64,000 nucleotides of DNA from positions 186,001 through 250,000 of the forward strand of contig NZ_JACCCO010000001.1 in assembly GCF_013409935.1 (NCBI RefSeq). Direction: 5' to 3'. Both the position numbers and the translations under genes were made by a program. The notes below the pieces were generated by a model that ran no database searches, was not told where the DNA came from, and saw only the letters and a program-made list of their open reading frames with translations. This DNA comes from Streptosporangium sandarakinum. Lineage in GTDB: Bacteria; Actinomycetota; Actinomycetes; Streptosporangiales; Streptosporangiaceae. This document shows positions 1 to 64,000 of the stretch, one piece after another (within the stretch, counting starts at the first letter, position 1; each line of letters begins with the position of its first letter).

Positions 1-1
1 C

Positions 2-1615
2 GACGTGCTGGTCATCGGCGGTGGGATCGTCGGCGCGGGAACCGCGCTCGACGCCGCGTCGCGTGGCCTGACGGTCGCGCTGATCGAGGCGGACGACTGG
101 GCGGCCGGCAGCTCCAGCAGGTCCAGCAAGCTGATCCACGGGGGCCTGCGCTACCTGGAGCAGTTCGAGTTCGGGCTGGTGCGGGAGGCGCTGAAGGAAC
201 GCCACCTGCTGCTGACCCGGCTGGCGCCGCACCTCGTCTGGCCGGTGCCGTTCCTCTACCCGCTCACGCACCGCCTCTGGGAGCGGTTCTACGTCGGCGC
301 GGGCATGACCCTCTACGACTTCCTGGGCGGGCTGCGCACCGTCATGCCCCGGCACCGGCACCTGACCCGCCGCGGCGCCCTGCGGGAGGCCCCTGCCCTG
401 CGCCCCGACTCGCTGGTCGGGGCCCTGCAGTACTTCGACGCCCACACCGACGACGCGCGGCTGGCGGTGGCGATCGTGCGGACGGCCGCCCGGTACGGCG
501 CCGCCGTCGCCAACCGGGTGCGCGCCACCGGTCTGCTCCGCGACGGCGAACGCGTCGTGGGAGCGCACGTGACGGACCTGGAGAGCGGCTCGGGGATGGA
601 CATCCGCGCCCGCGTGGTGATCGGCGCCACCGGGGTCTGGACCGACGAGATGCTGCGGCTGGCCGGGGCCGGGAAGAGCGCCACCGTGCGGCCGTCGAAG
701 GGGGTCCACCTGGTGGTCCGCCGCGACCGGCTCGACCTGCGCACGGCGCTGATCCTGCGGACCGAGAAGAGCGTGCTGTTCGTGATCCCCTGGGACGACT
801 ACTGGATCATCGGCACCACCGACACGCCGTGGACCTTGGCCCGGGACCACCCGGTGGCCAACCATGCCGACATCGACTACATCCTCGACCACGTCAACGC
901 GGTGCTGACCACCCCCCTGGGCCACGACGACGTCGAGGGCGTCTACGCCGGGCTGCGGCCGCTGATCTCCGGCGCCGCGACCGGCACGGAGAAGCTCTCG
1001 CGCGAGCACCTGGTCGCCAACCCGGTGCCGGGCCTGGTGACGGTCAGCGGCGGCAAGTACACCACCTACCGCGTCATGGCCAGGGACGCCGTCGACTCCG
1101 CCGCCGACGAGCTGGGTCCCGGCGTGCCGGAGTCGGTCACCGAGCGGCTGCCGCTGCTGGGCGCGACCGGCTACGAGGCCGTGTGGAACGGCCGCCGCAA
1201 CCTCGCCGAACGGTACGGGCTCAGCGTGAGCCGGATGGAGCGGCTGCTGCGCCGCTACGGGTCGGGCGTCGAGGAGCTGCTGGAGATCGTCGGGGCCGAG
1301 CCGATGCTCGGGGAGCCGCTGTTCGCGGCGCCGGACTACCTGCGGGCCGAGATCGTCTACGCGGCGTCGCACGAGCAGGCGCTGCACCTTTCGGACGTGC
1401 TGGCCCGCCGCACCCACGTCGCCATCGAGCAGCGGGACCGGGGCCTGGCGGTCGCGCCCCAGGCGGCGGCCCTCGTCGCGCCGGTGCTGGGCTGGAACGC
1501 GGAGACGATCCGGCACGAGACCGAGGAGTACCACCGGCTGGTCCACGCCGAGCTGGCCGCCGAGAGGCAGCCGGACGACGAGCACGCCGAGGAGGCCCTG
1601 CTCTCCTCCCGCTGA
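2..1615 (+). CDS. glpD: Glycerol-3-phosphate dehydrogenase, FAD-dependent (5' end missing)
   Basis: Oxidises sn-glycerol-3-phosphate to dihydroxyacetone phosphate and passes electrons to the membrane quinone pool. The N-terminal FAD motif VIGGGIVGAG starts right at the window edge, followed by the family signature SSSRSSKLIHGGLRYLEQ and an RPLISG/GGKYTTYR region; the C-terminal DAO_C-type helical domain is present. Only a few N-terminal residues can be missing because the dinucleotide fold normally begins near residue 20. It is read in the same direction as the DUF2277 gene 55 bp downstream, but nothing ties the two functionally. The family assignment is secure; the true start lies outside the window. 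Confidence 0.95.
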   Translation, partial: DVLVIGGGIVGAGTALDAASRGLTVALIEADDWAAGSSSRSSKLIHGGLRYLEQFEFGLVREALKERHLLLTRLAPHLVWPVPFLYPLTHRLWERFYVGAGMTLYDFLGGLRTVMPRHRHLTRRGALREAPALRPDSLVGALQYFDAHTDDARLAVAIVRTAARYGAAVANRVRATGLLRDGERVVGAHVTDLESGSGMDIRARVVIGATGVWTDEMLRLAGAGKSATVRPSKGVHLVVRRDRLDLRTALILRTEKSVLFVIPWDDYWIIGTTDTPWTLARDHPVANHADIDYILDHVNAVLTTPLGHDDVEGVYAGLRPLISGAATGTEKLSREHLVANPVPGLVTVSGGKYTTYRVMARDAVDSAADELGPGVPESVTERLPLLGATGYEAVWNGRRNLAERYGLSVSRMERLLRRYGSGVEELLEIVGAEPMLGEPLFAAPDYLRAEIVYAASHEQALHLSDVLARRTHVAIEQRDRGLAVAPQAAALVAPVLGWNAETIRHETEEYHRLVHAELAAERQPDDEHAEEALLSSR

Positions 1616-1670
1616 CATCCGCGCCGCGGGACGGTGGAACGGCGGGGCGGGGATGGCGTACGGTCCTGTC

Positions 1671-1901
1671 ATGTGCCGGAGCATCAAGACCCTTCGTGAG
1701 CCGTACGCCAGCGACGTGACGGACGAGGACGTGCGCGCCGCCGCGCTGCAGTACGTCCGCAAGATCTCCGGGTTCCGGGCCCCGTCGGCACGCAACGCCG
1801 AGGTCTTCGACCGGGCCGTGGAGACCGTCGCCGCCGCGACCCAGGCCCTGCTGGACGAACTGCACCTCAACCGGCCGGCCACGCGGCAGCCGGGCGCCTG
1901 A
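1671..1901 (+). CDS. DUF2277 family small protein
   Basis: A 76-residue protein that begins MCRSIKTLR and contains AAALQYVRKISGFR, the conserved core of DUF2277, a small helical family common in actinobacteria and some proteobacteria with no known function. I chose the ATG at 1671 rather than the upstream ATG at 1653 because family members start MCR(N/S)I. The protein is soluble, with no signal peptide or membrane segment. It sits alone after glpD; a small inverted repeat (cgggcg...cgcccg, 1892-1908) overlaps its end and could help termination. Confidence 0.85.
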   Translation: MCRSIKTLREPYASDVTDEDVRAAALQYVRKISGFRAPSARNAEVFDRAVETVAAATQALLDELHLNRPATRQPGA

Positions 1902-1996
1902 CGCCCGGCCGGCTCCCCCGGTGGGCCGCGTGAACCAGGCGGGGCCCGCGCGGGTCGGGCAGAGTCCCGGCCGGCTCGGGCGGGGTCCCGCGCGGG

Positions 1997-2899
1997 TCAG
2001 GTCGGGTCGACCGGCTCGCCCTCGCGGGGCCGTACGAGGTCGCGCAGGCTCTCCGGGACGGGCGTGCCGGCGGGGAGGGAGTCCTGCCCCGGTGACGCGG
2101 CGCCCGTCGGCGCGGAGCCCTTCGCCGCGACGCTCTTCGACACGGCGCCCGCCATCCGGTCGAAGAAGCGCAGCATCTCGACCGGGAAGGGCATCACCAG
2201 CGTGGAGTTGCGCTCCGCCGCGACCTCCACGACGGTCTGCAGCAGGCGCAACTGCATGGCCCCCGGGGTGTCGTGCATGATGCCCGCCGCGTCGGCGAGC
2301 TTCCTGGACGCCTGGAACTCCCCGTCCGCCGTGATGACGCGGGCCCGGCGCTCACGCTCGGCCTCGGCCTGGCGCGACATCGACCGCTTCATGGTCTCGG
2401 GAAGCTGCACGTCCTTGATCTCCACACGGTCGATGTGGATGCCCCAGCCGATCGCCGGGCTGTCGATCATCAGCTCCAGCCCCTCGTGCAGGCGCTCGCG
2501 GTTGCACAGCAGGTCGTCCAGCTCGCTCTTGCCGATGATCGAGCGCAGCGACGTCTGGGCCACCTGGCCGACGGCGAACAGGTAGTCCTCCACCTCGATG
2601 GCCGCCTTCATGGGGTCCACGACCCGGAAATAGACGACCGCGTCCACCTTGACCGAGACGTTGTCGCGGGTGATGCCCTCCTGGGCGGGCACCGGCATCG
2701 TGACGATCTGGACGTTGACCTTCTTCATCCGGTCCACGACCGGGATGAGGATCGCCAGGCCCGGACGGCGCGGGGCCGGCAGCGCCCTGCCGAACCGGAA
2801 GACGATGCCCCGCTCGACCTGGTTGACCACGCGGGCTCCACCCAGCACGACCCAGGCGATAAGGAAACCAATGATCCCGTACAAGATGTCGAAGAACAT
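1997..2899 (-). CDS. Slipin / stomatin-like SPFH (Band 7) membrane protein
   Basis: A 300-residue SPFH protein. A single N-terminal hydrophobic anchor (about residues 3-20) is followed by the Band 7 domain with the family features NQVERGIVFRFGR, VDRMKKVNVQ, VSVKVDAVVYFRVVDP and VEIKDVQLPETMKRSMSRQAEAERERRA (shown here in parts). Slipins form ring-like oligomers at membrane microdomains and often act with NfeD-type or FtsH-type proteases; no NfeD gene is next to it here. The C-terminal 50 residues are Pro/Gly/Ser rich and probably disordered. It is divergent from the DUF1876 gene, with a 152-bp shared upstream region. Confidence 0.93.
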   Translation of the reverse strand: MFFDILYGIIGFLIAWVVLGGARVVNQVERGIVFRFGRALPAPRRPGLAILIPVVDRMKKVNVQIVTMPVPAQEGITRDNVSVKVDAVVYFRVVDPMKAAIEVEDYLFAVGQVAQTSLRSIIGKSELDDLLCNRERLHEGLELMIDSPAIGWGIHIDRVEIKDVQLPETMKRSMSRQAEAERERRARVITADGEFQASRKLADAAGIMHDTPGAMQLRLLQTVVEVAAERNSTLVMPFPVEMLRFFDRMAGAVSKSVAAKGSAPTGAASPGQDSLPAGTPVPESLRDLVRPREGEPVDPT

Positions 2900-3051
2900 C
2901 TCACACCCCCCTTTTCTTCAGCATTCGCCTGGCTTTTCACCGGCAAGTAGGGCCGAAGGTCCCGAAGGCGTAAGGACCTTTCCGGGCGGGTCCAAGGTCC
3001 CTTCCCCGCGGGCCGGGCAGGGGTGACGCTGTGGCATAGGGGGTGTTCGCC

Positions 3052-3324
3052 ATGGAAGCCAAGCAGTGGAACGTGCAGATCTCCATCAGTGAGGACGACA
3101 ACGACGACGTCACCACGGCCAGGGCCGTGCTGTTCACCGACCGCGGCAAGCGGCACGAGGGCGTCGCGCACGCGCGGCGCAACCCCGTCGACCAGCCGGT
3201 GCCGGATATCGGCGACGAGCTGGCGGCGGGCCGCGCGCTGTCCACCCTGGCCGCCCAGCTCATCCAGGACGGTGCCCAGGACGTCGCCCAGACGGCGGGT
3301 TCCGCCCGCGAGTACGGGGGTTAG
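3052..3324 (+). CDS. DUF1876 domain protein
   Basis: A 90-residue protein matching DUF1876: KQWNVQISISEDD at the start, then HEGVAHARRNPVDQPVPDIGDELAAGRALS(T)LA, the invariant ARRNP-D-VP-IGDELA core. The family is an actinobacterial dsRBD-like small protein of unknown function. I prefer the ATG at 3052, since the purine run ending near 3043 is correctly spaced for it but overlaps the GTG at 3043. The stop codon at 3322-3324 coincides with the outer end of the IS element starting at 3323, so the insertion lies exactly at the end of this gene and may have replaced the last residues. Confidence 0.88.
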   Translation: MEAKQWNVQISISEDDNDDVTTARAVLFTDRGKRHEGVAHARRNPVDQPVPDIGDELAAGRALSTLAAQLIQDGAQDVAQTAGSAREYGG

Positions 3325-3332
3325 GGCGTGTT

Positions 3333-3662
3333 TTAGAAGTAGGTTGATGTGCTGGCTGGCCGTCCCGGATAGGTGCGGGCGGCCATCCAGATGGTTGGGT
3401 CCTGGGCGATCTCGCCGCGGTCATGGCTGGTCATCACCTCGTGTCCGTGACGCTGAGTGTCCCGTCGGACGACCTCGTGACCGCCGTCGTCGGTGACCGC
3501 GGCCGAGGCGGACCACGAGGGGTCATCCTCGCCCGGCTGAATGACCACGAAGGTGTTGCCCGTTGTGTTCAGGTCGCCGGTCAGCACGAACAGGGCCTCT
3601 TCGGAGGGGTCGTCGATGTGGTCGCCGTTCTCGCTGTCAGCGCGGTAGTACGTGGCGGTCAC
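3333..3662 (-). CDS. Hypothetical protein carried inside the IS element
   Basis: A 109-residue ORF starting at a GTG preceded by a good RBS (ggggagag, 6 bp away). The protein is acidic and soluble; it reads MTATYYRADSENGDHIDDPS at the start and has a beta-rich middle (ALFVLTGDLN, TFVVIQPGEDDPSW). The last residues are encoded by the left inverted repeat of the IS, so the C-terminus is either IS-derived or truncated. I do not recognise the family. It is not a usual part of IS5-type transposition and behaves like a passenger; its first 20 codons are repeated at 9633. Confidence 0.5.
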   Translation of the reverse strand: MTATYYRADSENGDHIDDPSEEALFVLTGDLNTTGNTFVVIQPGEDDPSWSASAAVTDDGGHEVVRRDTQRHGHEVMTSHDRGEIAQDPTIWMAARTYPGRPASTSTYF

Positions 3663-3732
3663 CGATGCTCTCCCCGGGTTGGATCAACCGCTGCCCGGGT
3701 CGGCGTGACAGCCGGCCGAATGTCCGGGAAGG

Positions 3733-4407
3733 TCACAGCCGGTCATTGATCACGGCGATGTGGATGGTCGCCTCATGGCGGACGGCGAGCTTGTCATGGC
3801 GGGTGGCCACCGCCCGATGGCGCTTGAGCCGGTTGATCCCGCACTCGACCGCGTGGCGCGGTGCGTGGTCGCCGCGTTCGAACAGCGGGGGGCGCCCATC
3901 CCGACGACCACGTCGCTTGCGGTGGTTCCGCTGGTCGGCCGGTTCGGGAATCGTCGCGCGGATACCGCGCCGGCGTTGATGGGTGCGATTGGCGCGGGAG
4001 GAGTAGGCCTTGTCGGCCCGTACCCGCATCGGCCCGGTACGAGGACGGCCGCCACCCGGGCGGGACACCCCGATGGCCTCCAACACGGTGATGAACTGCG
4101 GGCTGCCCCCGCGCTGCCCGGCGGTGACGAGCAGGGACAGCGCCTTGTGGCCCTGCTCGCACGCCAGATGAATCTTGGTGGTCGGCCCGTCGCGGGAACG
4201 GCCCAGGGCGTGGTCGTCGGGCTCGGTCCGCACCCCGCCCGGCGGCTGTTTTTGCGCGGCCCCGTCGCGGCGGGCGCCGGTACGCACCCGCCGGCGGATC
4301 CCGTCGATCAACCGCCGTCGGCACCCGGCCGGACGCCCCGTCTCCGCCACGGGCAGCAACGGTTCCAGTACCGCCCACTGCTCGTCCGTTGAATCTCCAC
4401 GCCCCAC
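3733..4407 (-). pseudogene. IS5-family transposase lacking the first catalytic aspartate region
   Basis: A 224-residue reading frame that begins MGRGDSTDEQWAVLEPLLPV, as IS5-type transposases do, and contains GLGRSR-like ALGRSRDGPTTKIHLA, the ADKAYSSR aspartate block, RGIRATIPE and VECGINRLKRHRAVATRHDK, the glutamate block. Compared with full-length relatives about 60 residues are missing between RRRVRTGA and RRDGAAQKQP: the segment that normally carries the WR-DVPERYGPW motif and the DSTVARAHQHAAGA first catalytic Asp. The frame is preserved across the deletion. Without one member of the DDE triad it should be inactive. Confidence 0.75.
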
Positions 4408-4488
4408 GCCCGGAGATCATCTCGGCGAACAGCCTCGCTTGGAGCCGACTTCTGAAACACGCCCTGGACGACGGCCGATCACGTGCCT

Positions 4489-4504
4489 TCCCCCGCGAGG
4501 GGGA
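4489..4504 (+). promoter_or_regulatory. TCCC-N8-GGGA operator and leaderless promoter module (copy A)
   Basis: The 16-bp dyad TCCCCCGCGAGGGGGA lies exactly 51 bp before the ATG at 4540. It is followed by GTTCCTAGCGTG, whose TAGCGT (4527-4532) is a plausible -10 box only 7 bp from the start codon, typical of leaderless transcripts. The same arrangement with identical spacing occurs at 8562-8613. Binding by the neighbouring response regulator is inferred. Confidence 0.55.
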
Positions 4505-4539
4505 GGTGGCCACGGCCACGAGTTCCTAGCGTGATCCGC

Positions 4540-5613
4540 ATGACCAGAACCATCCGGACATTCGGCGCGCTCCTGTCGATCGCCGTGACCGCCGTGGGGA
4601 TCCTGTGGTGGACGACTCCTACGAGTTACCCGTTCGGCGCGGCCGACCGCATCAAAGTGTCGCTCACACACCTGCTCGAGCACGACGTGACCGGCCCGAT
4701 GACCGTGGCCGCCGGAATCGTGGGCCTGGTGGTGATCTTCGGGCCAGGGCCGCTCGTGCGCGCCGGCGCGGTCGCCGAGCTGCTCTTCTTCGGCGTGGTG
4801 CTCTCCGACGCCGGCATCATGATCGTCCTCGCCTACGGCATGGCGATCCTGGGACCCGTGGCCCTGCTCGTCGTCGTGGTCATGGCGGCCGCGCGCAGGA
4901 AGGCGTTCGGCCTGGTGGGCATCACCGCGCTGGCCGTTCTGGTGGTGGCGGACACGATCACCGGGTTCGGCGCGCTGAGCCTGGTGGGACGCTATCTGGG
5001 CAATGTCGCGGGGAGCTTCGCCTCGTTCGGCGGACGGCTTAGCTGGACGCTGGCCAACGCCGCGGCCTGCGCGGTGTGGGCGGTGATCACGATGAAGGCG
5101 TTCAGGACGGGCGAACCGCCGCGCTGGATCAGACCCGAGTCCGCCGACAAATGGGGACGTATCGTCACGATCGGGGCGGCGATGTGCCCGCTTCCGTACG
5201 CGTTGTACCGGCTGACCTGGCTGACCCCGTGGCCCACCGACTCCGACATCACCGGGCCGCTCAGCGCCGACACACGGCTCCAGGGACTGCTTCTCGCGTT
5301 CGCCGCGTTGGCGGGCGCCGTACTGACCATCGGGCTGATCAGCAGGTGGGGCGAGGTGTTCCCACGCTGGGTGCCGATCTTCTACGGGCGTCCCGTCCCG
5401 GTACGGCTGCCGGTCATCGTCGGAGGGACGGTCGCGGGCATCTGCTGCCTGGCCTCGCCGGGGCTCGTGATCGACTCCGTCATGCGCGGCCAGCCCGTCG
5501 CGCTGCTGCTCTGGCCGTACCCGCTGTGGGGTGCGCTGCTCGCCGCTGCCGTCCTGGCCTACTGGCTGCGCCACCGGTCCGCACCGGAAAGATTCCGTGT
5601 CGGACCTTCCTGA
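4540..5613 (+). CDS. Polytopic membrane protein of unknown family
   Basis: A 357-residue hydrophobic protein starting MTRTIRTFGALLSIAVTAVG. I count about nine membrane segments spread along its length, with a short soluble loop near residues 200-215 (FRTGEPPRWIRPESADKWGR) and a short basic C-terminus. I find no transporter or enzyme motif I can name; proteins of this build often sit beside NarL-type two-component systems. The GTG at 4531 is an alternative start, but the leaderless-type -10 box fits the ATG at 4540. The operator module upstream is shared with the region before the sensor kinase at 7477-8526, which suggests common control. Confidence 0.75.
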   Translation: MTRTIRTFGALLSIAVTAVGILWWTTPTSYPFGAADRIKVSLTHLLEHDVTGPMTVAAGIVGLVVIFGPGPLVRAGAVAELLFFGVVLSDAGIMIVLAYGMAILGPVALLVVVVMAAARRKAFGLVGITALAVLVVADTITGFGALSLVGRYLGNVAGSFASFGGRLSWTLANAAACAVWAVITMKAFRTGEPPRWIRPESADKWGRIVTIGAAMCPLPYALYRLTWLTPWPTDSDITGPLSADTRLQGLLLAFAALAGAVLTIGLISRWGEVFPRWVPIFYGRPVPVRLPVIVGGTVAGICCLASPGLVIDSVMRGQPVALLLWPYPLWGALLAAAVLAYWLRHRSAPERFRVGPS

Positions 5614-5680
5614 TACATCCAGATCTCAGATCGTGGGCCCGTCGGTTTGTCCTTCGTGCAGGCCTCGCTAGAGAAGGGTG

Positions 5681-5887
5681 TCATCTGCGGTCTCGCGACC
5701 GTGAGGGCGAGCACCGTCCATGTCCGGACCACGCGGTCCGGACTGCGTGCCGTCGTGTCAGGTGGAAGCGTTGCCGGACCGGCCCCTGGCCCAGCGGGGC
5801 GTTGACCATCTCCTGAAGCCGGTCGCGTCCGACGGTGCCGAGCGCACCGGTCAGGGCTTGGGCGAGCTTGCCGAACGGGTCGTCCAT
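5681..5887 (-). CDS. Possible small protein, perhaps a gene remnant
   Basis: An open frame of 68 codons beginning MDDPFGKLAQALTGALGTVG, with a correctly placed RBS (ggag, 6 bp before the ATG). The first 30 residues look like a real amphipathic helical protein; the rest (RHAVRTAWSGHGRCSPSRSR) resembles frame-shifted high-GC sequence. It may therefore be the 5' part of a gene that lost its normal 3' end. No family is recognised. It is divergent from the methyltransferase gene. Confidence 0.35.
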   Translation of the reverse strand: MDDPFGKLAQALTGALGTVGRDRLQEMVNAPLGQGPVRQRFHLTRRHAVRTAWSGHGRCSPSRSRDRR

Positions 5888-5986
5888 CGGCGACTCCTGC
5901 ACCTTCCCGGCCAGTGATCCCCCGGACGGGGGAAGAACACCGGCGATGCCCCTGGCACTATGGCAGCTGACTGAGGAGCCGCACAG

Positions 5987-6691
5987 ATGCCAGCACAGGG
6001 AACGCCGTCGTCCAAAGGCCAGGAGATCCAGCGGACGTTCGACAGGATCACTGACTACTACGACCTGATGAATCGCCTCATGACTCTGGGACGGCATGCC
6101 GCCTGGTGCCGGGAGATCGCGGCGGGCGCGAGAGTCCCGTCAGGTGGCAGCATGCTCGACATCGCCACCGGGACCGGCGTCATCGCGCTCGCCGCGTTGG
6201 AGAGATATCCGAACTCGACCGTCCACGCCGTCGATTTCTCGGAGCGGATGCTGGCGGCGGCGGCGAGCAAACCGGGGGCCTCCGCCATCACGTGGCAGCA
6301 GGCGGACGCCAACGACCTGCCCTTCGGCGACGAGTCCTTCGACGCCGTCACGCACGGCTATCTCCTGCGGAACGTGGAGAATGTCGAGCGCGTGCTCGAA
6401 GAGCAGTACCGGGTGCTCAAACCCGGAGGCCGGGTCGTCATGCTGGAGACCTGCCCGCCGCGCGGACCGCTCCGTTACCCGGTGGAGCTGGGGGTCCGGA
6501 TCGTGATTCCCCTCCTCGGCCAGGTGGTCGCCCGCGATCGGAAGTCGTACGCCTATCTGCAGGAATCCACGCTCGGCTTCATGACTCCGCAGGAGGTCTC
6601 CGAGGTCCTCCGCCGGGTCGGCTTCAGCTCCATCGCGTGGAAGAAAAGGTTCCTCGGCACCCACATGATCATATCGGCGGAAAAACGGTAA
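5987..6691 (+). CDS. UbiE/MenG-type SAM-dependent methyltransferase
   Basis: A 234-residue class I methyltransferase. It shows the UbiE/COQ5 N-terminal block FDRITDYYDLMNRLMTLGRH, SAM motif I LDIATGTGVIA (about residues 57-67), the acidic VHAVDFSERML, and the later blocks ADANDLPFGDESFDAVTHGYLLRNV and VLKPGGRVVMLE (given in parts). Demethylmenaquinone methyltransferase (menG) is the nearest known role, but the lack of other menaquinone genes here and the divergence within GYLLRNV mean a quinone-like or secondary-metabolite substrate is possible. The start has the purine-rich stretch gaggagcc about 8 bp upstream. Confidence 0.82.
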   Translation: MPAQGTPSSKGQEIQRTFDRITDYYDLMNRLMTLGRHAAWCREIAAGARVPSGGSMLDIATGTGVIALAALERYPNSTVHAVDFSERMLAAAASKPGASAITWQQADANDLPFGDESFDAVTHGYLLRNVENVERVLEEQYRVLKPGGRVVMLETCPPRGPLRYPVELGVRIVIPLLGQVVARDRKSYAYLQESTLGFMTPQEVSEVLRRVGFSSIAWKKRFLGTHMIISAEKR

Positions 6692-6811
6692 GTCTTCGGA
6701 CATGACCCTTGGTCGATATCGGCTGTGCGGGTCCCTTGGACATCCGGCCCGCCGTGCGCACGACAGCCAGGCGCCACGAGTGCACCAGGAGAACGCGAGA
6801 GATTCACAGGA

Positions 6812-7480
6812 TCACTCTCGATGCCAGCGGCTCTTCGCCGCCTCCGCGACGCCAGTGCTGACGAGGCCGAGCTCGTAGGCGAGAACGGCCGCCTGGGTGC
6901 GGTCGCGGGCGCCGAGCTTGTTCAGGAGGTTGCCGACGTGCGTCTTGACCGTCTCCTTGGTGACGTGCAGCGCCGAGGCGATCTCCGCGTTGCTCTGCCC
7001 GAGCGCGATGTGCCGCAGCACGTCCAGCTCGCGCGGTGTCAACTCGACCGGCACGCGCTGCCGAGCGGTGCCCACATGCGGCGAGGCGATGCGGCGCAGC
7101 GCGTCGGGGAAGAGCACCGCGTCGCGCCGGTACACCAGGCGGACCGCCTCCACCAGTTCGCCGGCGGGCGAGCGTTTGAGCACGTAGCCGGCGGCACCCG
7201 CGCGCAGGGCCCCCCAGACGAGCTGGTCGCTCTCGAACGTGGTGACCATGATGACGCGCGTCTTCGGGGAGCGGCGGGCGAGCTCCCGGGTCGCGGCCAG
7301 ACCGTCCATGCCGGGCATGCGGATGTCCATCAGCACGACGTCCGCGCCGGTGCCGGCCGCGACCGCCGCACGGCCGTCGGCGGCCTCAGCCGTGACGTCG
7401 ATGTCGTCGTGGAGGGAGAGCACGGTTGCCCAACCCGAGCGGATCAGCTTCTCGTCGTCGGCCAGGACGACCCGGATCAC
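6812..7480 (-). CDS. NarL/LuxR-family response regulator
   Basis: A 222-residue two-domain regulator. The receiver domain starts VIRVVLADDEKLIRSG with the phospho-acceptor in VLMDIRMPG (about Asp53), Thr in MVTTFES and Lys in GYVLKRS. The LuxR helix-turn-helix follows: LTPRELDVLRHIALGQSNAEIA and VTKETVKTHVGNLLNKLGARDR. I chose the GTG at 7480 because it overlaps the kinase stop codon as GTGA, the usual translational coupling of such pairs; an ATG at 7507 would overlap the kinase by 31 bp. A likely target is the TCCC-N8-GGGA dyad found at 4489 and 8562. Confidence 0.93.
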   Translation of the reverse strand: MIRVVLADDEKLIRSGWATVLSLHDDIDVTAEAADGRAAVAAGTGADVVLMDIRMPGMDGLAATRELARRSPKTRVIMVTTFESDQLVWGALRAGAAGYVLKRSPAGELVEAVRLVYRRDAVLFPDALRRIASPHVGTARQRVPVELTPRELDVLRHIALGQSNAEIASALHVTKETVKTHVGNLLNKLGARDRTQAAVLAYELGLVSTGVAEAAKSRWHRE

Positions 7481-8526
7481 AGCGGCAGACTCGCCCGGAC
7501 GCGCCATGTTCCACCCACCTCCTCCCAGGTGCACGTCCCGCCTGCGAGCCGGGCCCGCATGCGCATGCCGGTCAGGCCGCGCCCCGGCTCCCCGGGCGTG
7601 CTCAGGGTTGCGTTGTCCATGGTCAGGGTCACTTCGGTGCCGACGGCGACGCCGAGCATGACCGGGCCTTGCCCGTGGCGCAGGGCGTTGGTGAGCGCCT
7701 CCCTGGCGATCGCGAAGGCGGCCCGCGAGGTCGCGGGGGACACCTTGCCGAGGTGGTCGACGCTGACCCGGACGTCGAGGCCGCGGGTGAGCGTGCCGAG
7801 CGCCTCCAAGGTGGGCGCCTGGCCCGCCGTGCCGTCGTCGAGCACGCTGAGCAGCACGTCGAGCTCCTGCTGAGCGTTGCGGGCGGTAGTTGCCAGATGT
7901 CCGAGCGACTGCGCGGCGAGCGCGGGGGCGGCGCGCTGCAGCGCCACCTCGGCCGCCATGGCCTGCACCAGGACGACGCTGAGGGCGTGGCCGACGGAGT
8001 CGTGCAGTTCCAGGGCGAGTGACTGGCGGCGGCCGAGCTCGTCGATCAAGCGGGACGGCTCGGAGTGCAGCAGCCGGCGCGCGGCCCAGCGCTGGCCGAA
8101 ACCCGTGGCCACCATCGCGGCCAGCGCGACAACGACGAGCAGCAGCACCTCGGTCACCTTGCCGGGGTCCACGCGCCACGCCCACGGGAGCAGCCCGGGA
8201 GACAGCGCCAGCACGGTCGCGCTGAGCGTCGCGCCGACGTACAAGTGCAGGCTGGTCAGGGCCACCAGGTAGAGGCGGTCACCGCGCTCGGACACGACGA
8301 CGTCGAGCAGATCCGACAGCGCGGTCACCTCCAGGCGCCGCGTCAGCGGCATCATCGCGAGCAGCACCGAGGCGGGCAGGCACGCCGCCCACAGCCCCAG
8401 CAGTCGTCCCGGCGTCAGCTCCGTCAGGATCAGCAAGCCGAGCCCCGCAGCGACCGGAGTCAGCAGCGCGGCGCCGAGTAGCTGGTAGACCCCGGCCCGC
8501 ACGGCCTGGGCGAGATGGCGCTTCAC
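7477..8526 (-). CDS. NarL-type sensor histidine kinase
   Basis: A 349-residue membrane kinase. Four to five hydrophobic segments occupy the first 170 residues, followed by the HisKA_3 box SLALELHDSVGHALSV with the phospho-accepting His, then the HATPase region with N box REALTNALRHG and a GRGLTGM(R) G box. There is no extracytoplasmic domain of size, so it probably senses within or at the membrane. The GTG start at 8526 lies 7 bp downstream of a TAACGT -10 box (8539-8534 on the minus strand), implying a leaderless message; the dyad at 8562-8577 sits near its -35 position. Partner of the regulator at 6812-7480. Confidence 0.92.
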   Translation of the reverse strand: MKRHLAQAVRAGVYQLLGAALLTPVAAGLGLLILTELTPGRLLGLWAACLPASVLLAMMPLTRRLEVTALSDLLDVVVSERGDRLYLVALTSLHLYVGATLSATVLALSPGLLPWAWRVDPGKVTEVLLLVVVALAAMVATGFGQRWAARRLLHSEPSRLIDELGRRQSLALELHDSVGHALSVVLVQAMAAEVALQRAAPALAAQSLGHLATTARNAQQELDVLLSVLDDGTAGQAPTLEALGTLTRGLDVRVSVDHLGKVSPATSRAAFAIAREALTNALRHGQGPVMLGVAVGTEVTLTMDNATLSTPGEPGRGLTGMRMRARLAGGTCTWEEVGGTWRVRASLPL

Positions 8527-8561
8527 GCGACTGACGTTAGCCGACGTCTCCAGGGGTGCAC

Positions 8562-8577
8562 TCCCCCGCCGGAGGGA
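8562..8577 (+). promoter_or_regulatory. TCCC-N8-GGGA operator and promoter module (copy B)
   Basis: The dyad TCCCCCGCCGGAGGGA lies between the kinase gene (minus strand) and a plus-strand ATG at 8613. On the plus strand, dyad to ATG is 51 bp with GTTCCTGGCGTG in between, the same layout as at 4489-4540. The plus-strand frame is short: MTRTDHSRGAAPCSP then stop, so the gene once served by this promoter is broken, although its first four residues match those of the membrane protein at 4540. Confidence 0.5.
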
Positions 8578-8756
8578 GGTGACGCGGACCGGTCGTTCCT
8601 GGCGTGAGCGCCATGACGAGGACTGATCACTCACGTGGCGCCGCACCCTGCTCCCCGTGACCGCCGGAACCGCGGAATCGCCGGCGACCGGCGGGCGGCT
8701 GCACAGCCAGGGCTGTCGGAGCGGTCGAGCCGGATGTCATTGGAACCCCGCCCCTG

Positions 8757-9202
8757 CTCGATCGCATCGCGGCCGGCTGCACGGAAGGCCGGTCCGCGCC
8801 CGCTTCGGCGACATCCGCCTGCGGCTGCCCGACCCGGCCTACGACGGGTAGCTCACCCTGGACATCGGCGGCCGCGAGATGCGCGTGATGAACCTCGGCC
8901 CCGCCCACACCGGCGCAGACTCCGTCGTGCACCTGCCCGACACGGGCGTGCTCTTCGCGGGCGACCTGCTGTTCATCGGCTGCACGCCGATCGTGTGGAG
9001 CGGCCCGATCGCCAACTGGATCGCCGCCTGCGACGCGATGCTCGCCACCGGCGCCGAGACGATCGTCCCCGGCCACGGCCCGGTCCCCGACCCCGACGGG
9101 ATCCGCGCGGTGCGCGGCTACCTGGCCCACGTGGTGGAGCAGGCCGACGCTGCATACGCCCGCGGCCTGTCCTTCACCGAGGCGGTGCGGGCCGTGGACC
9201 TG
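8757..9202 (+). pseudogene. MBL-fold hydrolase fragment with in-frame stop, fused to transposase
   Basis: The translation reads FGDIRLRLPDPAYDG, then a TAG stop at 8849-8851, then continues in the same frame with LTLDIGGREMRVMNLGPAHT, the DSVVHLPDTGVLFAGDLLF strand pair, PGHGPVPDPDGIRAVRGYL and EAVRAVDL. These are the third and fourth conserved blocks (H-T..D and GHG) of metallo-beta-lactamase-fold hydrolases of the quinoprotein-relay or cyclase type. The N-terminal HxHxDH block is missing and the 3' part is replaced at 9203 by IS sequence. It cannot give an active enzyme. The 8614-8756 stretch before it holds no frame I recognise. Confidence 0.75.
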
Positions 9203-9562
9203 ATCACCGTGTTGGAGGCCATCGGGGTGTCCCGCCCGGGTGGCGGCCGTCCTCGTACCGGGCCGGTGCGGGTACGGGCCGACAAGGCCTACTCCTCCCG
9301 CGCCAATCGCACCCATCAACGCCGGCGCGGTATCCGCGCGACGATTCCCGAACCGGCCGACCAGCGGAACCACCGCAAGCGACGTGGTCGTCGGGATGGG
9401 CGCCCCCCGCTGTTCGAACGCGGCGACCACGCACCGCGCCACGCGGTCGAGTGCGGGATCAACCGGCTCAAGCGCCATCGGGCGGTGGCCACCCGCCATG
9501 ACAAGCTCGCCGTCCGCCATGAGGCGACCATCCACATCGCCGTGATCAATGACCGGCTGTGA
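9203..9562 (+). pseudogene. Transposase C-terminal half, read through from the MBL fragment
   Basis: The open frame from 8879 to 9562 (227 codons) joins MBL-hydrolase sequence ending RAVDL directly to the transposase at ITVLEAIGVSRPGG without a frame change. The transposase part includes ADKAYSSR and the VECGINRLKRHRAVATRHDK block but lacks everything N-terminal. It is a chance fusion created by the rearrangement; expression is doubtful and no activity is expected. Confidence 0.75.
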
Positions 9563-9693
9563 CCTTCCCGGACATTCGGCCGGCTGTCACGCCGACCCGG
9601 GCAGCGGTTGATCCAACCCGGGGAGAGCATCGGTGACCGCCACGTACTACCGCGCTGACAGCGAGAACGGCGACCACATCGACGACCCCTCCG
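9203..9693 (+). repeat. 491-bp inverted copy of the IS interior
   Basis: This segment matches the reverse complement of 3602-4092 almost base for base; the one difference I noticed changes Met to Val (GPMRV to GPVRV). It covers the C-terminal half of the transposase frame, the intergenic stretch and the first 20 codons of the passenger ORF. Neither end is an IS terminus, so it did not arrive by simple transposition of the present element. The two copies face each other across 5.1 kb. Confidence 0.88.
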
Positions 9694-9791
9694 GACGCCC
9701 GGCGGGGCCGCCGTGTGGTCCACATCACAGCGGTGAAGAGTGTGTGCCCGGGACATGTCCGGGAGGTTCCGGCGGATCTACCGTGCGCTGA
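9633..9791 (+). pseudogene. 5' fragment of the IS passenger ORF with foreign tail
   Basis: Begins with the same GTG, RBS and first 20 codons as the ORF at 3333-3662 (VTATYYRADSENGDHIDDPS), then diverges at 9694 into unrelated residues (GRPAGPPCGPHHSGEE...) and stops at 9791, 36 bp before the esterase gene. It marks the right edge of the duplicated segment. Confidence 0.6.
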
Positions 9792-9827
9792 AAGGACCGG
9801 TGAACCCGGTTGTAAAAGGAGCACGTC

Positions 9828-11105
9828 ATGGCCGGATCCCCCTCATCCCCCCGACTCCGCCCGTCGCCGCCCTCCGCCGTCCTCACCGCCGCCGCGACCG
9901 CGCTGCTCGCGCTGCTCGGCCTGCTCGGCGTGTCCCTCACCGGGCCGCCCGCGCGGGCGGCGTCGCTGACCCAGGTCGGCTCGTTCGGTTCGAACCCCGG
10001 CAGCCTCGCCATGTACGCCTACCGGCCCGACGGCCTGCCCTCCGGCCGGCCGCTGGTCGTGGCCCTGCACGGCTGCACGCAGGACGCGAACGGCTACTTC
10101 ACGAACTCCGGCTGGCGCAAGTACGCCGACCAGTGGGGCTTCGCCCTCGTCCTGCCGCAGACCGGCACTTCCAACAACTCCTCGAAGTGCTTCAACTGGT
10201 TCGAGCCCGGCGACACCGGCCGGGGCCAGGGCGAGGCCGCCTCGATCCGCGCCATGGTCGCCCACGCGGTCACCGCCTACGGCACCGACCCCGCCCGGGT
10301 CTACGTCACCGGCCTGTCGGCGGGCGGCGCCATGGCCGCGGTGATGCTCGCGACCTACCCCGACGTCTTCAGGGCCGGGTCGATCGGGGCCGGGCTCGCC
10401 TACCGCTGCGCCACCAGCCTGGTCCAGGCCACCTCCTGCCAGTACAACGCCACGAGCAGGACCCCCCAGCAGTGGGGCGACCTGGTCCGGGCCGCCTACG
10501 GCGGCTACTCCGGCCCCTACCCCCGCGTCGCCGTATGGCAGGGCACGTCCGACCACACGGTCACCCCGGCCAACGGCGCCCAGCTGCGCGACCAGTGGAC
10601 GAACGTGCGGGGCGTCTCCCAGACCCCGGCCTCCACGTCGAGCCTCCCCGGCGGCACGTCGATGAAGGTGTACGGCAACGACGACGTGCGCCTGTACGAG
10701 ATATCCGGGATGGGCCACGGCCTGCCGGTCGACCCGGGCGGCGGCCCCGACCAGTGCGGCGGCACCGCGGCGTACTTCCTCGACACCATCTGCTCGGCCT
10801 ACCACGACGCGCGGTTCTTCGGCCTGGACGGCGGCGGCGGACCGACCGCGACCCCGACCGCGACCCCGACGGTCACGCCCACCGCCACCCCCACCGCCAC
10901 CCCGACCGCCACGCCGACGACCGCCCCGGTCTGCGTGACGGCGAGCAACTACGCCCACACCACGGCGGGCCGCGCCTACGCCTCCGGCGGATACACCTAC
11001 GCCAAGGGGTCCGACGACCCCATGGGGCTGTGGAACACCTTCACCACCCACACGCTGAAGCAGACCGGTCCCGACCACTGGGTCCTGGCCGACGGCCGGT
11101 GCTGA
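9828..11105 (+). CDS. Secreted PHB-depolymerase-family esterase with C-terminal domain
   Basis: A 425-residue exported hydrolase. A long signal peptide ends near ARAAS (about residue 45). The alpha/beta-hydrolase core follows: oxyanion block VVALHGCTQDANGYF, nucleophile elbow GLSAGGAMA (Ser about 164), an Asp in WQGTSDHTV and His in GMGHGLP. A Thr-Pro repeat linker (TPTATPT units, about residues 340-365) joins a 60-residue C-terminal domain with two cysteines (VCVTASNY ... ADGRC) of the kind used for polymer binding. Substrates in the family include polyhydroxyalkanoates, acetyl-xylan and feruloyl esters; I cannot choose. The RBS aaaggagc is 5 bp before the ATG. Confidence 0.9.
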   Translation: MAGSPSSPRLRPSPPSAVLTAAATALLALLGLLGVSLTGPPARAASLTQVGSFGSNPGSLAMYAYRPDGLPSGRPLVVALHGCTQDANGYFTNSGWRKYADQWGFALVLPQTGTSNNSSKCFNWFEPGDTGRGQGEAASIRAMVAHAVTAYGTDPARVYVTGLSAGGAMAAVMLATYPDVFRAGSIGAGLAYRCATSLVQATSCQYNATSRTPQQWGDLVRAAYGGYSGPYPRVAVWQGTSDHTVTPANGAQLRDQWTNVRGVSQTPASTSSLPGGTSMKVYGNDDVRLYEISGMGHGLPVDPGGGPDQCGGTAAYFLDTICSAYHDARFFGLDGGGGPTATPTATPTVTPTATPTATPTATPTTAPVCVTASNYAHTTAGRAYASGGYTYAKGSDDPMGLWNTFTTHTLKQTGPDHWVLADGRC

Positions 11106-11112
11106 CCCGCGC

Positions 11113-11150
11113 GGGGTCGCGGGTCCCGGTTCGCCGGAACCCGCGACCCC
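11113..11150 (+). terminator. Stem-loop terminator after the esterase gene
   Basis: Perfect 12-bp arms, ggggtcgcgggt (11113-11124) and acccgcgacccc (11139-11150), with an inner ccgg...ccgg stem in the loop, 7 bp past the stop codon. No U run follows, as is usual in actinomycetes. The rest of the gap to 11387 shows no gene; a gtcccc-rich stretch near 11283-11305 is only low complexity. Confidence 0.7.
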
Positions 11151-11387
11151 GCCGTACCGGCGCCCGTGCCGCCGCGATTACCCCCCGACGCCCATGTTCG
11201 GGTAAACAGAGAGTGATCCGCCTTCCTTCCGCGAAGGTCTCCGCGCGACGCGCGGTCACGTGATCGTTGAGTGCCGGGGCGGCGTCCCCCACGGCGTCCC
11301 CGCGCCGGCCGCCCCCTCCGGGACGCTCCGGCCGCCTTTCTCCGATCACGTCGGCACCTGTCCGCCACCCCATCGGAAAGCCGCCCC

Positions 11388-11642
11388 ATGAGCAACGACA
11401 GCACCGGCACGCCCGCCGAATTCGTGGTCGACTTCGACCTGTCCTCCCACGAGACGCGGCGACGAGCCGCGGTCGTCACCGCGCTCGGGGTGGCCTGGGA
11501 TCCGCCGGCGGTTATGCGCGCCGAGCAGGAGGCCCACGACCTCCTCTACTCCGGCCTCGACCCGCAGCAGCAGGAGATCTACGACATGCTCGTGGCGGCC
11601 GGGGTCCTCCCCGGAGGAGAGGCCGGCCGTGCTGCCCATTGA
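11388..11642 (+). CDS. DUF6400-like small acidic protein
   Basis: An 84-residue acidic protein: MSNDSTGTPAEFVVDFDLSS, then RRRAAVVTALGVAWDPPAVM and LLYSGLDPQQQEIYDMLVAAGVLP. This pattern (a WDP motif followed by YSGLD--QQ-IYD-LV-AGVLP) resembles the small actinobacterial family I know as DUF6400; the number is from memory. I chose the ATG at 11388 because upstream codons look non-coding. It overlaps the next gene by 14 bp, so the two are probably translated together. Function unknown. Confidence 0.65.
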   Translation: MSNDSTGTPAEFVVDFDLSSHETRRRAAVVTALGVAWDPPAVMRAEQEAHDLLYSGLDPQQQEIYDMLVAAGVLPGGEAGRAAH

Positions 11643-11859
11643 TCCCTGCGCCGACCTGGGCCGCCGGGCCTGGGTTCCCTGCCCCGGATGCGGCGACCAC
11701 CGGGACTGCGCCGACTGCGGCGCGGGTCGCAACTGCGCCGACCACTGGCGCTACCTCCTGGGCGTCACCGGCAGCCGCCTGCACCTGCAGTGCCCCGGCT
11801 GCACCCATCTGTGGGTGCACGAGACCGGCTTCGGCGCGGGCGGCCCGCGCCCGTTCTGA
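11629..11859 (+). CDS. Small zinc-ribbon-like protein
   Basis: A 76-residue protein from a GTG start inside the end of the previous gene. It holds two CPGC knuckles, VPCPGCGDHRDCADCGAG near the start and LQCPGCTHLWVHE near the end, with further Cys and His between, giving enough ligands for at least one zinc site. No DNA-binding fold can be named. The overlap with the DUF6400-like gene suggests that the two act together; both lie after a strong terminator and before the convergent TetR gene. Confidence 0.65.
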   Translation: MLPIDPCADLGRRAWVPCPGCGDHRDCADCGAGRNCADHWRYLLGVTGSRLHLQCPGCTHLWVHETGFGAGGPRPF

Positions 11860-11954
11860 TCGGTGGCGCACGGCCGTATCGGATTCCCCGCCCGGTTCGC
11901 CCGGCCGTCGGCGGCTCCGGTGGCGGTGATGCCGACCCCCGTTGGTGCCGGCGG

Positions 11955-12560
11955 TCAGGAAGGCTCCGCGGGCATGGGCCCCAGGGCCCCGATCACGGCG
12001 TCGATCGCGGTGGCCAGACGTTCGGGGTCGTGTCCGGCGCGCTCCCGCACCCGCAGCCCCAGCACCGTGGTGAACAGCAGTTCCACGGCGGCGTCTAGGT
12101 CGAGGCCGGTGGTCGGCTCGCCGTTGCGGCGGCCCTCGCACAGCAGTGATCGCAGTGCCTGCCGGGTGACGTCGAAGGCGGCCTCGGTCCGCTGACGGAC
12201 CTGGTCGTCGGTGGCGCCGAGTTCGGTGGCCGTGTTGACCACGAAGCAGCCCCGGCCGGGTTCGCCGTCGGCCGGGCAGGTGACCAGCCACAGCATCCAG
12301 TCCCGCAGCACCTGCCGGATCGGACGGCCATCGGTGTCCAGCCGCTGCTCGGCCTGGACGGACTCGGTGGCCCGGTAGTGGTCGAGCGCCCGCAGGAACA
12401 GCGTGTGCTTGTCGGTGAACGTCCGGTACAGGCTGCTGGGCGTGAGCCCGAGCTCGTCACCCAGATCACGCACCGAGGTCGCGTTGTAACCGCGCCGCCA
12501 GAACAGATCGGTCGCTCTGGTCACCGCGTCCTGCTCGTCGAACTGCCGGGGCCGTCCCAT
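11955..12560 (-). CDS. TetR-family transcriptional regulator
   Basis: A 201-residue TetR protein. The N-terminal helix-turn-helix is clear: GRPRQFDEQDAVTRATDLFWRRGYNATSVRDLGDELGLTPSSLYRTFTDKHTLF (in parts). The C-terminal ligand domain has the RGCFVVNTATELG stretch of the TetR_C group that includes regulators of short-chain reductases and efflux pumps. It is divergent from an MFS transporter gene, with two matching dyads between them, so it most likely represses both itself and the transporter until the exported compound binds. Confidence 0.92.
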   Translation of the reverse strand: MGRPRQFDEQDAVTRATDLFWRRGYNATSVRDLGDELGLTPSSLYRTFTDKHTLFLRALDHYRATESVQAEQRLDTDGRPIRQVLRDWMLWLVTCPADGEPGRGCFVVNTATELGATDDQVRQRTEAAFDVTRQALRSLLCEGRRNGEPTTGLDLDAAVELLFTTVLGLRVRERAGHDPERLATAIDAVIGALGPMPAEPS

Positions 12561-12582
12561 GCCGCCACTCTACCCGACTTGT

Positions 12583-12635
12583 GGAGCGATCGTTCCCATA
12601 CTAGGGTTCGCCAACGTATGGGAGCGATCGCTCCC
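12583..12635 (+). promoter_or_regulatory. Paired operator between tetR and the MFS gene
   Basis: Two related dyads: a perfect 16-bp palindrome GGGAGCGATCGCTCCC (12620-12635) and an imperfect copy GGAGCGATCGTTCCC (12583-12597), centres 37 bp apart. The outer bases are also mirrored (cgttcccata and tatgggagcg), so the whole region is a nested inverted repeat. This is the expected form of a TetR-family operator and overlaps the likely promoters of both genes. Confidence 0.75.
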
Positions 12636-12659
12636 AAAAGAGTCGAGGGAGTATCGGTG

Positions 12660-13859
12660 ATGACCACAGACCAGTCCGTCATCCGAACGGGCGGCCGGCG
12701 GGACCCGGAGAGGAGTCGCTGGCCGGCGGTCACCGCGGTGGCCCTGGGAACGTTCCTGCTGGTGACCGCCGAGCAACTGCCGATCGGCCTGCTGACCGCC
12801 GTGGGATCGGCCCTGTCGGTCTCCGAGGGGACGGCCGGGCTGATGGTGACGGTGCCCAGCCTGATCGCCGCGGTCGCGGCACCGCTGGTTCCGGTGCTCG
12901 TCGGCGGAATGGACCGGCGGCTCCTCCTGCTCGGCCTGATGGGGCTGATGACGCTCGCCAATGTGGCCTCGGCCATGGCGCCGGGTTTCGCCGTCCTCGT
13001 GGCCTCCCGGGTGCTGGTCGGGGTGGCGATCGGGGGCTTCTGGGCCATCGCCAGCGGTCTGGCCGTCCGGCTCGTGGCCCCCGCGAACGTGCCACGGGCC
13101 ACCGCGATCATCTTCGGTGGCGTCGGAGCCGCGAACGTCTTCGGCGTTCCGCTCGGCACGCTGCTCGGTGAGTTCTCCGGCTGGCGCGTCGCCTTCGCGA
13201 CGCTGAGCGGCCTGGCGCTCGTCGTGCTGCTCGCGCTGCTGGCCGTACTGCCGCCACTGGCCGCCTCCCAGCCCGTCCGTCCGCGGCTCCTGGCCGGGCA
13301 GTTCCGCAACCCGGGTGTACGCGTCGGCATCCTCGCGACGTTCCTCATCGTGACCGGCCACTTCTCGGCCTACACCTTCGTGAGCCCGGTGCTCCAGAAG
13401 CTGTCGGGGATCGATGAACGACTCGTCGGTCCGTTGCTGTTCGGGTTCGGCGTGGCGGGCATGGTCGGCAACTTCGTCGCCGGTGCCGCGCTGGCGCGCC
13501 GTCCGCACCGGACCGTGCTGGTCATCGCCGTCACCCTGGCGGCCGCGATGCCGCTCTACCTGCTGCTGGGCCGGGGGGTGATCGGCGGGGCCGTACTGCT
13601 GATCGCCTGGGGCCTGGCCTTCGGCGGCGTGTCGGTCGGCCTGCAGACGTGGATGATCAAGGTCGCGCCACAGGCCGTGGAAGCGGCCTCCTCCCTCTGG
13701 GTGGCGGTGTTCAACCTGTCGATCGGCCTCGGCGCGCTGGTCGGCGGCGTCATCGTGGACTCCCTCACCCTCCAGGCCGTTCTGTGGCTCGGCGGCGCCT
13801 GCGCCCTGGCGGCCGCGCTGGCGGTCTGGAGCGCCCGCGCCGACGAGAACCTGCGATGA
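12660..13859 (+). CDS. MFS transporter, DHA1 (AraJ/NepI-like) efflux family
   Basis: A 399-residue transporter with about twelve membrane segments. The first helix region ALGTFLLVTAEQLPIGLLTAV and the loop-2/3 motif PLVPVLVGGMDRRLLLL match drug-proton antiporters of the DHA1 group, which export arabinose, purines or drugs. I use the ATG at 12660; a GTG directly before it at 12657 is an alternative, and gaggga upstream fits both. The divergent TetR gene and paired operator imply inducible efflux. The substrate cannot be told from sequence. Confidence 0.88.
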   Translation: MTTDQSVIRTGGRRDPERSRWPAVTAVALGTFLLVTAEQLPIGLLTAVGSALSVSEGTAGLMVTVPSLIAAVAAPLVPVLVGGMDRRLLLLGLMGLMTLANVASAMAPGFAVLVASRVLVGVAIGGFWAIASGLAVRLVAPANVPRATAIIFGGVGAANVFGVPLGTLLGEFSGWRVAFATLSGLALVVLLALLAVLPPLAASQPVRPRLLAGQFRNPGVRVGILATFLIVTGHFSAYTFVSPVLQKLSGIDERLVGPLLFGFGVAGMVGNFVAGAALARRPHRTVLVIAVTLAAAMPLYLLLGRGVIGGAVLLIAWGLAFGGVSVGLQTWMIKVAPQAVEAASSLWVAVFNLSIGLGALVGGVIVDSLTLQAVLWLGGACALAAALAVWSARADENLR

Positions 13860-14023
13860 CAGCGGCCCTCACGCCACGCGGCGGCGGCTCCGCTCCGGCG
13901 TGGTCCGGTCACCGGGCACGCCCCCGGCCCGGTGCGGGGCCGTCCGCCCCGGGGCCGCCCGTGTCGGGGCCGTCCCACCGGGCAGACCTGCCGGTGCGGG
14001 GCGGCGACCGACGGGAGAGGCCG

Positions 14024-14881
14024 ATGATGTTCGTGGGGACCTCCGGCTGGCAGTACGCCGACTGGCGCGGTGAGCTGTACCCTCCGGGGCTGCCCCAGCG
14101 GCTCTGGCTGGAGCGCTACGGCGAGTGCTTCGCCACCGTCGAGAACAACAACTGTTTCTACCGGCTCCCGGCCCGCGAGACGTTCGAGGACTGGGCGGCG
14201 CGCACCCCCGCCGGATTCGTCATGGCCGTCAAGGCGAGCCGCTTCCTCACCCACGTCAAACGGCTCAAGGACCCCGAGGAGCCGGTCGGGCGCATGCTGG
14301 CGGCGGCCGGCGGCCTGGGCGACAGGCTCGGCCCCGTCCTGCTGCAGCTCCCGCCCACGCTGCGGGCCGACCCCGGGCGGCTCGACGCGTGCCTGCGGGC
14401 CTTCCCCGGCGGGGTGCGCGTCGCCGTCGAGCCGCGCCACCCGTCCTGGTGGGCCGAGCCCGTCCGCGAGGTGCTGTCGGCGCACGGCGCGGCGCTGTGC
14501 TGGGCCGACCGGCTGGGCCGTCCCGTCTCCCCGCTGTGGCGCACCGCCGACTGGGGGTATCTGCGCTTCCACGAGGGACGCGCCCTCCCCCGGCCGTCCT
14601 ACGGCGACGCCGCGCTCCGCTCCTGGCTGCGCCGCCTGGACCGGGAATGGGGTCGCGACCGCGACGTCTACGTGTACTTCAACAACGACTCCGGAGGGGC
14701 CGCCGTACGGAACGCGATACGTTACGCCGCGCTCGCGCGGGCCGAGGGCCGGCCGGTGAGCCGCACCCCCGGCGCCGTCCGCGACATCCCGGCCGAGGCG
14801 CGGGGCGACGCCACCGAATACGGTGGGGGTGTATATGACGGCACCGGAAACGGGAGAGATCATGGCCATGGCCGCGGGTGA
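14024..14881 (+). CDS. DUF72 family protein
   Basis: A 285-residue TIM-barrel-like protein of the DUF72/YecE family: MFVGTSGWQYADWRGELYPP, FATVENNNCFYRLP, AVKASRFLTHVKRL, GPVLLQLPPTL and DVYVYFNNDSGGAAVRNA are the conserved blocks, including the final FNND motif. Family members are widespread and their biochemical role is not settled. The start is one of two adjacent ATGs (14024 or 14027) after gggagagg. It overlaps the aminotransferase gene by 47 bp, and follows the MFS gene by 164 bp that show no other feature. Confidence 0.9.
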   Translation: MMFVGTSGWQYADWRGELYPPGLPQRLWLERYGECFATVENNNCFYRLPARETFEDWAARTPAGFVMAVKASRFLTHVKRLKDPEEPVGRMLAAAGGLGDRLGPVLLQLPPTLRADPGRLDACLRAFPGGVRVAVEPRHPSWWAEPVREVLSAHGAALCWADRLGRPVSPLWRTADWGYLRFHEGRALPRPSYGDAALRSWLRRLDREWGRDRDVYVYFNNDSGGAAVRNAIRYAALARAEGRPVSRTPGAVRDIPAEARGDATEYGGGVYDGTGNGRDHGHGRG

Positions 14882-16061
14882 CGGCATCGACATCGAGAAG
14901 GTCCGCCTGGACACGCCGGGCTGCGCGTCCGTCGCGCACCTCAACAACGCGGGGGCGGCGCTGCCACCGGCCCCGGTGCTCGACGCGGTGACCGAGCACC
15001 TGCGACTGGAGGCCCGCACCGGCGGTTACGAGGCCAACGACCTGGCCCGGGAGCTGACCGAGGGGTTCTACGACGCGGTGGCCGGGCTGGTCGGCGCCCA
15101 CCGCGACGAGATCGCCTACGTGGAGAACGCCACCCGCGCCTGGGACATGGCGTTCTACGCGGTCCCGTTCGCCGCCGGCGACCGGATCCTCACCACCACC
15201 AGCGAGTACGCCAGCAACGCCATCGCCTTCCACCAGGTGGCGAAGGCGCGCGGGGTGAGCGTGGAGGTGCTGCCCGACGACGGGGACGGGCAGCTGTCCC
15301 TCGACGCGCTCGCCGCGGAACTGGCCCGGGGCCGGGTGCGGCTCGTCGCGATCAACCACGTTCCGACCCACAACGGCCTGGTCAACCCGGCCGCCGAGGT
15401 GGGCCGCCTGTGCCGGGAGACGGGCGTGCTGTTCCTGCTGGACGCCTGCCAGTCGGTGGGCCAGCTCGCCGTGGACGTCGGGGAGATCGGCTGCGACATG
15501 CTGTCGACGACCGGCCGCAAGTTCCTGCGCGGCCCGCGCGGGACCGGGTTCCTGTACGTGCGGCGCGACCTCCTCCGGGAGCTGGAGCCGCCCTTCCTCG
15601 ACCTGCACTCGGCCGTCTGGACCGCCCCGGACCGCTACGAGATCCGCGACGACGCCCGCCGGTTCGAGACATGGGAACGCTACGTCGCGGGCCAGATCGG
15701 GCTGGGCGTCGCCGCCGGATACGCCGCCGCCCTGGGCGTGCGGGCCATCGAGGAGCGGGTGACCGGCCTGGCCGCCCGCCTGCGCGAGGAGCTCGCGGCG
15801 ACGCCCGGCGTGACGGTGCTGGACCGCGGCGCCCGCCGCTGCGGCATCGTCACCTTCACCGTCGCGGGCCGCGAGTCCGCCGAGATGAAGGGCGTCCTGC
15901 GGGAGCGCGGGATCAACGTCAGCGTCACCGACCACACCCACCAGCGTCTCGACCCGAACGCCGTCCCCGCCGCGGTGCGCGCCTCGGCGCACTACTACAA
16001 CACCGACGAGGAACTGGGCCTCCTGGTCTCCGCCGTCCGGGAGCTCGCACCGCGACGTTGA
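14835..16061 (+). CDS. Class V aminotransferase (PLP-dependent)
   Basis: A 408-residue fold-type I PLP enzyme of the NifS/isopenicillin-epimerase-like group. Key blocks are HLNNAGAALPP near the start, a cofactor Asp in FLLDACQSVGQ, and the Schiff-base Lys in STTGRKFLRGPRGTGFLYV. The lack of a clear cysteine-desulfurase active-site Cys loop argues against a true SufS; EgtE-like lyases and epimerases are alternatives. The ATG at 14835 has a gggggt RBS 5 bp upstream and is preferred over the GTG at 14823. It overlaps the DUF72 gene. Confidence 0.85.
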   Translation: MTAPETGEIMAMAAGDGIDIEKVRLDTPGCASVAHLNNAGAALPPAPVLDAVTEHLRLEARTGGYEANDLARELTEGFYDAVAGLVGAHRDEIAYVENATRAWDMAFYAVPFAAGDRILTTTSEYASNAIAFHQVAKARGVSVEVLPDDGDGQLSLDALAAELARGRVRLVAINHVPTHNGLVNPAAEVGRLCRETGVLFLLDACQSVGQLAVDVGEIGCDMLSTTGRKFLRGPRGTGFLYVRRDLLRELEPPFLDLHSAVWTAPDRYEIRDDARRFETWERYVAGQIGLGVAAGYAAALGVRAIEERVTGLAARLREELAATPGVTVLDRGARRCGIVTFTVAGRESAEMKGVLRERGINVSVTDHTHQRLDPNAVPAAVRASAHYYNTDEELGLLVSAVRELAPRR

Positions 16062-16145
16062 GCACCCTCCGTGTCGGGGACGTCACAGCGGGGATAACCG
16101 GGAGGAGTCCGCCGATCCCGGCGCCGTGACGTTCCAGGGGGAGAT

Positions 16146-16745
16146 ATGGCTGCTCGAAGTGCCGGACCCGCCGCCGTGACGATGGCGGCGCTGCTGACGG
16201 CGACCCTGCTCGGCGGGTGCGGCGGCGACCGGCGGCCGGCCGCCCCGCCGCCCGAGGTCCCGGTGGTCGCCACCTCGCCTGCGGCGGCCCCTCCGCCGCA
16301 CGCGGGCCCCGACCTCGCGTACGAAGGGGAGTGCCCCACGGGGGCCAACGCCAGGCCGCTCGCCAAGACGCGCTTCGCGCTGCACGCGGGCCTCGCGCTG
16401 GGGGCGTTCCACCGCTACATCTACCGGCCGCTGCGCAGCGGCGGGTTCAAGGCCGGGGCGGAGAAGCGCAAGCGCACCTTCGCGAAGGCGGCGGTGGCGG
16501 GCCTGTTCACCATCCACGAGCTGAAGGTGGCCCGCGGCTTCGCGCTCGCCAACCCGAGCCTGTGCCGGAGCGTCAAGGCGGTGAGCGACCGCTTCGACGC
16601 GCTGACCGCCAAGCTGCGCAACGGCACGGCCACCGAGGCCGACGTGACCTCGGGCAGGCAGGCGTTCAGCCAGCTCCAGCAGGGCGCCGCGCGGAACGGC
16701 TACGACTTCAAGGAGAAGAACGTCACCGTACCCGGCGCGAGCTGA
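16146..16745 (+). CDS. Hypothetical lipoprotein
   Basis: A 199-residue exported protein. The signal peptide ends in the lipobox LLGGC (Cys about 25), followed by a Pro/Ala-rich spacer to residue 52. The mature domain is helical and basic, with ECPTGANARPLAK, a predicted helix FALHAGLALGAFHRYIYRP and a second long helix around KVARGFALANPSLCRSVKAV; two cysteines could pair. I know close-looking proteins only as actinobacterial hypotheticals. A gggggag RBS lies 3-5 bp before the ATG. A strong stem-loop follows. Confidence 0.8.
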   Translation: MAARSAGPAAVTMAALLTATLLGGCGGDRRPAAPPPEVPVVATSPAAAPPPHAGPDLAYEGECPTGANARPLAKTRFALHAGLALGAFHRYIYRPLRSGGFKAGAEKRKRTFAKAAVAGLFTIHELKVARGFALANPSLCRSVKAVSDRFDALTAKLRNGTATEADVTSGRQAFSQLQQGAARNGYDFKEKNVTVPGAS

Positions 16746-16752
16746 CCGGCCC

Positions 16753-16780
16753 GGCGCTCCCGCGGCGTCGCGGGAGCGCC
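16753..16780 (+). terminator. Stem-loop terminator after the lipoprotein gene
   Basis: Perfect 12-bp arms ggcgctcccgcg (16753-16764) and cgcgggagcgcc (16769-16780) around a 4-base loop, 8 bp past the stop codon. Confidence 0.75.
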
Positions 16781-16901
16781 GTACGGGTACGGCGGGGCCG
16801 CGCGAGTTGCGGCCCGGCGGGGTTGCGGGCCCCGATCGGGGGAAACGGTTCCGCCGAGGGCGCGAGCGCCCGATCCCCCTACCCCCGCGGGAGCTGACAC
16901 G

Positions 16902-17579
16902 ATGCCGAGCCGACGACCGGCCAGGGGACGCCGGACCGGAACGAACCGGACCGGGAGGAGGAAGGGCCGGCGCGGCGGAGGGTTCGGGTGGACCGACCTG
17001 TTCCTGTGGGGCGTGGCCGCCGTGCTCGCCTACGCCGCGCTGCGCAGCGCGCTGCCGTTCGCCCGGTCGCACCTGCCGTGGTTCGTGGCGTCGGCCGTCG
17101 CCGTGCTCGCCGCGGCGGCGGCCGTGCCGATCGTCCGGGCCCGGACGGTCGCCGCGCGGCAGCGCCGGTGGTTCGAGGCCAACCTGGAGCTGGAACGGGT
17201 CGACCGGCTGACCGGCCCGGAGTTCGAGACGCTCACCGCCGGGCTGCTGCGCCGGGACGGTTTCCGCCAGATCCGGGAGCTGGGCGGCTCCGGCGACCGG
17301 GGCGTGGACCTCACCGCCGTCGGCCCGGACGGCCGGCGCTACGCCTTCCAGTGCAAGCGCTACGCCGGCAGCGTCGGCGCCCCGGAGGTCCGCAACTTCC
17401 TGGGCGCCCTGGCCCACGCGTTCGCCGGGCACACCGGTGTGCTGGTCACCTCCGGGCGGCTGACCCGCCAGGCCCTCGCCGAGGCCGGGGAGGCGGGCCT
17501 GATCCTCGTCGAGCGCGACCGGCTGGCCGGCTGGCTGCGGGGCGAGCCCCTCCCCCACGAGCCTCTCCGGTCCGGCTGA
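16902..17579 (+). CDS. Membrane-anchored Mrr-like restriction endonuclease
   Basis: A 225-residue protein. A basic N-terminus (residues 1-28) precedes two hydrophobic segments (about 30-45 and 58-75). The C-terminal half is an Mrr_cat PD-(D/E)xK nuclease: LTGPEFETLTAGLLRRDGF, GDRGVDLTA (Asp of the motif), FQCKRYAGSVG (QxK) and HTGVLVTSGRLTRQA. Mrr proteins cut methylated DNA, but membrane-anchored versions of this kind are common in actinobacteria and their role is unclear. No methyltransferase is nearby, so it is not a classical restriction-modification pair. Confidence 0.88.
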   Translation: MPSRRPARGRRTGTNRTGRRKGRRGGGFGWTDLFLWGVAAVLAYAALRSALPFARSHLPWFVASAVAVLAAAAAVPIVRARTVAARQRRWFEANLELERVDRLTGPEFETLTAGLLRRDGFRQIRELGGSGDRGVDLTAVGPDGRRYAFQCKRYAGSVGAPEVRNFLGALAHAFAGHTGVLVTSGRLTRQALAEAGEAGLILVERDRLAGWLRGEPLPHEPLRSG

Positions 17580-17593
17580 TCCGCGCCACCGCG

Positions 17594-17619
17594 GCGGCCG
17601 GGGGCCGTCCCCCGGCCGC
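17594..17619 (+). terminator. Terminator hairpin between convergent genes
   Basis: Perfect 11-bp arms gcggccggggg (17594-17604) and cccccggccgc (17609-17619) with a 4-base loop, between the Mrr-like gene and the convergent acyl-CoA synthetase gene. A second weaker stem (ggagcgtcc...ggacgctcc) follows. Confidence 0.7.
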
Positions 17620-17707
17620 GTGGAGCGTCCCTCGCGACGGACTCCGGGGACGCTCCGGGCGAGCGGCCCCCGCCCTCCCGGAGCGTCCGGAGCACGGGGG
17701 CGCCCGG

Positions 17708-19411
17708 TCAGGAGCGCAGCTCGGGGAAGTCCTCGTCGCGCCACTCCGCGGGCCGCCCGCCCCCGGGCAGGGCCTCCTCCTCCAGGCCGCGCAGCTCGAC
17801 CCGGCGGATCTTGCCCGACACCGTCTTCGGCAGCTCGGCGAACTCCAGGCGGCGCACCCGCTGGTACGGCGGCAGCCTCTCGCGGGCGTGGCGCAGGATG
17901 GCCAGCGCGGTTCCGCGGTCCGGCTCCCACCCGGCCGCCAGGGCGACGTACGCCTTGGGCACCGCCAGCCGCAGCTCGTCCGGCGCGGGCACCACGGCCG
18001 CCTCCGCCACCGCGGGGTGCTCGACGAGCACGCTCTCCAGCTCGAACGGGGAGATCTTGTAGTCGGAGGACTTGAACACGTCGTCGGTGCGGCCGACGTA
18101 GAAGACGTAGCCGTCGGCGTCGCGGGTGGCGACGTCACCCGTGTGGTAGTGGCCGCCGGCGGTGGCCCGGGCGTGGCGCTCGTCGTCGCCGCGGTAGCCG
18201 GTCATCAGTGAGACGGGCCGGCGGCCGAGGTCGATGCAGATCTCCCCCTCGTCGCCGGGCCGCCCGGTGACCGGGTCGATCAGCACCACCGGCACGCCGG
18301 GCAGGGGCAGCCCCATCGAGCCCGGTTTGACCGGCATACCGGGGATGTTGCCGACCGACAGAGTGGTCTCGGTCTGGCCGAAGCCGTCACGCAGGGTCAG
18401 CCCCCAGTGGCGGCGGACCTGCTCGATCACCTCGGGGTTGAGCGGCTCGCCCGCCGAGACGACCTCCCGCAGCCGGCCGGGACCACCGGACAAATCAGCC
18501 TTTATCAGCATCCGCCATACCGTGGGCGGGGCGCAGAACGTCGTCACCCCCGCATCGCGGATCCGCTCCAGCAGCGCCCGCGGGTCGAACCGCCGGTAGT
18601 CGCAGACGAAGATCGTGGCCTCGGCGATCCAGGGCGCGAAGAAACAGCTCCAGGCGTGTTTGGCCCAGCCCGGCGAGCTGATGTTGAGGTGCACGTCGCC
18701 GGGGCGCAGGCCGATCCAGTAGGCCGTTGTCAGGTGGCCCACCGGGTAGGAGACCTGGCTGTGCTCGACCAGCTTGGGCCTGCTGGTGGTGCCGGAGGTG
18801 AAGTACAGCAGCAACGGGTCGTCCGGCGAGGTGCCCGGGTGCGGTGCGGGCGGCGCCGGGGCGGCGTGGGCCTCGGAGTAGTCCGCCCAGCCCGCCGGGG
18901 CGCCGCCCACGCCGATCCTCGTGTAGTCGCCGTCCACCCCGTCGAACTTGGCGGCGTCGGCGGCGTTGGCGACGACGTGCCGCACGCCGCCCCGCTCCAC
19001 ACGGTCGGGCAGGTCGGCCGGGCCGAGGGCGGTGGTGGCCGGGAGGATCACCGCCCCGAGCTTCATCACCGCCAGCATCGACTCCCACAGCTCCACCTGG
19101 TTGCCGAGCATCAGCAGGACCCGGTCGCCCCGGGAGACGCCGTGGGCCGCCAGGAACGCCGCGACCGCGTCGGAGCGGCGGGCCATCTCGTCGAACGTGA
19201 GGCGGGTCTCCGAGCCGTCCTCCCGGCTCACCCACAGGGCCGTGCGGTCGTTGCCCCGGGCGATCGCGTCGAACCAGTCCACGGCCCAATTGAAGGGGCC
19301 CTCGAAGCGAGGCCAGGCGAACCGCGCGACCGCCCCGGCGTGGTCGCCACCCGCGCCCAGCAGTCCGTCGCGGGCCCTGCGGTAGATCTCGGTGTTGCCG
19401 GTGGCGCCCAT
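17708..19411 (-). CDS. AMP-forming acyl-CoA synthetase
   Basis: A 567-residue adenylate-forming enzyme that activates a carboxylic acid through an acyl-AMP to its CoA thioester. Motifs in order: the P-loop-like LLYFTSGTTSRPKLVEHS, the A5 block DGFGQTETT, the hinge YHTGDVATRDADGYVFYVGR with DDVFKSSDYKISPFELE, and the C-terminal catalytic Lys in PKTVSGKIRR. The overall pattern is that of medium-chain acyl-CoA/acetyl-CoA synthetase-like enzymes. I start it at the ATG at 19411, which has gagagga 8 bp upstream. Its promoter region is shared with the divergent operon at 19663. Confidence 0.92.
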   Translation of the reverse strand: MGATGNTEIYRRARDGLLGAGGDHAGAVARFAWPRFEGPFNWAVDWFDAIARGNDRTALWVSREDGSETRLTFDEMARRSDAVAAFLAAHGVSRGDRVLLMLGNQVELWESMLAVMKLGAVILPATTALGPADLPDRVERGGVRHVVANAADAAKFDGVDGDYTRIGVGGAPAGWADYSEAHAAPAPPAPHPGTSPDDPLLLYFTSGTTSRPKLVEHSQVSYPVGHLTTAYWIGLRPGDVHLNISSPGWAKHAWSCFFAPWIAEATIFVCDYRRFDPRALLERIRDAGVTTFCAPPTVWRMLIKADLSGGPGRLREVVSAGEPLNPEVIEQVRRHWGLTLRDGFGQTETTLSVGNIPGMPVKPGSMGLPLPGVPVVLIDPVTGRPGDEGEICIDLGRRPVSLMTGYRGDDERHARATAGGHYHTGDVATRDADGYVFYVGRTDDVFKSSDYKISPFELESVLVEHPAVAEAAVVPAPDELRLAVPKAYVALAAGWEPDRGTALAILRHARERLPPYQRVRRLEFAELPKTVSGKIRRVELRGLEEEALPGGGRPAEWRDEDFPELRS

Positions 19412-19519
19412 GGCGGCGGCTCCTCTCGACGGTCGCCCATCGGTGATCACCACACGGTACGCCCGCGCCGCCGCCTCCGGCAGCCCTCCACCGGCCGCCG
19501 TCCGGCGGCGGCACGGGCG

Positions 19520-19662
19520 TACGACCCTGGAAAAAGACCGATTCCCTATATTCCGCAGGACCGAAAAAGGATTTCCGGCAGACTTCCCGATAACCTTCCG
19601 TATTCCAATTCCGGTGCGTTATAGAAGTAAGTACCCCCGGCGACATATGGAGTGATGAATTC
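19520..19662 (+). promoter_or_regulatory. Unusually AT-rich upstream region of the pseudo-ABC/NB-ARC operon
   Basis: About 140 bp clearly richer in A and T than anything nearby, with runs such as tggaaaaagac, tatattcc, cgaaaaagg and gttatagaagtaag. TATAGA (about 19621-19626) is a plausible -10 box. Repeats of attcc are scattered through it. The GTG start at 19663 has ggag 10 bp upstream. Such regions in actinomycetes are often bound by Lsr2 or carry regulated promoters; that is inference. Confidence 0.45.
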
Positions 19663-20325
19663 GTGACGGGACGGCCGCTTCAGCTGGACGGCCTTTCCTG
19701 GGAGCACGGAGGAAGGCCCCGCACCCTGAACCCGGGTCTCCTGTCGGTCGCGGCGGGCCGGGTCGGGGTCGTGCTGGCGGAGGACGCCGGTGACGCGGAC
19801 GCCTTCGCCGACCTGCTGCTGGGCCGGGCGTGGCCGATCCGTGGCCGGATACTGAGCGGGAAAGAGGAGGTCACCTCACTGTCCTCCCGGGAACGCGGAA
19901 TCGCCCTGGTGCCGGCCGGGGGCGGGTTGCTGCCCCACCTGACGATCGAGCAGAACATCGTTTTCGGGTTGCGCGGCCGCGACGAAAAGGGACACCGGTA
20001 CGGAAGGGACTTCCTGCGGGGACAGGTGCGTTTCATCACCGACCGGCTCGACCTGGGCGTGCCGCTCGACCGCCGGCCGTACGACCTGTCCGCGGACCAG
20101 CGGCTCTGGGTGGCGCTCGCCCGCGCGATGTGCTACTGGCGGCGGCCGAACGCGGTGCTGGTGGAGGACCGCGCCGGCCACCCGCCCTGCCACTCGGTGG
20201 TGGGCAGGAGCCTGGCCGCCCTCCCGCACCTGCCGGTCCTGGTGGTCGGCGACGAGGACGACCGGATCGAGACACTGGGCACCCCCTCGGCCCGATGGGA
20301 GGTCGTCGATGCGGATGAACCGTAG
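19663..20325 (+). CDS. Degenerate ABC-transporter ATPase-like protein
   Basis: A 220-residue protein that aligns with MalK-type ABC ATPases: VTSLSSRERGIALVPAGGGL, LLPHLTIEQNIVFGLRGR, LDRRPYDLSADQRLWVALARAM and NAVLVEDRAG match the D-loop-to-Walker-B part of that family. Every catalytic element is altered. The Walker A region reads VLAEDAGDADAFADLL with no GxxGxGKS/T, the Q-loop Gln is Ala, the signature LSGGQ is LSADQ and the Walker B D-E pair is E-D. It should not bind or hydrolyse ATP normally. First gene of a coupled operon with a binding protein, a permease and an NB-ARC protein. Confidence 0.75.
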   Translation: MTGRPLQLDGLSWEHGGRPRTLNPGLLSVAAGRVGVVLAEDAGDADAFADLLLGRAWPIRGRILSGKEEVTSLSSRERGIALVPAGGGLLPHLTIEQNIVFGLRGRDEKGHRYGRDFLRGQVRFITDRLDLGVPLDRRPYDLSADQRLWVALARAMCYWRRPNAVLVEDRAGHPPCHSVVGRSLAALPHLPVLVVGDEDDRIETLGTPSARWEVVDADEP

Positions 20326-21613
20326 GCGGGCCCTGGCCGCGCTGTCCGGACTGGCCGCGGCAGGGCTGACCGGCTGCTCCGCCGAGCGGCCCCTGCGGGT
20401 CGCGGTGGTGTGGAGCGGCTGGGAGCTGGCCCGCTTCCGCCGGGTCCTGGAGGGCGAGCCGGTGACCGTTTACTCGGCGGGGAACGACATCGCGGCGCTG
20501 CTGCGGAAACCGGTGGCCCCGGCCGCGACCCCCGACGTGGCGATCGTGCCGCAGCCCGGCCTGATCCGCGACCCGGAGATCCGCTCCCGGCTGCAACCGC
20601 TCACCTCGCAGGACCCGTCGTTCTGGCGGGACCTGGTGACCGGCCCGGGCGACGGGCAGGCCAAGGGCGTCTGGTTCAAGGTCGCGCACAAGTCGCTCGT
20701 GTGGTATCGGCCGGAGGCCGTGGCGTCGCCGCCCACCGGCTGGGAGGCGTGGTGGGCGCTGTGCCGGGACCGCGCCGCCTCGGGCCGCCCGCCGCTCTCC
20801 GTGCCCGCGGCCGACGGGTGGGCCCTCACCGACTGGTTCGAGAACGTCCTCCTCGGCCACGCCCCCGACCTGTACGGCAGGCTGCACCTGCTGGACCCGG
20901 CGGACTGGGGGGACGAGCGGGTGGCGCAGGCGTTCATCCGGCTGGCGTGTCTGTGGTCCATCCCCGGCCTGGTCCCCGGCGGCGGGCGGCGGGCGCTGGT
21001 CACCCAGTTCCACGACGCGATCCTCGACGTCTTCCGGTACGGCCGCGCCGACATGGTGGCCGGCCCCGACTTCGCCTGGCCGGTCATCGACCGCTACCGC
21101 TCCCCGGGCCGGGAGGCCCGCTGGTTCCGCTTCCCCTGCTCGGCTGGAGAACGGCCGCCCCTGCTGGTCGGCGGGGACGCCGTGGTCGCACTGGCCTCCT
21201 CCGAGGAGCGGGGCGAGCGGTTCGTTGCGCGGCTCACCGGCGGGGAGATGCGCGAACGGCTGGCCCCCTGGGCCAGGGCCGGTGGGTTCCTGTCCCTCGG
21301 CGCCGGCCTGCGCGACGACGACTACCCCGCGCCGGTGCGGCCGCTGGCGCGCGAGCTCCGTGAGCTCCGCGGACTCGCGGAGTCCGGGAAGCCCGGCGCC
21401 CAGGCGACCGGCCGCTCGATCGCGTTCGACCTGTCCGACCAGCTCGGCGGCGCCCTGGCCGGCGGGGACGGACAGGGGCTCTGGCGCATCCTGACCGACC
21501 TGTTCGCCGCGGTCGCGGTGGATCCCTGTCCGCCCGGCAAGGCCGAGGAGGCCGCGCGGACCGCGCACGCCGCAGCGGTGGAAGCGGCGGCCTCGCGGGC
21601 GGACGGGTCATGA
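20309..21613 (+). CDS. Solute-binding lipoprotein, sugar-type family 1-like
   Basis: A 434-residue exported protein starting MRMNRRRALAALSGLAAAGL with the lipobox LTGC. The mature part resembles extracellular solute-binding proteins of the MalE type (early VAVVWSGWELARFRRVLEGEPV, a later TDWFENVLL and RYGRADMVAGPDFAWPVIDRY), although similarity is weak and I would call it divergent. The start overlaps the ATPase-like gene by 17 bp; an ATG two codons later (20315) is possible. Its stop overlaps the permease start as ATGA. The ligand is unknown. Confidence 0.7.
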   Translation: MRMNRRRALAALSGLAAAGLTGCSAERPLRVAVVWSGWELARFRRVLEGEPVTVYSAGNDIAALLRKPVAPAATPDVAIVPQPGLIRDPEIRSRLQPLTSQDPSFWRDLVTGPGDGQAKGVWFKVAHKSLVWYRPEAVASPPTGWEAWWALCRDRAASGRPPLSVPAADGWALTDWFENVLLGHAPDLYGRLHLLDPADWGDERVAQAFIRLACLWSIPGLVPGGGRRALVTQFHDAILDVFRYGRADMVAGPDFAWPVIDRYRSPGREARWFRFPCSAGERPPLLVGGDAVVALASSEERGERFVARLTGGEMRERLAPWARAGGFLSLGAGLRDDDYPAPVRPLARELRELRGLAESGKPGAQATGRSIAFDLSDQLGGALAGGDGQGLWRILTDLFAAVAVDPCPPGKAEEAARTAHAAAVEAAASRADGS

Positions 21614-23388
21614 GCCGCGACGACGCCTTCCTCTTCGAGGCGGCCCCGTACCACGACATGCGCGCGCCGGCGAAGTCACCCGGCCGCGGGCGGTGGAAGG
21701 CGTGGCTGCTGTTGCTGCCCGCCGCCGGGCTGGTGGTCGCCGGCCTGCTCGTCCCGCTGGCCGCGACCGTGGTGACGAGCCTCACCGGGAAGGGCGGCCT
21801 GGACGCCTACCGGGACGTCGTGAACGACGCGCAGGTCCGGACGGCCCTGCGGAACAACGCCGACTGGCTGGGGCTCGCACTGGTGGTCTGCGCGCTCGGG
21901 CTGGGCCTCGCCTGGCTCGCCCGGGGTGTGGGACCGCGCCTGCGGAGGCTGCTGGTGGTCGCGCTGACGCTGCCCACGGTGACGTCCCCGCTGACCGCGG
22001 GCGTGATCTTCCGGATGATCTTCGCTCCCGACCCAGGCCTGGGCACGGTGAACGCCCTGCTGCCCGAGCCGGTGCTCTTCACCGGCCGCGGCTGGATCTG
22101 GCTGGTGCTGGGCCTGGCGTTCGCCTGGCAGTGGACGGGGCTGGCGTTCCTCGTCTTCCACGTGGGCCTGGCCAACCTTCCCGAGGACCTGCTGCGGGTG
22201 GCCGGGGCCTTCGGCGCGGGGCCGCTGCGGCGCCTGCGCGCGGTGACGGCGCCCGCGCTGTTCCCCACGGCGGCGGTGGCGCTGCTGATCGTCCTCACCG
22301 CCGCGGCCCGGGTGTTCGACCTGGTCCTGGTGGGGGCGCCGGGTTCGGTCCAGCCGGAGGTGGACGTCGCCGGGCTGCTGTGGTGGCGCCGCCGTACCGT
22401 CCTCGGGGACGAGCGGGCGGCGGCGCTGGCGGTCCTGCTGACCGTGACGGCCGTCGCGGTGGCGCTGGTCGTGCTGGGGCGGCTGCGCCAGGACTGGCCC
22501 CATGCCGAGCGTCCGTGGCGGTGGCCGCCGCAGCCCGCGCCGGGCGGCCCCCGCGGGCCGCGGCGGACGGCGGCCGGGGCGGGAGACGCCCGATGGCCGC
22601 GGCGGGTGGCGGCCGGGGCGGTCACCGGCCTCTGGGCGTTCCCCTTCGTCGTCCTGCTGCTCACCTCGTTCCGGTCGCCGGACGCCGTGGCCACCTCCGG
22701 GTGGTGGACCGGCGGCTACGGGGCCGGCTCGTACGGCGAGGCGCTCGACGGCGGCTTCTTCGCGGACGCGCTGTGGGCCACGGCGCAGCGCGGGCTGCTG
22801 GCCGCCCTCCTCGTCGTGGTACCGGCGGTGATGGCCGCCTACGCCCTGACCCACGCGGCCCTCCCCCGCCGCGCGCGGCGGGCCGCCACCGCGGCGGCGG
22901 TCGTGCTGGCCGTCCTGCCGCCGCAGGCGCTGGCCGCGCCGCTGGGGTGGGCGCTGGGCGGGGTGCTGGGCAGCACGCTCGCCCTCAGCCCGGTGCACGC
23001 CGCGCTGCTGCTGCCCCTGGGGGTGCTGCTGCTGCGCAACGCGTTCATGTCGGTGCCGCGGCCTCCGGTGACCCGGCCGGTGGCGCCGCGCCGCACCGCG
23101 CGACGCTCGGCGCTGGCGCGGGTGGTGGGCGAGGCGGCCCCCGCGGTGGCGACGGTGGCGGTGCTGTCGTTCGTGCTGGTCTGGAACGACCTGGTCGTCA
23201 GCCTGCTGCTCAACTGGCCGGCCGCCGACCAGGCGCCGCTGACCATGCGGCAGGCGTCCCGGTACTTCACGACCTCGGCCGGGGAACTCGCCGCGCAGGG
23301 GGTGCTGATGACGGCGGTGCCCGCGGTGTTGCTGCTGGTGACCGGCGGGTGGCTGGTGCGGGGGCTGACGCAGGGGGTCCGCCGATGA
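21610..23388 (+). CDS. Fused two-domain ABC permease (MalF+MalG-like)
   Basis: A 592-residue protein that carries two binding-protein-dependent permease units in one chain. The first unit (about residues 30-290) has six segments and a recognisable EAA loop, NLPEDLLRVAGAFGAGPLRRL ending TAPALFP. The second unit (about 325-590) follows a Pro/Gly/Arg-rich linker and keeps the MalG-like LTSFRSPDAVAT and VLSFVLVWNDLVVSLLL blocks, but its EAA loop is replaced by VPRPPVTRPVAPRRTARRSA, without the conserved Glu-Ala-Ala or Gly. Loss of one coupling loop fits the loss of ATPase motifs in the partner gene. Confidence 0.8.
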   Translation: MSRDDAFLFEAAPYHDMRAPAKSPGRGRWKAWLLLLPAAGLVVAGLLVPLAATVVTSLTGKGGLDAYRDVVNDAQVRTALRNNADWLGLALVVCALGLGLAWLARGVGPRLRRLLVVALTLPTVTSPLTAGVIFRMIFAPDPGLGTVNALLPEPVLFTGRGWIWLVLGLAFAWQWTGLAFLVFHVGLANLPEDLLRVAGAFGAGPLRRLRAVTAPALFPTAAVALLIVLTAAARVFDLVLVGAPGSVQPEVDVAGLLWWRRRTVLGDERAAALAVLLTVTAVAVALVVLGRLRQDWPHAERPWRWPPQPAPGGPRGPRRTAAGAGDARWPRRVAAGAVTGLWAFPFVVLLLTSFRSPDAVATSGWWTGGYGAGSYGEALDGGFFADALWATAQRGLLAALLVVVPAVMAAYALTHAALPRRARRAATAAAVVLAVLPPQALAAPLGWALGGVLGSTLALSPVHAALLLPLGVLLLRNAFMSVPRPPVTRPVAPRRTARRSALARVVGEAAPAVATVAVLSFVLVWNDLVVSLLLNWPAADQAPLTMRQASRYFTTSAGELAAQGVLMTAVPAVLLLVTGGWLVRGLTQGVRR

Positions 23389-25649
23389 GGCCGCGCGGGG
23401 CGCCGCGGCCCCGGGACAGGGCGCCGGCGGACAGGGTGATGGAGTTCTTCGGGTGGTTCGGCGGGGCCACCGTCATCGAGATCTTCTTCAACACCTTCCT
23501 GGACGTGGTCCCCCGGTGGGTGGCGTTCGCCGGGGGGATGGCGCTGTACGGCGTGGTGTCCGTCGCGCGGCGGCTGCGCCGGCCCAAGCCGCTCCCGTCG
23601 CCGAAGGCGCAGCCCCGGGGCCTCCCCGCGCCCGTCGAGCCGCTGTTCGGACGGGACGCGGAGATCGCCGAGGTGACCGGCCGGGCGGGGGAGCACCGGA
23701 CGGTCGTCGTGCGGGGGGTGGCCGGGATCGGAACCAGCGCCCTGGCCGTCGCCGCCGGGTGGGCCCTGGTGCCCGACCCCGAGCGCCAGCACTACGTGGA
23801 CCTGCGGGGACAGAACCGGTCCAGTCCGGAGAGCAGGCGAAGCGTGGCCGAGCGCGTGCTGCGCACGCTCGGCCGTCCGCTGGAGACGGCGACGAGCCTG
23901 GAGGCGGCGGCGCGGGAGGTGGCCGCCGCCCTCCGGGACCCCGGCCACCTGCTGCTCCTCGACAACGTCTCCCGGTGGCGGCAGGTCGGCTGGCTTCCGC
24001 GCGACGTACCGGAAAGCATGATCATCATCGCGGGCGCCCTCGACGCGGACGCGGACGACCCGCTCCCGGGGGACGTGGCGGTCGTCCGGCTCGGCCCCCT
24101 GGAACCCGCCGACGGCGTGGCGCTGCTGCGCTCGATGGTCCCGGACGCGTGGATCGAGGCCGACCCGGCGGCGACGCGGGAGCTGGCCGTCCGGTTCCTG
24201 GGCACCCCCGAGACCGCGGTCGGGATCGGCCGCTGGCTCGTCGACAACCCGATGGTCCCGATCGCGACACTGGTGACCGACCTGGCGGGGCAGGGAGCCC
24301 ACGACCTCGCCCTCCAGCGAGTGCTCGGCATGCGGGTGGCGCGGATGAACGCGGCGGCGCGGCGGTTGCTGGCGCTGCTGGCGCACGCGCCGGTCGCCGA
24401 GCTCGGCATCGACGAGATCGTCGCGCTCACCGGCCGGCCGGAACGCGACGCCGCCCAGGCCATGGAGGAGCTGTGCCGGCACGGCCTGGTGGACAAGGTG
24501 CGGGAGTCGCGGTACCGGGTGACGGACGCCGCCCGCCCCGCCGTACGGGCGCCGGAGGGCCGGGAGCGGGCGGCGTGGCAGGACCTGGCCGAACACCTCG
24601 CCGACCGGGCCGACTCCTTCGTCGAACGGCTTCCCGCGAAGGACGCCCGCGACTGGTTCGCCCTGGAGGACAGAACGCTGCTGCAGATGCTGGGAGAGTA
24701 CCGGCCCAACCGGGGCAAGGGCGGTCCCCTGTGGCGGATCGCCGACGCCCTGGAGGCGTGGTTCGCCTTCGAGCAGCGCACCGAGGAGCGGCGGGAGACC
24801 GCCCTGGCCCTGGCGAAGGCGGCATCGGACCTGGGGAACCAGGCGGTCCAGGCGACCGCCGAGCTGCGGCTGTGCCTGATCGCCCTGATGCTCGGTGACC
24901 CCGGCGCCGCCGAGCGGCATCTCGGCCGGGCCGAACGGCTGCTGAGGGACCCGGATTCCTGGCCCGCCCAGCTGCACCTGGCGCGCGCGGTGACGCTGCT
25001 GGCCAGGGGCGACGAGTACACCGCGGTGGAGTCGTCACTGGTGCGGTACGGCCAGGCCCTGCCCGGCGGGGACGTCACCGGCCGGGCGGTCCTGCGGCTC
25101 GACATGGCCGTCCTGCACGTGCGCTGGGGACAGGTCTGCGACTCCCAGGGGCGGAGGAAGGAGGCGCGGCACCTGTACGAGGGGGCGGAGGAGCTGCTCA
25201 TGCGGGCCCTCGGCGGCCCCGCGTCCGCGGGTGACACGCACGTCGAGGCGCACGTCGAGGCGCACGTCCGGGAGGTCCTCGCGCTCGTCCACCGGTACCA
25301 GGGTCAGGAGGACGAGGCACTGGAGGGCTGGGCGAGGGCCGCCGAGCTGTACGAACGGTCCGGCGACGGGTCCGGCCGGCTCCGCTGCCAGGTGCACCGG
25401 GCGGCGGCGCTCCCCGGGAAACGGCATGAGGAGGCCGCCGGGCTGCTGCGTTCGGCGCTGCGGCGGCTGCCGCCGACCGGGGTCACCACCGCGCTGGCGA
25501 ACCTGCACCTCGCCCGGCTCGACCCCGCGGGAGCGCCCGAGCGGCGCGGGGCGGGGCTGGCGGCGCTGGCGCCGTGGGACGGGATCTCCGAGCCGCTCCA
25601 GGTGGCCGAGATCCGTCGGCGGCTGGAGCGCCTGCCGTCCTCTCCCTGA
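23385..25649 (+). CDS. Membrane-anchored NB-ARC (STAND)-TPR protein with altered P-loop
   Basis: A 754-residue protein. After 17 basic residues come one or two membrane segments (about 20-60, IEIFFNTFLDVV and WVAFAGGMALYGVVSVA). The NB-ARC domain starts at PLFGRDAEIAEVTG; the P-loop reads GVAGIGTSALA, with Thr where Lys is expected, while Walker B LLLLDNV is intact. A winged-helix-like part (LALLAHAPVAELGIDEIVALTGRP) and then many helical TPR-type repeats (about residues 410-754, such as GDPGAAERHLGRAERLL) follow. The start is the ATGA overlap with the permease stop. No effector domain is visible, so it may act as a scaffold or sensor. Confidence 0.82.
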   Translation: MRPRGAPRPRDRAPADRVMEFFGWFGGATVIEIFFNTFLDVVPRWVAFAGGMALYGVVSVARRLRRPKPLPSPKAQPRGLPAPVEPLFGRDAEIAEVTGRAGEHRTVVVRGVAGIGTSALAVAAGWALVPDPERQHYVDLRGQNRSSPESRRSVAERVLRTLGRPLETATSLEAAAREVAAALRDPGHLLLLDNVSRWRQVGWLPRDVPESMIIIAGALDADADDPLPGDVAVVRLGPLEPADGVALLRSMVPDAWIEADPAATRELAVRFLGTPETAVGIGRWLVDNPMVPIATLVTDLAGQGAHDLALQRVLGMRVARMNAAARRLLALLAHAPVAELGIDEIVALTGRPERDAAQAMEELCRHGLVDKVRESRYRVTDAARPAVRAPEGRERAAWQDLAEHLADRADSFVERLPAKDARDWFALEDRTLLQMLGEYRPNRGKGGPLWRIADALEAWFAFEQRTEERRETALALAKAASDLGNQAVQATAELRLCLIALMLGDPGAAERHLGRAERLLRDPDSWPAQLHLARAVTLLARGDEYTAVESSLVRYGQALPGGDVTGRAVLRLDMAVLHVRWGQVCDSQGRRKEARHLYEGAEELLMRALGGPASAGDTHVEAHVEAHVREVLALVHRYQGQEDEALEGWARAAELYERSGDGSGRLRCQVHRAAALPGKRHEEAAGLLRSALRRLPPTGVTTALANLHLARLDPAGAPERRGAGLAALAPWDGISEPLQVAEIRRRLERLPSSP

Positions 25650-25861
25650 GAGGCGGCGTCCCGGGGAGGGGCCGCCGGTGCGGGGAGGGGCCCCCGGTGC
25701 GGGGGTCCGCGAAGCCCGGCGAGGACGGAGGCGACGGCGCCGGGCGGGGCCGTTTCCGGCCACCCGTGAAACATTCCGGCCTGGCGTGGCAAGTAGGGGT
25801 GACCGACCGGACGGGTCCGCCTCCGGACCCGCCGTACCCCGACCAGCCGAGGAGAACGACG

Positions 25862-25969
25862 ATGGACACGCTGAAGGCCGTAGGGCGGGCCGTCGCACCG
25901 GCGGCCCCGGAGAGACCCGCCGGAGCGCGGCGGCCCGGGACGCGCCCTCGACGGCGTGTCAAGGGTTGA
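25862..25969 (+). CDS. Possible 35-residue peptide
   Basis: An ATG with an excellent RBS (gaggagaacgacg) opens a 35-codon frame, MDTLKAVGRAVAPAAPERPA, ending in a very basic RRPGTRPRRRVKG. It lies 39 bp before the truncated MBOAT gene in the same direction. It may be a small leader or a remnant; I cannot say more. Between 25650 and 25861 there is no gene, only two tandem 19-bp GC-rich units (25663-25700). Confidence 0.3.
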   Translation: MDTLKAVGRAVAPAAPERPAGARRPGTRPRRRVKG

Positions 25970-26008
25970 CGGGCATCGCGACGAGAACCGGAAACCGTCT
26001 GGACGCCG

Positions 26009-26244
26009 ATGTCGTTCGCCTCCCCCCTGTTCCTGTGGTTCTTCATGCCGGCCACGCTGCTGGCCTACCTGCTGTTCCCGCCGCGCCACCGCAACGCGGT
26101 CGTCGCCGTGGCCAGCCTGATCTTCTACGCCTGGGGCGCCGGAACGCACACCCCGCTGCTGCTGTCGGCCATCGCCGTCAACTACGGGGCCGGACTCGCG
26201 CTCGGCGGGGCGCGGCTGCGGGGTCGGCCCCGGGCCCGCCGCGG
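26009..26244 (+). pseudogene. MBOAT (AlgI-type) acyltransferase, N-terminal remnant
   Basis: The frame MSFASPLFLWFFMPATLLAYLLFPPRHRNAVVAVASLIFYAWGAGTHTPLLLS (given here in outline) is the characteristic N-terminus of AlgI-family membrane O-acyltransferases, including the P-R-RN and SLIFYAWG blocks. About 75 residues in, at AGLALGGARLRGRP, similarity ends where the 3' end of the convergent penicillin-binding protein gene begins. Full-length relatives are about 450-480 residues, so more than four fifths, including the catalytic His, is missing. The cut lies within about 20 bp of 26240. Confidence 0.75.
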
Positions 26245-27858
26245 TCAGAGCGCCCTGAGGAACCGGGCGGCGATGGGTGCGGCCACCGCGCCGCCGCCAC
26301 CGCCGTGCCGGACGAACACCGCGAAGGCCACCGAGTCGCGGTAGCCGACGAACCAGGCGTGCGACGCCCCGTCGCCCACCTCGGCGGTGCCCGTCTTGCC
26401 GGCGGTGCCGGGGGGCAGGCCGGCCCGCGCGGCGGTGCCCTCGGTGACCACGGCCGCCATCATCGCGCGCAGCGCGGTGGCCACGCCGTCGTCGAGCGGG
26501 ACGGCGGCCGGCAGGTCGGGGTCCGGCCGGTCCGTCATGACGGCGGGCCGCCACACGCCGCTCGCCGCGGCGGCGGCGACCTCCGCCATGCACAGCGGGC
26601 TGGCCAGCACCGAGTTCTGGCCGATGGCGTCGGTGGTGAGCTCGTCCTGGGTCTCGCCCCGGCCGATCCGGCACGTGCTCAGGCCGGGCTTGACCCGGAA
26701 GCCGAACCGGTCGGCGGCCTCGGCGGCCAGCCGTCCGCCGCCCAGCCGCTCGTAGGTCTGCTGGGCGAACGTCGTGTTGCACGAGAACGCGAAGGCCGCG
26801 GTGAGGGTCACCGTGCCGTGGTCGGCGCCGCCGTCGTTGCTGAAGCCCTTGCCGTTGGGGACGGTGTAGGCCGCCGGGCACGGCAGCGGCGTGTCCGGGG
26901 TGAGGCCGGCGCGCAGCAGCGCGGCGGCGGTGACGATCTTGAAGGTCGAGCCGGGCGGGTAGAGGCCGGTGAACGCGGCCTGGCCTTCGTCCAGGGTGTC
27001 GGCCACCGCGAGCACCTGGCGGCTCCGGACGTCGAGGGCCACGATCGCGGCGGGCCCGCCGACGCCGTCCAGGGCGCGGGCCGCGGCGGCCTGCACCGGC
27101 CGGGAGATCGTGCTGCGCCTGCCGTCCAGCGGGGGCACCGGGGCGGCCAGCAGCTCGCGGCCCGAGGGCCGCTCCACCAGGGCGGGCACCGTCACCGTGC
27201 CCTCCAGCCCGGAGACGTAGCGGTCGGCCCTGCTGTGCCTGGGGAACGGCTCGCCCTCCCGGGTGAGGGTGGCGGGCCGGCGGAACGTGGTCTCGGTGCG
27301 CTGGACGGAGCCGCCGTCCCTGAGCGACGGGTGCATCGTCTCGGGGGTCCACAGCACTTTCCAGGTGTCGTCCCGCCGCGCCAGGTGAAGCACCGAGGCG
27401 AACTCCCAGGGGTCGTCGAAGCCCTCCATCCGCCGGACCCCGTGGAAGGCGAACTCGGCCGCCGCCGCGTCCTCGCGCAACGTCTCACCGAGGGTGAGGG
27501 ACAGCGAGGAGACCCGCAGGTCGCGGTCGAAGTCCAGGTGCCGCCCGGCGAAGTCGGCCGGCGGGTCGGCGACCAGGGCCGCCATCGCGGTCAGGTTCCC
27601 GGCCTGCCACGCCTCGACGTACCGCGCGGCCGCCGCCTCGGGGGTCGCCGGGGCCGGGGTGGGAGTGGGGGACACGAGTGGCCCGGTGGGCGCCTGGCCG
27701 GGCGGCTCCTCGTCGGTGAGGGTGATCTCCCTCGTCGGGCCCGGCGTCCGCCCCGGGGAGGCTCGCCCGGCGTCCGGCGCGGTCAGCAGGCCGTACACGC
27801 TGACGACGACGATCGTCACCGCCGTGCCGATCAGTGCCAGGAGCCGTTTCCTGCGCAT
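26245..27858 (-). CDS. Class B penicillin-binding protein (transpeptidase, PBP2A-like)
   Basis: A 537-residue protein. The N-terminal membrane anchor (about residues 6-26) is followed by a Pro/Thr-rich spacer and an NTF2-like MecA_N-type domain (PEAAAARYVEAWQAGNL onward, residues 72-190). The transpeptidase domain has all three motifs: STFK in YPPGSTFKIVTA (SxxK), SCN in FAFSCNTTFAQQ (SxN) and KTG in AGKTGTAEVG. It crosslinks peptidoglycan and, from the MecA-like architecture, could have low beta-lactam affinity, which is inference. Two dyads lie just upstream. trpF precedes it in the same direction. Confidence 0.93.
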   Translation of the reverse strand: MRRKRLLALIGTAVTIVVVSVYGLLTAPDAGRASPGRTPGPTREITLTDEEPPGQAPTGPLVSPTPTPAPATPEAAAARYVEAWQAGNLTAMAALVADPPADFAGRHLDFDRDLRVSSLSLTLGETLREDAAAAEFAFHGVRRMEGFDDPWEFASVLHLARRDDTWKVLWTPETMHPSLRDGGSVQRTETTFRRPATLTREGEPFPRHSRADRYVSGLEGTVTVPALVERPSGRELLAAPVPPLDGRRSTISRPVQAAAARALDGVGGPAAIVALDVRSRQVLAVADTLDEGQAAFTGLYPPGSTFKIVTAAALLRAGLTPDTPLPCPAAYTVPNGKGFSNDGGADHGTVTLTAAFAFSCNTTFAQQTYERLGGGRLAAEAADRFGFRVKPGLSTCRIGRGETQDELTTDAIGQNSVLASPLCMAEVAAAAASGVWRPAVMTDRPDPDLPAAVPLDDGVATALRAMMAAVVTEGTAARAGLPPGTAGKTGTAEVGDGASHAWFVGYRDSVAFAVFVRHGGGGGAVAAPIAARFLRAL

Positions 27859-27862
27859 GCCT

Positions 27863-27901
27863 CACCCCCTGGGGTTTCCAGGGGTGTATATCACCGGTGA
27901 T
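27863..27901 (-). promoter_or_regulatory. Operator-like dyads upstream of the penicillin-binding protein gene
   Basis: Within 45 bp of the start codon there is an imperfect inverted repeat caccccctgg...ccaggggtg (27863-27886) and a perfect 12-bp palindrome ATCACCGGTGAT (27890-27901). Their position between the gene and trpF suggests a repressor site; no candidate regulator is adjacent. Confidence 0.4.
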
Positions 27902-27976
27902 CTCCCTGGGTCACCCGAACGCGCATGAAACGGGCGTTCACCCCTCGATCCGGCCCGGCGCCCGGCCGGGGCGGGA

Positions 27977-28579
27977 TCAGCGCGCGGGGGCGGCCGCGCG
28001 GGCGGCGGCGACGAACTCGCGGATGAGCCCGGCGTCCTTCACCCCCGGCGCGGTCTCCACCCCGCTCGACACGTCCACCCCCCACGGCCGGGCGGCGTCG
28101 ACCGCCTCGGCCACGTTCGCCGGGTCCAGGCCGCCGGCCAGCATCCACTGTCCGGTGGTCCGCCCGCGCACCGCGGCCCAGTCCCACGGTTCCCCGGAGC
28201 CGGGCCTGGGGGCGTCCACGATGAGCAGGTCCTCGCCGAAGGCGCCGCAGCGCGGGTCGGCGCTCGCCGACCCGGCGCGGACCAGGGTGAGCCCGAGGTC
28301 CCGCAGCGCGGCGAAGTCCTCGCGCGGATGGTCGCCGTGCAGCTGTACGGCGCGCACCCCCGCCTCCAGCGCGGCGGCCCGCATCTCGTCCGGGGTCTCC
28401 CCGGCGAAGACCGCCACGGTCAGCACGTGCGGCGGCACCGCCGCGGCCAGCTCCCGCGCCAGGGCGGGGGTGATCCGCCGGGGGCTCCGGGTGAGGACGA
28501 AGCCGACCGCGTCCGCGCCCGCCTCGACGGCGGCCGTCACATGCCCGGGCTCACGCAGCCCGCAGATCTTCACGTACAC
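27977..28579 (-). CDS. trpF: Phosphoribosylanthranilate isomerase
   Basis: A 200-residue TIM-barrel enzyme of tryptophan synthesis that rearranges N-(5'-phosphoribosyl)anthranilate. Conserved blocks are VKICGLREPGH with the catalytic Cys, GADAVGFVLTRSPRRIT, VQLHGDHP, the phosphate loop LAGGLDPANV and the catalytic Asp in GVDVSSGVE. GTG codons at 28588 and 28579 are both possible starts; I give the one that begins VYVKICGL. It stands alone, away from other trp genes. Confidence 0.93.
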   Translation of the reverse strand: MYVKICGLREPGHVTAAVEAGADAVGFVLTRSPRRITPALARELAAAVPPHVLTVAVFAGETPDEMRAAALEAGVRAVQLHGDHPREDFAALRDLGLTLVRAGSASADPRCGAFGEDLLIVDAPRPGSGEPWDWAAVRGRTTGQWMLAGGLDPANVAEAVDAARPWGVDVSSGVETAPGVKDAGLIREFVAAARAAAPAR

Positions 28580-28870
28580 CCTCGGCACCCTAGTACAGCG
28601 ACGACGCCCGGCGGCGAGGGGCGGACGCCGGACCCGACCGCGGCGCGCGGCCTCCCGGAGACCCCGCCCCGCGGTGAGGGACGGACTCCGGACCCGACCG
28701 CGGCGCACGGCCCCCCGGGCCGTGAGACCGGATCCGGTGTCCGGTTCGCGAGGTGCGGGCCGATCGGCCGGGGACGGCGAGGATGAACGTCCCTCGCCCC
28801 GGGGACCTTCGTCGCTGCCCCCGGCCCGCCCCGGGGCGGCACGATTGAGCCGGACACGAGGAGGTCAGCG

Positions 28871-29539
28871 ATGACGATGCAGGTGAAGGACATCATGGGC
28901 AAGGTGGCCATCGCCGTCCGGCAGGACGCGCCGTTCGCCGAACTGGTCGCCACCATGCAGCGGTTCAAGGTCGGCGCGGTGACGGTGATCGACGCCGACC
29001 GGCGGCCGGTGGGCGTGGTGTCGGACGATGACCTCCTGCTCAAGGAGACGACCGGCAACCGGTACGGCGCGGCCCTGTTCGAGGGCCGCGAGCAGCGCCG
29101 GGAGCGGCGCAAGGCCGCGGGCACCGTCGCGGGCGCGATCATGACCAGCCCGGCGATCACCGTCACGATCGGCACGCCGGTGCGGGACGCGGCCCGGCTG
29201 ATGCACACCGCCAGGATCAAGCAGCTCCCGGTGATCGACCCGGTGACCGGCAGGATGGTGGGGACCGTCCACCAGCGCGACCTGCTGAAGGTCTTCCTGC
29301 GACCGTCGCAGGACGTCCGGCTGGAGGTCGAGGACGTTCTGGCCGGGCTCGGCGTGCCGGTCGAGGACGTCACCGTGGAGGTCGAGGCGGGCGTGGTCAC
29401 GCTGACCGGCCAGGTCCCCCGCAGCTCGCAGGTCACCGCGGCCTCCGCCGCCATCCACGAGGTGGACGGGGTGGTGGACGTCAGGGGCGACCTGACCTAC
29501 CAGACGGACGACCTGCTGCTCGTCCCGCCGATGTACTAG
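28871..29539 (+). CDS. CBS-pair plus BON domain protein
   Basis: A 222-residue cytosolic protein. Two CBS motifs (residues 1-60 MQVKDIMGKVAIAV ... PVGVVSDDDLL and 85-140 AIMTSPAITVTIGTPVRDAA ... GTVHQRDLL) form a Bateman module that normally binds adenosyl ligands. A BON domain follows (about 150-215, VTVEVEAGVVTLTGQVPRSSQ). CBS-BON fusions are common in actinobacteria and are thought to respond to energy state; their partners are unknown. A gaggaggt RBS lies 6 bp upstream. The gene is monocistronic here. Confidence 0.93.
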   Translation: MTMQVKDIMGKVAIAVRQDAPFAELVATMQRFKVGAVTVIDADRRPVGVVSDDDLLLKETTGNRYGAALFEGREQRRERRKAAGTVAGAIMTSPAITVTIGTPVRDAARLMHTARIKQLPVIDPVTGRMVGTVHQRDLLKVFLRPSQDVRLEVEDVLAGLGVPVEDVTVEVEAGVVTLTGQVPRSSQVTAASAAIHEVDGVVDVRGDLTYQTDDLLLVPPMY

Positions 29540-29641
29540 AAGCCGATGCCGGCCGGAACCGGCCCCCAGGCCGTACGCCTGGCCGCCGAGCGGGATCGGC
29601 CTGTTCAGGCCGGGCTTCCCACGACGTTCCGGCCGGACCGC

Positions 29642-30442
29642 CTACCGGGACTCCTCGCGCTCCTTCGGGTCGCGCACACTGGACAGGAAGGCCCTGGTCC
29701 GCTGGTGGCCCGGGTTGGCCAGGAGTTCGCGGGGCCGGCCCCGTTCGACGACCACGCCGTCGGCGAAGAAGGTCAGCCAGTCGCCGACCTCCCTGGCGAA
29801 GGCGATCTCGTGGGTGACCACGACCATCGTCATCCCCTCGACGGCCAGGCCCTTCATGACCTCCAGCACCTCGTCGACCAGCTCCGGGTCCAGGGCGGAG
29901 GTGGGTTCGTCGAACAGCATCAGCGCCGGGTTCATCGCCAGCGCCCTGGCGATGGCCACCCGCTGCTGCTGGCCGCCGGAGAGCTGGTGGGGCCGCTTGT
30001 GCGCGTGGTCGGCCAGGCCCACCCGGTCCAGGTGCTCCATGGCCAGCGTCCGCGCCCGGTCCGCGGGGGTGCCCAGGACGTGGACGGGGCCGCAGGCGAC
30101 GTTCTCCAGTGCGCTGTGGTGGGCGAACAGGTTGAAGCGCTGGAACACCATGCCGATGTTCCTGCGGAAGGCGGCGAACTCCTTGGGCGTCCAGGGGTGG
30201 TACCTGCCGCCGCGCAGGGTGTGGCCGACCTCCTCGCCGAGCACCCGCAGGCTGCCGCCGAGCACCGGCTCCAGGCCGTTGAGGCACCGCAGGAACGTGG
30301 ACTTGCCCGAGCCCGACGGGCCGATGATGCAGCTCACCTCGCCGGAGGCGACGGTGAAGTCGACGCCGTTGAGCACCTGCACGTCGCCGTAGCTCATCCG
30401 GACGCCCGAGGCCTGCACGATCTGCTCGTCCGCCGCGTTCAT
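29642..30442 (-). CDS. Polar amino-acid ABC importer, ATPase subunit
   Basis: A 266-residue ABC ATPase with an intact set of motifs: Walker [11 protein letters not shown]-loop VFQRFNLF, signature [15 protein letters not shown], Walker [15 protein letters not shown] and the H-loop VVTHE. It belongs to the GlnQ/HisP-type family. The ATG overlaps the permease stop codon (ATGA), making it the third gene of the SBP-permease-ATPase operon. Residues 62-85 ([20 protein letters not shown]) are a longer insertion than in GlnQ and occur in the TcyN/histidine-type subgroup. Confidence 0.95.
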
Positions 30443-31353
30443 GCGGCCGCCTTCGGCAGGATCCTGGCGGCCAGGCCGCCGCCGCGCACCAGCCGTACGG
30501 CCTCGGAGCCGAAGCGGCGCTCCAGCCTGCCCTGCAGGAAGGTCGCCACGGCGGTCATGAGCATGTACCAGAGGCTCGCCACGATCAGCAGCTCCATGAT
30601 CAGGTTGTTCGCCTTGTAGATCTGGCTGGCGTTGGTCATCAGGTCGTGCCCGGCGACCACGTAGACCAGCGAGGTGGTCTTCAGCATGGAGATGAACTCG
30701 TTGCCGGTGGGCGGGATGATGATGCGCAGCGCCTGCGGCAGCACGATGACCCGCATCCGCTTGGCCGGCGTCATGCCCAGTGCGTACGCCGCCTCGGTCT
30801 GGCCCTGGTCGACGGCCTGGATCCCGGCGCGCACGGTCTCGGCGAAGTAGGCGGCGAGGTTCAGCCCCAGCCCCAGCATGGCCGAGGTGAAGCCGGTCAT
30901 CACCTGGTTGGTGTCCCACTTGACGCCGATCATGGTGAACGGGATCTTGAGCACCAGCTCGGGGAACAGGAACGCCAGGTTGTACCAGAAGATGAGCTGC
31001 ACGAGCACCGGCGTGCCGCGGAAGAACCAGATGTAGAACGAGGCCAGTCCGCTCAGCACCGGGTTGTGCGCCAGCCGCATGATCGCGACCAGCACGCCCA
31101 GGACCAGTCCGAGGGCCGTGGCCAGGACCGAGATCTCGATGGTGACCCAGACCCCGCTCAGGATCCGCTCGTGGAACAGGTACTCGGCGACCTTGCCCCA
31201 TTCCAGGTTCGGGTTGGCCACCATGAGGTAGGCCAGCCGGGCCGCGACCGCCAGCGCGACCACCGCGGCCAGCCAGCGGCCCCAGTGCCAGGTCCGCGCG
31301 ACGGGGATCGGCCTGCCCGACGCGTCGGTGATCGGTTCGGTCCGCATGGTCAC
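30439..31353 (-). CDS. Polar amino-acid ABC importer, permease subunit
   Basis: A 304-residue permease of the HisMQ family with about six membrane segments: an extra N-terminal segment (27-45) and the core beginning [22 protein letters not shown]. It has the family signature [18 protein letters not shown] and the EAA loop [20 protein letters not shown] ending VIVLPQALR. The GTG start overlaps the binding-protein stop as GTGA. It most likely forms a homodimer since only one permease gene is present. Confidence 0.95.
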
Positions 31354-32306
31354 TTACCGCCGTTGACCACGGCGGACTGGACGGCCAGCTTGTCGAGGTT
31401 CCACGCCGCGAGCAGCTTGCCGTACTCCCCGCTCTGGATGAGCGAGTCCAGCGCGCCCTTGACGGACTCGATGAGCTCCTTGTTGTCCGGCTTCATCCCG
31501 ATGCCCCACGGGCTCTCGGTGCCTTCGAGGGTGATCGCCTCCATGGCGAGCTTGGGGTCCGCGGCCTTGTAGGCGGCCACCACGTAGTCGGTGATGAGGG
31601 CCTGCGCGCGGCCGTTGCCCACCTGGAGCATGGCCTCCGTGTCGCCGGGGAACTTCAGGATGTCCACCGCGGCCTTGCCGTCCTTCTTGCAGTCGGCGTC
31701 GTACTTCTCGGCCAGCTCCATCGAGGAGCCGTTGTCGACGACGGAGACCGTCTTGCCGCACAGGTCCTTCGGCCCGTTGACGCCGGCCGGGTTGCCGGCC
31801 TTGACCAGCAGTCCCGAGCCCGCCTGCACGTAGTCGACGAAGGTGACCTGGCCCTGCCGCTCGGGGTTGTCGGTCATAGAGGAGATGACGAAGTCGTAGC
31901 GGCCGGTGAGCACACCGGGGATCTGCGAGTTGAACTCCTCGTCGGTGATGGTCACCTTGACGCCGAGCTTCCTGGCGATGGCCCTGGACAGGGCGGGGTC
32001 GAACCCGATCGGGGTCTTGCCGTCGCTGGCGAACAGCTCCATCGGCGGGTAGCCGATGGAGGAGACGACCTTCAGGCCGTCGGACTTCAGTTTCGCCGGC
32101 GCCTTGGCGGCGAGGTCCTTGTCGGGGGTGATGGCGTTGATGACGTCGGCCGCCTTCTCCTCGGCGGGGGCCTGGTCGAGGACGACGTCCGGCGCGGCGG
32201 CCGGCGCCGTGGCGGACGCGCCGTCGTCGAGGGACTGGGCGCCGCAGGCCGCGGTGGCGGCCAGCAGCGCGCCGGCGGCGAGCGTGGTGAGGATCCGGGT
32301 CTTCAA
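31350..32306 (-). CDS. Amino-acid ABC importer, substrate-binding lipoprotein
   Basis: A 318-residue family 3 solute-binding protein. The signal peptide ends at the lipobox ATAAC. The mature domain has the typical [34 protein letters not shown] start and the [21 protein letters not shown] block that contacts the ligand's alpha-amino and carboxyl groups (both in outline). The specificity residues cannot be read with certainty. It is the first gene of its operon and is separated by only 12 bp from the end of the amidohydrolase gene upstream, so it may be read from the same promoter at about 33.9 kb. Confidence 0.94.
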
Positions 32307-32318
32307 GGGGGTGCTCCT

Positions 32319-33887
32319 TCAGGAGTGCTGCCAGCGGACTTCGCCGCCGACGACGGTGGTCATGACCTTGGTACGCAGCACGGCGGCCGGCGACTCCACG
32401 AAGGGATCGGTGTCCACCGCGATGAAGTCGGCGAGCTTGCCGGGTGCGAGTACGCCCTTGTGGTCCTCCTCGCCCGCGGCGTAGGCCGCGCCGAGGGTGT
32501 GGGCGGTGATGGCCTCGCCCATGCTCAGCCGCTGCTCGGGCTGCCAGCCGCCGGCGGGCGTGCCGTCGACGCGGGTACGGGTCACCGCGGCGTACAGCGC
32601 GGCGAAGGGGTTGGGGTGCTCGACCGGGGCGTCGGAGCCGAAGGCCAGCGCGACGCCGACGTTCAGCATCCCGCGCCAGGCGTAGGAGGCCAGCTCGTGC
32701 CCGGCCAGCAGGGTGTCGACCAGGTCGATGTCGCTGGTGCAGTGCACGGGCTGCATCGAGGCGACGATGCCCAGCCTGGCCATCCTGGCCAGGTCCGCGG
32801 TCCGCAGGTGCTGGGCGTGCTCGATGCGGTGCCGCAGCCCGGCCGTACGGCCGACGGCCTCGTAGGCGTCGATGACCAGGTGGTTGGCCTGGTCCCCGAT
32901 GGCGTGCGTGGCCACCGCGATGCCGGCCCCGGCGGCAGTGCCGAACAGTCTGACCAGGTCCTCGTACGGCGTGACCGCGATGCCCACGTTGCCCTGCTCG
33001 CCGGCGAAGGACTCGCCCATGTGGCAGGTGTGCGAGCCCAGCGCCCCGTCGCTGAAGATCTTCACGGGTCCGGTGCGGAACCAGTCGTCGCCCTGCCCGG
33101 TGCGGCGCCCCTCGGCGATGGCCGCCTCCAGATGGGTCATCGGGATCGCCTTGTGCACGCGGATCTTCAGCTCACCGGCGTCGCGCAGCTCCAGGTAGGC
33201 GGCCCGGCAGTCCTCGCCGTCGATGTCGTGCACGCTGGTCAGGCCGAGCGCGAGCAGTTCCTCCTGCGCGGCGCGGAGCTGGTCGCGCAGGTCGGCGGAG
33301 ACCATGAGGTTGCGCAGCGGGTAGGAGGCCGACTCGCGCAGGATGCCGGTGGGCTCGCCGCTCGCGTCCCTGACGATCTCACCGCCCACCGGGTCGGGGG
33401 TGCCGGCGTCGATGCCGGCCAGCCGCAGGGCCGCGGAGTTGGCCCACACCGTGTGGCCGTCCACGCTGGGCAGCGCGACCGGCAGCTCGGGGCAGACCGA
33501 GTCCAGCGCGTACCGGTCGGGCTGGGTCGGCGGGTCCCAGGTGTTGCTGTTCCACCGGCCGCCGAACAGCCAGGCGCCCGGCCGCAGTCGCGCCGCGTGC
33601 GCGGCCACCTTGGTCAGCGCCTCGTCCAGGGAGCGCACGTCGCGCAGGTCCACCGCGTCCAGGCTCTGGGCGTACTGCGCGGTGTGGATGTGGGCGTCGT
33701 AGAGGCCGGGGAGCACCGCGGCGCCCTCCAGGTCGATCAGCTCCGCTCCCCCGCCCGCGGCCTCGCGCACCTCGGCCTCTCCGCCGACGGCCAGTAGCCG
33801 CTCACCGTCCACGGCCATGGCCTGGGCCAACGGGTTGCCGCTGTCTCCTGTGCGGATGGCGGCGTTGCGGTACACGCGGATGCTCAT
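32319..33887 (-). CDS. YtcJ-type metal-dependent amidohydrolase
   Basis: A 522-residue amidohydrolase of the amidohydrolase_3/YtcJ subgroup. The composite beta-sandwich starts MSIRVYRNAAIRTGD; the metal site begins with LYDAHIHTAQYA, and later ligands lie in ATHAIGDQAN, RIEHAQHL and FGSDAPVEHPNPF. Substrates in this group are amides, N-acyl compounds and hydantoin-like rings. The gene lies upstream of the amino-acid importer genes in the same direction and is divergent from a LysR gene, which points to a shared pathway where an amide is cut and taken up. I use the ATG at 33887 with cctagagag upstream. Confidence 0.9.
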   Translation of the reverse strand: MSIRVYRNAAIRTGDSGNPLAQAMAVDGERLLAVGGEAEVREAAGGGAELIDLEGAAVLPGLYDAHIHTAQYAQSLDAVDLRDVRSLDEALTKVAAHAARLRPGAWLFGGRWNSNTWDPPTQPDRYALDSVCPELPVALPSVDGHTVWANSAALRLAGIDAGTPDPVGGEIVRDASGEPTGILRESASYPLRNLMVSADLRDQLRAAQEELLALGLTSVHDIDGEDCRAAYLELRDAGELKIRVHKAIPMTHLEAAIAEGRRTGQGDDWFRTGPVKIFSDGALGSHTCHMGESFAGEQGNVGIAVTPYEDLVRLFGTAAGAGIAVATHAIGDQANHLVIDAYEAVGRTAGLRHRIEHAQHLRTADLARMARLGIVASMQPVHCTSDIDLVDTLLAGHELASYAWRGMLNVGVALAFGSDAPVEHPNPFAALYAAVTRTRVDGTPAGGWQPEQRLSMGEAITAHTLGAAYAAGEEDHKGVLAPGKLADFIAVDTDPFVESPAAVLRTKVMTTVVGGEVRWQHS

Positions 33888-34001
33888 ATGACTCTCTAGG
33901 GTTCGGCTCGATTGACGGTGGCCATCACTGTAGGAGTGGCGGAAAGAAGGCGGAAGCGCTATAAACACGACATTCAGCACCTCTGAGCACAAGGAACTCT
34001 A
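33888..34001. promoter_or_regulatory. Divergent promoter region, amidohydrolase/importer and lysR
   Basis: 114 bp, relatively AT-rich for this genome (gctataaacacgacattcag). It holds a ttgacg hexamer at 33914 and a tataaa stretch at 33960. The position between a LysR gene and its divergent neighbour is where LysR proteins normally bind, but I cannot mark a convincing T-N11-A site. Confidence 0.5.
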
Positions 34002-34877
34002 ATGCTGAAGCCGGAACACCTGCGTACTCTCCGTGAAGTCGTTGAGCTGGGGTCCTTCGCCGCCGCCGCCAACCGGCTCGGTTACACCGCGTCGGCCGTC
34101 TCCCAGCAGATGGCCGCGCTGGAACGTGAGATCGGCGTCAGGCTGTTCACCCGCTCCGCCCACAGCGCGCTGCCCACCAGCGCCGCCGAGGTGCTGGCCA
34201 GGCACGCGGAGACCGTGCTCATCGACATGGAGCGCATGGTCGCCACCGTGCAGGCCGTGCACCGGAACAGCGAGCGGCAGATCCGCCTGGGCGTCTTCCC
34301 CAGCTTCACCGACGTGCTGACCGGCGTGCTGCGGCGGATGGAGCCCGAGGAACGCGCCGGCATCAGGGTCTCCGTCGCCGAGTCCTCCCAGCTCATCCCG
34401 CGCCTGGGCGCCGGCGGCGAGATGGACGCGGCGATCATCTACCAGGTGGGGAACTCCGGCCTGTCGTGGCCGTCCGCGCTGGGCCGGCGCTGGATCGCCG
34501 AGGACCGCTACAAGCTCGTCCTCCCGCGCAGCTGGCCCGACCTGGCGCCCTACCGGGCCGAGCACCTCGTCGACCTGCCGTGGATCATGCACCACCCGGC
34601 GACCAGCGACGCCGCCATCTTCGAGGGCCTGTTCGCCCACTGGGGGCTGCACCCCCGGGTGGCCTGCCATTCCGACGACTTCAAGATCACCATAGCCATG
34701 ATCGGGGCGGGGATGGGTGCGGCGCTCGTCCCCGAACTCGCGCTGCGCGGGCACGGCCCCGACATCGTGATCGCCGACGTGCCGTGGCTGAACATCAGCC
34801 GCAGCATCTTCACCCTCGTCCATCCCGGCCGCGAGACCGCCCGGCTGCAGTCCCTGCTGGACGCGCTGACGCTCTGA
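34002..34877 (+). CDS. LysR-family transcriptional regulator
   Basis: A 291-residue LysR protein. The winged helix-turn-helix is MLKPEHLRTLREVVELGSFAAAANRLGYTASAVSQQMAALEREIGVRLFTR (in outline), followed by the linker helix and a periplasmic-binding-like effector domain from about residue 92 (IRLGVFPSFTDVL). Divergent placement suggests that it controls the amidohydrolase and amino-acid importer genes at 29642-33887. The amidase gene lies 142 bp downstream in the same direction. Confidence 0.94.
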   Translation: MLKPEHLRTLREVVELGSFAAAANRLGYTASAVSQQMAALEREIGVRLFTRSAHSALPTSAAEVLARHAETVLIDMERMVATVQAVHRNSERQIRLGVFPSFTDVLTGVLRRMEPEERAGIRVSVAESSQLIPRLGAGGEMDAAIIYQVGNSGLSWPSALGRRWIAEDRYKLVLPRSWPDLAPYRAEHLVDLPWIMHHPATSDAAIFEGLFAHWGLHPRVACHSDDFKITIAMIGAGMGAALVPELALRGHGPDIVIADVPWLNISRSIFTLVHPGRETARLQSLLDALTL

Positions 34878-35019
34878 CCGGCCTCGCGCACTCGACTGGG
34901 CACGGCGGATCTGCCAGCATGTGCCGGATCACGGACGCGGCCGGTGACGGACCCGGCGCGCCGACCGTCACCGACCGGCCTCCCCTGTGGCCGGAGCGGG
35001 CGTTAGGAGATCCTTGACT

Positions 35020-36201
35020 GTGGAACACGAGGCGGCGATCGCCAGGTCCGCCGAGGCCATACGCCTCCACCGCGGGCACAACATCCTCATCGAGGCCGGC
35101 GCCGAGCCGGTCATCGACCGGCTCGCACGTCGCGACCGGCCGGTGCCCGCCACGCCACCCGAGCTGTGGGCCTGGACGTTCGTGGTCAAGGACATGATCG
35201 ACGTCGCCGGGCTCCCCACCACCCGGGGGTCCGCCCTGTACGGGAGCGAGGAGGCGCTGACCACCGCGCCGTGCGTCGAACTGCTGGAGCGCGCCGGGGC
35301 CCTCCTGGTCGGCAAGGCCAACCAGCACGAGTTCGCCTGGGGCGTCACGAGCGAGAACCCGCACTGGGGCGATGTGCGCAACCCGCGCCACGAGCACCTG
35401 GCTCCCGGCGGGTCGAGCGGCGGCACGGCCGCGGCGCTCGCCGCCGGGATCGCCCGGTTCGGCCTCGGCACCGACACCGGCGGCTCGGTGCGGATCCCGG
35501 CGGCCTGCTGCGGCGTGGTCGGCCTGCGCCCGAGGGCCGGCGTCGTCTCCTCCGAGGGGGTCGCGCCCCTCGCCCCGATGTTCGACGTGGTCGGGCCGAT
35601 GACCACCTCGGTCGCCGACTGCGCGCGCGTGTGGCGGGTGCTCTCCGGAGAGGCCGTCGAGCCGCCGCGCTCGCTGTCGGGGCTGGTCGTCGGCGTCGCC
35701 GAGGGATGCGCGCAGGCCGGGGAGTTCGCGGATCTGGGCGCCGAGGTCCGCGAGATCGCCCTGCCGTACGGGATCCTGTCCCCGTACTGGACGATCGTGG
35801 GCGCGCAGGCCCGGCGCACCCACGAGGCCACCTACCCGGCGAACGCCGCGAGCTACAGCGCCGGCGTGCGGCGGAAGCTGGACGACGCCGGCGGGATCGG
35901 CCATCGGGAGTACCGCCGGGCGGTGGAGGAGCTTTCCGCCGTCCGGGCCGGATTCTCGGCGGAGATGGCCGGCGTCGACGTCCTGATCATGCCGACGCTC
36001 GGCGGCCCCGCGCCGCGGGCCGGCTGCGACGAGGCCGCCGTCCGCGGCGAGGTCGGCCGGATCACCTCCGTCGTGTCCGCGCTCGGCCTGCCCGCGCTGG
36101 CCATCGGAGACCTGCAGCTGGTGGGGCGCGGCGAGGCCGACGTGCTGCGGGCCGGCCTGTGCTGGGAGGCCCGCGGAGGCGCGATCCCCGCGCCGCGCTG
36201 A
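35020..36201 (+). CDS. Amidase signature family hydrolase
   Basis: A 393-residue amidase signature enzyme, slightly short for the family. The Ser-cisSer-Lys triad is visible: Lys in FVVKDMIDVAGLPTTRGS, cis-Ser in the PGGSSGGTAAALAAGIA glycine-rich block, and the nucleophile in GTDTGGSVRIPAACCG. The second half is more divergent, with the LIMPTLGGPAP block near the end. The GTG at 35020 follows aggaga by 10 bp; a TTG at 35014 is a possible alternative. It may hydrolyse an amide related to the substrate of the neighbouring YtcJ-type enzyme. It converges with the Lrp-type gene. Confidence 0.9.
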   Translation: MEHEAAIARSAEAIRLHRGHNILIEAGAEPVIDRLARRDRPVPATPPELWAWTFVVKDMIDVAGLPTTRGSALYGSEEALTTAPCVELLERAGALLVGKANQHEFAWGVTSENPHWGDVRNPRHEHLAPGGSSGGTAAALAAGIARFGLGTDTGGSVRIPAACCGVVGLRPRAGVVSSEGVAPLAPMFDVVGPMTTSVADCARVWRVLSGEAVEPPRSLSGLVVGVAEGCAQAGEFADLGAEVREIALPYGILSPYWTIVGAQARRTHEATYPANAASYSAGVRRKLDDAGGIGHREYRRAVEELSAVRAGFSAEMAGVDVLIMPTLGGPAPRAGCDEAAVRGEVGRITSVVSALGLPALAIGDLQLVGRGEADVLRAGLCWEARGGAIPAPR

Positions 36202-36204
36202 ACG

Positions 36205-37245
36205 TCAGACGCCCGGCGACAGGCTCCACGGGTCGACCGGGACGACGCCCGTGCAGCGGCCGGAGGGGTCGAGGAGCCGCCCGTAGAGCTTCGACTGCCG
36301 CAGGACGATCTGCCGGTCGGCGATGCTCGCGTACGGGAAGCGCTCCTCAAGGCGCACCACCAGCGGGTGCAGGTCGGAGACCCCGTGCAGGCCGACGGTG
36401 AGGAGCATGTTGCGGGCGCCCGCGAGCGCCGCGCACGTCCGCGTCTCCGGCCAGTCGAGCAGCGCCCGGCCCGTCTCCTCCAGCAGGCCGTCCGGCATCC
36501 GCAGCCACAGCACCGCCGAGGAGTGCCAGCCCGCGTGCGAGCGCGCCAGATCGCAGCGGAAGTCGATGTCGCCGGTCGCGACCAGGCGTGACAGCCTGCG
36601 CTGCACCGTGCGCTCGGACTTGCCGACGGCCTGCGCGAGATCGGAGTAGCCGGCGCGGCCGTCGGCGAGCAGGGCCTTGAACAGCAGCCGGTCGATCTCG
36701 TCCATCTGCCTGGTGGACTCCGCCGGCCCCGGCCGCCTGGCCAGCGCGCCCGCGGACCGCGGCGGCAGCACCCGCAGCCGCCAGCGGCACGAGGCCTCGA
36801 AGACGCGCGTGGCGACATGGGTGCGCACCTTCGCCACGCCGGGCACCCGCGGCAGGTCTGTGAGCAGGTAGTCCGCCAGCGCCGGCATCGACGCGGCGAC
36901 GGCGATCACGAACAGGTCGTGATCGGCGGCGACGTGCTGCACGGTGATGAGGTGGCCCGCCGCCGCGAGCGTGCCGGCGACCTCGACCGCCGCCCCGGCC
37001 TCGCAGTCGATCTCCAGGAAGGCCATGCTCATCGCGTGCATCTGGCGCTGCCCCAGGGCGACGGTGGTCCACGCCTCCCCCGCGCTGTTCAGCCGCTGCC
37101 AGCGCCGTGCCGCCGTCACCGGGTCCGCGCGGGTCGCCGCCCCGACCTCCACCCAGCTCGCTCGCGGGTTGATCTGGAGGGCGTCGATGAGTTCGAGGTC
37201 GGTCTCCGACAGCAGCCGCCGGGGCTCGATGCCGGAATCCTGCAT
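36205..37245 (-). CDS. Tandem (double) Lrp/AsnC-family regulator
   Basis: A 346-residue protein made of two Lrp/AsnC units in one chain. Unit one has the helix-turn-helix LSETDLELIDALQINPRASWVEVGAATRADP and a RAM domain to about residue 155; unit two starts QMDEIDRLLFKALLADGRAGYSDLAQAVGKSERTVQRRLSRL (in outline) at about residue 180 and has a second RAM domain. Ordinary Lrp proteins are about 150 residues, so this is an in-gene duplication. It is divergent from the racemase gene and convergent with the amidase gene, with TATAAG about 60 bp upstream. A link to amino-acid sensing is likely. Confidence 0.9.
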   Translation of the reverse strand: MQDSGIEPRRLLSETDLELIDALQINPRASWVEVGAATRADPVTAARRWQRLNSAGEAWTTVALGQRQMHAMSMAFLEIDCEAGAAVEVAGTLAAAGHLITVQHVAADHDLFVIAVAASMPALADYLLTDLPRVPGVAKVRTHVATRVFEASCRWRLRVLPPRSAGALARRPGPAESTRQMDEIDRLLFKALLADGRAGYSDLAQAVGKSERTVQRRLSRLVATGDIDFRCDLARSHAGWHSSAVLWLRMPDGLLEETGRALLDWPETRTCAALAGARNMLLTVGLHGVSDLHPLVVRLEERFPYASIADRQIVLRQSKLYGRLLDPSGRCTGVVPVDPWSLSPGV

Positions 37246-37389
37246 GATCGATCCTTCAGTGTCACATTGCTGCATTTAGAGACCGAATGCACCTTATACC
37301 TCGATCCTTGTGCGGGTAGCCGTCCCGGGCCCGCCCCGGGCCCACCCCCCGCTCACCCCGGCTCACCGCATGGAAGAGGACGCCTCCAG

Positions 37390-38247
37390 ATGACTCAGCT
37401 CCACGATCGCGCCCCGGTACCGGCCGGAGGGGCGGGTCACCGGGGGCACCCGGTGAGCAGGACCCGGCTGGTCGGCGTCCTCGGCGGCATGGGCCCGGCG
37501 GCCACCGTCGACTTCTACGGCAAGCTCGTGGAGGAGACGGCGGCCACCTGTGACCAGGGACACGTGCCCGTCGTCATCTGGGGCGACCCCCGCGTCCCCG
37601 ACCGTTCCCTGAGCCTGCTCGGCGGCGGCGAGGACCCGACCCCGTATCTGCGGCGCGGCGTCGAGGGTCTGAAGCAGGCGGGGTGCGAGGTGCTCGCCGT
37701 ACCCTGCAACACCGCCCACGCCTTCGTCCCCCCTCTGGCGGAGGAGGCCGGGCTGGAGCTGGTGAGCATCATCGAGGTCACCGCCGACGCCCTCGCGGCC
37801 GACGGCGTCCGCGCGGCCGGCGTGCTGGCCACCTCGGGCACCCTGCGCGCCGGCCTGTACGCGGACGCTCTGCGACGGCGCGGCGTGGCGGTGATCGAGC
37901 CGGACGAATCCGGTCAGCGGCAGGTCACGGCGGCCATCGGCGCCGTCAAGGGCGGCGGCGTCCAACCGGCCAACCGGCGGGCGCTGGCGGAGCTGTCCCG
38001 CTCCCTCGCCGATCGCGGCGCGGAGCGGGTCGTCACCGCGTGCACCGAGCTCGTCCTGGCCCTGGACCGCTCCAGCGTCCCCGTCCCGGTTCTCGACCCC
38101 GCCCGCCTGCTGGCCCGCCGGCTCGTCGAGGTGGCGTTCGGCGCTCCGGCGGCCCACCGCGGTGGGCTCCGACGCCCCCGGATGCCAGACTTCCCCTATG
38201 ACGCAGAAGGAGCCCCGTTCCCTGATGCCCAGCATGCGGCTGGATGA
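37390..38247 (+). CDS. Aspartate/glutamate racemase family protein
   Basis: A 285-residue cofactor-independent racemase-like protein. The family blocks are GVLGGMGPAATVDFYGKL, the first catalytic Cys in VLAVPCNTAHAF, and the second Cys in RVVTACTELVLALD. Both cysteines are present, so racemase activity on aspartate, glutamate or a related amino acid is plausible. About 30 N-terminal residues are extra and the C-terminal 27 residues run into the next gene in another frame, a 50-bp overlap. The divergent double-Lrp gene is a likely regulator. Confidence 0.9.
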   Translation: MTQLHDRAPVPAGGAGHRGHPVSRTRLVGVLGGMGPAATVDFYGKLVEETAATCDQGHVPVVIWGDPRVPDRSLSLLGGGEDPTPYLRRGVEGLKQAGCEVLAVPCNTAHAFVPPLAEEAGLELVSIIEVTADALAADGVRAAGVLATSGTLRAGLYADALRRRGVAVIEPDESGQRQVTAAIGAVKGGGVQPANRRALAELSRSLADRGAERVVTACTELVLALDRSSVPVPVLDPARLLARRLVEVAFGAPAAHRGGLRRPRMPDFPYDAEGAPFPDAQHAAG

Positions 38248-39961
38248 GCTGCTGGAAGAGCTGCAGGTGCGGCTGGAGGCGGTGCTGGCCACCCGCGACC
38301 GCGTGCACGCCCTCCTGGAGGCGGTCGTGTCGGTGGGCAGCGACCTCGATCTCGAGACGGTGCTGCGGCGGATCGTGGAGACCGCCACCACCCTGGTCGA
38401 CGCCGGCTACGGCGCGCTGGGCGTCATCGGAGAGGAGAACACGCTCGTACAGTTCGTCCCGGTGGGGCTGAGCGAGGAGGAGATCGCCCGGATCGAGCAC
38501 TGGCCGCACGGCCTGGGCCTGCTGGGCCTGCTGATCAAGGAGCCGCAGACGCTGCGCCTGTCCGACCTGTCCCGGCACCCGGAGTCGTACGGCTTCCCGC
38601 CCGGCCACCCGCCGATGGGCTCCTTCCTGGGGGTGCCGATCCGGGTCCGCGAGGAGGTGTTCGGCAACCTCTACCTCACCGAGAAGCGCGGCGGCGGGGA
38701 GTTCGACGAGGAGGACGAGGCGATCGTGGTGGCGCTGGCCACCGCGGCCGGCGTCGCCATCGAGAACGCCCGCCTGTACGAGGAGACCCGCCGCCGGGAG
38801 GTGTGGCTGCAGGCGTCCTCCGACGTCACCACCGCCCTGCTGTCGGGCGCCGAGCCCACCGAGGTGCTGACGCTGGTGGCGCGCCGGGCCCGGAAGATGG
38901 CCGGCGCCGACGTCGTGGCGGTCATGCTCCCGGGCCCCTCCGGGGAGACGCTGCGGTGGGAGATCAGCGACGGCGAGCCCGGTGTCCGGCCCGCCGAGGG
39001 CGAGGTCCCCGTCTCCGGCACCCTCGCCGGCCGGGCCTTCCTCAGCGGCGAGCCGGTGACGGCGAGCGAACGCGACGCCGCCGACGTCTTCCCCATCGTC
39101 GACTCCGCCGCCGACGTCACCGAAGTCACCGAGGTCACCGAGGTCGACGGCGGCTTCACCGCCGACGGGGAGACGCCGATCGGCCCGGTGGCCGCCGTGC
39201 CGCTGGGCCGGGCCGGGGCCGTCCGCGGGGTGCTGAAGCTCGGCAAGCGCACCGGCCGGCTCCCGTTCAGCACCGGCGAGCTGCACACCCTGTGGTCCTT
39301 CGCCGGTCAGGCCGCGCTCGTCCTGGAACTGGCCGAGGCCAGGCGGGACGCCGAGCGCCTGGGACTGCTGGAGGATCGCGACCGCATCGCCAAGGACCTG
39401 CACGACGTCGTCATCCAGCGGCTCTTCGCCGTCGCCATGACGCTGATGAGCATCGTCCGCTTCGTCGAGCATCCCGAGGCGGCCTCCCGGCTGCGGCACG
39501 GGATCGACGAGCTGGACGAGACCATCCGGCAGATCCGCTCCACCATCTTCGCCCTGCAGGCCCCCCGCGACGCCGCCCCCGGCCTGCGCGCGCAGGTCGT
39601 GGAGCTGGTGGAGGGGGCGCGCGGGCACCTGGGGTTCATGCCGGGACTGCGCATGGAGGGCCGCCTCGACAACGGGGTTCCGGCCCCGGTCGCCGAGCAG
39701 CTCACCGCCGTGCTGCGCGAGGCCCTGTCCAACATCGTGCGCCACGCCAGGGCCTCCAAGGCCGACGTGCTGGTCGAGGCGACCGGCGACGAGCTGCTCC
39801 TCCGCGTCCGCGACGACGGCGTGGGACTTCCCGGTGAGGGCAGGCGCAGCGGCCTGCGCAACATGGAGGACCGCGCCCGGCAGCTCGGCGGCTCCTTCGA
39901 GGCGGGCGCGGCCCCCGACGGCGGGACCCTGCTGACCTGGCGCGTGCCGCTCGGCGGCTGA
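38198..39961 (+). CDS. DevS/DosS-like sensor histidine kinase with two GAF domains
   Basis: A 587-residue soluble kinase. GAF1 covers about residues 25-180 (SDLDLETVLRRIVETATTLVDAGYGALGV start), GAF2 about 195-380, then the HisKA_3 box DRDRIAKDLHDVVIQRLFAVAM with the phospho-His and an HATPase_c domain (REALSNIVRHARASKADV, DDGVGLP, GLRNMEDRA). In mycobacterial DevS/DosT the first GAF binds haem to sense O2, NO and CO; whether the proximal His is present here I cannot confirm. No response regulator is adjacent, so it is an orphan in this window. GAF2 contains a short VTEVTEVTEVD repeat. Confidence 0.93.
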   Translation: MTQKEPRSLMPSMRLDELLEELQVRLEAVLATRDRVHALLEAVVSVGSDLDLETVLRRIVETATTLVDAGYGALGVIGEENTLVQFVPVGLSEEEIARIEHWPHGLGLLGLLIKEPQTLRLSDLSRHPESYGFPPGHPPMGSFLGVPIRVREEVFGNLYLTEKRGGGEFDEEDEAIVVALATAAGVAIENARLYEETRRREVWLQASSDVTTALLSGAEPTEVLTLVARRARKMAGADVVAVMLPGPSGETLRWEISDGEPGVRPAEGEVPVSGTLAGRAFLSGEPVTASERDAADVFPIVDSAADVTEVTEVTEVDGGFTADGETPIGPVAAVPLGRAGAVRGVLKLGKRTGRLPFSTGELHTLWSFAGQAALVLELAEARRDAERLGLLEDRDRIAKDLHDVVIQRLFAVAMTLMSIVRFVEHPEAASRLRHGIDELDETIRQIRSTIFALQAPRDAAPGLRAQVVELVEGARGHLGFMPGLRMEGRLDNGVPAPVAEQLTAVLREALSNIVRHARASKADVLVEATGDELLLRVRDDGVGLPGEGRRSGLRNMEDRARQLGGSFEAGAAPDGGTLLTWRVPLGG

Positions 39962-39975
39962 CCGCGCCCGGCGGC

Positions 39976-39994
39976 CGGCCCGGCGGCCGGGCCG
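39976..39994 (+). terminator. Hairpin between convergent kinase and PIG-L genes
   Basis: 8-bp arms cggcccgg and ccgggccg with a 3-base loop, 15 bp past the kinase stop. The surrounding gcggcc repeats allow alternative registers. Confidence 0.5.
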
Positions 39995-40076
39995 CCGCCG
40001 GCGCGAGTCACCGCCGGCACGGACCATCGTCGGTACGGGCACCGTCGACGCCGGTGACCGCCGGTGCGGGCCGTCC

Positions 40077-40889
40077 TCAGCGCAGGCCGTCGAAGAGGTG
40101 CTCCTCGCGGCCCGGGGCGGGGACGCGGCTGAAGACGCGGATGAACGCCTCGTGGGAGAAGGCCCGGTGCTGGGCGTCGGCGGGCATGCGCAGCAGGAAG
40201 ATGTTCTCGCCCTGGCTGGCGTGCGCCTCCAGCGCCTTGCGCTTGCGCTCGACGTAGGGGGCGACGTCCACCATCGCGGTGATCTGCTCCTCGGGGACGC
40301 CGAAGTCGTCGGGCAGCTCGAAGTCCTCCGGAGCCGCGCCGGTCGAGCGGAGGAACTCGAACAGCTCGGCGATCCGCTCGCGGGGCACCGCGGTGTAGTA
40401 GAGCTTGGCGGGGACGCCGCTCGCCTCGGCCGCCGCCACGGTGATCCGGTGGGCCTGGATGTGGTCGGGGTGACCGTACCCGCCGTTCTCGTCGTAGGTG
40501 ACCACGACCTGCGGGCGGTAACGCTCCATCAGCTCGGCCAGCCGTGCGGCGGCCTGCTCGACGGGGACGTTGGCGAAGGCGTCCGGCGACTGGTTGGCGG
40601 CCCAGCCCTCCATGCCGGAGTCGTGGTAGCCGAGCAGCTCCAGGTGGTCGATCCCGAGGTGGGCCACGGACTCGCGCAGCTCCTGGAGCCGGAGGGCGCT
40701 CACCTCCGCCTCGTCGTGGCCGTCCTCGCCAGGCTTGGTCCCGCCGGGGGCGTCGCCCTGCTCGCCGTTGGTGCAGGTGACCAGGACGGTGCGGATGCCC
40801 TCGTCCGCGCACCTGGCCAGAATCCCGCCGGTCCCGATCACCTCGTCGTCGGGATGGGCGTGTACGGCCATCAGCGTCAGCTGATCCAT
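40077..40889 (-). CDS. PIG-L/LmbE family deacetylase
   Basis: A 270-residue zinc-dependent N-deacetylase. The metal site is clear: AVHAHPDDEVIGTGG (His, Asp, Asp) near the start and YGHPDHIQAHRI later. The family contains the mycothiol enzymes MshB and Mca and several natural-product deacetylases. The length and the VLVTCTNGEQGD segment fit an MshB/Mca relative, but without pathway neighbours I do not assign it. The 206 bp upstream (40890-41095) hold no gene, only a tandem cgagccctctt repeat near 40960. Confidence 0.9.
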   Translation of the reverse strand: MDQLTLMAVHAHPDDEVIGTGGILARCADEGIRTVLVTCTNGEQGDAPGGTKPGEDGHDEAEVSALRLQELRESVAHLGIDHLELLGYHDSGMEGWAANQSPDAFANVPVEQAAARLAELMERYRPQVVVTYDENGGYGHPDHIQAHRITVAAAEASGVPAKLYYTAVPRERIAELFEFLRSTGAAPEDFELPDDFGVPEEQITAMVDVAPYVERKRKALEAHASQGENIFLLRMPADAQHRAFSHEAFIRVFSRVPAPGREEHLFDGLR

Positions 40890-41095
40890 GAGTCTTTCTA
40901 CCCTTCCGTCTGCGTCACAGGCGGCCCGCGAGGCCGGGGGCGGCCTCTGCGAGCTCTTTCCGAGCCCTCTTCGAGCCCTCTTCGAGCCCGGCCCACTCTA
41001 CGGCGGCGCGCGGCACTGCGGACGGCCGCCCGGGGCGTCCTCGCGGGCCGGATCCCCGGCTCTCCGGGCCGGACGCCCGGGGGACACCCGCGGGA

Positions 41096-42118
41096 TCACT
41101 CCGGGACGGCGGGCGCGGCTCCGGGCCGGGTGTCCGGGGGACGCCGGGGCAGGGCGAGGGCGGCGGCGCCGAGCAGGCCGGCGTCGCGGCCCAGGGAGGT
41201 GGCGTCCACCCGCAGGCGGCGGGTGAAGCCGAGCCCGGCGTTCTCCGCCATCGCCTGCCGGAGCGGGTCGAACAGGATCGGCCCGGCGGCGGCCACGCCC
41301 CCGCCGACGACGACGCGGTCGAGGTCGAGCAGGGCCGCGGCGGTGTGGAAGGCGGTGGCCAGCGCGTCGGCGGCGCGGCGGAAGGCGGCCTGCGCGATCG
41401 CGGACCCGGCGCGGGCGCTCGCGGCGAGCGCCCGCGCGTCCGCGCCGGTCCAGCCGCCCGCGCGGGCCCAGCGGACCATGGCGGGCCCGCTGGCGACGGT
41501 CTCCACGCACCCGGACGCGCCGCACGGGCAGGGGTCGCCGCCGGGATCGACGGTGATGTGCCCGATGTGGCCGGCGTTGCCGGTCGGGCCGAGGTACGGC
41601 ACGCCGTCCAGGACGAAGCCGCCGCCGACGCCGGTGGAGACCACCACGCCCAGCACGGCTCGGGAGCCCGCCCGCCGCGGCCCCTCCCCCGGCCCCGCCG
41701 CGGCCTCGGCGGACGGTTCCGGCGCCGCGGCTCCCGGCTTCTCCGGTTCCTCCGGGAAGGCCCCCCGCCACCACTCCCCCAGCGCCATGCACTGGGCGTC
41801 GCCGGCCAGCCGTACCGGGCGGCCGGGCAGCATCCGGCCGACGGCGGCGGTCAGCGGGAAGTCACGCCAGCGGGGGATGTTGACCGGGCTGACCGTCCCG
41901 GCGCGCGGGTCGAGGGGGCCGGCCGAGCCGATGCCGATCCCCTCGATCGCGTCGGCCGGCACCCGGGCGGTGACCTGCTCGACGACCTGGGCGAGTGCCC
42001 GGTCCGGCGATCCGGCGCGGCTCAGCGGCACCTCGGCGCGGGCGGTCACGTCTCCGTCGGCGGTGACGGCCGCGGCGGCGAACTTGGTGCCGCCGATGTC
42101 CAGGGCGAGGACGGTCAC
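41096..42118 (-). CDS. ROK-family sugar kinase
   Basis: A 340-residue ROK protein of the kinase type without an N-terminal helix-turn-helix. It has the ATP-binding VLALDIGGTKFAAAAV, the catalytic-site GDAQCMALGEWW, GVVVSTGVGGGFVLDG and the ROK zinc motif CPCGASGCVE. A Pro/Ala/Glu-rich insertion of about 30 residues (PEEPEKPGAAAPEPSAEAAA) interrupts the middle. The GTG start overlaps the stop of the beta-mannosidase gene, so it probably phosphorylates the released hexose, mannose or glucose. Last gene of the cluster. Confidence 0.92.
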   Translation of the reverse strand: MTVLALDIGGTKFAAAAVTADGDVTARAEVPLSRAGSPDRALAQVVEQVTARVPADAIEGIGIGSAGPLDPRAGTVSPVNIPRWRDFPLTAAVGRMLPGRPVRLAGDAQCMALGEWWRGAFPEEPEKPGAAAPEPSAEAAAGPGEGPRRAGSRAVLGVVVSTGVGGGFVLDGVPYLGPTGNAGHIGHITVDPGGDPCPCGASGCVETVASGPAMVRWARAGGWTGADARALAASARAGSAIAQAAFRRAADALATAFHTAAALLDLDRVVVGGGVAAAGPILFDPLRQAMAENAGLGFTRRLRVDATSLGRDAGLLGAAALALPRRPPDTRPGAAPAVPE

Positions 42119-44607
42119 CGGCGGGGCTCGTTCACGCAGCGCAGCACCGGGAAGGCGGTCAGCGCGTCCGGATCGGGGAGGTCGCCGGCGGTGACGTGGA
42201 AGACGGCGCTCTCCCCCGGCAGCAGCGTCACCGGCAGGTCGTCCACCCGGGCGCCGAGGTCGAGCCGGTCGGGGAAGAGGGCCAGCTCGCGCAGGAGTGT
42301 CCGGGCGGTGACCGTCACCCGGTAGCCGCCCCCCGCCGGTTCGGCGCGCGCGTCCCACCTGGCCTCGGGGAAGGCCACCCGGGTGTCCTCGGCGTAGAAG
42401 GACACCGTGCGCGTCCCGCCGAGGCGGGCGACGAGCAGTTCGGCGGCCGGGTCGCCGGGAGCGGCCACGGCGGCGGGCAGCGGGAGGCGGGTGACGGAGC
42501 GGGGGGCGACGGTCACCCCGGCGGTCTCCTCGGCCAGGATCTCCCCCGACAGGTCGTGCCGGACCAGCGACAGCTCGCCGTGCCACGGCTCGGCCGAGTC
42601 GTTGACCAGCGCGGCCTCGCCGTCGATGACGGCGAGCAGCCGGTCGGCGTAGACGCGGCGCAGCGCGTACCACAGGGGTTTGCGGCGGCCGTCGCCGTCG
42701 ACGGCGGCCCAGGAGGTGACCGGCCAGCAGTCGTTGAGCTGCCAGACGATGCTGCCGGTGCAGTGCGGGGCCAGCGCGCGGAAGCGGGAGACTCCGAACT
42801 CGATGGCCCGCGCCTGGTTGAGCTGGGTCAGGTAGTGCCAGTCGTCGAAGTCCTCCGGCCGGGGCAGGTGCTCGCCCAGGCCGCGCAGCAGCTTGCCGTT
42901 GCCGTCGATCGCCTTCTGGTGGTGCAGCACCAGGGGCGCGTCGGGGGCCAGTTCACCGCCGATCGCCCTGCGCATCGTGGCGTACGCGGCCGGGCCCTGG
43001 AAGCCGAACTCGGCGGCGAAGCGGGGGCGGTAGGCGGCGTAGCGGGTGTAGTCCTCGCGGTTCCACACGTCCCAGATGTGCACCGTGCCGCGTGCGGGGT
43101 CGTTGGGCGGCAGGTCGGGGGCGCCGGAGTAGGGGCTGCCGGGCCAGTAGGGCCGGGTCGGGTCGAGCTCGGCGACCACCCGCGGCAGCAGGTCGTAGTA
43201 GAAGCCCGCGCCCCAGCTGCGGCCCGCCAGGTCCTCCTGCCAGCCCCAGTCGGCGTGGCCCTCGATGTTCTCGTTGTTGCCGCACCACAGCACCAGGCTG
43301 GGGTGGCTCGCCAGCCGGGTGACGTTCTCCCTGGCCTCGGCCTCCACCTCCGAGCGGAACGGCTCCTCCTCGGGGTAGGCGGCGCAGGCGAACGGGAAGT
43401 CCTGCCAGACGAGCAGGCCCAGCTCGTCGGCCAGGTCGTAGAAGTCGTCGCTCTCGTACAGGCCGCCGCCCCAGACCCGCAGCAGGTTCACACCGGCCTC
43501 GACGGCCTGGGTGAGACGCTCCCGGAGGCGGTCGCGGGTGACGCGGTTCGGGAAGCAGTCGTCGGGGATCCAGTTGACGCCGCGCACGAACACCGCCTCG
43601 CCGTTGACCCGCAGGCCGAACGCCTCGGGGTCCAGCTCGGCGGTGCGGAAGCCGATCCGGCGCCGCCACTCCCGCCGATCCCCCGGCTCCGCGGACTCCG
43701 CAGGCTCCACGGGCTCGCCGGGCTCCGGGTGCCCGCCGCGTCCCCCGTGCAGGCGGACGGCGAAGTCGTAGCGGGGCTGCGCGCCGTACCCGCGGGGCCA
43801 CCACACCTCGACGGCGGGCACGGTGAGGTCGAGGACGGCCTCGTGCTCCCCGGGCGCCAGCCGGGCCTCCGCGGTGACGCCGGCGACCTCGGCGGTGACG
43901 ATGAGCGGCTCCTGGGCGGCGCGCTCGACCCTGACGTGCGCCGTCACCCTGCCGTCCGTCCCGTCGAGGGTGACCAGCGGGCGCACCCCGGCCAGCCGCG
44001 CGCCGCTCCAGCTCTCCAGCCCGATCGGCCGCCAGATCCCGGCGGTGACCACGGCCGGCCCCCAGTCCCAGCCGAAGTTGCACGCCATCTTCCGGATGAA
44101 CTGGTACGGCTCGGCGTAGGCCCCCGGCCGGTCGCCCAGGGCCGCCCGCCGCTCCTCGGCGTAGTCGTAGGCGGAGCCGAACACCACGGTGAGGGTGTTG
44201 TCCCCCTCGCGCAGCAGGTGCCGTACGGGAAAGCGGTAGGAGCGGTGCTGGTTGGCGGTGGTGCCGACCGTGACGCCGTTGAGGACGACCGTGGCGACGG
44301 TGTCGAGGCCCTCGCAGACGAGGTCGGTCCGCTCGTGGCCGTCCGGCGTCCAGGTGAAGGCGGTCTCGTACCGCCACGCGGTGCGGCCGATCCAGGTGAG
44401 CCGGGTCTCGTTGTCGTCCAGGTAGGGGTCGTCGATGATCCCTGCGGCCAGCAGGTCGGTGTGCACGCAGCCGGGCACGGTCGCCGGCACCCCGGCCACC
44501 TCGGCCGCCTCGGCCGCCTCGACGCCGGACGGTACGGCGTTCGCCCCGACGTCACGCGGGACGGCGGTGAGGGTCCAGCCGTCGTGCAGCGGACGGTAGA
44601 TGCTCAA
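42115..44607 (-). CDS. GH2 beta-mannosidase
   Basis: An 830-residue glycoside hydrolase family 2 enzyme. The sugar-binding N-domain starts RPLHDGWTLTAV and contains VPGCVHTDLLAAGIIDDPY, diagnostic of beta-mannosidases. The barrel holds the acid/base Glu in LVLWCGNNENIEG (about residue 440) and the nucleophile Glu in RFAAEFGFQGP (about residue 530). There is no signal peptide, so it works inside the cell on imported beta-mannosides. The neighbouring Opp-type importer and ROK kinase complete an uptake, hydrolysis and phosphorylation route. Confidence 0.93.
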   Translation of the reverse strand: MSIYRPLHDGWTLTAVPRDVGANAVPSGVEAAEAAEVAGVPATVPGCVHTDLLAAGIIDDPYLDDNETRLTWIGRTAWRYETAFTWTPDGHERTDLVCEGLDTVATVVLNGVTVGTTANQHRSYRFPVRHLLREGDNTLTVVFGSAYDYAEERRAALGDRPGAYAEPYQFIRKMACNFGWDWGPAVVTAGIWRPIGLESWSGARLAGVRPLVTLDGTDGRVTAHVRVERAAQEPLIVTAEVAGVTAEARLAPGEHEAVLDLTVPAVEVWWPRGYGAQPRYDFAVRLHGGRGGHPEPGEPVEPAESAEPGDRREWRRRIGFRTAELDPEAFGLRVNGEAVFVRGVNWIPDDCFPNRVTRDRLRERLTQAVEAGVNLLRVWGGGLYESDDFYDLADELGLLVWQDFPFACAAYPEEEPFRSEVEAEARENVTRLASHPSLVLWCGNNENIEGHADWGWQEDLAGRSWGAGFYYDLLPRVVAELDPTRPYWPGSPYSGAPDLPPNDPARGTVHIWDVWNREDYTRYAAYRPRFAAEFGFQGPAAYATMRRAIGGELAPDAPLVLHHQKAIDGNGKLLRGLGEHLPRPEDFDDWHYLTQLNQARAIEFGVSRFRALAPHCTGSIVWQLNDCWPVTSWAAVDGDGRRKPLWYALRRVYADRLLAVIDGEAALVNDSAEPWHGELSLVRHDLSGEILAEETAGVTVAPRSVTRLPLPAAVAAPGDPAAELLVARLGGTRTVSFYAEDTRVAFPEARWDARAEPAGGGYRVTVTARTLLRELALFPDRLDLGARVDDLPVTLLPGESAVFHVTAGDLPDPDALTAFPVLRCVNEPRR

Positions 44608-44661
44608 GTGGTTCTCCTTCTCGCGGCGGCCCGGGGCTTCCGGTGACCGCCGGGCGTTCTC

Positions 44662-45600
44662 TCAGCGGCCTTTGAGACGGCCTTCGAGGCGACCTCCGGA
44701 ACGGCCTCCGAGGCGTTCTTCGAGGCAGCCTTCGAGCCGGGCGCACGCCACGAAGTGGTCCTCCCCGGCCTCCGCGAGACCGCCGGTGGCGCCGCCGTCG
44801 TGGTACAGGCAGGAGGTGACCGGCTCGGCGTCCTCCCAGGGGGCGTGCAGGCGCGGCACGGCCGACAGCAGCTGCCGGGTGTAGGGGTGCAGCGGACGGC
44901 CGAAGACCCTGTCGGTCGCGCCCATCTCGACGACGGTCCCGTGCCGGAGCACGACGGTCCGCTCGGCCAGGTAGTTGCCCAGGGACAGGTCGTGGGTGAT
45001 GTACAGCACGCCCAGTCCCCGGCCCTTGATCTCGGCGAGCAGATTGAGCACGTCGATGCGGGTGGAGGCGTCGAGCATGCTGGTGATCTCGTCGGCGACC
45101 AGCAGCTTGAGGTCCAGCAGCAGCGCCCGGGCGATGAGGACGCGCTGGAGCTGGCCACCGCTGAGCTGGTGGGGATACTTGCCGATGACCTGGTCGGGGT
45201 CGAGGCGCACGTCCCGCAGGGCGGCGCGCACCCGCTCGTCCCAGTCGGCGGCGGTCGCCGCGGGGAAGTACGCCTCTCTGATCAGTTGGAACACCCGGTC
45301 GGCCTTGAACACCGGGTTGAACGTGCTGAAGGGGTCCTGGAAGACACCCTGGACGTGCCGGTAGTACTCCTTGCCGGGCCGTACCGGGGCGCCGTCGAGG
45401 GTGATCGAGCCGGCGGTGACCGGGACGAGGCCGAGGATCATCTTGCCGAGGGTGCTCTTGCCGCTGCCGCTCTCGCCGATCAGTGAGACGACCTGGCCCT
45501 CCGGCACGTCGAAGCTCACCCCGTCGACCGCGGTCAGGGTCTTGCCGCCGAAGGCTCCGACCTTGTAGACCTTCGTGACGTTGTCGAGTCTGAGCATCAT
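44662..45600 (-). CDS. Opp-type ABC importer, ATPase subunit (OppF/DppF-like)
   Basis: A 312-residue ABC ATPase: Walker A GESGSGKST, Q-loop GVFQDPFSTFNP, signature LSGGQLQRVLIARALLLD, Walker B LLVADEITSMLDAS and H-loop ITHDLS. The oligopeptide/oligosaccharide C-terminal extension is present (HPYTRQLLSAVP). The last 25 residues are an odd Arg/Gly/Leu repeat (RLEG-, RLGG-, RLEG-, RLKG-) encoded by imperfect DNA repeats. Translation is coupled to the preceding gene through overlapping ATG and TGA; a second ATG at 45597 is an alternative start. Confidence 0.93.
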   Translation of the reverse strand: MMLRLDNVTKVYKVGAFGGKTLTAVDGVSFDVPEGQVVSLIGESGSGKSTLGKMILGLVPVTAGSITLDGAPVRPGKEYYRHVQGVFQDPFSTFNPVFKADRVFQLIREAYFPAATAADWDERVRAALRDVRLDPDQVIGKYPHQLSGGQLQRVLIARALLLDLKLLVADEITSMLDASTRIDVLNLLAEIKGRGLGVLYITHDLSLGNYLAERTVVLRHGTVVEMGATDRVFGRPLHPYTRQLLSAVPRLHAPWEDAEPVTSCLYHDGGATGGLAEAGEDHFVACARLEGCLEERLGGRSGGRLEGRLKGR

Positions 45601-46538
45601 GCCTTCCAGCAGGCGACGAAGTGATCGGGGGCGATCTCGGCGGCCGGCGGCTCCTCGGCGCACCGGTCGAAGGCGAGCGGGCATCGGTCCCGGAAGCGGC
45701 AGCCCGCGGGCGGGTCGAGCAGCGACGGCGGACTGCCCGCGATGCCCGACAGCCTGCGGTCGGCGTGGCGCACGCCGACCTCGGGCAGCGAGTCGATGAG
45801 CATCCGGGTGTAGGGGTGCCGGGGCGCCTCGACGATCGTCCTGGCCGGCGCCTTCTCGGCCAGCCTCCCGGCGTACATGACCATGATCGTGTCGGCGATC
45901 TGGTACGTGAGCGAGATGTCGTGCGTGATGAAGATCATGCTCTTGACGAACCCGTTGTCGCGGAAGCCGGCCAGCGCCCTGGCCACCGCCTTCTGGGTGG
46001 AGACGTCGAGGGCGGAGGTGACCTCGTCGGCGATGAGCAGCGAGGGGTCCAGGAGGGTGGAGATGACCATGACCATGCGCTGCTTCATGCCGCCGGACAG
46101 CTCGATCGGGTAGCGGTCCAGCACCTCGTGGGGCAGGCCCACCGCGTCCAGGCGGCCGAGCAGCTTGGCGGTGTCGGGGGTGACGCCGCGGGAGCGCAGC
46201 AGCTCGCCCACCATCTTGCCGATCTTGCGGGTCGGGTTCAGCGCGCTCATCGAGTACTGCGGGACGAGCGAGACCTCGTGGAAGCGGAAGTCGTTCATCC
46301 GCCGGTCGTCGCCGATGGGCAGCTCCGTGCCGTCGAGCTCGACGGTGCCACCGACGTGGCGCATGCGGCCGTCCATCCGGATGAGGCTCTTGCCGAGGGT
46401 GGTCTTGCCGCAGCCCGACTCCCCGGCCAGGCCGAGGATCTCGGCGTCCCCCAGCTCGAAGGAGACGCCGTCGAGCGCCCGCACGTCGCCCCGCAGGGTC
46501 CGGTAGTGCACTTTCAGATCGCTGACCCGCAGGCTCAT
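45597..46538 (-). CDS. Opp-type ABC importer, ATPase subunit (OppD/DppD-like)
   Basis: A 313-residue ABC ATPase with Walker A GESGCGKTT, Q-loop LVPQYSMSALNP, signature LSGGMKQRMVMVISTLLD, Walker B LLIADEVTSALDVS and H-loop ITHDIS. The oligopeptide-transporter C-terminal domain has the four-cysteine iron-sulfur-like pattern in GCRFRDRCPLAFDRC plus HFVAC. Start and stop both overlap neighbouring genes by ATGA-type junctions. It pairs with the ATPase at 44662-45600 to power the importer. Confidence 0.93.
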   Translation of the reverse strand: MSLRVSDLKVHYRTLRGDVRALDGVSFELGDAEILGLAGESGCGKTTLGKSLIRMDGRMRHVGGTVELDGTELPIGDDRRMNDFRFHEVSLVPQYSMSALNPTRKIGKMVGELLRSRGVTPDTAKLLGRLDAVGLPHEVLDRYPIELSGGMKQRMVMVISTLLDPSLLIADEVTSALDVSTQKAVARALAGFRDNGFVKSMIFITHDISLTYQIADTIMVMYAGRLAEKAPARTIVEAPRHPYTRMLIDSLPEVGVRHADRRLSGIAGSPPSLLDPPAGCRFRDRCPLAFDRCAEEPPAAEIAPDHFVACWKA

Positions 46539-47428
46539 GTCTCCCTCAGCTTCGGGTTGAAGACCTCGTCGAGGCCGACGTTGGCGACGTACAGGGCTCC
46601 GACGATCGCGGTGATCCCGGCGCCGGGCGGGATGAACCACCACCACATGCCGAGCTGCATGGCGCTCCACTGGCTGGCGTTCTGCAGCATCAGGCCGAGC
46701 GAGACGCCCTCGGTGGGGCCGAGGCCGATGAAGTCCAGCGACGAGGCGATCAGGATCGAGTTGCCGAACAGCAGGATGAACGTCAGCAGCAGGTAGGAGC
46801 TCATGTTCGGCGCGATCTCCCTGGTGATGATCTTCCAGGTGTTCGAGCCGCTCAGCCTGGCCAGGTCCACGAAGTCCCGGCCGCGCAGCGAGAAGGTCTG
46901 CGCCCGGATGGCCCGCGCCGCCCACGGCCACGATGTAAGGCCGATGAAGATCGCCTGCGCGACGACGCTGCGGATGCCGAGGTAGGCGTTGATGATGAGC
47001 AGTACGGCCAGCGTCGGGATGACCAGGACGATGTTGGTCAGCATGTTCAGGATCTCGTCGAGGAGCCCGCCGCGGAAGCCGGCCAGGAACCCGACGACCA
47101 TCCCGATGAGGGAGGCGACCACGCCGCCCAGCAGGCCCGCCGCGAAGGTGGTGCGCAGGCCGTACACGAACTGGGCGAAGACGTCCTGGCCGAAGGTGGT
47201 GGTGCCGAACCAGTACTCCGACGAGGGGGCCTGCATGGGCGGGCCGACGTACTCGTTGGGCGGGGCGTCGATGGTCAGGGGCCCGATCAGGCCCAGCAGC
47301 AGCAGGACGAGGACCACGCCGGCGCCGGCGAGGAGCTTGCCGTTGCGCAGCGCGAAGTGCAGCGCCTCGCGGCGCCCGCTGACCGGTGCGGCGGCGTCGC
47401 GGGGGACGGCTTCCTGGAGCGCGGTCAT
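46535..47428 (-). CDS. Opp-type ABC importer, permease subunit (OppC-like)
   Basis: A 297-residue permease with the OppC N-terminal signature HFALRNGKLLAGAGVVLVLLL and the conserved YWFGTTTFGQDVFAQFVYGLRTTF block (in outline). About six membrane segments; the EAA loop reads GRDFVDLARLSGSNTWKIITR ahead of EIAPNM. ATGA overlaps occur at both ends. In Thermotoga maritima Opp-type importers carry beta-mannan oligosaccharides, a useful precedent for this cluster. Confidence 0.92.
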   Translation of the reverse strand: MTALQEAVPRDAAAPVSGRREALHFALRNGKLLAGAGVVLVLLLLGLIGPLTIDAPPNEYVGPPMQAPSSEYWFGTTTFGQDVFAQFVYGLRTTFAAGLLGGVVASLIGMVVGFLAGFRGGLLDEILNMLTNIVLVIPTLAVLLIINAYLGIRSVVAQAIFIGLTSWPWAARAIRAQTFSLRGRDFVDLARLSGSNTWKIITREIAPNMSSYLLLTFILLFGNSILIASSLDFIGLGPTEGVSLGLMLQNASQWSAMQLGMWWWFIPPGAGITAIVGALYVANVGLDEVFNPKLRET

Positions 47429-48420
47429 GCCTGAGCACCCGCCATTCCCGCCCGCGTCCGCGGATCGACCACGACGTAGACGATGTCGATGATGAAGTTC
47501 GCGGCGAGGACGCCGAGGACGATGAACATGAACGTGCCCTGCAGCAGGAAGAAGTCCTGGTTCTGGATGGCCTTGAGGATGAGGCTGCCCAGGCCGGGGT
47601 AGGAGAAGACGATCTCCGTCACCAGGGCGCCGGCCACCAGCACGCCGAGCTGGAGCGCCAGGCCGGTGATCTGCGGCAGCACCGCGTTGCGGAAGGCGTA
47701 GCGCCGGATCAGCCGCTGCGGCGCGCCGAGCGCGGCGAGGTAGGTGGAGTAGTCGGACTCCAGCTCATAGATGATCATGTTGCGCATGCCGATCGCCCAG
47801 CCGCCGAGCGCGACGAGGAACAGCGAGGCGAACGGCAGCGCCCAGTGGTGCAGCAGGTCGAGCAGGAACTCCGCCGACCAGTTGGGCTGCATGGAGAAGC
47901 TGTAGCCGCCGGCGATCGGGAAGACGCCCGCGATCACGCCCAGCCCCCAGGCGAGCAGGACCGCCAGCCACATGTACGGCATCGCGGTCAGGACGTAGCC
48001 GACCGGCAGGACGGTGTTGTCCAGCAGCCTGCGCCGGGCCGCGTACGCCCCCAGCCGGTTGCCGACGACCCAGCTCAGCAGCACCGACGGGATCATCAGC
48101 CCCAGCGTGTACGGCACGGCGCCCATGATGACGTCGCTCACCGGGGTGGGGAACACCCAGATGCTGATGCCGAAGTCGCCGTGCAGCAGCGCCGTCCAGA
48201 AGTTGAGGTACTGCCGCCACAGCGGCTGGTCGAAGCCGAAGAGGCCGGTGTAGTACTGCCTCATCGCCTCGACGGCCGCGGGCTGGCTGACGTTGGCACG
48301 GGCGACCATGCCGGCGACCGGGTCACCGGGCATGAACCGCGGGATCATCCAGTCGACCGTGACGGCGACGACGAACGTCAGCCCGTAGACCACCAGTTTC
48401 CTGCCGAAATATCGACGCAC
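47425..48420 (-). CDS. Opp-type ABC importer, permease subunit (OppB-like)
   Basis: A 331-residue permease starting at a GTG. It has the OppB-type FMPGDPVAGMVARANVSQ and the FGFDQPLWRQYLNFWTALLHGDFGIS block (in outline), then six membrane segments and the EAA loop in YLAALGAPQRLIRRYAFRNAVLP. The next gene overlaps its stop. A stable hairpin separates it from the binding-protein gene upstream. Confidence 0.92.
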   Translation of the reverse strand: MRRYFGRKLVVYGLTFVVAVTVDWMIPRFMPGDPVAGMVARANVSQPAAVEAMRQYYTGLFGFDQPLWRQYLNFWTALLHGDFGISIWVFPTPVSDVIMGAVPYTLGLMIPSVLLSWVVGNRLGAYAARRRLLDNTVLPVGYVLTAMPYMWLAVLLAWGLGVIAGVFPIAGGYSFSMQPNWSAEFLLDLLHHWALPFASLFLVALGGWAIGMRNMIIYELESDYSTYLAALGAPQRLIRRYAFRNAVLPQITGLALQLGVLVAGALVTEIVFSYPGLGSLILKAIQNQDFFLLQGTFMFIVLGVLAANFIIDIVYVVVDPRTRAGMAGAQA

Positions 48421-48440
48421 GAGAGATCTCCCGAAGAGGG

Positions 48441-48479
48441 CCCCTCCTCCCCCCGGAAGGAGGGGAGGGGGAGGAGGGG
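48441..48479 (-). terminator. Intercistronic stem-loop between binding-protein and permease genes
   Basis: Thirteen-base complementary arms cccctcctccccc (48441-48453) and gggggaggagggg (48467-48479) in the 72-bp gap. In binding-protein operons such hairpins commonly stabilise the upstream message or stop part of transcription so that the binding protein is made in excess. Confidence 0.65.
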
Positions 48480-48492
48480 CGGTACCGAACGG

Positions 48493-50253
48493 TCAGGAGG
48501 CGGGCTGGAGCTGGGTGAGCATCTCGAAGCCGCCCAGTTCCATCCAGTTGCGCCACATGGCCGGCGCGTACTTGGGAGCGCTCGGAGCCGAGGAGGGCCA
48601 GTTCTTCCAGACGCTGGTGCTCGACTGGGCCCACAGGCCGTTGTACCAGAGCGGGATGACCGGCAGCTCCTCCAGCTGGAACTTCTGGAGTTCGGCGATC
48701 TTCGCCTTCATGCCGGCGACGTCGTCGGTCTTGACCTGGTCGAGCTCCTGCACCAGCTTCCAGGCCCTCTCGTTCTCGTAGCGGCCGAAGTTGACGGTGG
48801 TCTGCAGCTTGCGGACCGGGAGCTGGAAGACGTACTCGTAGTACGTCCACGGGGTGTTGGACAGCTGGCGCTCGTTGTTGAGCACCAGGTCGAAATCGCC
48901 CTTGTTGCGCTTCTCCACCAGGGCGTTGAAGTCGGGGAAGTCGGGGGTGACGTCGATGCCGGCGGCCTTGGCGCTGGAGGCGATGACGCGGGCGGCCTCC
49001 ATCCAGTCGGTCCAGCCGGACGGCACGATGAGGGTCAGCTTGATCTTCGAGCCGTCCTTGTTCTCCACCAGCCCGTCGCCGTCGCGGTCCTTGTAGCCGG
49101 CGTCGGCGAGGAGCTTCTTGGCCTTGCCGGTGTCGAAGGAGAACCCGGCGGAGGACACCGCGGCCTGGTCGACGAACTGGTCCCACTGCGGCAGCAGGCC
49201 GGTGGGGCCGGCGGCCTTGACGAGGTTGCCGTAGACGCCCTCGACGATCTTCTTGGTGTCGACCGAGGAGGCGAGGGCCTTGCGGAAGGCCGGGTCGCCC
49301 ATCGGCTTCCTGGTGGTGTTGGGGACCAGCCAGGCGGTGTTGGCCGAGAGCATGTACGGCGGCTCGTTGTAGAAGGAGGTGATGCCGAAACCGCCCTTGA
49401 CGAGGTTGGCCACGCCCGGCAGGAAGTTGTTGCTGAGGTCCAGGCCCTTCTGCAGCAGCATGCCCATCGCGACCTCGTTGCTGGGCGTGGCGATGTCGAC
49501 GATGTACCGGGGCTTGGGCTCCATGTTCAGGGCCGTCTTGCCCCACCAGTCGTCGCGGCGCTGCCAGACGACGCGGTCCTGGCTGTGGCTCTTGTAGGTG
49601 TAGGCGCCGGTGCCGACGGGGTTCTCGTTGACCCCGTTGAGCACGTCCTCCTCCGACCTGCCGTTCCAGACGTGCTCGGGAACGATGGCGCGGCCGTAGA
49701 GGTTGAAGTCCCACTCCTGGTAGTTGGCCCTGGAGAAGGTGAAGCGCGCGGTCCGGTCGTCCACCGCCTCGACGCTCTTCAGCCAGTCCCACATGTTGTG
49801 GAACGGGATGGTCTCCATCTTGCCGAGCTCGTAGGAGTAGACCACGTCCTTGGCGGTCAGCGGCTTGCCGTCCGACCAGTTCACCCCGGAGCGGAGCTTG
49901 ACCTCGTAGGTCCTGTCGCCGGTCCAGGAGCCGCTCTCGGCCAGCCAGGGGACGAGCTTGGCGGCGTTGGGGTCGTAGTGGAACAGCGTCTCGTAGACCA
50001 GGCCCTTGGTGCCGGTGGCGTAGTCCCACTCGCGGATCGGGTTGAAGTTGGCCGGCGGCCCCCACTGGGAGCCGGTGGTGTAGAGCGTCTCCTTGCGGGG
50101 CAGCGAGCCGCCGTCTCCGCCACCGGGGGCCACGGCGGGCGCGCTCGCCGCCCCGGAGCCCTGGGCGGGCGGCGTGGTCCCGCCGCCGGAGCACGCGGCG
50201 ACGGCCAGGCCCGTCGCCAGGAGCGGGAGGATGATCCGCACCCGGTTTCGCAT
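48493..50253 (-). CDS. Opp-type ABC importer, substrate-binding lipoprotein (family 5)
   Basis: A 586-residue family 5 solute-binding protein. The signal peptide ends at AVAAC (Cys about 21), followed by a Gly/Ala/Pro-rich spacer. The mature domain shows LVYETLFHYDPNAAKLVPWLAES and TYEVKLRSGVNWSDGKPLTAKDVVYSYE (in outline), the family signature. In actinomycetes and Thermotoga many such proteins bind oligosaccharides rather than peptides; the neighbouring beta-mannosidase and the CebR/CelR-like operator favour that here. First gene of the operon and transcribed from the 50.25-50.73 kb region. Confidence 0.93.
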   Translation of the reverse strand: MRNRVRIILPLLATGLAVAACSGGGTTPPAQGSGAASAPAVAPGGGDGGSLPRKETLYTTGSQWGPPANFNPIREWDYATGTKGLVYETLFHYDPNAAKLVPWLAESGSWTGDRTYEVKLRSGVNWSDGKPLTAKDVVYSYELGKMETIPFHNMWDWLKSVEAVDDRTARFTFSRANYQEWDFNLYGRAIVPEHVWNGRSEEDVLNGVNENPVGTGAYTYKSHSQDRVVWQRRDDWWGKTALNMEPKPRYIVDIATPSNEVAMGMLLQKGLDLSNNFLPGVANLVKGGFGITSFYNEPPYMLSANTAWLVPNTTRKPMGDPAFRKALASSVDTKKIVEGVYGNLVKAAGPTGLLPQWDQFVDQAAVSSAGFSFDTGKAKKLLADAGYKDRDGDGLVENKDGSKIKLTLIVPSGWTDWMEAARVIASSAKAAGIDVTPDFPDFNALVEKRNKGDFDLVLNNERQLSNTPWTYYEYVFQLPVRKLQTTVNFGRYENERAWKLVQELDQVKTDDVAGMKAKIAELQKFQLEELPVIPLWYNGLWAQSSTSVWKNWPSSAPSAPKYAPAMWRNWMELGGFEMLTQLQPAS

Positions 50254-50725
50254 CTGTCTCTCCTTCCCCCGCCGCCCGGCGGAGGTCTGAACGTCGTCCC
50301 AGGCCCCCGATGGATCGGCCCGCGGGAGCATGGCTCCCGCGGGCCTTGTGGGAGCGCTCCCAGTGCGCCGCGAAAGCACGCTCCCCGTCTTCGGGCCGGT
50401 GGATGGTGTCGCAACCCGCGCCACACCCTCTGACGCGACGGCACGGGGCCGGACCGCTCCGGGATGCGACTGAACCGGATAAGTACCGAGAACGTAAATT
50501 CCGCGTGCACGGCGTGTCAATAGCCGTGACTCCTTCGAGACGTCCCGCCGCGTCGCCCGGCCCGCGCCCCGACGGAGCCCACCCGCGCCGAACAGCGGGG
50601 ACATCGCAGGATCCGCCGCCCGCCCGCGCGTCCGGATCACGGGCGCTCCGGCTGTGGGCGTGTGCGGCCAGGTAGTAGGGTGCGCGTGGACATCGAGAAC
50701 CGAACCGATTCAGTCAGGGGGCGTC
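50254..50725. promoter_or_regulatory. 472-bp divergent control region of the oligosaccharide cluster
   Basis: No gene lies here. On the minus strand TTGACA (50520-50515), a 17-base spacer and TTACGT form a good sigma-70-type promoter that would give a leader of about 230 bases to the binding-protein gene. Inside that leader are a 13-bp perfect hairpin (arms 50317-50329 and 50333-50345, 3-base loop) and, 4 bp further upstream, the LacI-type operator at 50349-50362. The LacI gene start has caggggg 4 bp upstream. Confidence 0.6.
50349..50362. promoter_or_regulatory. LacI-family operator TGGGAGCGCTCCCA
   Basis: A perfect 14-bp palindrome identical to the operator known for CebR of Streptomyces and CelR of Thermobifida, which control cello-oligosaccharide use. 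It is 96 bp upstream of the binding-protein start. The adjacent LacI protein at 50726 is the obvious ligand; I saw no second copy in the window. Confidence 0.85.
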
Positions 50726-51748
50726 GTGAAGCGGCCGACGATCGCCGACATCGCCCGCCGGGCGGGCGTCTCCAAGGTGGCGGTCTCCTACGCGCTGAAC
50801 GACCGCCCCGGGGTGTCGGAGGCCAAGCGGGCGGTGATCAAGGCGATCGCCCAGGAGATCGGCTGGCGGCCCAACAGCGCCGCGCGGGCGCTGAACGGCG
50901 CGCGGGCGCGCAGCGTGGGGCTGGCCGTGTGCCGCCCGGCGCGCGTCCTCGGCATGGAACCGTTCTTCATGGAGCTGATCAGCGGGATCGAGAGCGAGCT
51001 CTCGGCCCGCTCCTACGGGCTGATGCTGCAGATGGTGACCGACCACGAGCAGGAGACGGAGACCTACCGCCGCTGGTGGGGCGAGGGCCGCGTCGACGGC
51101 GCCATCCTGGTCGACCTGCACTTCGCCGACCCGCGCGTCACCGAGCTGGAGACACTCGGCATGCCCGCCGTGGTGCTCGGCCACCCCTCGGAGGCGGGCT
51201 CGCTGGTCCCCGTCTGGTCCGACGACGACGCCCCCGTCCAGGAGACCGTCCGGTATCTCGCCGCGCTCGGCCACCGCCGCGTCGCCCGCGTCGCCGGGCT
51301 GCCCCGGCTGGTCCACACCGTCCTGCGCGACCGGGCGTTCACCGCCGTCTGCGCGGAGCTGGGCCTGGACGACCAGGTCGTCGTGCACACCGACTACACC
51401 GGCGAGGAGGGCGCCCGCGCCACCCGCCGCCTGCTCAGCTCCCGCGACCGGCCCACCGCGGTCATCTACGACAACGACATCATGGCCGTCGCCGGCCTGT
51501 CCGTCGCCCAGGAGATGCGCCTGGACGTGCCCGCCGACCTGTCGATCGTGGCCTGGGACGACTCTCCCCTGTCCCAGGTCGTACGGCCGGCACTGACCGC
51601 GCTGACCCGCGACATCCCGGCCTACGGCGCCCACGCCGCGCGCACCCTGCTGTCGCTGATCGCCGGCGAGCGCGTCCCGGGGGTCGAGGACGAGGCGGCC
51701 CGGCTCGTCCCCCGGGCCAGCACCGCCCCTCCCCCGCCCACGGCGTGA
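50726..51748 (+). CDS. LacI-family transcriptional regulator
   Basis: A 340-residue LacI protein. The helix-turn-helix and hinge helix are KRPTIADIARRAGVSKVAVSYALNDRPGVSE and GWRPNSAARALNGARARSVG (in outline), followed by a periplasmic-binding-like sugar domain and the late TAVIYDNDIMAVAGLSVAQE block. It starts at a GTG and is divergent from the Opp-type operon. The CebR/CelR-type operator upstream of that operon indicates repression relieved by an oligosaccharide, perhaps a manno-oligosaccharide given the GH2 gene. Confidence 0.94.
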   Translation: MKRPTIADIARRAGVSKVAVSYALNDRPGVSEAKRAVIKAIAQEIGWRPNSAARALNGARARSVGLAVCRPARVLGMEPFFMELISGIESELSARSYGLMLQMVTDHEQETETYRRWWGEGRVDGAILVDLHFADPRVTELETLGMPAVVLGHPSEAGSLVPVWSDDDAPVQETVRYLAALGHRRVARVAGLPRLVHTVLRDRAFTAVCAELGLDDQVVVHTDYTGEEGARATRRLLSSRDRPTAVIYDNDIMAVAGLSVAQEMRLDVPADLSIVAWDDSPLSQVVRPALTALTRDIPAYGAHAARTLLSLIAGERVPGVEDEAARLVPRASTAPPPPTA

Positions 51749-51755
51749 TCCCCGC

Positions 51756-51778
51756 TTGACCTTGACACGATGACAAGG
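51756..51778 (+). promoter_or_regulatory. MerR-type dyad promoter
   Basis: TTGACC (51756-51761) overlaps the dyad CCTTGACACGATGACAAGG (51760-51778), whose arms CCTTGACA and TGACAAGG match in 7 of 8 positions. MerR-family regulators bind such dyads inside a promoter with a long spacer. It precedes the HEAT gene and the MerR-HEAT gene, so autoregulation is likely. The -10 box is not clear. Confidence 0.6.
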
Positions 51779-51807
51779 TGTTCGGTGTTGCCGAGGAGGT
51801 GGTCCCG

Positions 51808-52476
51808 ATGGCCATGGCGAAACAGGACGCGGACACGATCCGGGCTTTGCGGGGGCTGGAGGACGGCGACTCGTCGGTGCGACTGCGGGCGACGCTGGCG
51901 GTCGGCACGGCCCCTGATCCGCGGTTCGTCGACAGGCTCGTCGAACGATGCGCGATCGAGCCCGAATTCCATGTGCGCGACACGCTGACGTGGGCACTCA
52001 CCCGCCACCCGGCGTCGATGACGGTCCCGAGGCTCATCGACGAACTCCGCTCGGAGCGCGCGCAGGCACGAAGCCAGGCGTTGCACACGCTGTCCAAGAT
52101 CGGGGACCGGCGGGCGTGGCCGGCGATCACACGGGCGCTGCTGACCGACGCCGACGACGAGGTGGCGCGGAGCGCCTGGCGGGCAGCGGTCGTGCTCGTG
52201 CCCGAAGGCGAGGAGACCGGGCTGGCCACGGTGCTGGCGACACAGTTCGGACGCGGCGGGCGCGAGACGCGGCTGAGCCTCAGCCGGGCGCTGGTCGCGC
52301 TCGGAGAGGTGATCATGCCGGCCCTGCGCGCCGCCATGACGGATCCCGACCCCCGCGTGCGCGCTCACGCGATCGCCACGGAACGGCTGTCGCGCGACCC
52401 TGACGCCGGGTTCGAGTTCGCCATCGAGGAGGCGAAGCGCGTCGTGGCCCTGGGCGGCACCGGCAAGGAGGAGTGA
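51808..52476 (+). CDS. HEAT-repeat protein
   Basis: A 222-residue soluble protein built from helical HEAT-type repeats: LRGLEDGDSSVRLRATLAVG, VRDTLTWALTRHP, ARSQALHTLSKIGDRRAWPA, EVARSAWRAAVVLVP and DPDPRVRAHAIATERL. The ATG at 51808 has gaggaggt at good spacing; an earlier GTG at 51778 overlaps the promoter dyad and is unlikely. HEAT repeats serve as protein-binding surfaces. The next gene, 6 bp downstream, is a MerR regulator that also carries HEAT-like repeats, so the two proteins probably interact. Confidence 0.85.
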   Translation: MAMAKQDADTIRALRGLEDGDSSVRLRATLAVGTAPDPRFVDRLVERCAIEPEFHVRDTLTWALTRHPASMTVPRLIDELRSERAQARSQALHTLSKIGDRRAWPAITRALLTDADDEVARSAWRAAVVLVPEGEETGLATVLATQFGRGGRETRLSLSRALVALGEVIMPALRAAMTDPDPRVRAHAIATERLSRDPDAGFEFAIEEAKRVVALGGTGKEE

Positions 52477-52482
52477 CGGGCA

Positions 52483-53487
52483 GTGCTGATCGGCGATGTG
52501 GCACGGCGGTCCGGGGTCAGTGCCCGCATGCTCAGGCATTACGACTCGCTCGGCCTGGTGCGGCCGACGGGTCGCACCGGGGCCGGCTATCGGGAGTACT
52601 CCGATGAGGACATCCGGCGGATCTTCCATATCGAGAGCCTGCGGTCGTTGGGGCTGTCGCTGCGCGAGGTCGGGCGCGCGCTCGACGATCCCGACTTCAC
52701 GCCCTCGGAGCTCGTCGACGACCTCATCCGCCAGACGCGGGAACGCATCGCGGCCGAGACGGACCTGCTCACCCGGCTCCGCCGGATCGACGCCGCGGAA
52801 CCCGCGGGCTGGGAGGACGTCCTCCACATCGTCGCACTCCTCCAGGATCTGGGGGCGAAGAGCGCCGGCAAGCGCCAGCGCGCGGCCCTGTCCTCGGCCG
52901 GAGAGGTTCCGGTGCCGGTGGAAGCGCTGGTCGAGGCGGTGCTGAGTGAGACGGACCCGAACGTCGCCGGGGCCCTCCGGTGGGCTCTGGCGCGATCGGG
53001 CGACGACGGACTGGCACCGCTGGCGGAGGGCCTCGGCTCACCGGCGGCCGAGGTGCGCGAACGTGCCGTCCGGTCCATCGCCGAGATCCCGGGCGGGAAG
53101 GCGACCGCGCTGCTGCGGGAGACCCTCACGAACCCCGACATCGTGGTCCGCGGGTACGCGGCCCTGGCGCTCGGGGCACGCGGGGTGGCCGACGCGGTCC
53201 CGACGCTCATCGACATGGTCGTCGAGGGGACGAACGACGCCGACGCGGCCGACGCGCTGAGCGCGCTGGCGAGTCGTCCCGCGTCGGCGGACCGGATCGC
53301 CACCATGCTCGTCGATCGCCTCGCCCACGGCGCCGTCGCATCGTCCGCACGTCCACGGCTGACGCAGGCGCTCGCGGACATCCCGGGGGCCAAGGCGTCA
53401 CAGGCCCTCGCGGATCTGTCACATGACGAGGACCGTGTCGTCGCGCTCACCGCGGCGTACGTTCTCGGGATACGCGACGCGCGATGA
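52483..53487 (+). CDS. MerR-family regulator fused to HEAT-like repeats
   Basis: A 334-residue protein. The N-terminal MerR DNA-binding domain is standard: LIGDVARRSGVSARMLRHYDSLGLVRPTGR then YREYSDEDIRRIFHIESLRSLGLSLREV (in outline), with a coiled-coil dimer helix to about residue 120. Instead of a small-molecule or metal domain, residues 145-334 are HEAT-like repeats (GLGSPAAEVRERAVRSIAEIPG, NPDIVVRGYAALALGARGVADAV, ALADLSHDEDRVVALTAAYVLG; in parts). It follows a HEAT-repeat gene under a MerR-type dyad. Sensing through protein contact is inferred. Confidence 0.9.
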   Translation: MLIGDVARRSGVSARMLRHYDSLGLVRPTGRTGAGYREYSDEDIRRIFHIESLRSLGLSLREVGRALDDPDFTPSELVDDLIRQTRERIAAETDLLTRLRRIDAAEPAGWEDVLHIVALLQDLGAKSAGKRQRAALSSAGEVPVPVEALVEAVLSETDPNVAGALRWALARSGDDGLAPLAEGLGSPAAEVRERAVRSIAEIPGGKATALLRETLTNPDIVVRGYAALALGARGVADAVPTLIDMVVEGTNDADAADALSALASRPASADRIATMLVDRLAHGAVASSARPRLTQALADIPGAKASQALADLSHDEDRVVALTAAYVLGIRDAR

Positions 53488-53499
53488 CGGATCCCTCCT

Positions 53500-53516
53500 G
53501 GGGCGCTGTGCGCCCC
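53500..53516 (+). terminator. Small hairpin after the MerR-HEAT gene
   Basis: ggggcgc and gcgcccc arms with a 3-base loop, 12 bp past the stop codon. The remaining 150 bp before recD2 show nothing else. Confidence 0.45.
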
Positions 53517-53666
53517 GGACGGACCCGGCCCCCGGAGCGGCGCCGGCGTGGCCCCTTCACCCGCACGCCGTACCCGGTGCGAGCCATACCCGGCACGGGC
53601 CCCGGCGCGGGTCCTCCGCCCGCGTCGGCGGCGGCCTGTCGGTCCCGTTGCCTACAGTGATGTCCC

Positions 53667-55799
53667 ATGGAGGCATCCGTCGAGCAGCTGGTGTACGTCC
53701 GCGAGGACGAGTACACCGTCGCCCGGATGAGCGCCGACGACGGCCCGGGTTTCGTCGCCTCGGGCCGCGCCCTGGCCGGGGCGCAGCCCGGGGAGACGCT
53801 CCGGCTCGCCGGGCGGTGGGACGAGCACCCCCGGCACGGCAGGCGCTTCGTGGTCGACGGCTGCGAGCGGATCGTGCCGTCCACCGTCCGGGCCATCCGC
53901 CTCTACCTCGGCTCGGGCCTGATCCGCGGCATCGGTCCGAGGCTGGCCCACGCCATCGTCGACCACTTCGGCGAGGAGACGCTGAAGATCATCGACGCCG
54001 AGCCCGAGCGGCTCCGCGAGGTCATCAACATCGGCCCGACCCGGCAGGGCCAGATCACCGAGGCGTGGCGCGAGCAGAAGGCGATCGCCGCGCTCATGGT
54101 CGTCCTGCAGGGCTTCGGGATCAGCCCGCTGCTGGCCGCCAAGGTCTACCAGGCGTTCGGCTCCGACTCCGCCGCCATCCTGTCCGCCGACCCCTACCAG
54201 CTCATCGGCCAGGTCAGGGGCGTCGCGTTCGCCACCGCGGACAAGATCGCCCTGCAGTCGGGGGTGCCGGAGTGCAGCCCGCAGCGGGTCAGGGCGGCGA
54301 TCCTCGACCGGCTGGAGGCGGCCGCGGCCGGCGGCGGGCACTGCTACCTGTCGCTGACCGCCCTGGTCACCCAGACGATGGAGCTGGTCGGCCAGGACGA
54401 GGAGGTCATCCGGCGGATGGTCGACGCCCTGGTGGCCGACCGCCGGGTGGTGGTCGAGGCGGCCCTCGACGGCACCGGCCGGACCGTCGCCTACCTCGCC
54501 TACCTCCACGACCGCGAGCTGCGGCTGACCACCCACCTGACGCGGCTCTGGCAGGCGCCCTCGGAGCTCCCCCTGCGCGCCTTCCACGAGGACCCCGCGC
54601 TGCACGAGGACCAGCGGATCGCGGTGAACATGGCGCTGACCAGCACCGTGTCGATCATCACCGGCGGCCCCGGCTGCGGCAAGAGCCACACCGTCAGGAC
54701 CATCGCCCGGGTGGTGCGGGCCGCGGGCGGCTCGGTGACCCTCACCGCGCCGACCGGCAAGGCCGCCAAGCGGCTGTCGGAGCTGGTCGGCATGCCCGCG
54801 ATGACCGTGCACCGGATGCTGGCCCACCGGCCCGACGAGGAGGAGGGCACGCTGTTCCAGGAGACGCCCGCGCGGGCCGACCTGATCGTGGTCGACGAGG
54901 CGTCCATGCTGGACCTGCACCTGGCCACCCGCCTGACCGCGGCCATCCCTTCGGGCAGCCACCTGCTGCTGGTCGGCGACAGCGACCAGCTCCCCAGCAT
55001 CGGCCCCGGCAGCGTGCTGGCCGACCTGCTGCGCGTCGAGGAGATCCCCCGGGTCCGGCTGACGCACGTCTTCCGCCAGGCCGAGGGCAGCGGGATCATC
55101 GAGGCCGCCCACCGGATCCGGGCCGGCGAGGTCCCGGCGGTCCCCGGCGGCGGGGGCTTCTGGTTCGAGGAGCTCGACGACCCCGAGCGGGTCGCCGAGC
55201 GGGTGGTCCACCTGGCGACGGTGGCGATCCCCCGCAAGCAGAAGGTGGACCCGGGCGAGGTGCAGGTGCTGTGCCCGATGCGCAGGGGTCCCACCGGCAC
55301 CGTCGAGCTGGGCCGGATGATCCAGGAGCGGCTCAACCCCGCCCGCGACGGCGCGGCCGAGCACTGGGCGGGCTCCACGGTCTTCCGCGTCGGCGACCGC
55401 GTCATGCCGATCCGCAACAACTACGACAAGGGCGTCTTCAACGGCGAGACCGGCACGGTCACCACGGTCGTCCCGGAGAGCCGGGTCGTCGAGATCCGCA
55501 CCGACGACGGCCAGGTCGTCGAGTACGGCTTCGACGAGCTCGACGAGCTGACCCACGCCTACGCCGTCAGCGTGCACCGCTCGCAGGGCAGCGAGTACCC
55601 GTTCGTGGTGGCGCCGATCGTCGCCGAGGCCGGCGGCGTCATGCTGCGCCGCCGGCTGCTCTACACCCTGGTCACCCGGGCGAAGGCGTGGGTGGTCCTG
55701 GTCGGCCGGCGCGAGGCCCTGGAGACGGCGGTCCACCGGCTCGGCGGGCGCCGCAACACCGGCCTCGCCCGCCGCCTCGCCCTGACGCTCCAGGGCTGA
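53667..55799 (+). CDS. recD2: RecD2-type ATP-dependent DNA helicase
   Basis: A 710-residue superfamily 1B helicase, 5'-to-3', of the RecD2 type that acts without RecBC. The N-terminal OB-like and helix-hairpin-helix region (IRGIGPRLAHAIVDHFGEET, INIGPTRQGQI) precedes the motor: Walker A GGPGCGKSHT, motif Ia TLTAPTGKAAKRL, motif II VVDEASMLD, motif III LVGDSDQLPSIGPG, motif IV LTHVFRQAEGS and motif VI YAVSVHRSQGSEYP plus TLVTRAK. It is involved in DNA repair and replication-fork restart in other bacteria. The ATG follows tgatgtccc with no strong RBS. Confidence 0.94.
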   Translation: MEASVEQLVYVREDEYTVARMSADDGPGFVASGRALAGAQPGETLRLAGRWDEHPRHGRRFVVDGCERIVPSTVRAIRLYLGSGLIRGIGPRLAHAIVDHFGEETLKIIDAEPERLREVINIGPTRQGQITEAWREQKAIAALMVVLQGFGISPLLAAKVYQAFGSDSAAILSADPYQLIGQVRGVAFATADKIALQSGVPECSPQRVRAAILDRLEAAAAGGGHCYLSLTALVTQTMELVGQDEEVIRRMVDALVADRRVVVEAALDGTGRTVAYLAYLHDRELRLTTHLTRLWQAPSELPLRAFHEDPALHEDQRIAVNMALTSTVSIITGGPGCGKSHTVRTIARVVRAAGGSVTLTAPTGKAAKRLSELVGMPAMTVHRMLAHRPDEEEGTLFQETPARADLIVVDEASMLDLHLATRLTAAIPSGSHLLLVGDSDQLPSIGPGSVLADLLRVEEIPRVRLTHVFRQAEGSGIIEAAHRIRAGEVPAVPGGGGFWFEELDDPERVAERVVHLATVAIPRKQKVDPGEVQVLCPMRRGPTGTVELGRMIQERLNPARDGAAEHWAGSTVFRVGDRVMPIRNNYDKGVFNGETGTVTTVVPESRVVEIRTDDGQVVEYGFDELDELTHAYAVSVHRSQGSEYPFVVAPIVAEAGGVMLRRRLLYTLVTRAKAWVVLVGRREALETAVHRLGGRRNTGLARRLALTLQG

Positions 55800-55827
55800 A
55801 CACCCCGGCGCGTCCCGCACTGGTTCC

Positions 55828-55925
55828 GGGCCGCACGGATTCCGGCTCGCACGGGTTCAGGGCCGCACGGATTCCAGGCCGCGCGAGGCCCGGGTCGCAC
55901 GAGGGCCCGGGTCGCACGAGGGCCC
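55828..55925 (+). repeat. Short tandem repeats downstream of recD2
   Basis: Two partial copies of a roughly 32-bp unit starting gggccgcacggattcc (55828 and 55860), then two perfect 17-bp units gggtcgcacgagggccc (55892-55908 and 55909-55925). No coding potential. The 55800-56044 stretch has no other feature. Confidence 0.7.
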
Positions 55926-56044
55926 GGAGCGGCCCGTGCCCGCCGTACGGCATCGCCGGTTTTCCGGTGCCGTGCTCACCTCGTCCCGAAGGCCGGAACG
56001 AGTTGGCCCGGACGGGGGCGACCGGGTTAACCTTGATCCGGAAA

Positions 56045-56135
56045 GGCCGAGAGGCGCTGCAACGGGCCCAAGACCCGCCACGCTCGGTCCCCTACCTGTT
56101 CGACAAGGGCGCCTCCGACAACGGAGGTGAGCCGA
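56045..56135 (+). ncRNA. SAH riboswitch upstream of metH with RBS-sequestering hairpin
   Basis: The sequence ccgagaggcgctgcaacggg, a short loop, then cccgccacgctcgg (56047-56088) has the P1 stem, GAGGCGCTGCAAC core and closing CTCGG of the S-adenosylhomocysteine riboswitch, a class known to sit before SAH-recycling genes. Downstream, cctccg (56112-56117) and cggagg (56122-56127) form a hairpin that hides the metH RBS GGAGG (56123-56127). The upstream side of that hairpin, gcgcctc (56109-56115), is also a perfect complement of gaggcgc in the aptamer core (56051-56057), so two folds compete. Confidence 0.8.
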
Positions 56136-60005
<3,870 letters not shown>

Positions 60006-60022
60006 CCTCCCGGTCCTCCGCC

Positions 60023-60051
60023 GCCGCCCGGGTGGCCCTCCCCCGGGCGGC
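60023..60051 (+). terminator. Stem-loop terminator after metH
   Basis: 10-bp arms gccgcccggg (60023-60032) and cccgggcggc (60042-60051), 17 bp past the stop codon. Confidence 0.7.
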
Positions 60052-60159
60052 GCCGCCGTCCTCCCCCGGAATCCCGGGGCGGACGGCGGGAACCGTGCTC
60101 CCCGGTTGATCGTTCCAGCGGGTGGTTCACCATTCAGGACGTCACAGGGAGAGGAAGCC

Positions 60160-61206
60160 GTGATCTTCAAACGCATGTTGGGGGCCCTGGGGGTCGGGGG
60201 TCCGTCGGTGGACACGGTCCTGGCCACACCGCGCGTACGGCCGGGCGGGCCGCTGCGCGGCGAGGTGCGGATCAAGGGCGGTGACTTCGACACCGACATC
60301 CAGTACGTCGCCCTGGGGCTGGTCACCCGGGTGGAGTCGGAGTACGGCGAGGGCGAGCACGTCGGGCTGATGGAGTTCCTGCGCGCCGAGGTCTCCGGGT
60401 CGTTCCGGCTGCGCGCCGGCGAGGACCGCGTCATCCCCTTCGAGCTTCCCGTCCCGTGGGAGGCGCCGGTCACCGAGATCCACGGTCAGCGCCTGCACGG
60501 CATGGCGATGGGCGTGCGCACCGAGCTGGCGGTCGCCGGCGCGGTGGACAAGGGCGACATGGACCCGGTCGAGATCGAGCCGCTGCCCTCCCAGGAGGCG
60601 ATCCTGCGCGCCTTCGCCCAGCTCGGCTTCCAGTTCAAGAGCGCCGACCTGGAGCAGGGCCACATCTACGGCGCCGACCAGCGGCTACCGTTCTACCAGG
60701 AGATCGAGTTCTACCCGCCGCCCGCCTACTCGGGCCTGGTCAACGAGGTGGAGCTCACCTTCGTCTCCGGCCCCGGCGGCATGGACGTCGTCCTGGAGGC
60801 CGACCGGCGCGGCGGCTTCCACGGCTCGGGCGGCGACTCCTTCGGCCGCTGGCGCGTCGGCCACGACGAGGCCCTGCACCGCGACTGGGCCGCCGACATC
60901 AACGGCTGGCTGGCCGCCCTGTCCCAGCACGGTCACGGCGGTGCCCACGGACACGCCGCCGGGCACGGGTACGACGGGCACCACGACCCGTACGCCCACG
61001 GCGGGCACCACGACCCCTACGCGCACGGCGGGCACCACGGCCACCAGGGTCATCACGGCGGGCCCGGCTTCGGGGCCGTCGCCGCCGCGGGCGCGGCCGG
61101 GCTGGTCGGCGGTTTCGTGGCGGCCGAGATCGTCGACGAGATCGGCGACGCCTTCGAGGGCGACGACGACAGCGACTTCGGCGGCGGCGACTGGGGCGAC
61201 GACTGA
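60160..61206 (+). CDS. Spo0M-like arrestin-fold protein with His-rich tail
   Basis: A 348-residue protein. Residues 1-240 are the SpoOM/arrestin-like beta-sandwich: FKRMLGALGVGGPSVDTVL, PLRGEVRIKGGDFDTDIQYVALGL, FELPVPWEAPVTEIHGQ and EIEFYPPPAYSGLVNEVELTF (in parts). Spo0M controls sporulation onset in Bacillus and has similar homologues in Streptomyces. Residues about 255-305 are very His/Gly rich and contain two copies of HHDPYAHGG; an Ala/Gly helix and an acidic tail (EGDDDSDFGGGDWGDD) follow. The GTG at 60160 follows ggagagga; the upstream ATG at 60106 is unlikely. Confidence 0.9.
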   Translation: MIFKRMLGALGVGGPSVDTVLATPRVRPGGPLRGEVRIKGGDFDTDIQYVALGLVTRVESEYGEGEHVGLMEFLRAEVSGSFRLRAGEDRVIPFELPVPWEAPVTEIHGQRLHGMAMGVRTELAVAGAVDKGDMDPVEIEPLPSQEAILRAFAQLGFQFKSADLEQGHIYGADQRLPFYQEIEFYPPPAYSGLVNEVELTFVSGPGGMDVVLEADRRGGFHGSGGDSFGRWRVGHDEALHRDWAADINGWLAALSQHGHGGAHGHAAGHGYDGHHDPYAHGGHHDPYAHGGHHGHQGHHGGPGFGAVAAAGAAGLVGGFVAAEIVDEIGDAFEGDDDSDFGGGDWGDD

Positions 61207-61213
61207 CCCGAGC

Positions 61214-61243
61214 CCCGGCCCCGGATGACGGCCGGGGCCGGGG
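61214..61243 (+). terminator. Bidirectional GC-rich hairpin, copy 1
   Basis: cccggccccgg and ccggggccggg arms around atgacgg, just after the Spo0M-like gene and before the convergent nucleotidyltransferase-like gene. The same 30 bp recur at 62056-62085. Confidence 0.65.
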
Positions 61244-61270
61244 CCGATCCGGCGTCGCCGGTCCGCCCGC

Positions 61271-61888
61271 TCACCCGTCCCGCGCGCTTCGGCCGTCCAG
61301 CCGGTCACGCCAGGGGTGGGCGCCGTGCTCGACCGCCAGCGCCTCGTCCAGCCAGCGCCGCTGCGCGCCGGTCAGCGCGGGCAGCGCCTCGGCGAAGTCC
61401 GCCTCGTCCTTGGCCCGCCGCCCCCTGGCCTTGTAGAGCAATTGAACCTCCAGCGCCAGCCGGCGGAAACCGTCGGCGGCGACGGTGAGGGAGTCCAGCG
61501 GACGACGGATGCGCGCGTCGCGGCGGTAGACCCATTCGTCTCCGTCGGACTCGTCCAGCATCAGCTGGAAGCGCCACGGCCCTCCGGCGTGTTCGCGCAC
61601 CCATACGTCGTGCGCCCTGGCCGGCAGGGTCTCCCCCACCGGCCAGGGACGAAGGGTGCCCGGCGGGTCGGCCACGTGGCAGTCCCAGCCGGCCAGCATG
61701 CGGCGCGTCGCGTGCTGGTCGCGGCGCAGCAGGCCGATGTCGACGTCGGCGTGCTCCCGCCAGGACCGGCCGACGGCCAGCTCCACGGCGTGACCTCCAC
61801 CGACCCACCAGGGCGCGGCCAGCTCCCGGAACAGCCGGACGACCTCCATCAGGGGCGCCGGCTCCCATGAATCCTCGACGTGTGCCAT
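61271..61888 (-). CDS. Nucleotidyltransferase-fold protein (aminoglycoside-adenylyltransferase-like)
   Basis: A 205-residue protein with the nucleotidyltransferase signature PWWVGGGHAVELAVGRSWREHADVDIGLLR: the GG turn and the DxD metal-binding pair. The rest (VWVREHAGGPWRFQLMLDES, YKARGRRAKDEADFAEALP) matches the group annotated as aminoglycoside 2''-adenylyltransferase-like. Most chromosomal members have no proven resistance role, so I do not claim one. I use the ATG at 61888, which is preceded by ggaaggatgg. Hairpins flank it on both sides. Confidence 0.78.
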   Translation of the reverse strand: MAHVEDSWEPAPLMEVVRLFRELAAPWWVGGGHAVELAVGRSWREHADVDIGLLRRDQHATRRMLAGWDCHVADPPGTLRPWPVGETLPARAHDVWVREHAGGPWRFQLMLDESDGDEWVYRRDARIRRPLDSLTVAADGFRRLALEVQLLYKARGRRAKDEADFAEALPALTGAQRRWLDEALAVEHGAHPWRDRLDGRSARDG

Positions 61889-62029
61889 CCGGCCATCCTT
61901 CCCGATCACCGCGGAGCGGTGAAGGCGGTCGAGGGGCCACCGGCCGCGGGGGTCATGAGGCGGTCGGTGAGGTGACCGGTTCCGGATGGCGGACCGGCCG
62001 GGATCGGGCTTCGGGCCGGGGAAGCAGGA

Positions 62030-62085
62030 CCGGGGCCGGGACCGGTGGAAGTGGTCCCGGCCCCGGATGACGGCCGGGGCCGGGG
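62030..62085 (-). terminator. Overlapping alternative hairpins including copy 2 of the 30-bp repeat
   Basis: ccggggccgggacc (62030-62043) pairs perfectly with ggtcccggccccgg (62053-62066); the middle part cccggccccgg (62056-62066) can instead pair with ccggggccggg downstream (to 62085). The two stems exclude each other. The region lies after the flavin reductase gene and upstream of the nucleotidyltransferase-like gene. The remainder of 61889-62239 holds no gene, only GC-rich simple sequence. Confidence 0.55.
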
Positions 62086-62239
62086 CTCGGATCCACCGAG
62101 ACGGCCCGGCCCCGGCCCGGGGGGTGACGGCCACGGGACGCGGCCCGCCCCAGTCCGGCGGGCGGCGTCCCGGCCGTCCGGTGACGGCGCCGCCGGAGAC
62201 CTTCGGGGGGAGACCTCCCCTCCGGGGCGCCGTACCGGG

Positions 62240-62746
62240 TCAGGGGTGGGCGACGAACCGCCCGAACCGGCCCCGGTGGTACAGCAGCGGCAGGCCCCGG
62301 TCGCGCACGCTCACCTCGGCGACCAGGCCGACGACGAGGATGTGGTCGCCCACGTCGACCGTCTGGTGTGGAAGACAGACCAGATGGGCGGAGACGTCCT
62401 GCAGCAGCGGCGCCCCGAGCGGCCCGGGACGCCATCGGGTGGGTTCGGCGAAGCGGTCGACGCCCTTGCTGGCGAACCGGGCCGCCAGGACCGCCTGGTC
62501 ACTGGTGAGGATGTTGACCGCGAAGTGGTCCGCGGCCCGCAGCCGGGGCCAGGTGGTCGAGTCCCGGTCCACGCAGAAGGAGACCAGCGGCGGCTCCAGG
62601 CTGACCGAGGAGAACGAGGTCGCGGTCAGCCCGGCCGGGACGCCCTCGCTCTGCGCGGTGATCACGACGACGCCCGCGGCGTGTACGGCGAGGGCCTGCC
62701 GGAACGTGTCGTGGTCCACGGACCGGTTCCACAGGGTCTCCGTCAT
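62240..62746 (-). CDS. Flavin reductase-like FMN-binding protein
   Basis: A 168-residue member of the flavin-reductase-like domain family (HpaC/SnaC type). Recognisable blocks are FRQALAVHAAGVVVITAQ, GLTATSFSSVSLEPPLVSFCV, FAVNILTSDQAVLAARFAS and HILVVGLVAEVSV. It supplies reduced FMN to two-component monooxygenases. The start overlaps the stop of the upstream FMN reductase gene, and a monooxygenase gene heads the operon, which gives it an obvious partner. Confidence 0.92.
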   Translation of the reverse strand: MTETLWNRSVDHDTFRQALAVHAAGVVVITAQSEGVPAGLTATSFSSVSLEPPLVSFCVDRDSTTWPRLRAADHFAVNILTSDQAVLAARFASKGVDRFAEPTRWRPGPLGAPLLQDVSAHLVCLPHQTVDVGDHILVVGLVAEVSVRDRGLPLLYHRGRFGRFVAHP

Positions 62747-63291
62747 GTCCCCGCTCCCTCCCTGAGCCGGATTCCCGTCCTTTCCCCGAGCGCCGCCGTC
62801 ACCTGGGGGGCGACCCGGGCGGTCCAGCGCGCGAGGACCTCCCCGAGATCCGGCAGCTCCGGCTCCAGGAGCGCCAGCCCCGGGGTGGGGACGTGCGCGC
62901 CGAGTTCGACCAGGAGGGGCCGCAGGTGCACCTCGACGGCGAGGGCGTGCCGGGGGTCGCCCATGACCAGCACCGGCAGCGCCGCGACACCGGTCAGCGC
63001 GGCCGGGGGCAGCCGGTCGAAGAACGCCTTGAGCAGGCCGGTGTAGGTCCCCTTGTAGGTGGGGCTGGCCACCACGAGCACGTCCGCGCCCGTGACGAGC
63101 TCCAGCGCCACCTCCACGCCCGCGGACGGGCCGGGCGCGAGCAGCTGCGACCCGAGCGCCGACAGGTCCACGACCTCGTGGGAGCCGTCGTGCCCGATCC
63201 GCTCCCCGATCGCCTCGGCGGCCGCGACCGCGGCGATCCGCGTCCTGGACCCTCCGCGGGGGTTGCCGACCAGCGTCACGACGGAGGTCAC
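62743..63291 (-). CDS. NAD(P)H-dependent FMN reductase (SsuE/MsuE-like)
   Basis: A 182-residue flavodoxin-like protein: VVTLVGNPRGGSRTRIAAVA for the phosphate loop, VLVVASPTYKGTYTGLLKAFFDRLP for the flavin-edge motif (in outline). SsuE/MsuE enzymes provide FMNH2 for desulfonation. The GTG start overlaps the monooxygenase stop (GTGA) and its stop overlaps the next start (ATGA), so all three genes are translationally coupled. Having two flavin reductases of different folds in one operon is notable. Confidence 0.92.
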   Translation of the reverse strand: MTSVVTLVGNPRGGSRTRIAAVAAAEAIGERIGHDGSHEVVDLSALGSQLLAPGPSAGVEVALELVTGADVLVVASPTYKGTYTGLLKAFFDRLPPAALTGVAALPVLVMGDPRHALAVEVHLRPLLVELGAHVPTPGLALLEPELPDLGEVLARWTARVAPQVTAALGERTGIRLREGAGT

Positions 63292-64000
63292 GAGGCCACC
63301 ACCGCGTCCGCCGGGCCCACCGTACCCACCGGGTCCGCCGAGTCGAGCCGCCCACCGGCCGGGGGCCGCGCGCGGCGGGAGGCCGGCCGGGGCAGGTCGT
63401 AGTTGTCGCGCAGCGTGCGGCCCTCGTACTCCCGCCGGAACAGGCCCCTGATCTGCAGTTCCGGCACGACGTGGTCGACGAAGTCCTCCAGGCCGCCGGG
63501 CAGGACCGGCGGCATGACGTTGAAGCCGTCGGCGGCGCTGTTCTCGAACCAGAGCTGGATCTCGTCGGCGATCCGCTCGGGGGTCCCGGCCAGGACCCGG
63601 TGCCCCCGGCCGCCCGCGAGGCGGCCGAGGAGCTGCCGCACGGTCAGGTCCTCCCGGCGGGCGAGGTCGATGACGAGCCTGCGGCGGCTCTGCGCCCCCT
63701 CCGTCTCGGCGGAGACGTCCGGCAGGGGACGGTCCAGCGCGTCCTCGGTCAGCTCGATGCCCACCAGGTGGGACAGCTGGGCCAGGCCGTACGCGGGGAT
63801 GATGAGGTCCTGCAGCTCCTGCTCCAGCCGGCGTGCCTCCCGCTCGGTGGAGCCGATGACCGGGGAGATGCCGGGGAGGACCAGCAGGTCGCCCGGGTGC
63901 CTGCCGTACCGGGCGAGGCGGCCCTTGATGTCGGTGTAGAACGCCTGGGCATCGGCGAGCGTCTGCTGGGCGGTGAAGACCGCCTCGGCGTACCGGGCCG
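63288..64000 (-). CDS. LLM-class FMN-dependent monooxygenase (NtaA/SnaA/DszA type), partial
   Basis: The C-terminal 236 residues are in the window; the gene continues past the right edge. The frame reads FTAQQTLADAQAFYTDIKGR, then LARYGRHPGDLLVLPGISPV, IGSTEREARRLEQEL, LAGTPERIADEIQLWFENSAADGFNV and PELQIRGLFRREYEGRTLRDNY (in outline), all typical of the NtaA/SnaA/DszA subfamily that oxidises nitrilotriacetate, dibenzothiophene sulfone or dimethyl sulfone-like compounds. The two downstream flavin reductases fit such an enzyme. An internal GTG at 63764 is not the start. Confidence 0.92.
   Translation of the reverse strand, partial: ARYAEAVFTAQQTLADAQAFYTDIKGRLARYGRHPGDLLVLPGISPVIGSTEREARRLEQELQDLIIPAYGLAQLSHLVGIELTEDALDRPLPDVSAETEGAQSRRRLVIDLARREDLTVRQLLGRLAGGRGHRVLAGTPERIADEIQLWFENSAADGFNVMPPVLPGGLEDFVDHVVPELQIRGLFRREYEGRTLRDNYDLPRPASRRARPPAGGRLDSADPVGTVGPADAVVAS

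Follow-up and report, generated by a model that had tools for sequence, protein, structure and literature searches.

A probable SAH-class riboswitch, predicted to activate translation, in the metH leader of Streptosporangium sandarakinum

The metH leader of Streptosporangium sandarakinum contains one strand with two possible partners, which raises the question of whether the leader is a riboswitch and, if so, in which direction it switches. GAGGCGC (56051-56057) can pair without a mismatch with GCGCCTC (56109-56115), and CCTCCG (56112-56117), ACAA and CGGAGG (56122-56127) form a hairpin that buries the Shine-Dalgarno (SD) sequence GGAGG, 8 nt upstream of the metH ATG. An earlier sequence-only reading of the window (the whole 64,000-nt stretch analysed here) had named these strings, their complementarity and the masking hairpin, all of which proved to be where it had placed them, and had proposed a SAH riboswitch that acts on translation through mutually exclusive pairings around one strand. 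It had also deduced that the ligand would free the masking strand and repress metH, leaving a third fold or the folding order to be resolved.

The metH locus

The gene lies downstream of recD2, which ends at 55799, and its product scores above the cut-offs of both NCBIfam models (PRK09490.1, 1854.6 bits; TIGR02082, 1547.5 bits), being 97% identical to S. pseudovulgare MetH by protein comparison. No MetE match was found in the Streptosporangium genome (95.6% complete), so that MetH is apparently the sole methionine synthase of this organism. The genome does carry a SAH hydrolase gene, which is adjoined by a partial second AdoHcyase-like match pair within one open frame of 851 residues (G000:C1:2255592-2258509). 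Two short GC-rich tandem arrays, with units of 16/32 nt (CCGCACGGATTCCGGG) and 17 nt (GGCCCGGGTCGCACGAG), occupy positions 55815-55927 between recD2 and the metH promoter, and a Spo0M-family gene follows just 3' of metH (60106-61206).

The elements of the leader are listed in Table 1. G56051 offers a possible seventh pseudoknot pair, the last P2 pair in the window (C56067 with A56073) is non-standard, and the GC of the TGCAA junction corresponds to G15 and C16 of the solved SAH riboswitch.

Table 1. Features of the metH leader and gene (window coordinates)
Feature	Position	Strand	Evidence or remark
-10 box TAACCT	56028..56033	+	TANNNT position conserved in leaders
P1 5' strand GGCCGAG	56045..56051	+	Pairs with 56083-56089; five P1 pairs changed on both sides (alignment A1)
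Pseudoknot 5' strand AGGCGC	56052..56057	+	Pair counts in 158 leaders: G-C to A-U, C-G to U-A
TGCAA junction	56058..56062	+	UGC invariant in alignment A1
P2 5' strand CGGGC	56063..56067	+	Pairs with 56073-56077; alignment A1
P2 3' strand	56073..56077	+	Alignment A1
A then C of CCAC junction	56080..56081	+	A is the A29 equivalent, C the G30 equivalent
P1 3' strand CTCGGTC	56083..56089	+	Alignment A1
G, C46 equivalent	56107	+	Swapped jointly with 56081
Pseudoknot 3' strand GCGCCT	56109..56114	+	Overlaps anti-SD strand; pair counts
Anti-SD strand CGCCTCCG, masking hairpin 5' arm	56110..56117	+	Minimum-energy fold, 8 pairs
Masking hairpin 3' arm, with SD GGAGG 56123-56127	56122..56129	+	Fold and pair counts
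metH, cobalamin-dependent methionine synthase, 1289 aa	56136..60005	+	NCBIfam PRK09490.1 and TIGR02082 matches

Evidence for membership of the SAH class

Judged by covariance-model score, as the sequence-only reading had suggested, the assignment fares unevenly. The Rfam model of the SAH riboswitch, RF01057, gives the leader (56040-56135) 33.4 bits (E 1.9e-4 on 601 nt), below the gathering score of 37 bits, and the whole-window Rfam scan at gathering level returned no match. Close relatives do pass, homologous leaders of the same clade scoring 37-45 bits with 44.9 as the best, so that the low score is a fault of the single copy and not of the clade. At E<=1e-3 RF01057 matches 12 of the 16 Streptosporangium genomes and 98 of the 343 in the family; of these 98, 56 lie above the cut-off and 42 below, the Rfam cut-off thus overlooking the window copy and others of its clade. 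The RF01057 score alone is nonetheless borderline, since a 31-bit match in another locus (L122) was rejected as chance, sitting as it does inside a coding frame. A clade covariance model, R1, built from alignment A1 (67 diverse actinomycete leaders), gives the window leader 72.7 bits (E 1.2e-10) as the single match in the whole genome, a score that shows how well the leader fits its clade and is not an independent detection, because the window is among the training sequences. Phylum-wide scans used strict filters and scored few candidates; their tallies are lower bounds and were not used as evidence of absence.

Several features of the class are present in the window. P1 and P2 enclose the conserved junctions GCGCUGCAA and CCA..GCUCGG with one consensus base altered (CCAG to CCAC), the P1/P2 junction strand is complementary to the 3' GCGC strand and covaries with it, and the gene downstream, metH, belongs to the SAH/SAM cycle.

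The association with metH was assessed at 80 loci chosen by MetH protein similarity alone, with no selection for the RNA, which span Streptosporangium, Amycolatopsis, Micromonospora, Frankia, Kribbella, Actinomadura, Lentzea and others. One locus without upstream DNA (L081) was left out, and the element stands upstream of metH in 78 of the remaining 79, called mostly by pattern, in L034 by eye and in L016 and L085-L087 by model. The remaining one, from Asanoa (L080), lacks the element and has a different leader, in which (L080:1370-1495) the -10 box and a short leader are kept, the aptamer core is lost and another hairpin is found. The metH leader of Sphaerisporangium album (L016:1352-1427) carries a weak (40 bits), degraded-looking copy with CTGAG/CTTGG in P1 and CCGAAC for CCACGC, and may be a switch in decay or one that has been altered. 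Counted from the element, metH follows it at 164 of the 171 loci that bear it; single exceptions include an adenosine deaminase (L123), a SAM-type methyltransferase (L121), two MOSC proteins (L148, L164) and a phosphotransferase-family protein (L161), the first two being consistent with SAH turnover. A third group, probably Mycobacterium, with MetH about 53-55% identical over the N-terminal stretch tested, has the element too, at loci that were selected by the element.

The element was not found at the locus of the best MetH in eight genomes (four Streptosporangium, three from another family of the class and one from the g27 group). As this best MetH is just 36-40% identical in the element-free Streptosporangium genomes, as in the other four, the switch accompanies one metH type within the genus. 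Two MetH types, 36-40% identical, alternate within Streptosporangium (the element-free genomes being those of L205 and L207-L209), which suggests that metH has been replaced together with its leader. By homology, the switch precedes metH in many actinomycetes.

Covariation was examined in all helices. Pairing in A1 holds in 94.9% of cells, against 90.3% in shuffles and 21-42% in slid structures, and nine pairs show two-sided changes, which none of 500 shuffles equalled; these shuffle statistics ignore relatedness, so that pair support is strong but not phylogeny-corrected. Compensatory changes occur in P1, P2 (three of five pairs), the pseudoknot and the RBS hairpin. No claim is made for the outer P1 pairs (A1 columns 4-5), which are frequently unpaired.

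The pseudoknot occurs as AGGCGC/GCGCCT (136), AGGCGT/ACGCCT (8; MetH about 54% identical, probably Mycobacterium) and AAGCGC/GCGCTT (4; Lentzea). Across the set of 158 distinct leaders, G-C occupies pair 2 except in the four from Lentzea, which have A-U, and pair 6 is C-G, U-A (8), U-G (2) or a C/U mismatch (6); the other pairs are nearly invariant in the clade, partly fixed by the collecting pattern, and neither support nor oppose the pairing. Compared with the Rfam consensus GAGCGC/GCGCUC, pairs 1 and 2 go from G-C and A-U to A-U and G-C, compensated on both sides.

The masking hairpin, for which covariation in relatives had been proposed as a check, covaries as well. In 133 leaders with CCTCC..GGAGG, the sixth pair, next inward, keeps standard pairing in 130 of 132 (mean of shuffles 78.9, maximum 94) and takes six forms (CG, GC, GU, UA, UG, AU). 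The hairpin reads CCTTCCG..CGGAAGG in the probable mycobacterial group and GCTTCCGA..TCGGGAGC in Lentzea, so that one strand stays complementary to two partners even where its sequence has changed. Homology, gene linkage and covariation taken together, the leader is very probably a member of the SAH riboswitch class, as had been proposed.

Ligand pocket, level and direction of control

The numbering of the pocket bases (G15, C16, A29, C46) rests on a construct sequence whose letters agree with the four bases named in PMC7057144. The equivalents of G30 and C46 are C/G in 156 of 158 leaders, with U/G in one and C/C in another, whereas the Rfam consensus has G/C, as does L118, an actinobacterial leader upstream of a gene reading as ahcY. 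In the SAH riboswitch, G15, C16 and A29 hold the adenine and C46 is reported to lie close to the amino-acid (homocysteine) tail of the ligand (PMC7057144). An ON switch of the same fold could therefore have shifted its specificity to another compound of the methionine cycle, a reading favoured by the near clade-wide occurrence of the swap and by the position of the swapped base near the tail (PMC7057144). The adenine-holding equivalents are kept, however, the swap preserves pairing, and the genes that follow the element (metH, and in single cases adenosine deaminase and the SAM-type methyltransferase) are those of SAH turnover, all of which makes a ligand other than SAH very unlikely. The swap looks like a paired replacement that probably leaves the ligand unchanged. 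As a clade-wide trait it may be a new feature. That the leaders form a distinct subtype, in which the change from G-C to C-G on the tail side alters the reading of the tail and possibly ligand preference, and the pseudoknot 3' strand is retuned as a perfect anti-SD sequence, is a tentative idea that we consider rather unlikely. In either case, C46 to G with G30 to C is a defined pocket variant for structure-function study.

In 153 of 156 distinct leaders a -10 box of the form TANNNT begins 14-22 nt upstream of the CGAG core; in shuffled sequences any one position collected at most 4. No fixed or consensus -35 box was found in the leaders, and a sigma-70 consensus scan gave no promoter in the window. 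Transcription is predicted to start near 56040, giving a leader of about 96 nt with the switch at the very 5' end of the message. The strong hairpin might suggest control of transcription, or control through Rho or RNA decay, instead of translation, yet no intrinsic terminator was found in 55800-56300, which favours translation as the controlled step, and in nearly all relatives the SD itself forms the 3' arm of the hairpin; such control is highly improbable.

The direction of the switch depends on what the GAGGCGC:GCGCCTC helix is. If the ligand disrupted it, as the sequence-only reading had it, the masking strand would be freed and metH repressed; in favour of this view, the two pairings do exclude each other, and the RBS hairpin, the 8-pair minimum-energy fold of the window leader, is stable. 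The helix, however, aligns and covaries with the pseudoknot of the class itself, and the SAH aptamer folds around SAH into this pseudoknot, which its ligand-bound form includes (PMC7057144). With the helix identified as the aptamer's own pseudoknot, the paradox of polarity disappears and no third fold is needed.

Folding energies point the same way. The 156 leaders were folded with P1 and P2 enforced, and the pseudoknot was represented by strand blocking, with no pseudoknot energy model; when the strands were blocked without enforcing P1 and P2, the window misfolded and the effect was understated, and these helices were therefore enforced. The mean cost of opening the SD falls from 11.9 kcal/mol without the pseudoknot to 4.1 with it (13.8 and 5.4 in the window), and the drop is at least 2 kcal/mol in 146 of the 156 leaders. 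When random segments were blocked in place of the pseudoknot strands, SD opening was unchanged. Since pseudoknot formation is thus computed to expose the SD, an OFF switch is barely credible.

A ligand-free alternative (a simple RBS-masking hairpin or a fold due to chance), which the sub-cut-off RF01057 score and the unremarkable folding energy of the segment (z -1.26) would allow, can practically be dismissed, given an aptamer core conserved across many families, the R1 match, the covariation and the linkage to metH at loci selected by protein.

The metH message thus very probably begins with an SAH-class riboswitch that turns translation ON, a reading based on RF01057 homology, covariation of both helices and the overlap between them, the energy shift, the place of the promoter and the linkage to metH; that SAH is the ligand, and that the switch acts in cells, we infer. 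Without SAH, 56110-56117 would pair with 56122-56129 and the SD would be hidden. Bound SAH would stabilise the aptamer (P1, P2 and the pseudoknot of 56052-56057 with 56109-56114), which would remove the masking strand (56110-56115) and allow ribosomes to load and MetH to be made. Because the pseudoknot, which ligand should stabilise, captures the SD-masking strand, SAH should activate MetH synthesis, and on this model the ligand-bound state should be ON, as is known for the class. Such SAH riboswitches upregulate ahcY (PMC7057144).

An ON output would suit the signal, as SAH accumulates during active methylation and MetH removes the homocysteine released by SAH hydrolase while regenerating methionine. 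The methylation-heavy metabolism of antibiotic-producing actinomycetes makes SAH removal important. The leader would thus place a probable SAH sensor on the sole methionine synthase found in S. sandarakinum and, by homology, on metH of many such actinomycetes, and it provides an example of one strand kept complementary to two partners at once.

Comparison with known systems

The RF01057 SAH riboswitch is known chiefly as an element upstream of ahcY in beta- and gamma-Proteobacteria. The actinomycete leaders share with it P1, P2, the TGCAA and CCA junctions, the 3' GCGCxx pseudoknot strand, a spacer of variable length, the position upstream of SAH-cycle genes and the ON logic. They differ in the core (GAGAGGCGC against GAGGAGCGC), in having CCAC for CCAG and AAG for AAC before the 3' strand, in a 3' strand that runs on as CGCCTCC to form a perfect anti-SD sequence, and in preceding metH where RF01057 typically precedes ahcY.

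This is a known class with an ordinary translational ON design, and it has been met before both in the phylum and upstream of metH: SAH riboswitches have been noted in Mycobacteriaceae (PMC3766115), and metH is a target in the proteobacterial Comamonadaceae (PMC4239095). No description of the actinomycete metH leader was found in the literature searched, the scope of which lay outside the original key SAH papers. The probable mycobacterial leaders (L185-L192) have the actinomycete core before metH, like the window, but differ from it in a U-A instead of a C-G end pair of the pseudoknot, a CCTTCC/GGAAGG SD hairpin, a longer P2 and a shorter spacer.

The SAM/SAH riboswitch (RF01727) and SAM-II, neither of which matched in the Rfam scans of the window, are likewise pseudoknot aptamers acting on the RBS. 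Unlike the switch proposed here, however, they bury the RBS upon ligand binding and are thus OFF rather than ON (PMC10907184), and they are of unrelated sequence and are associated with other genes.
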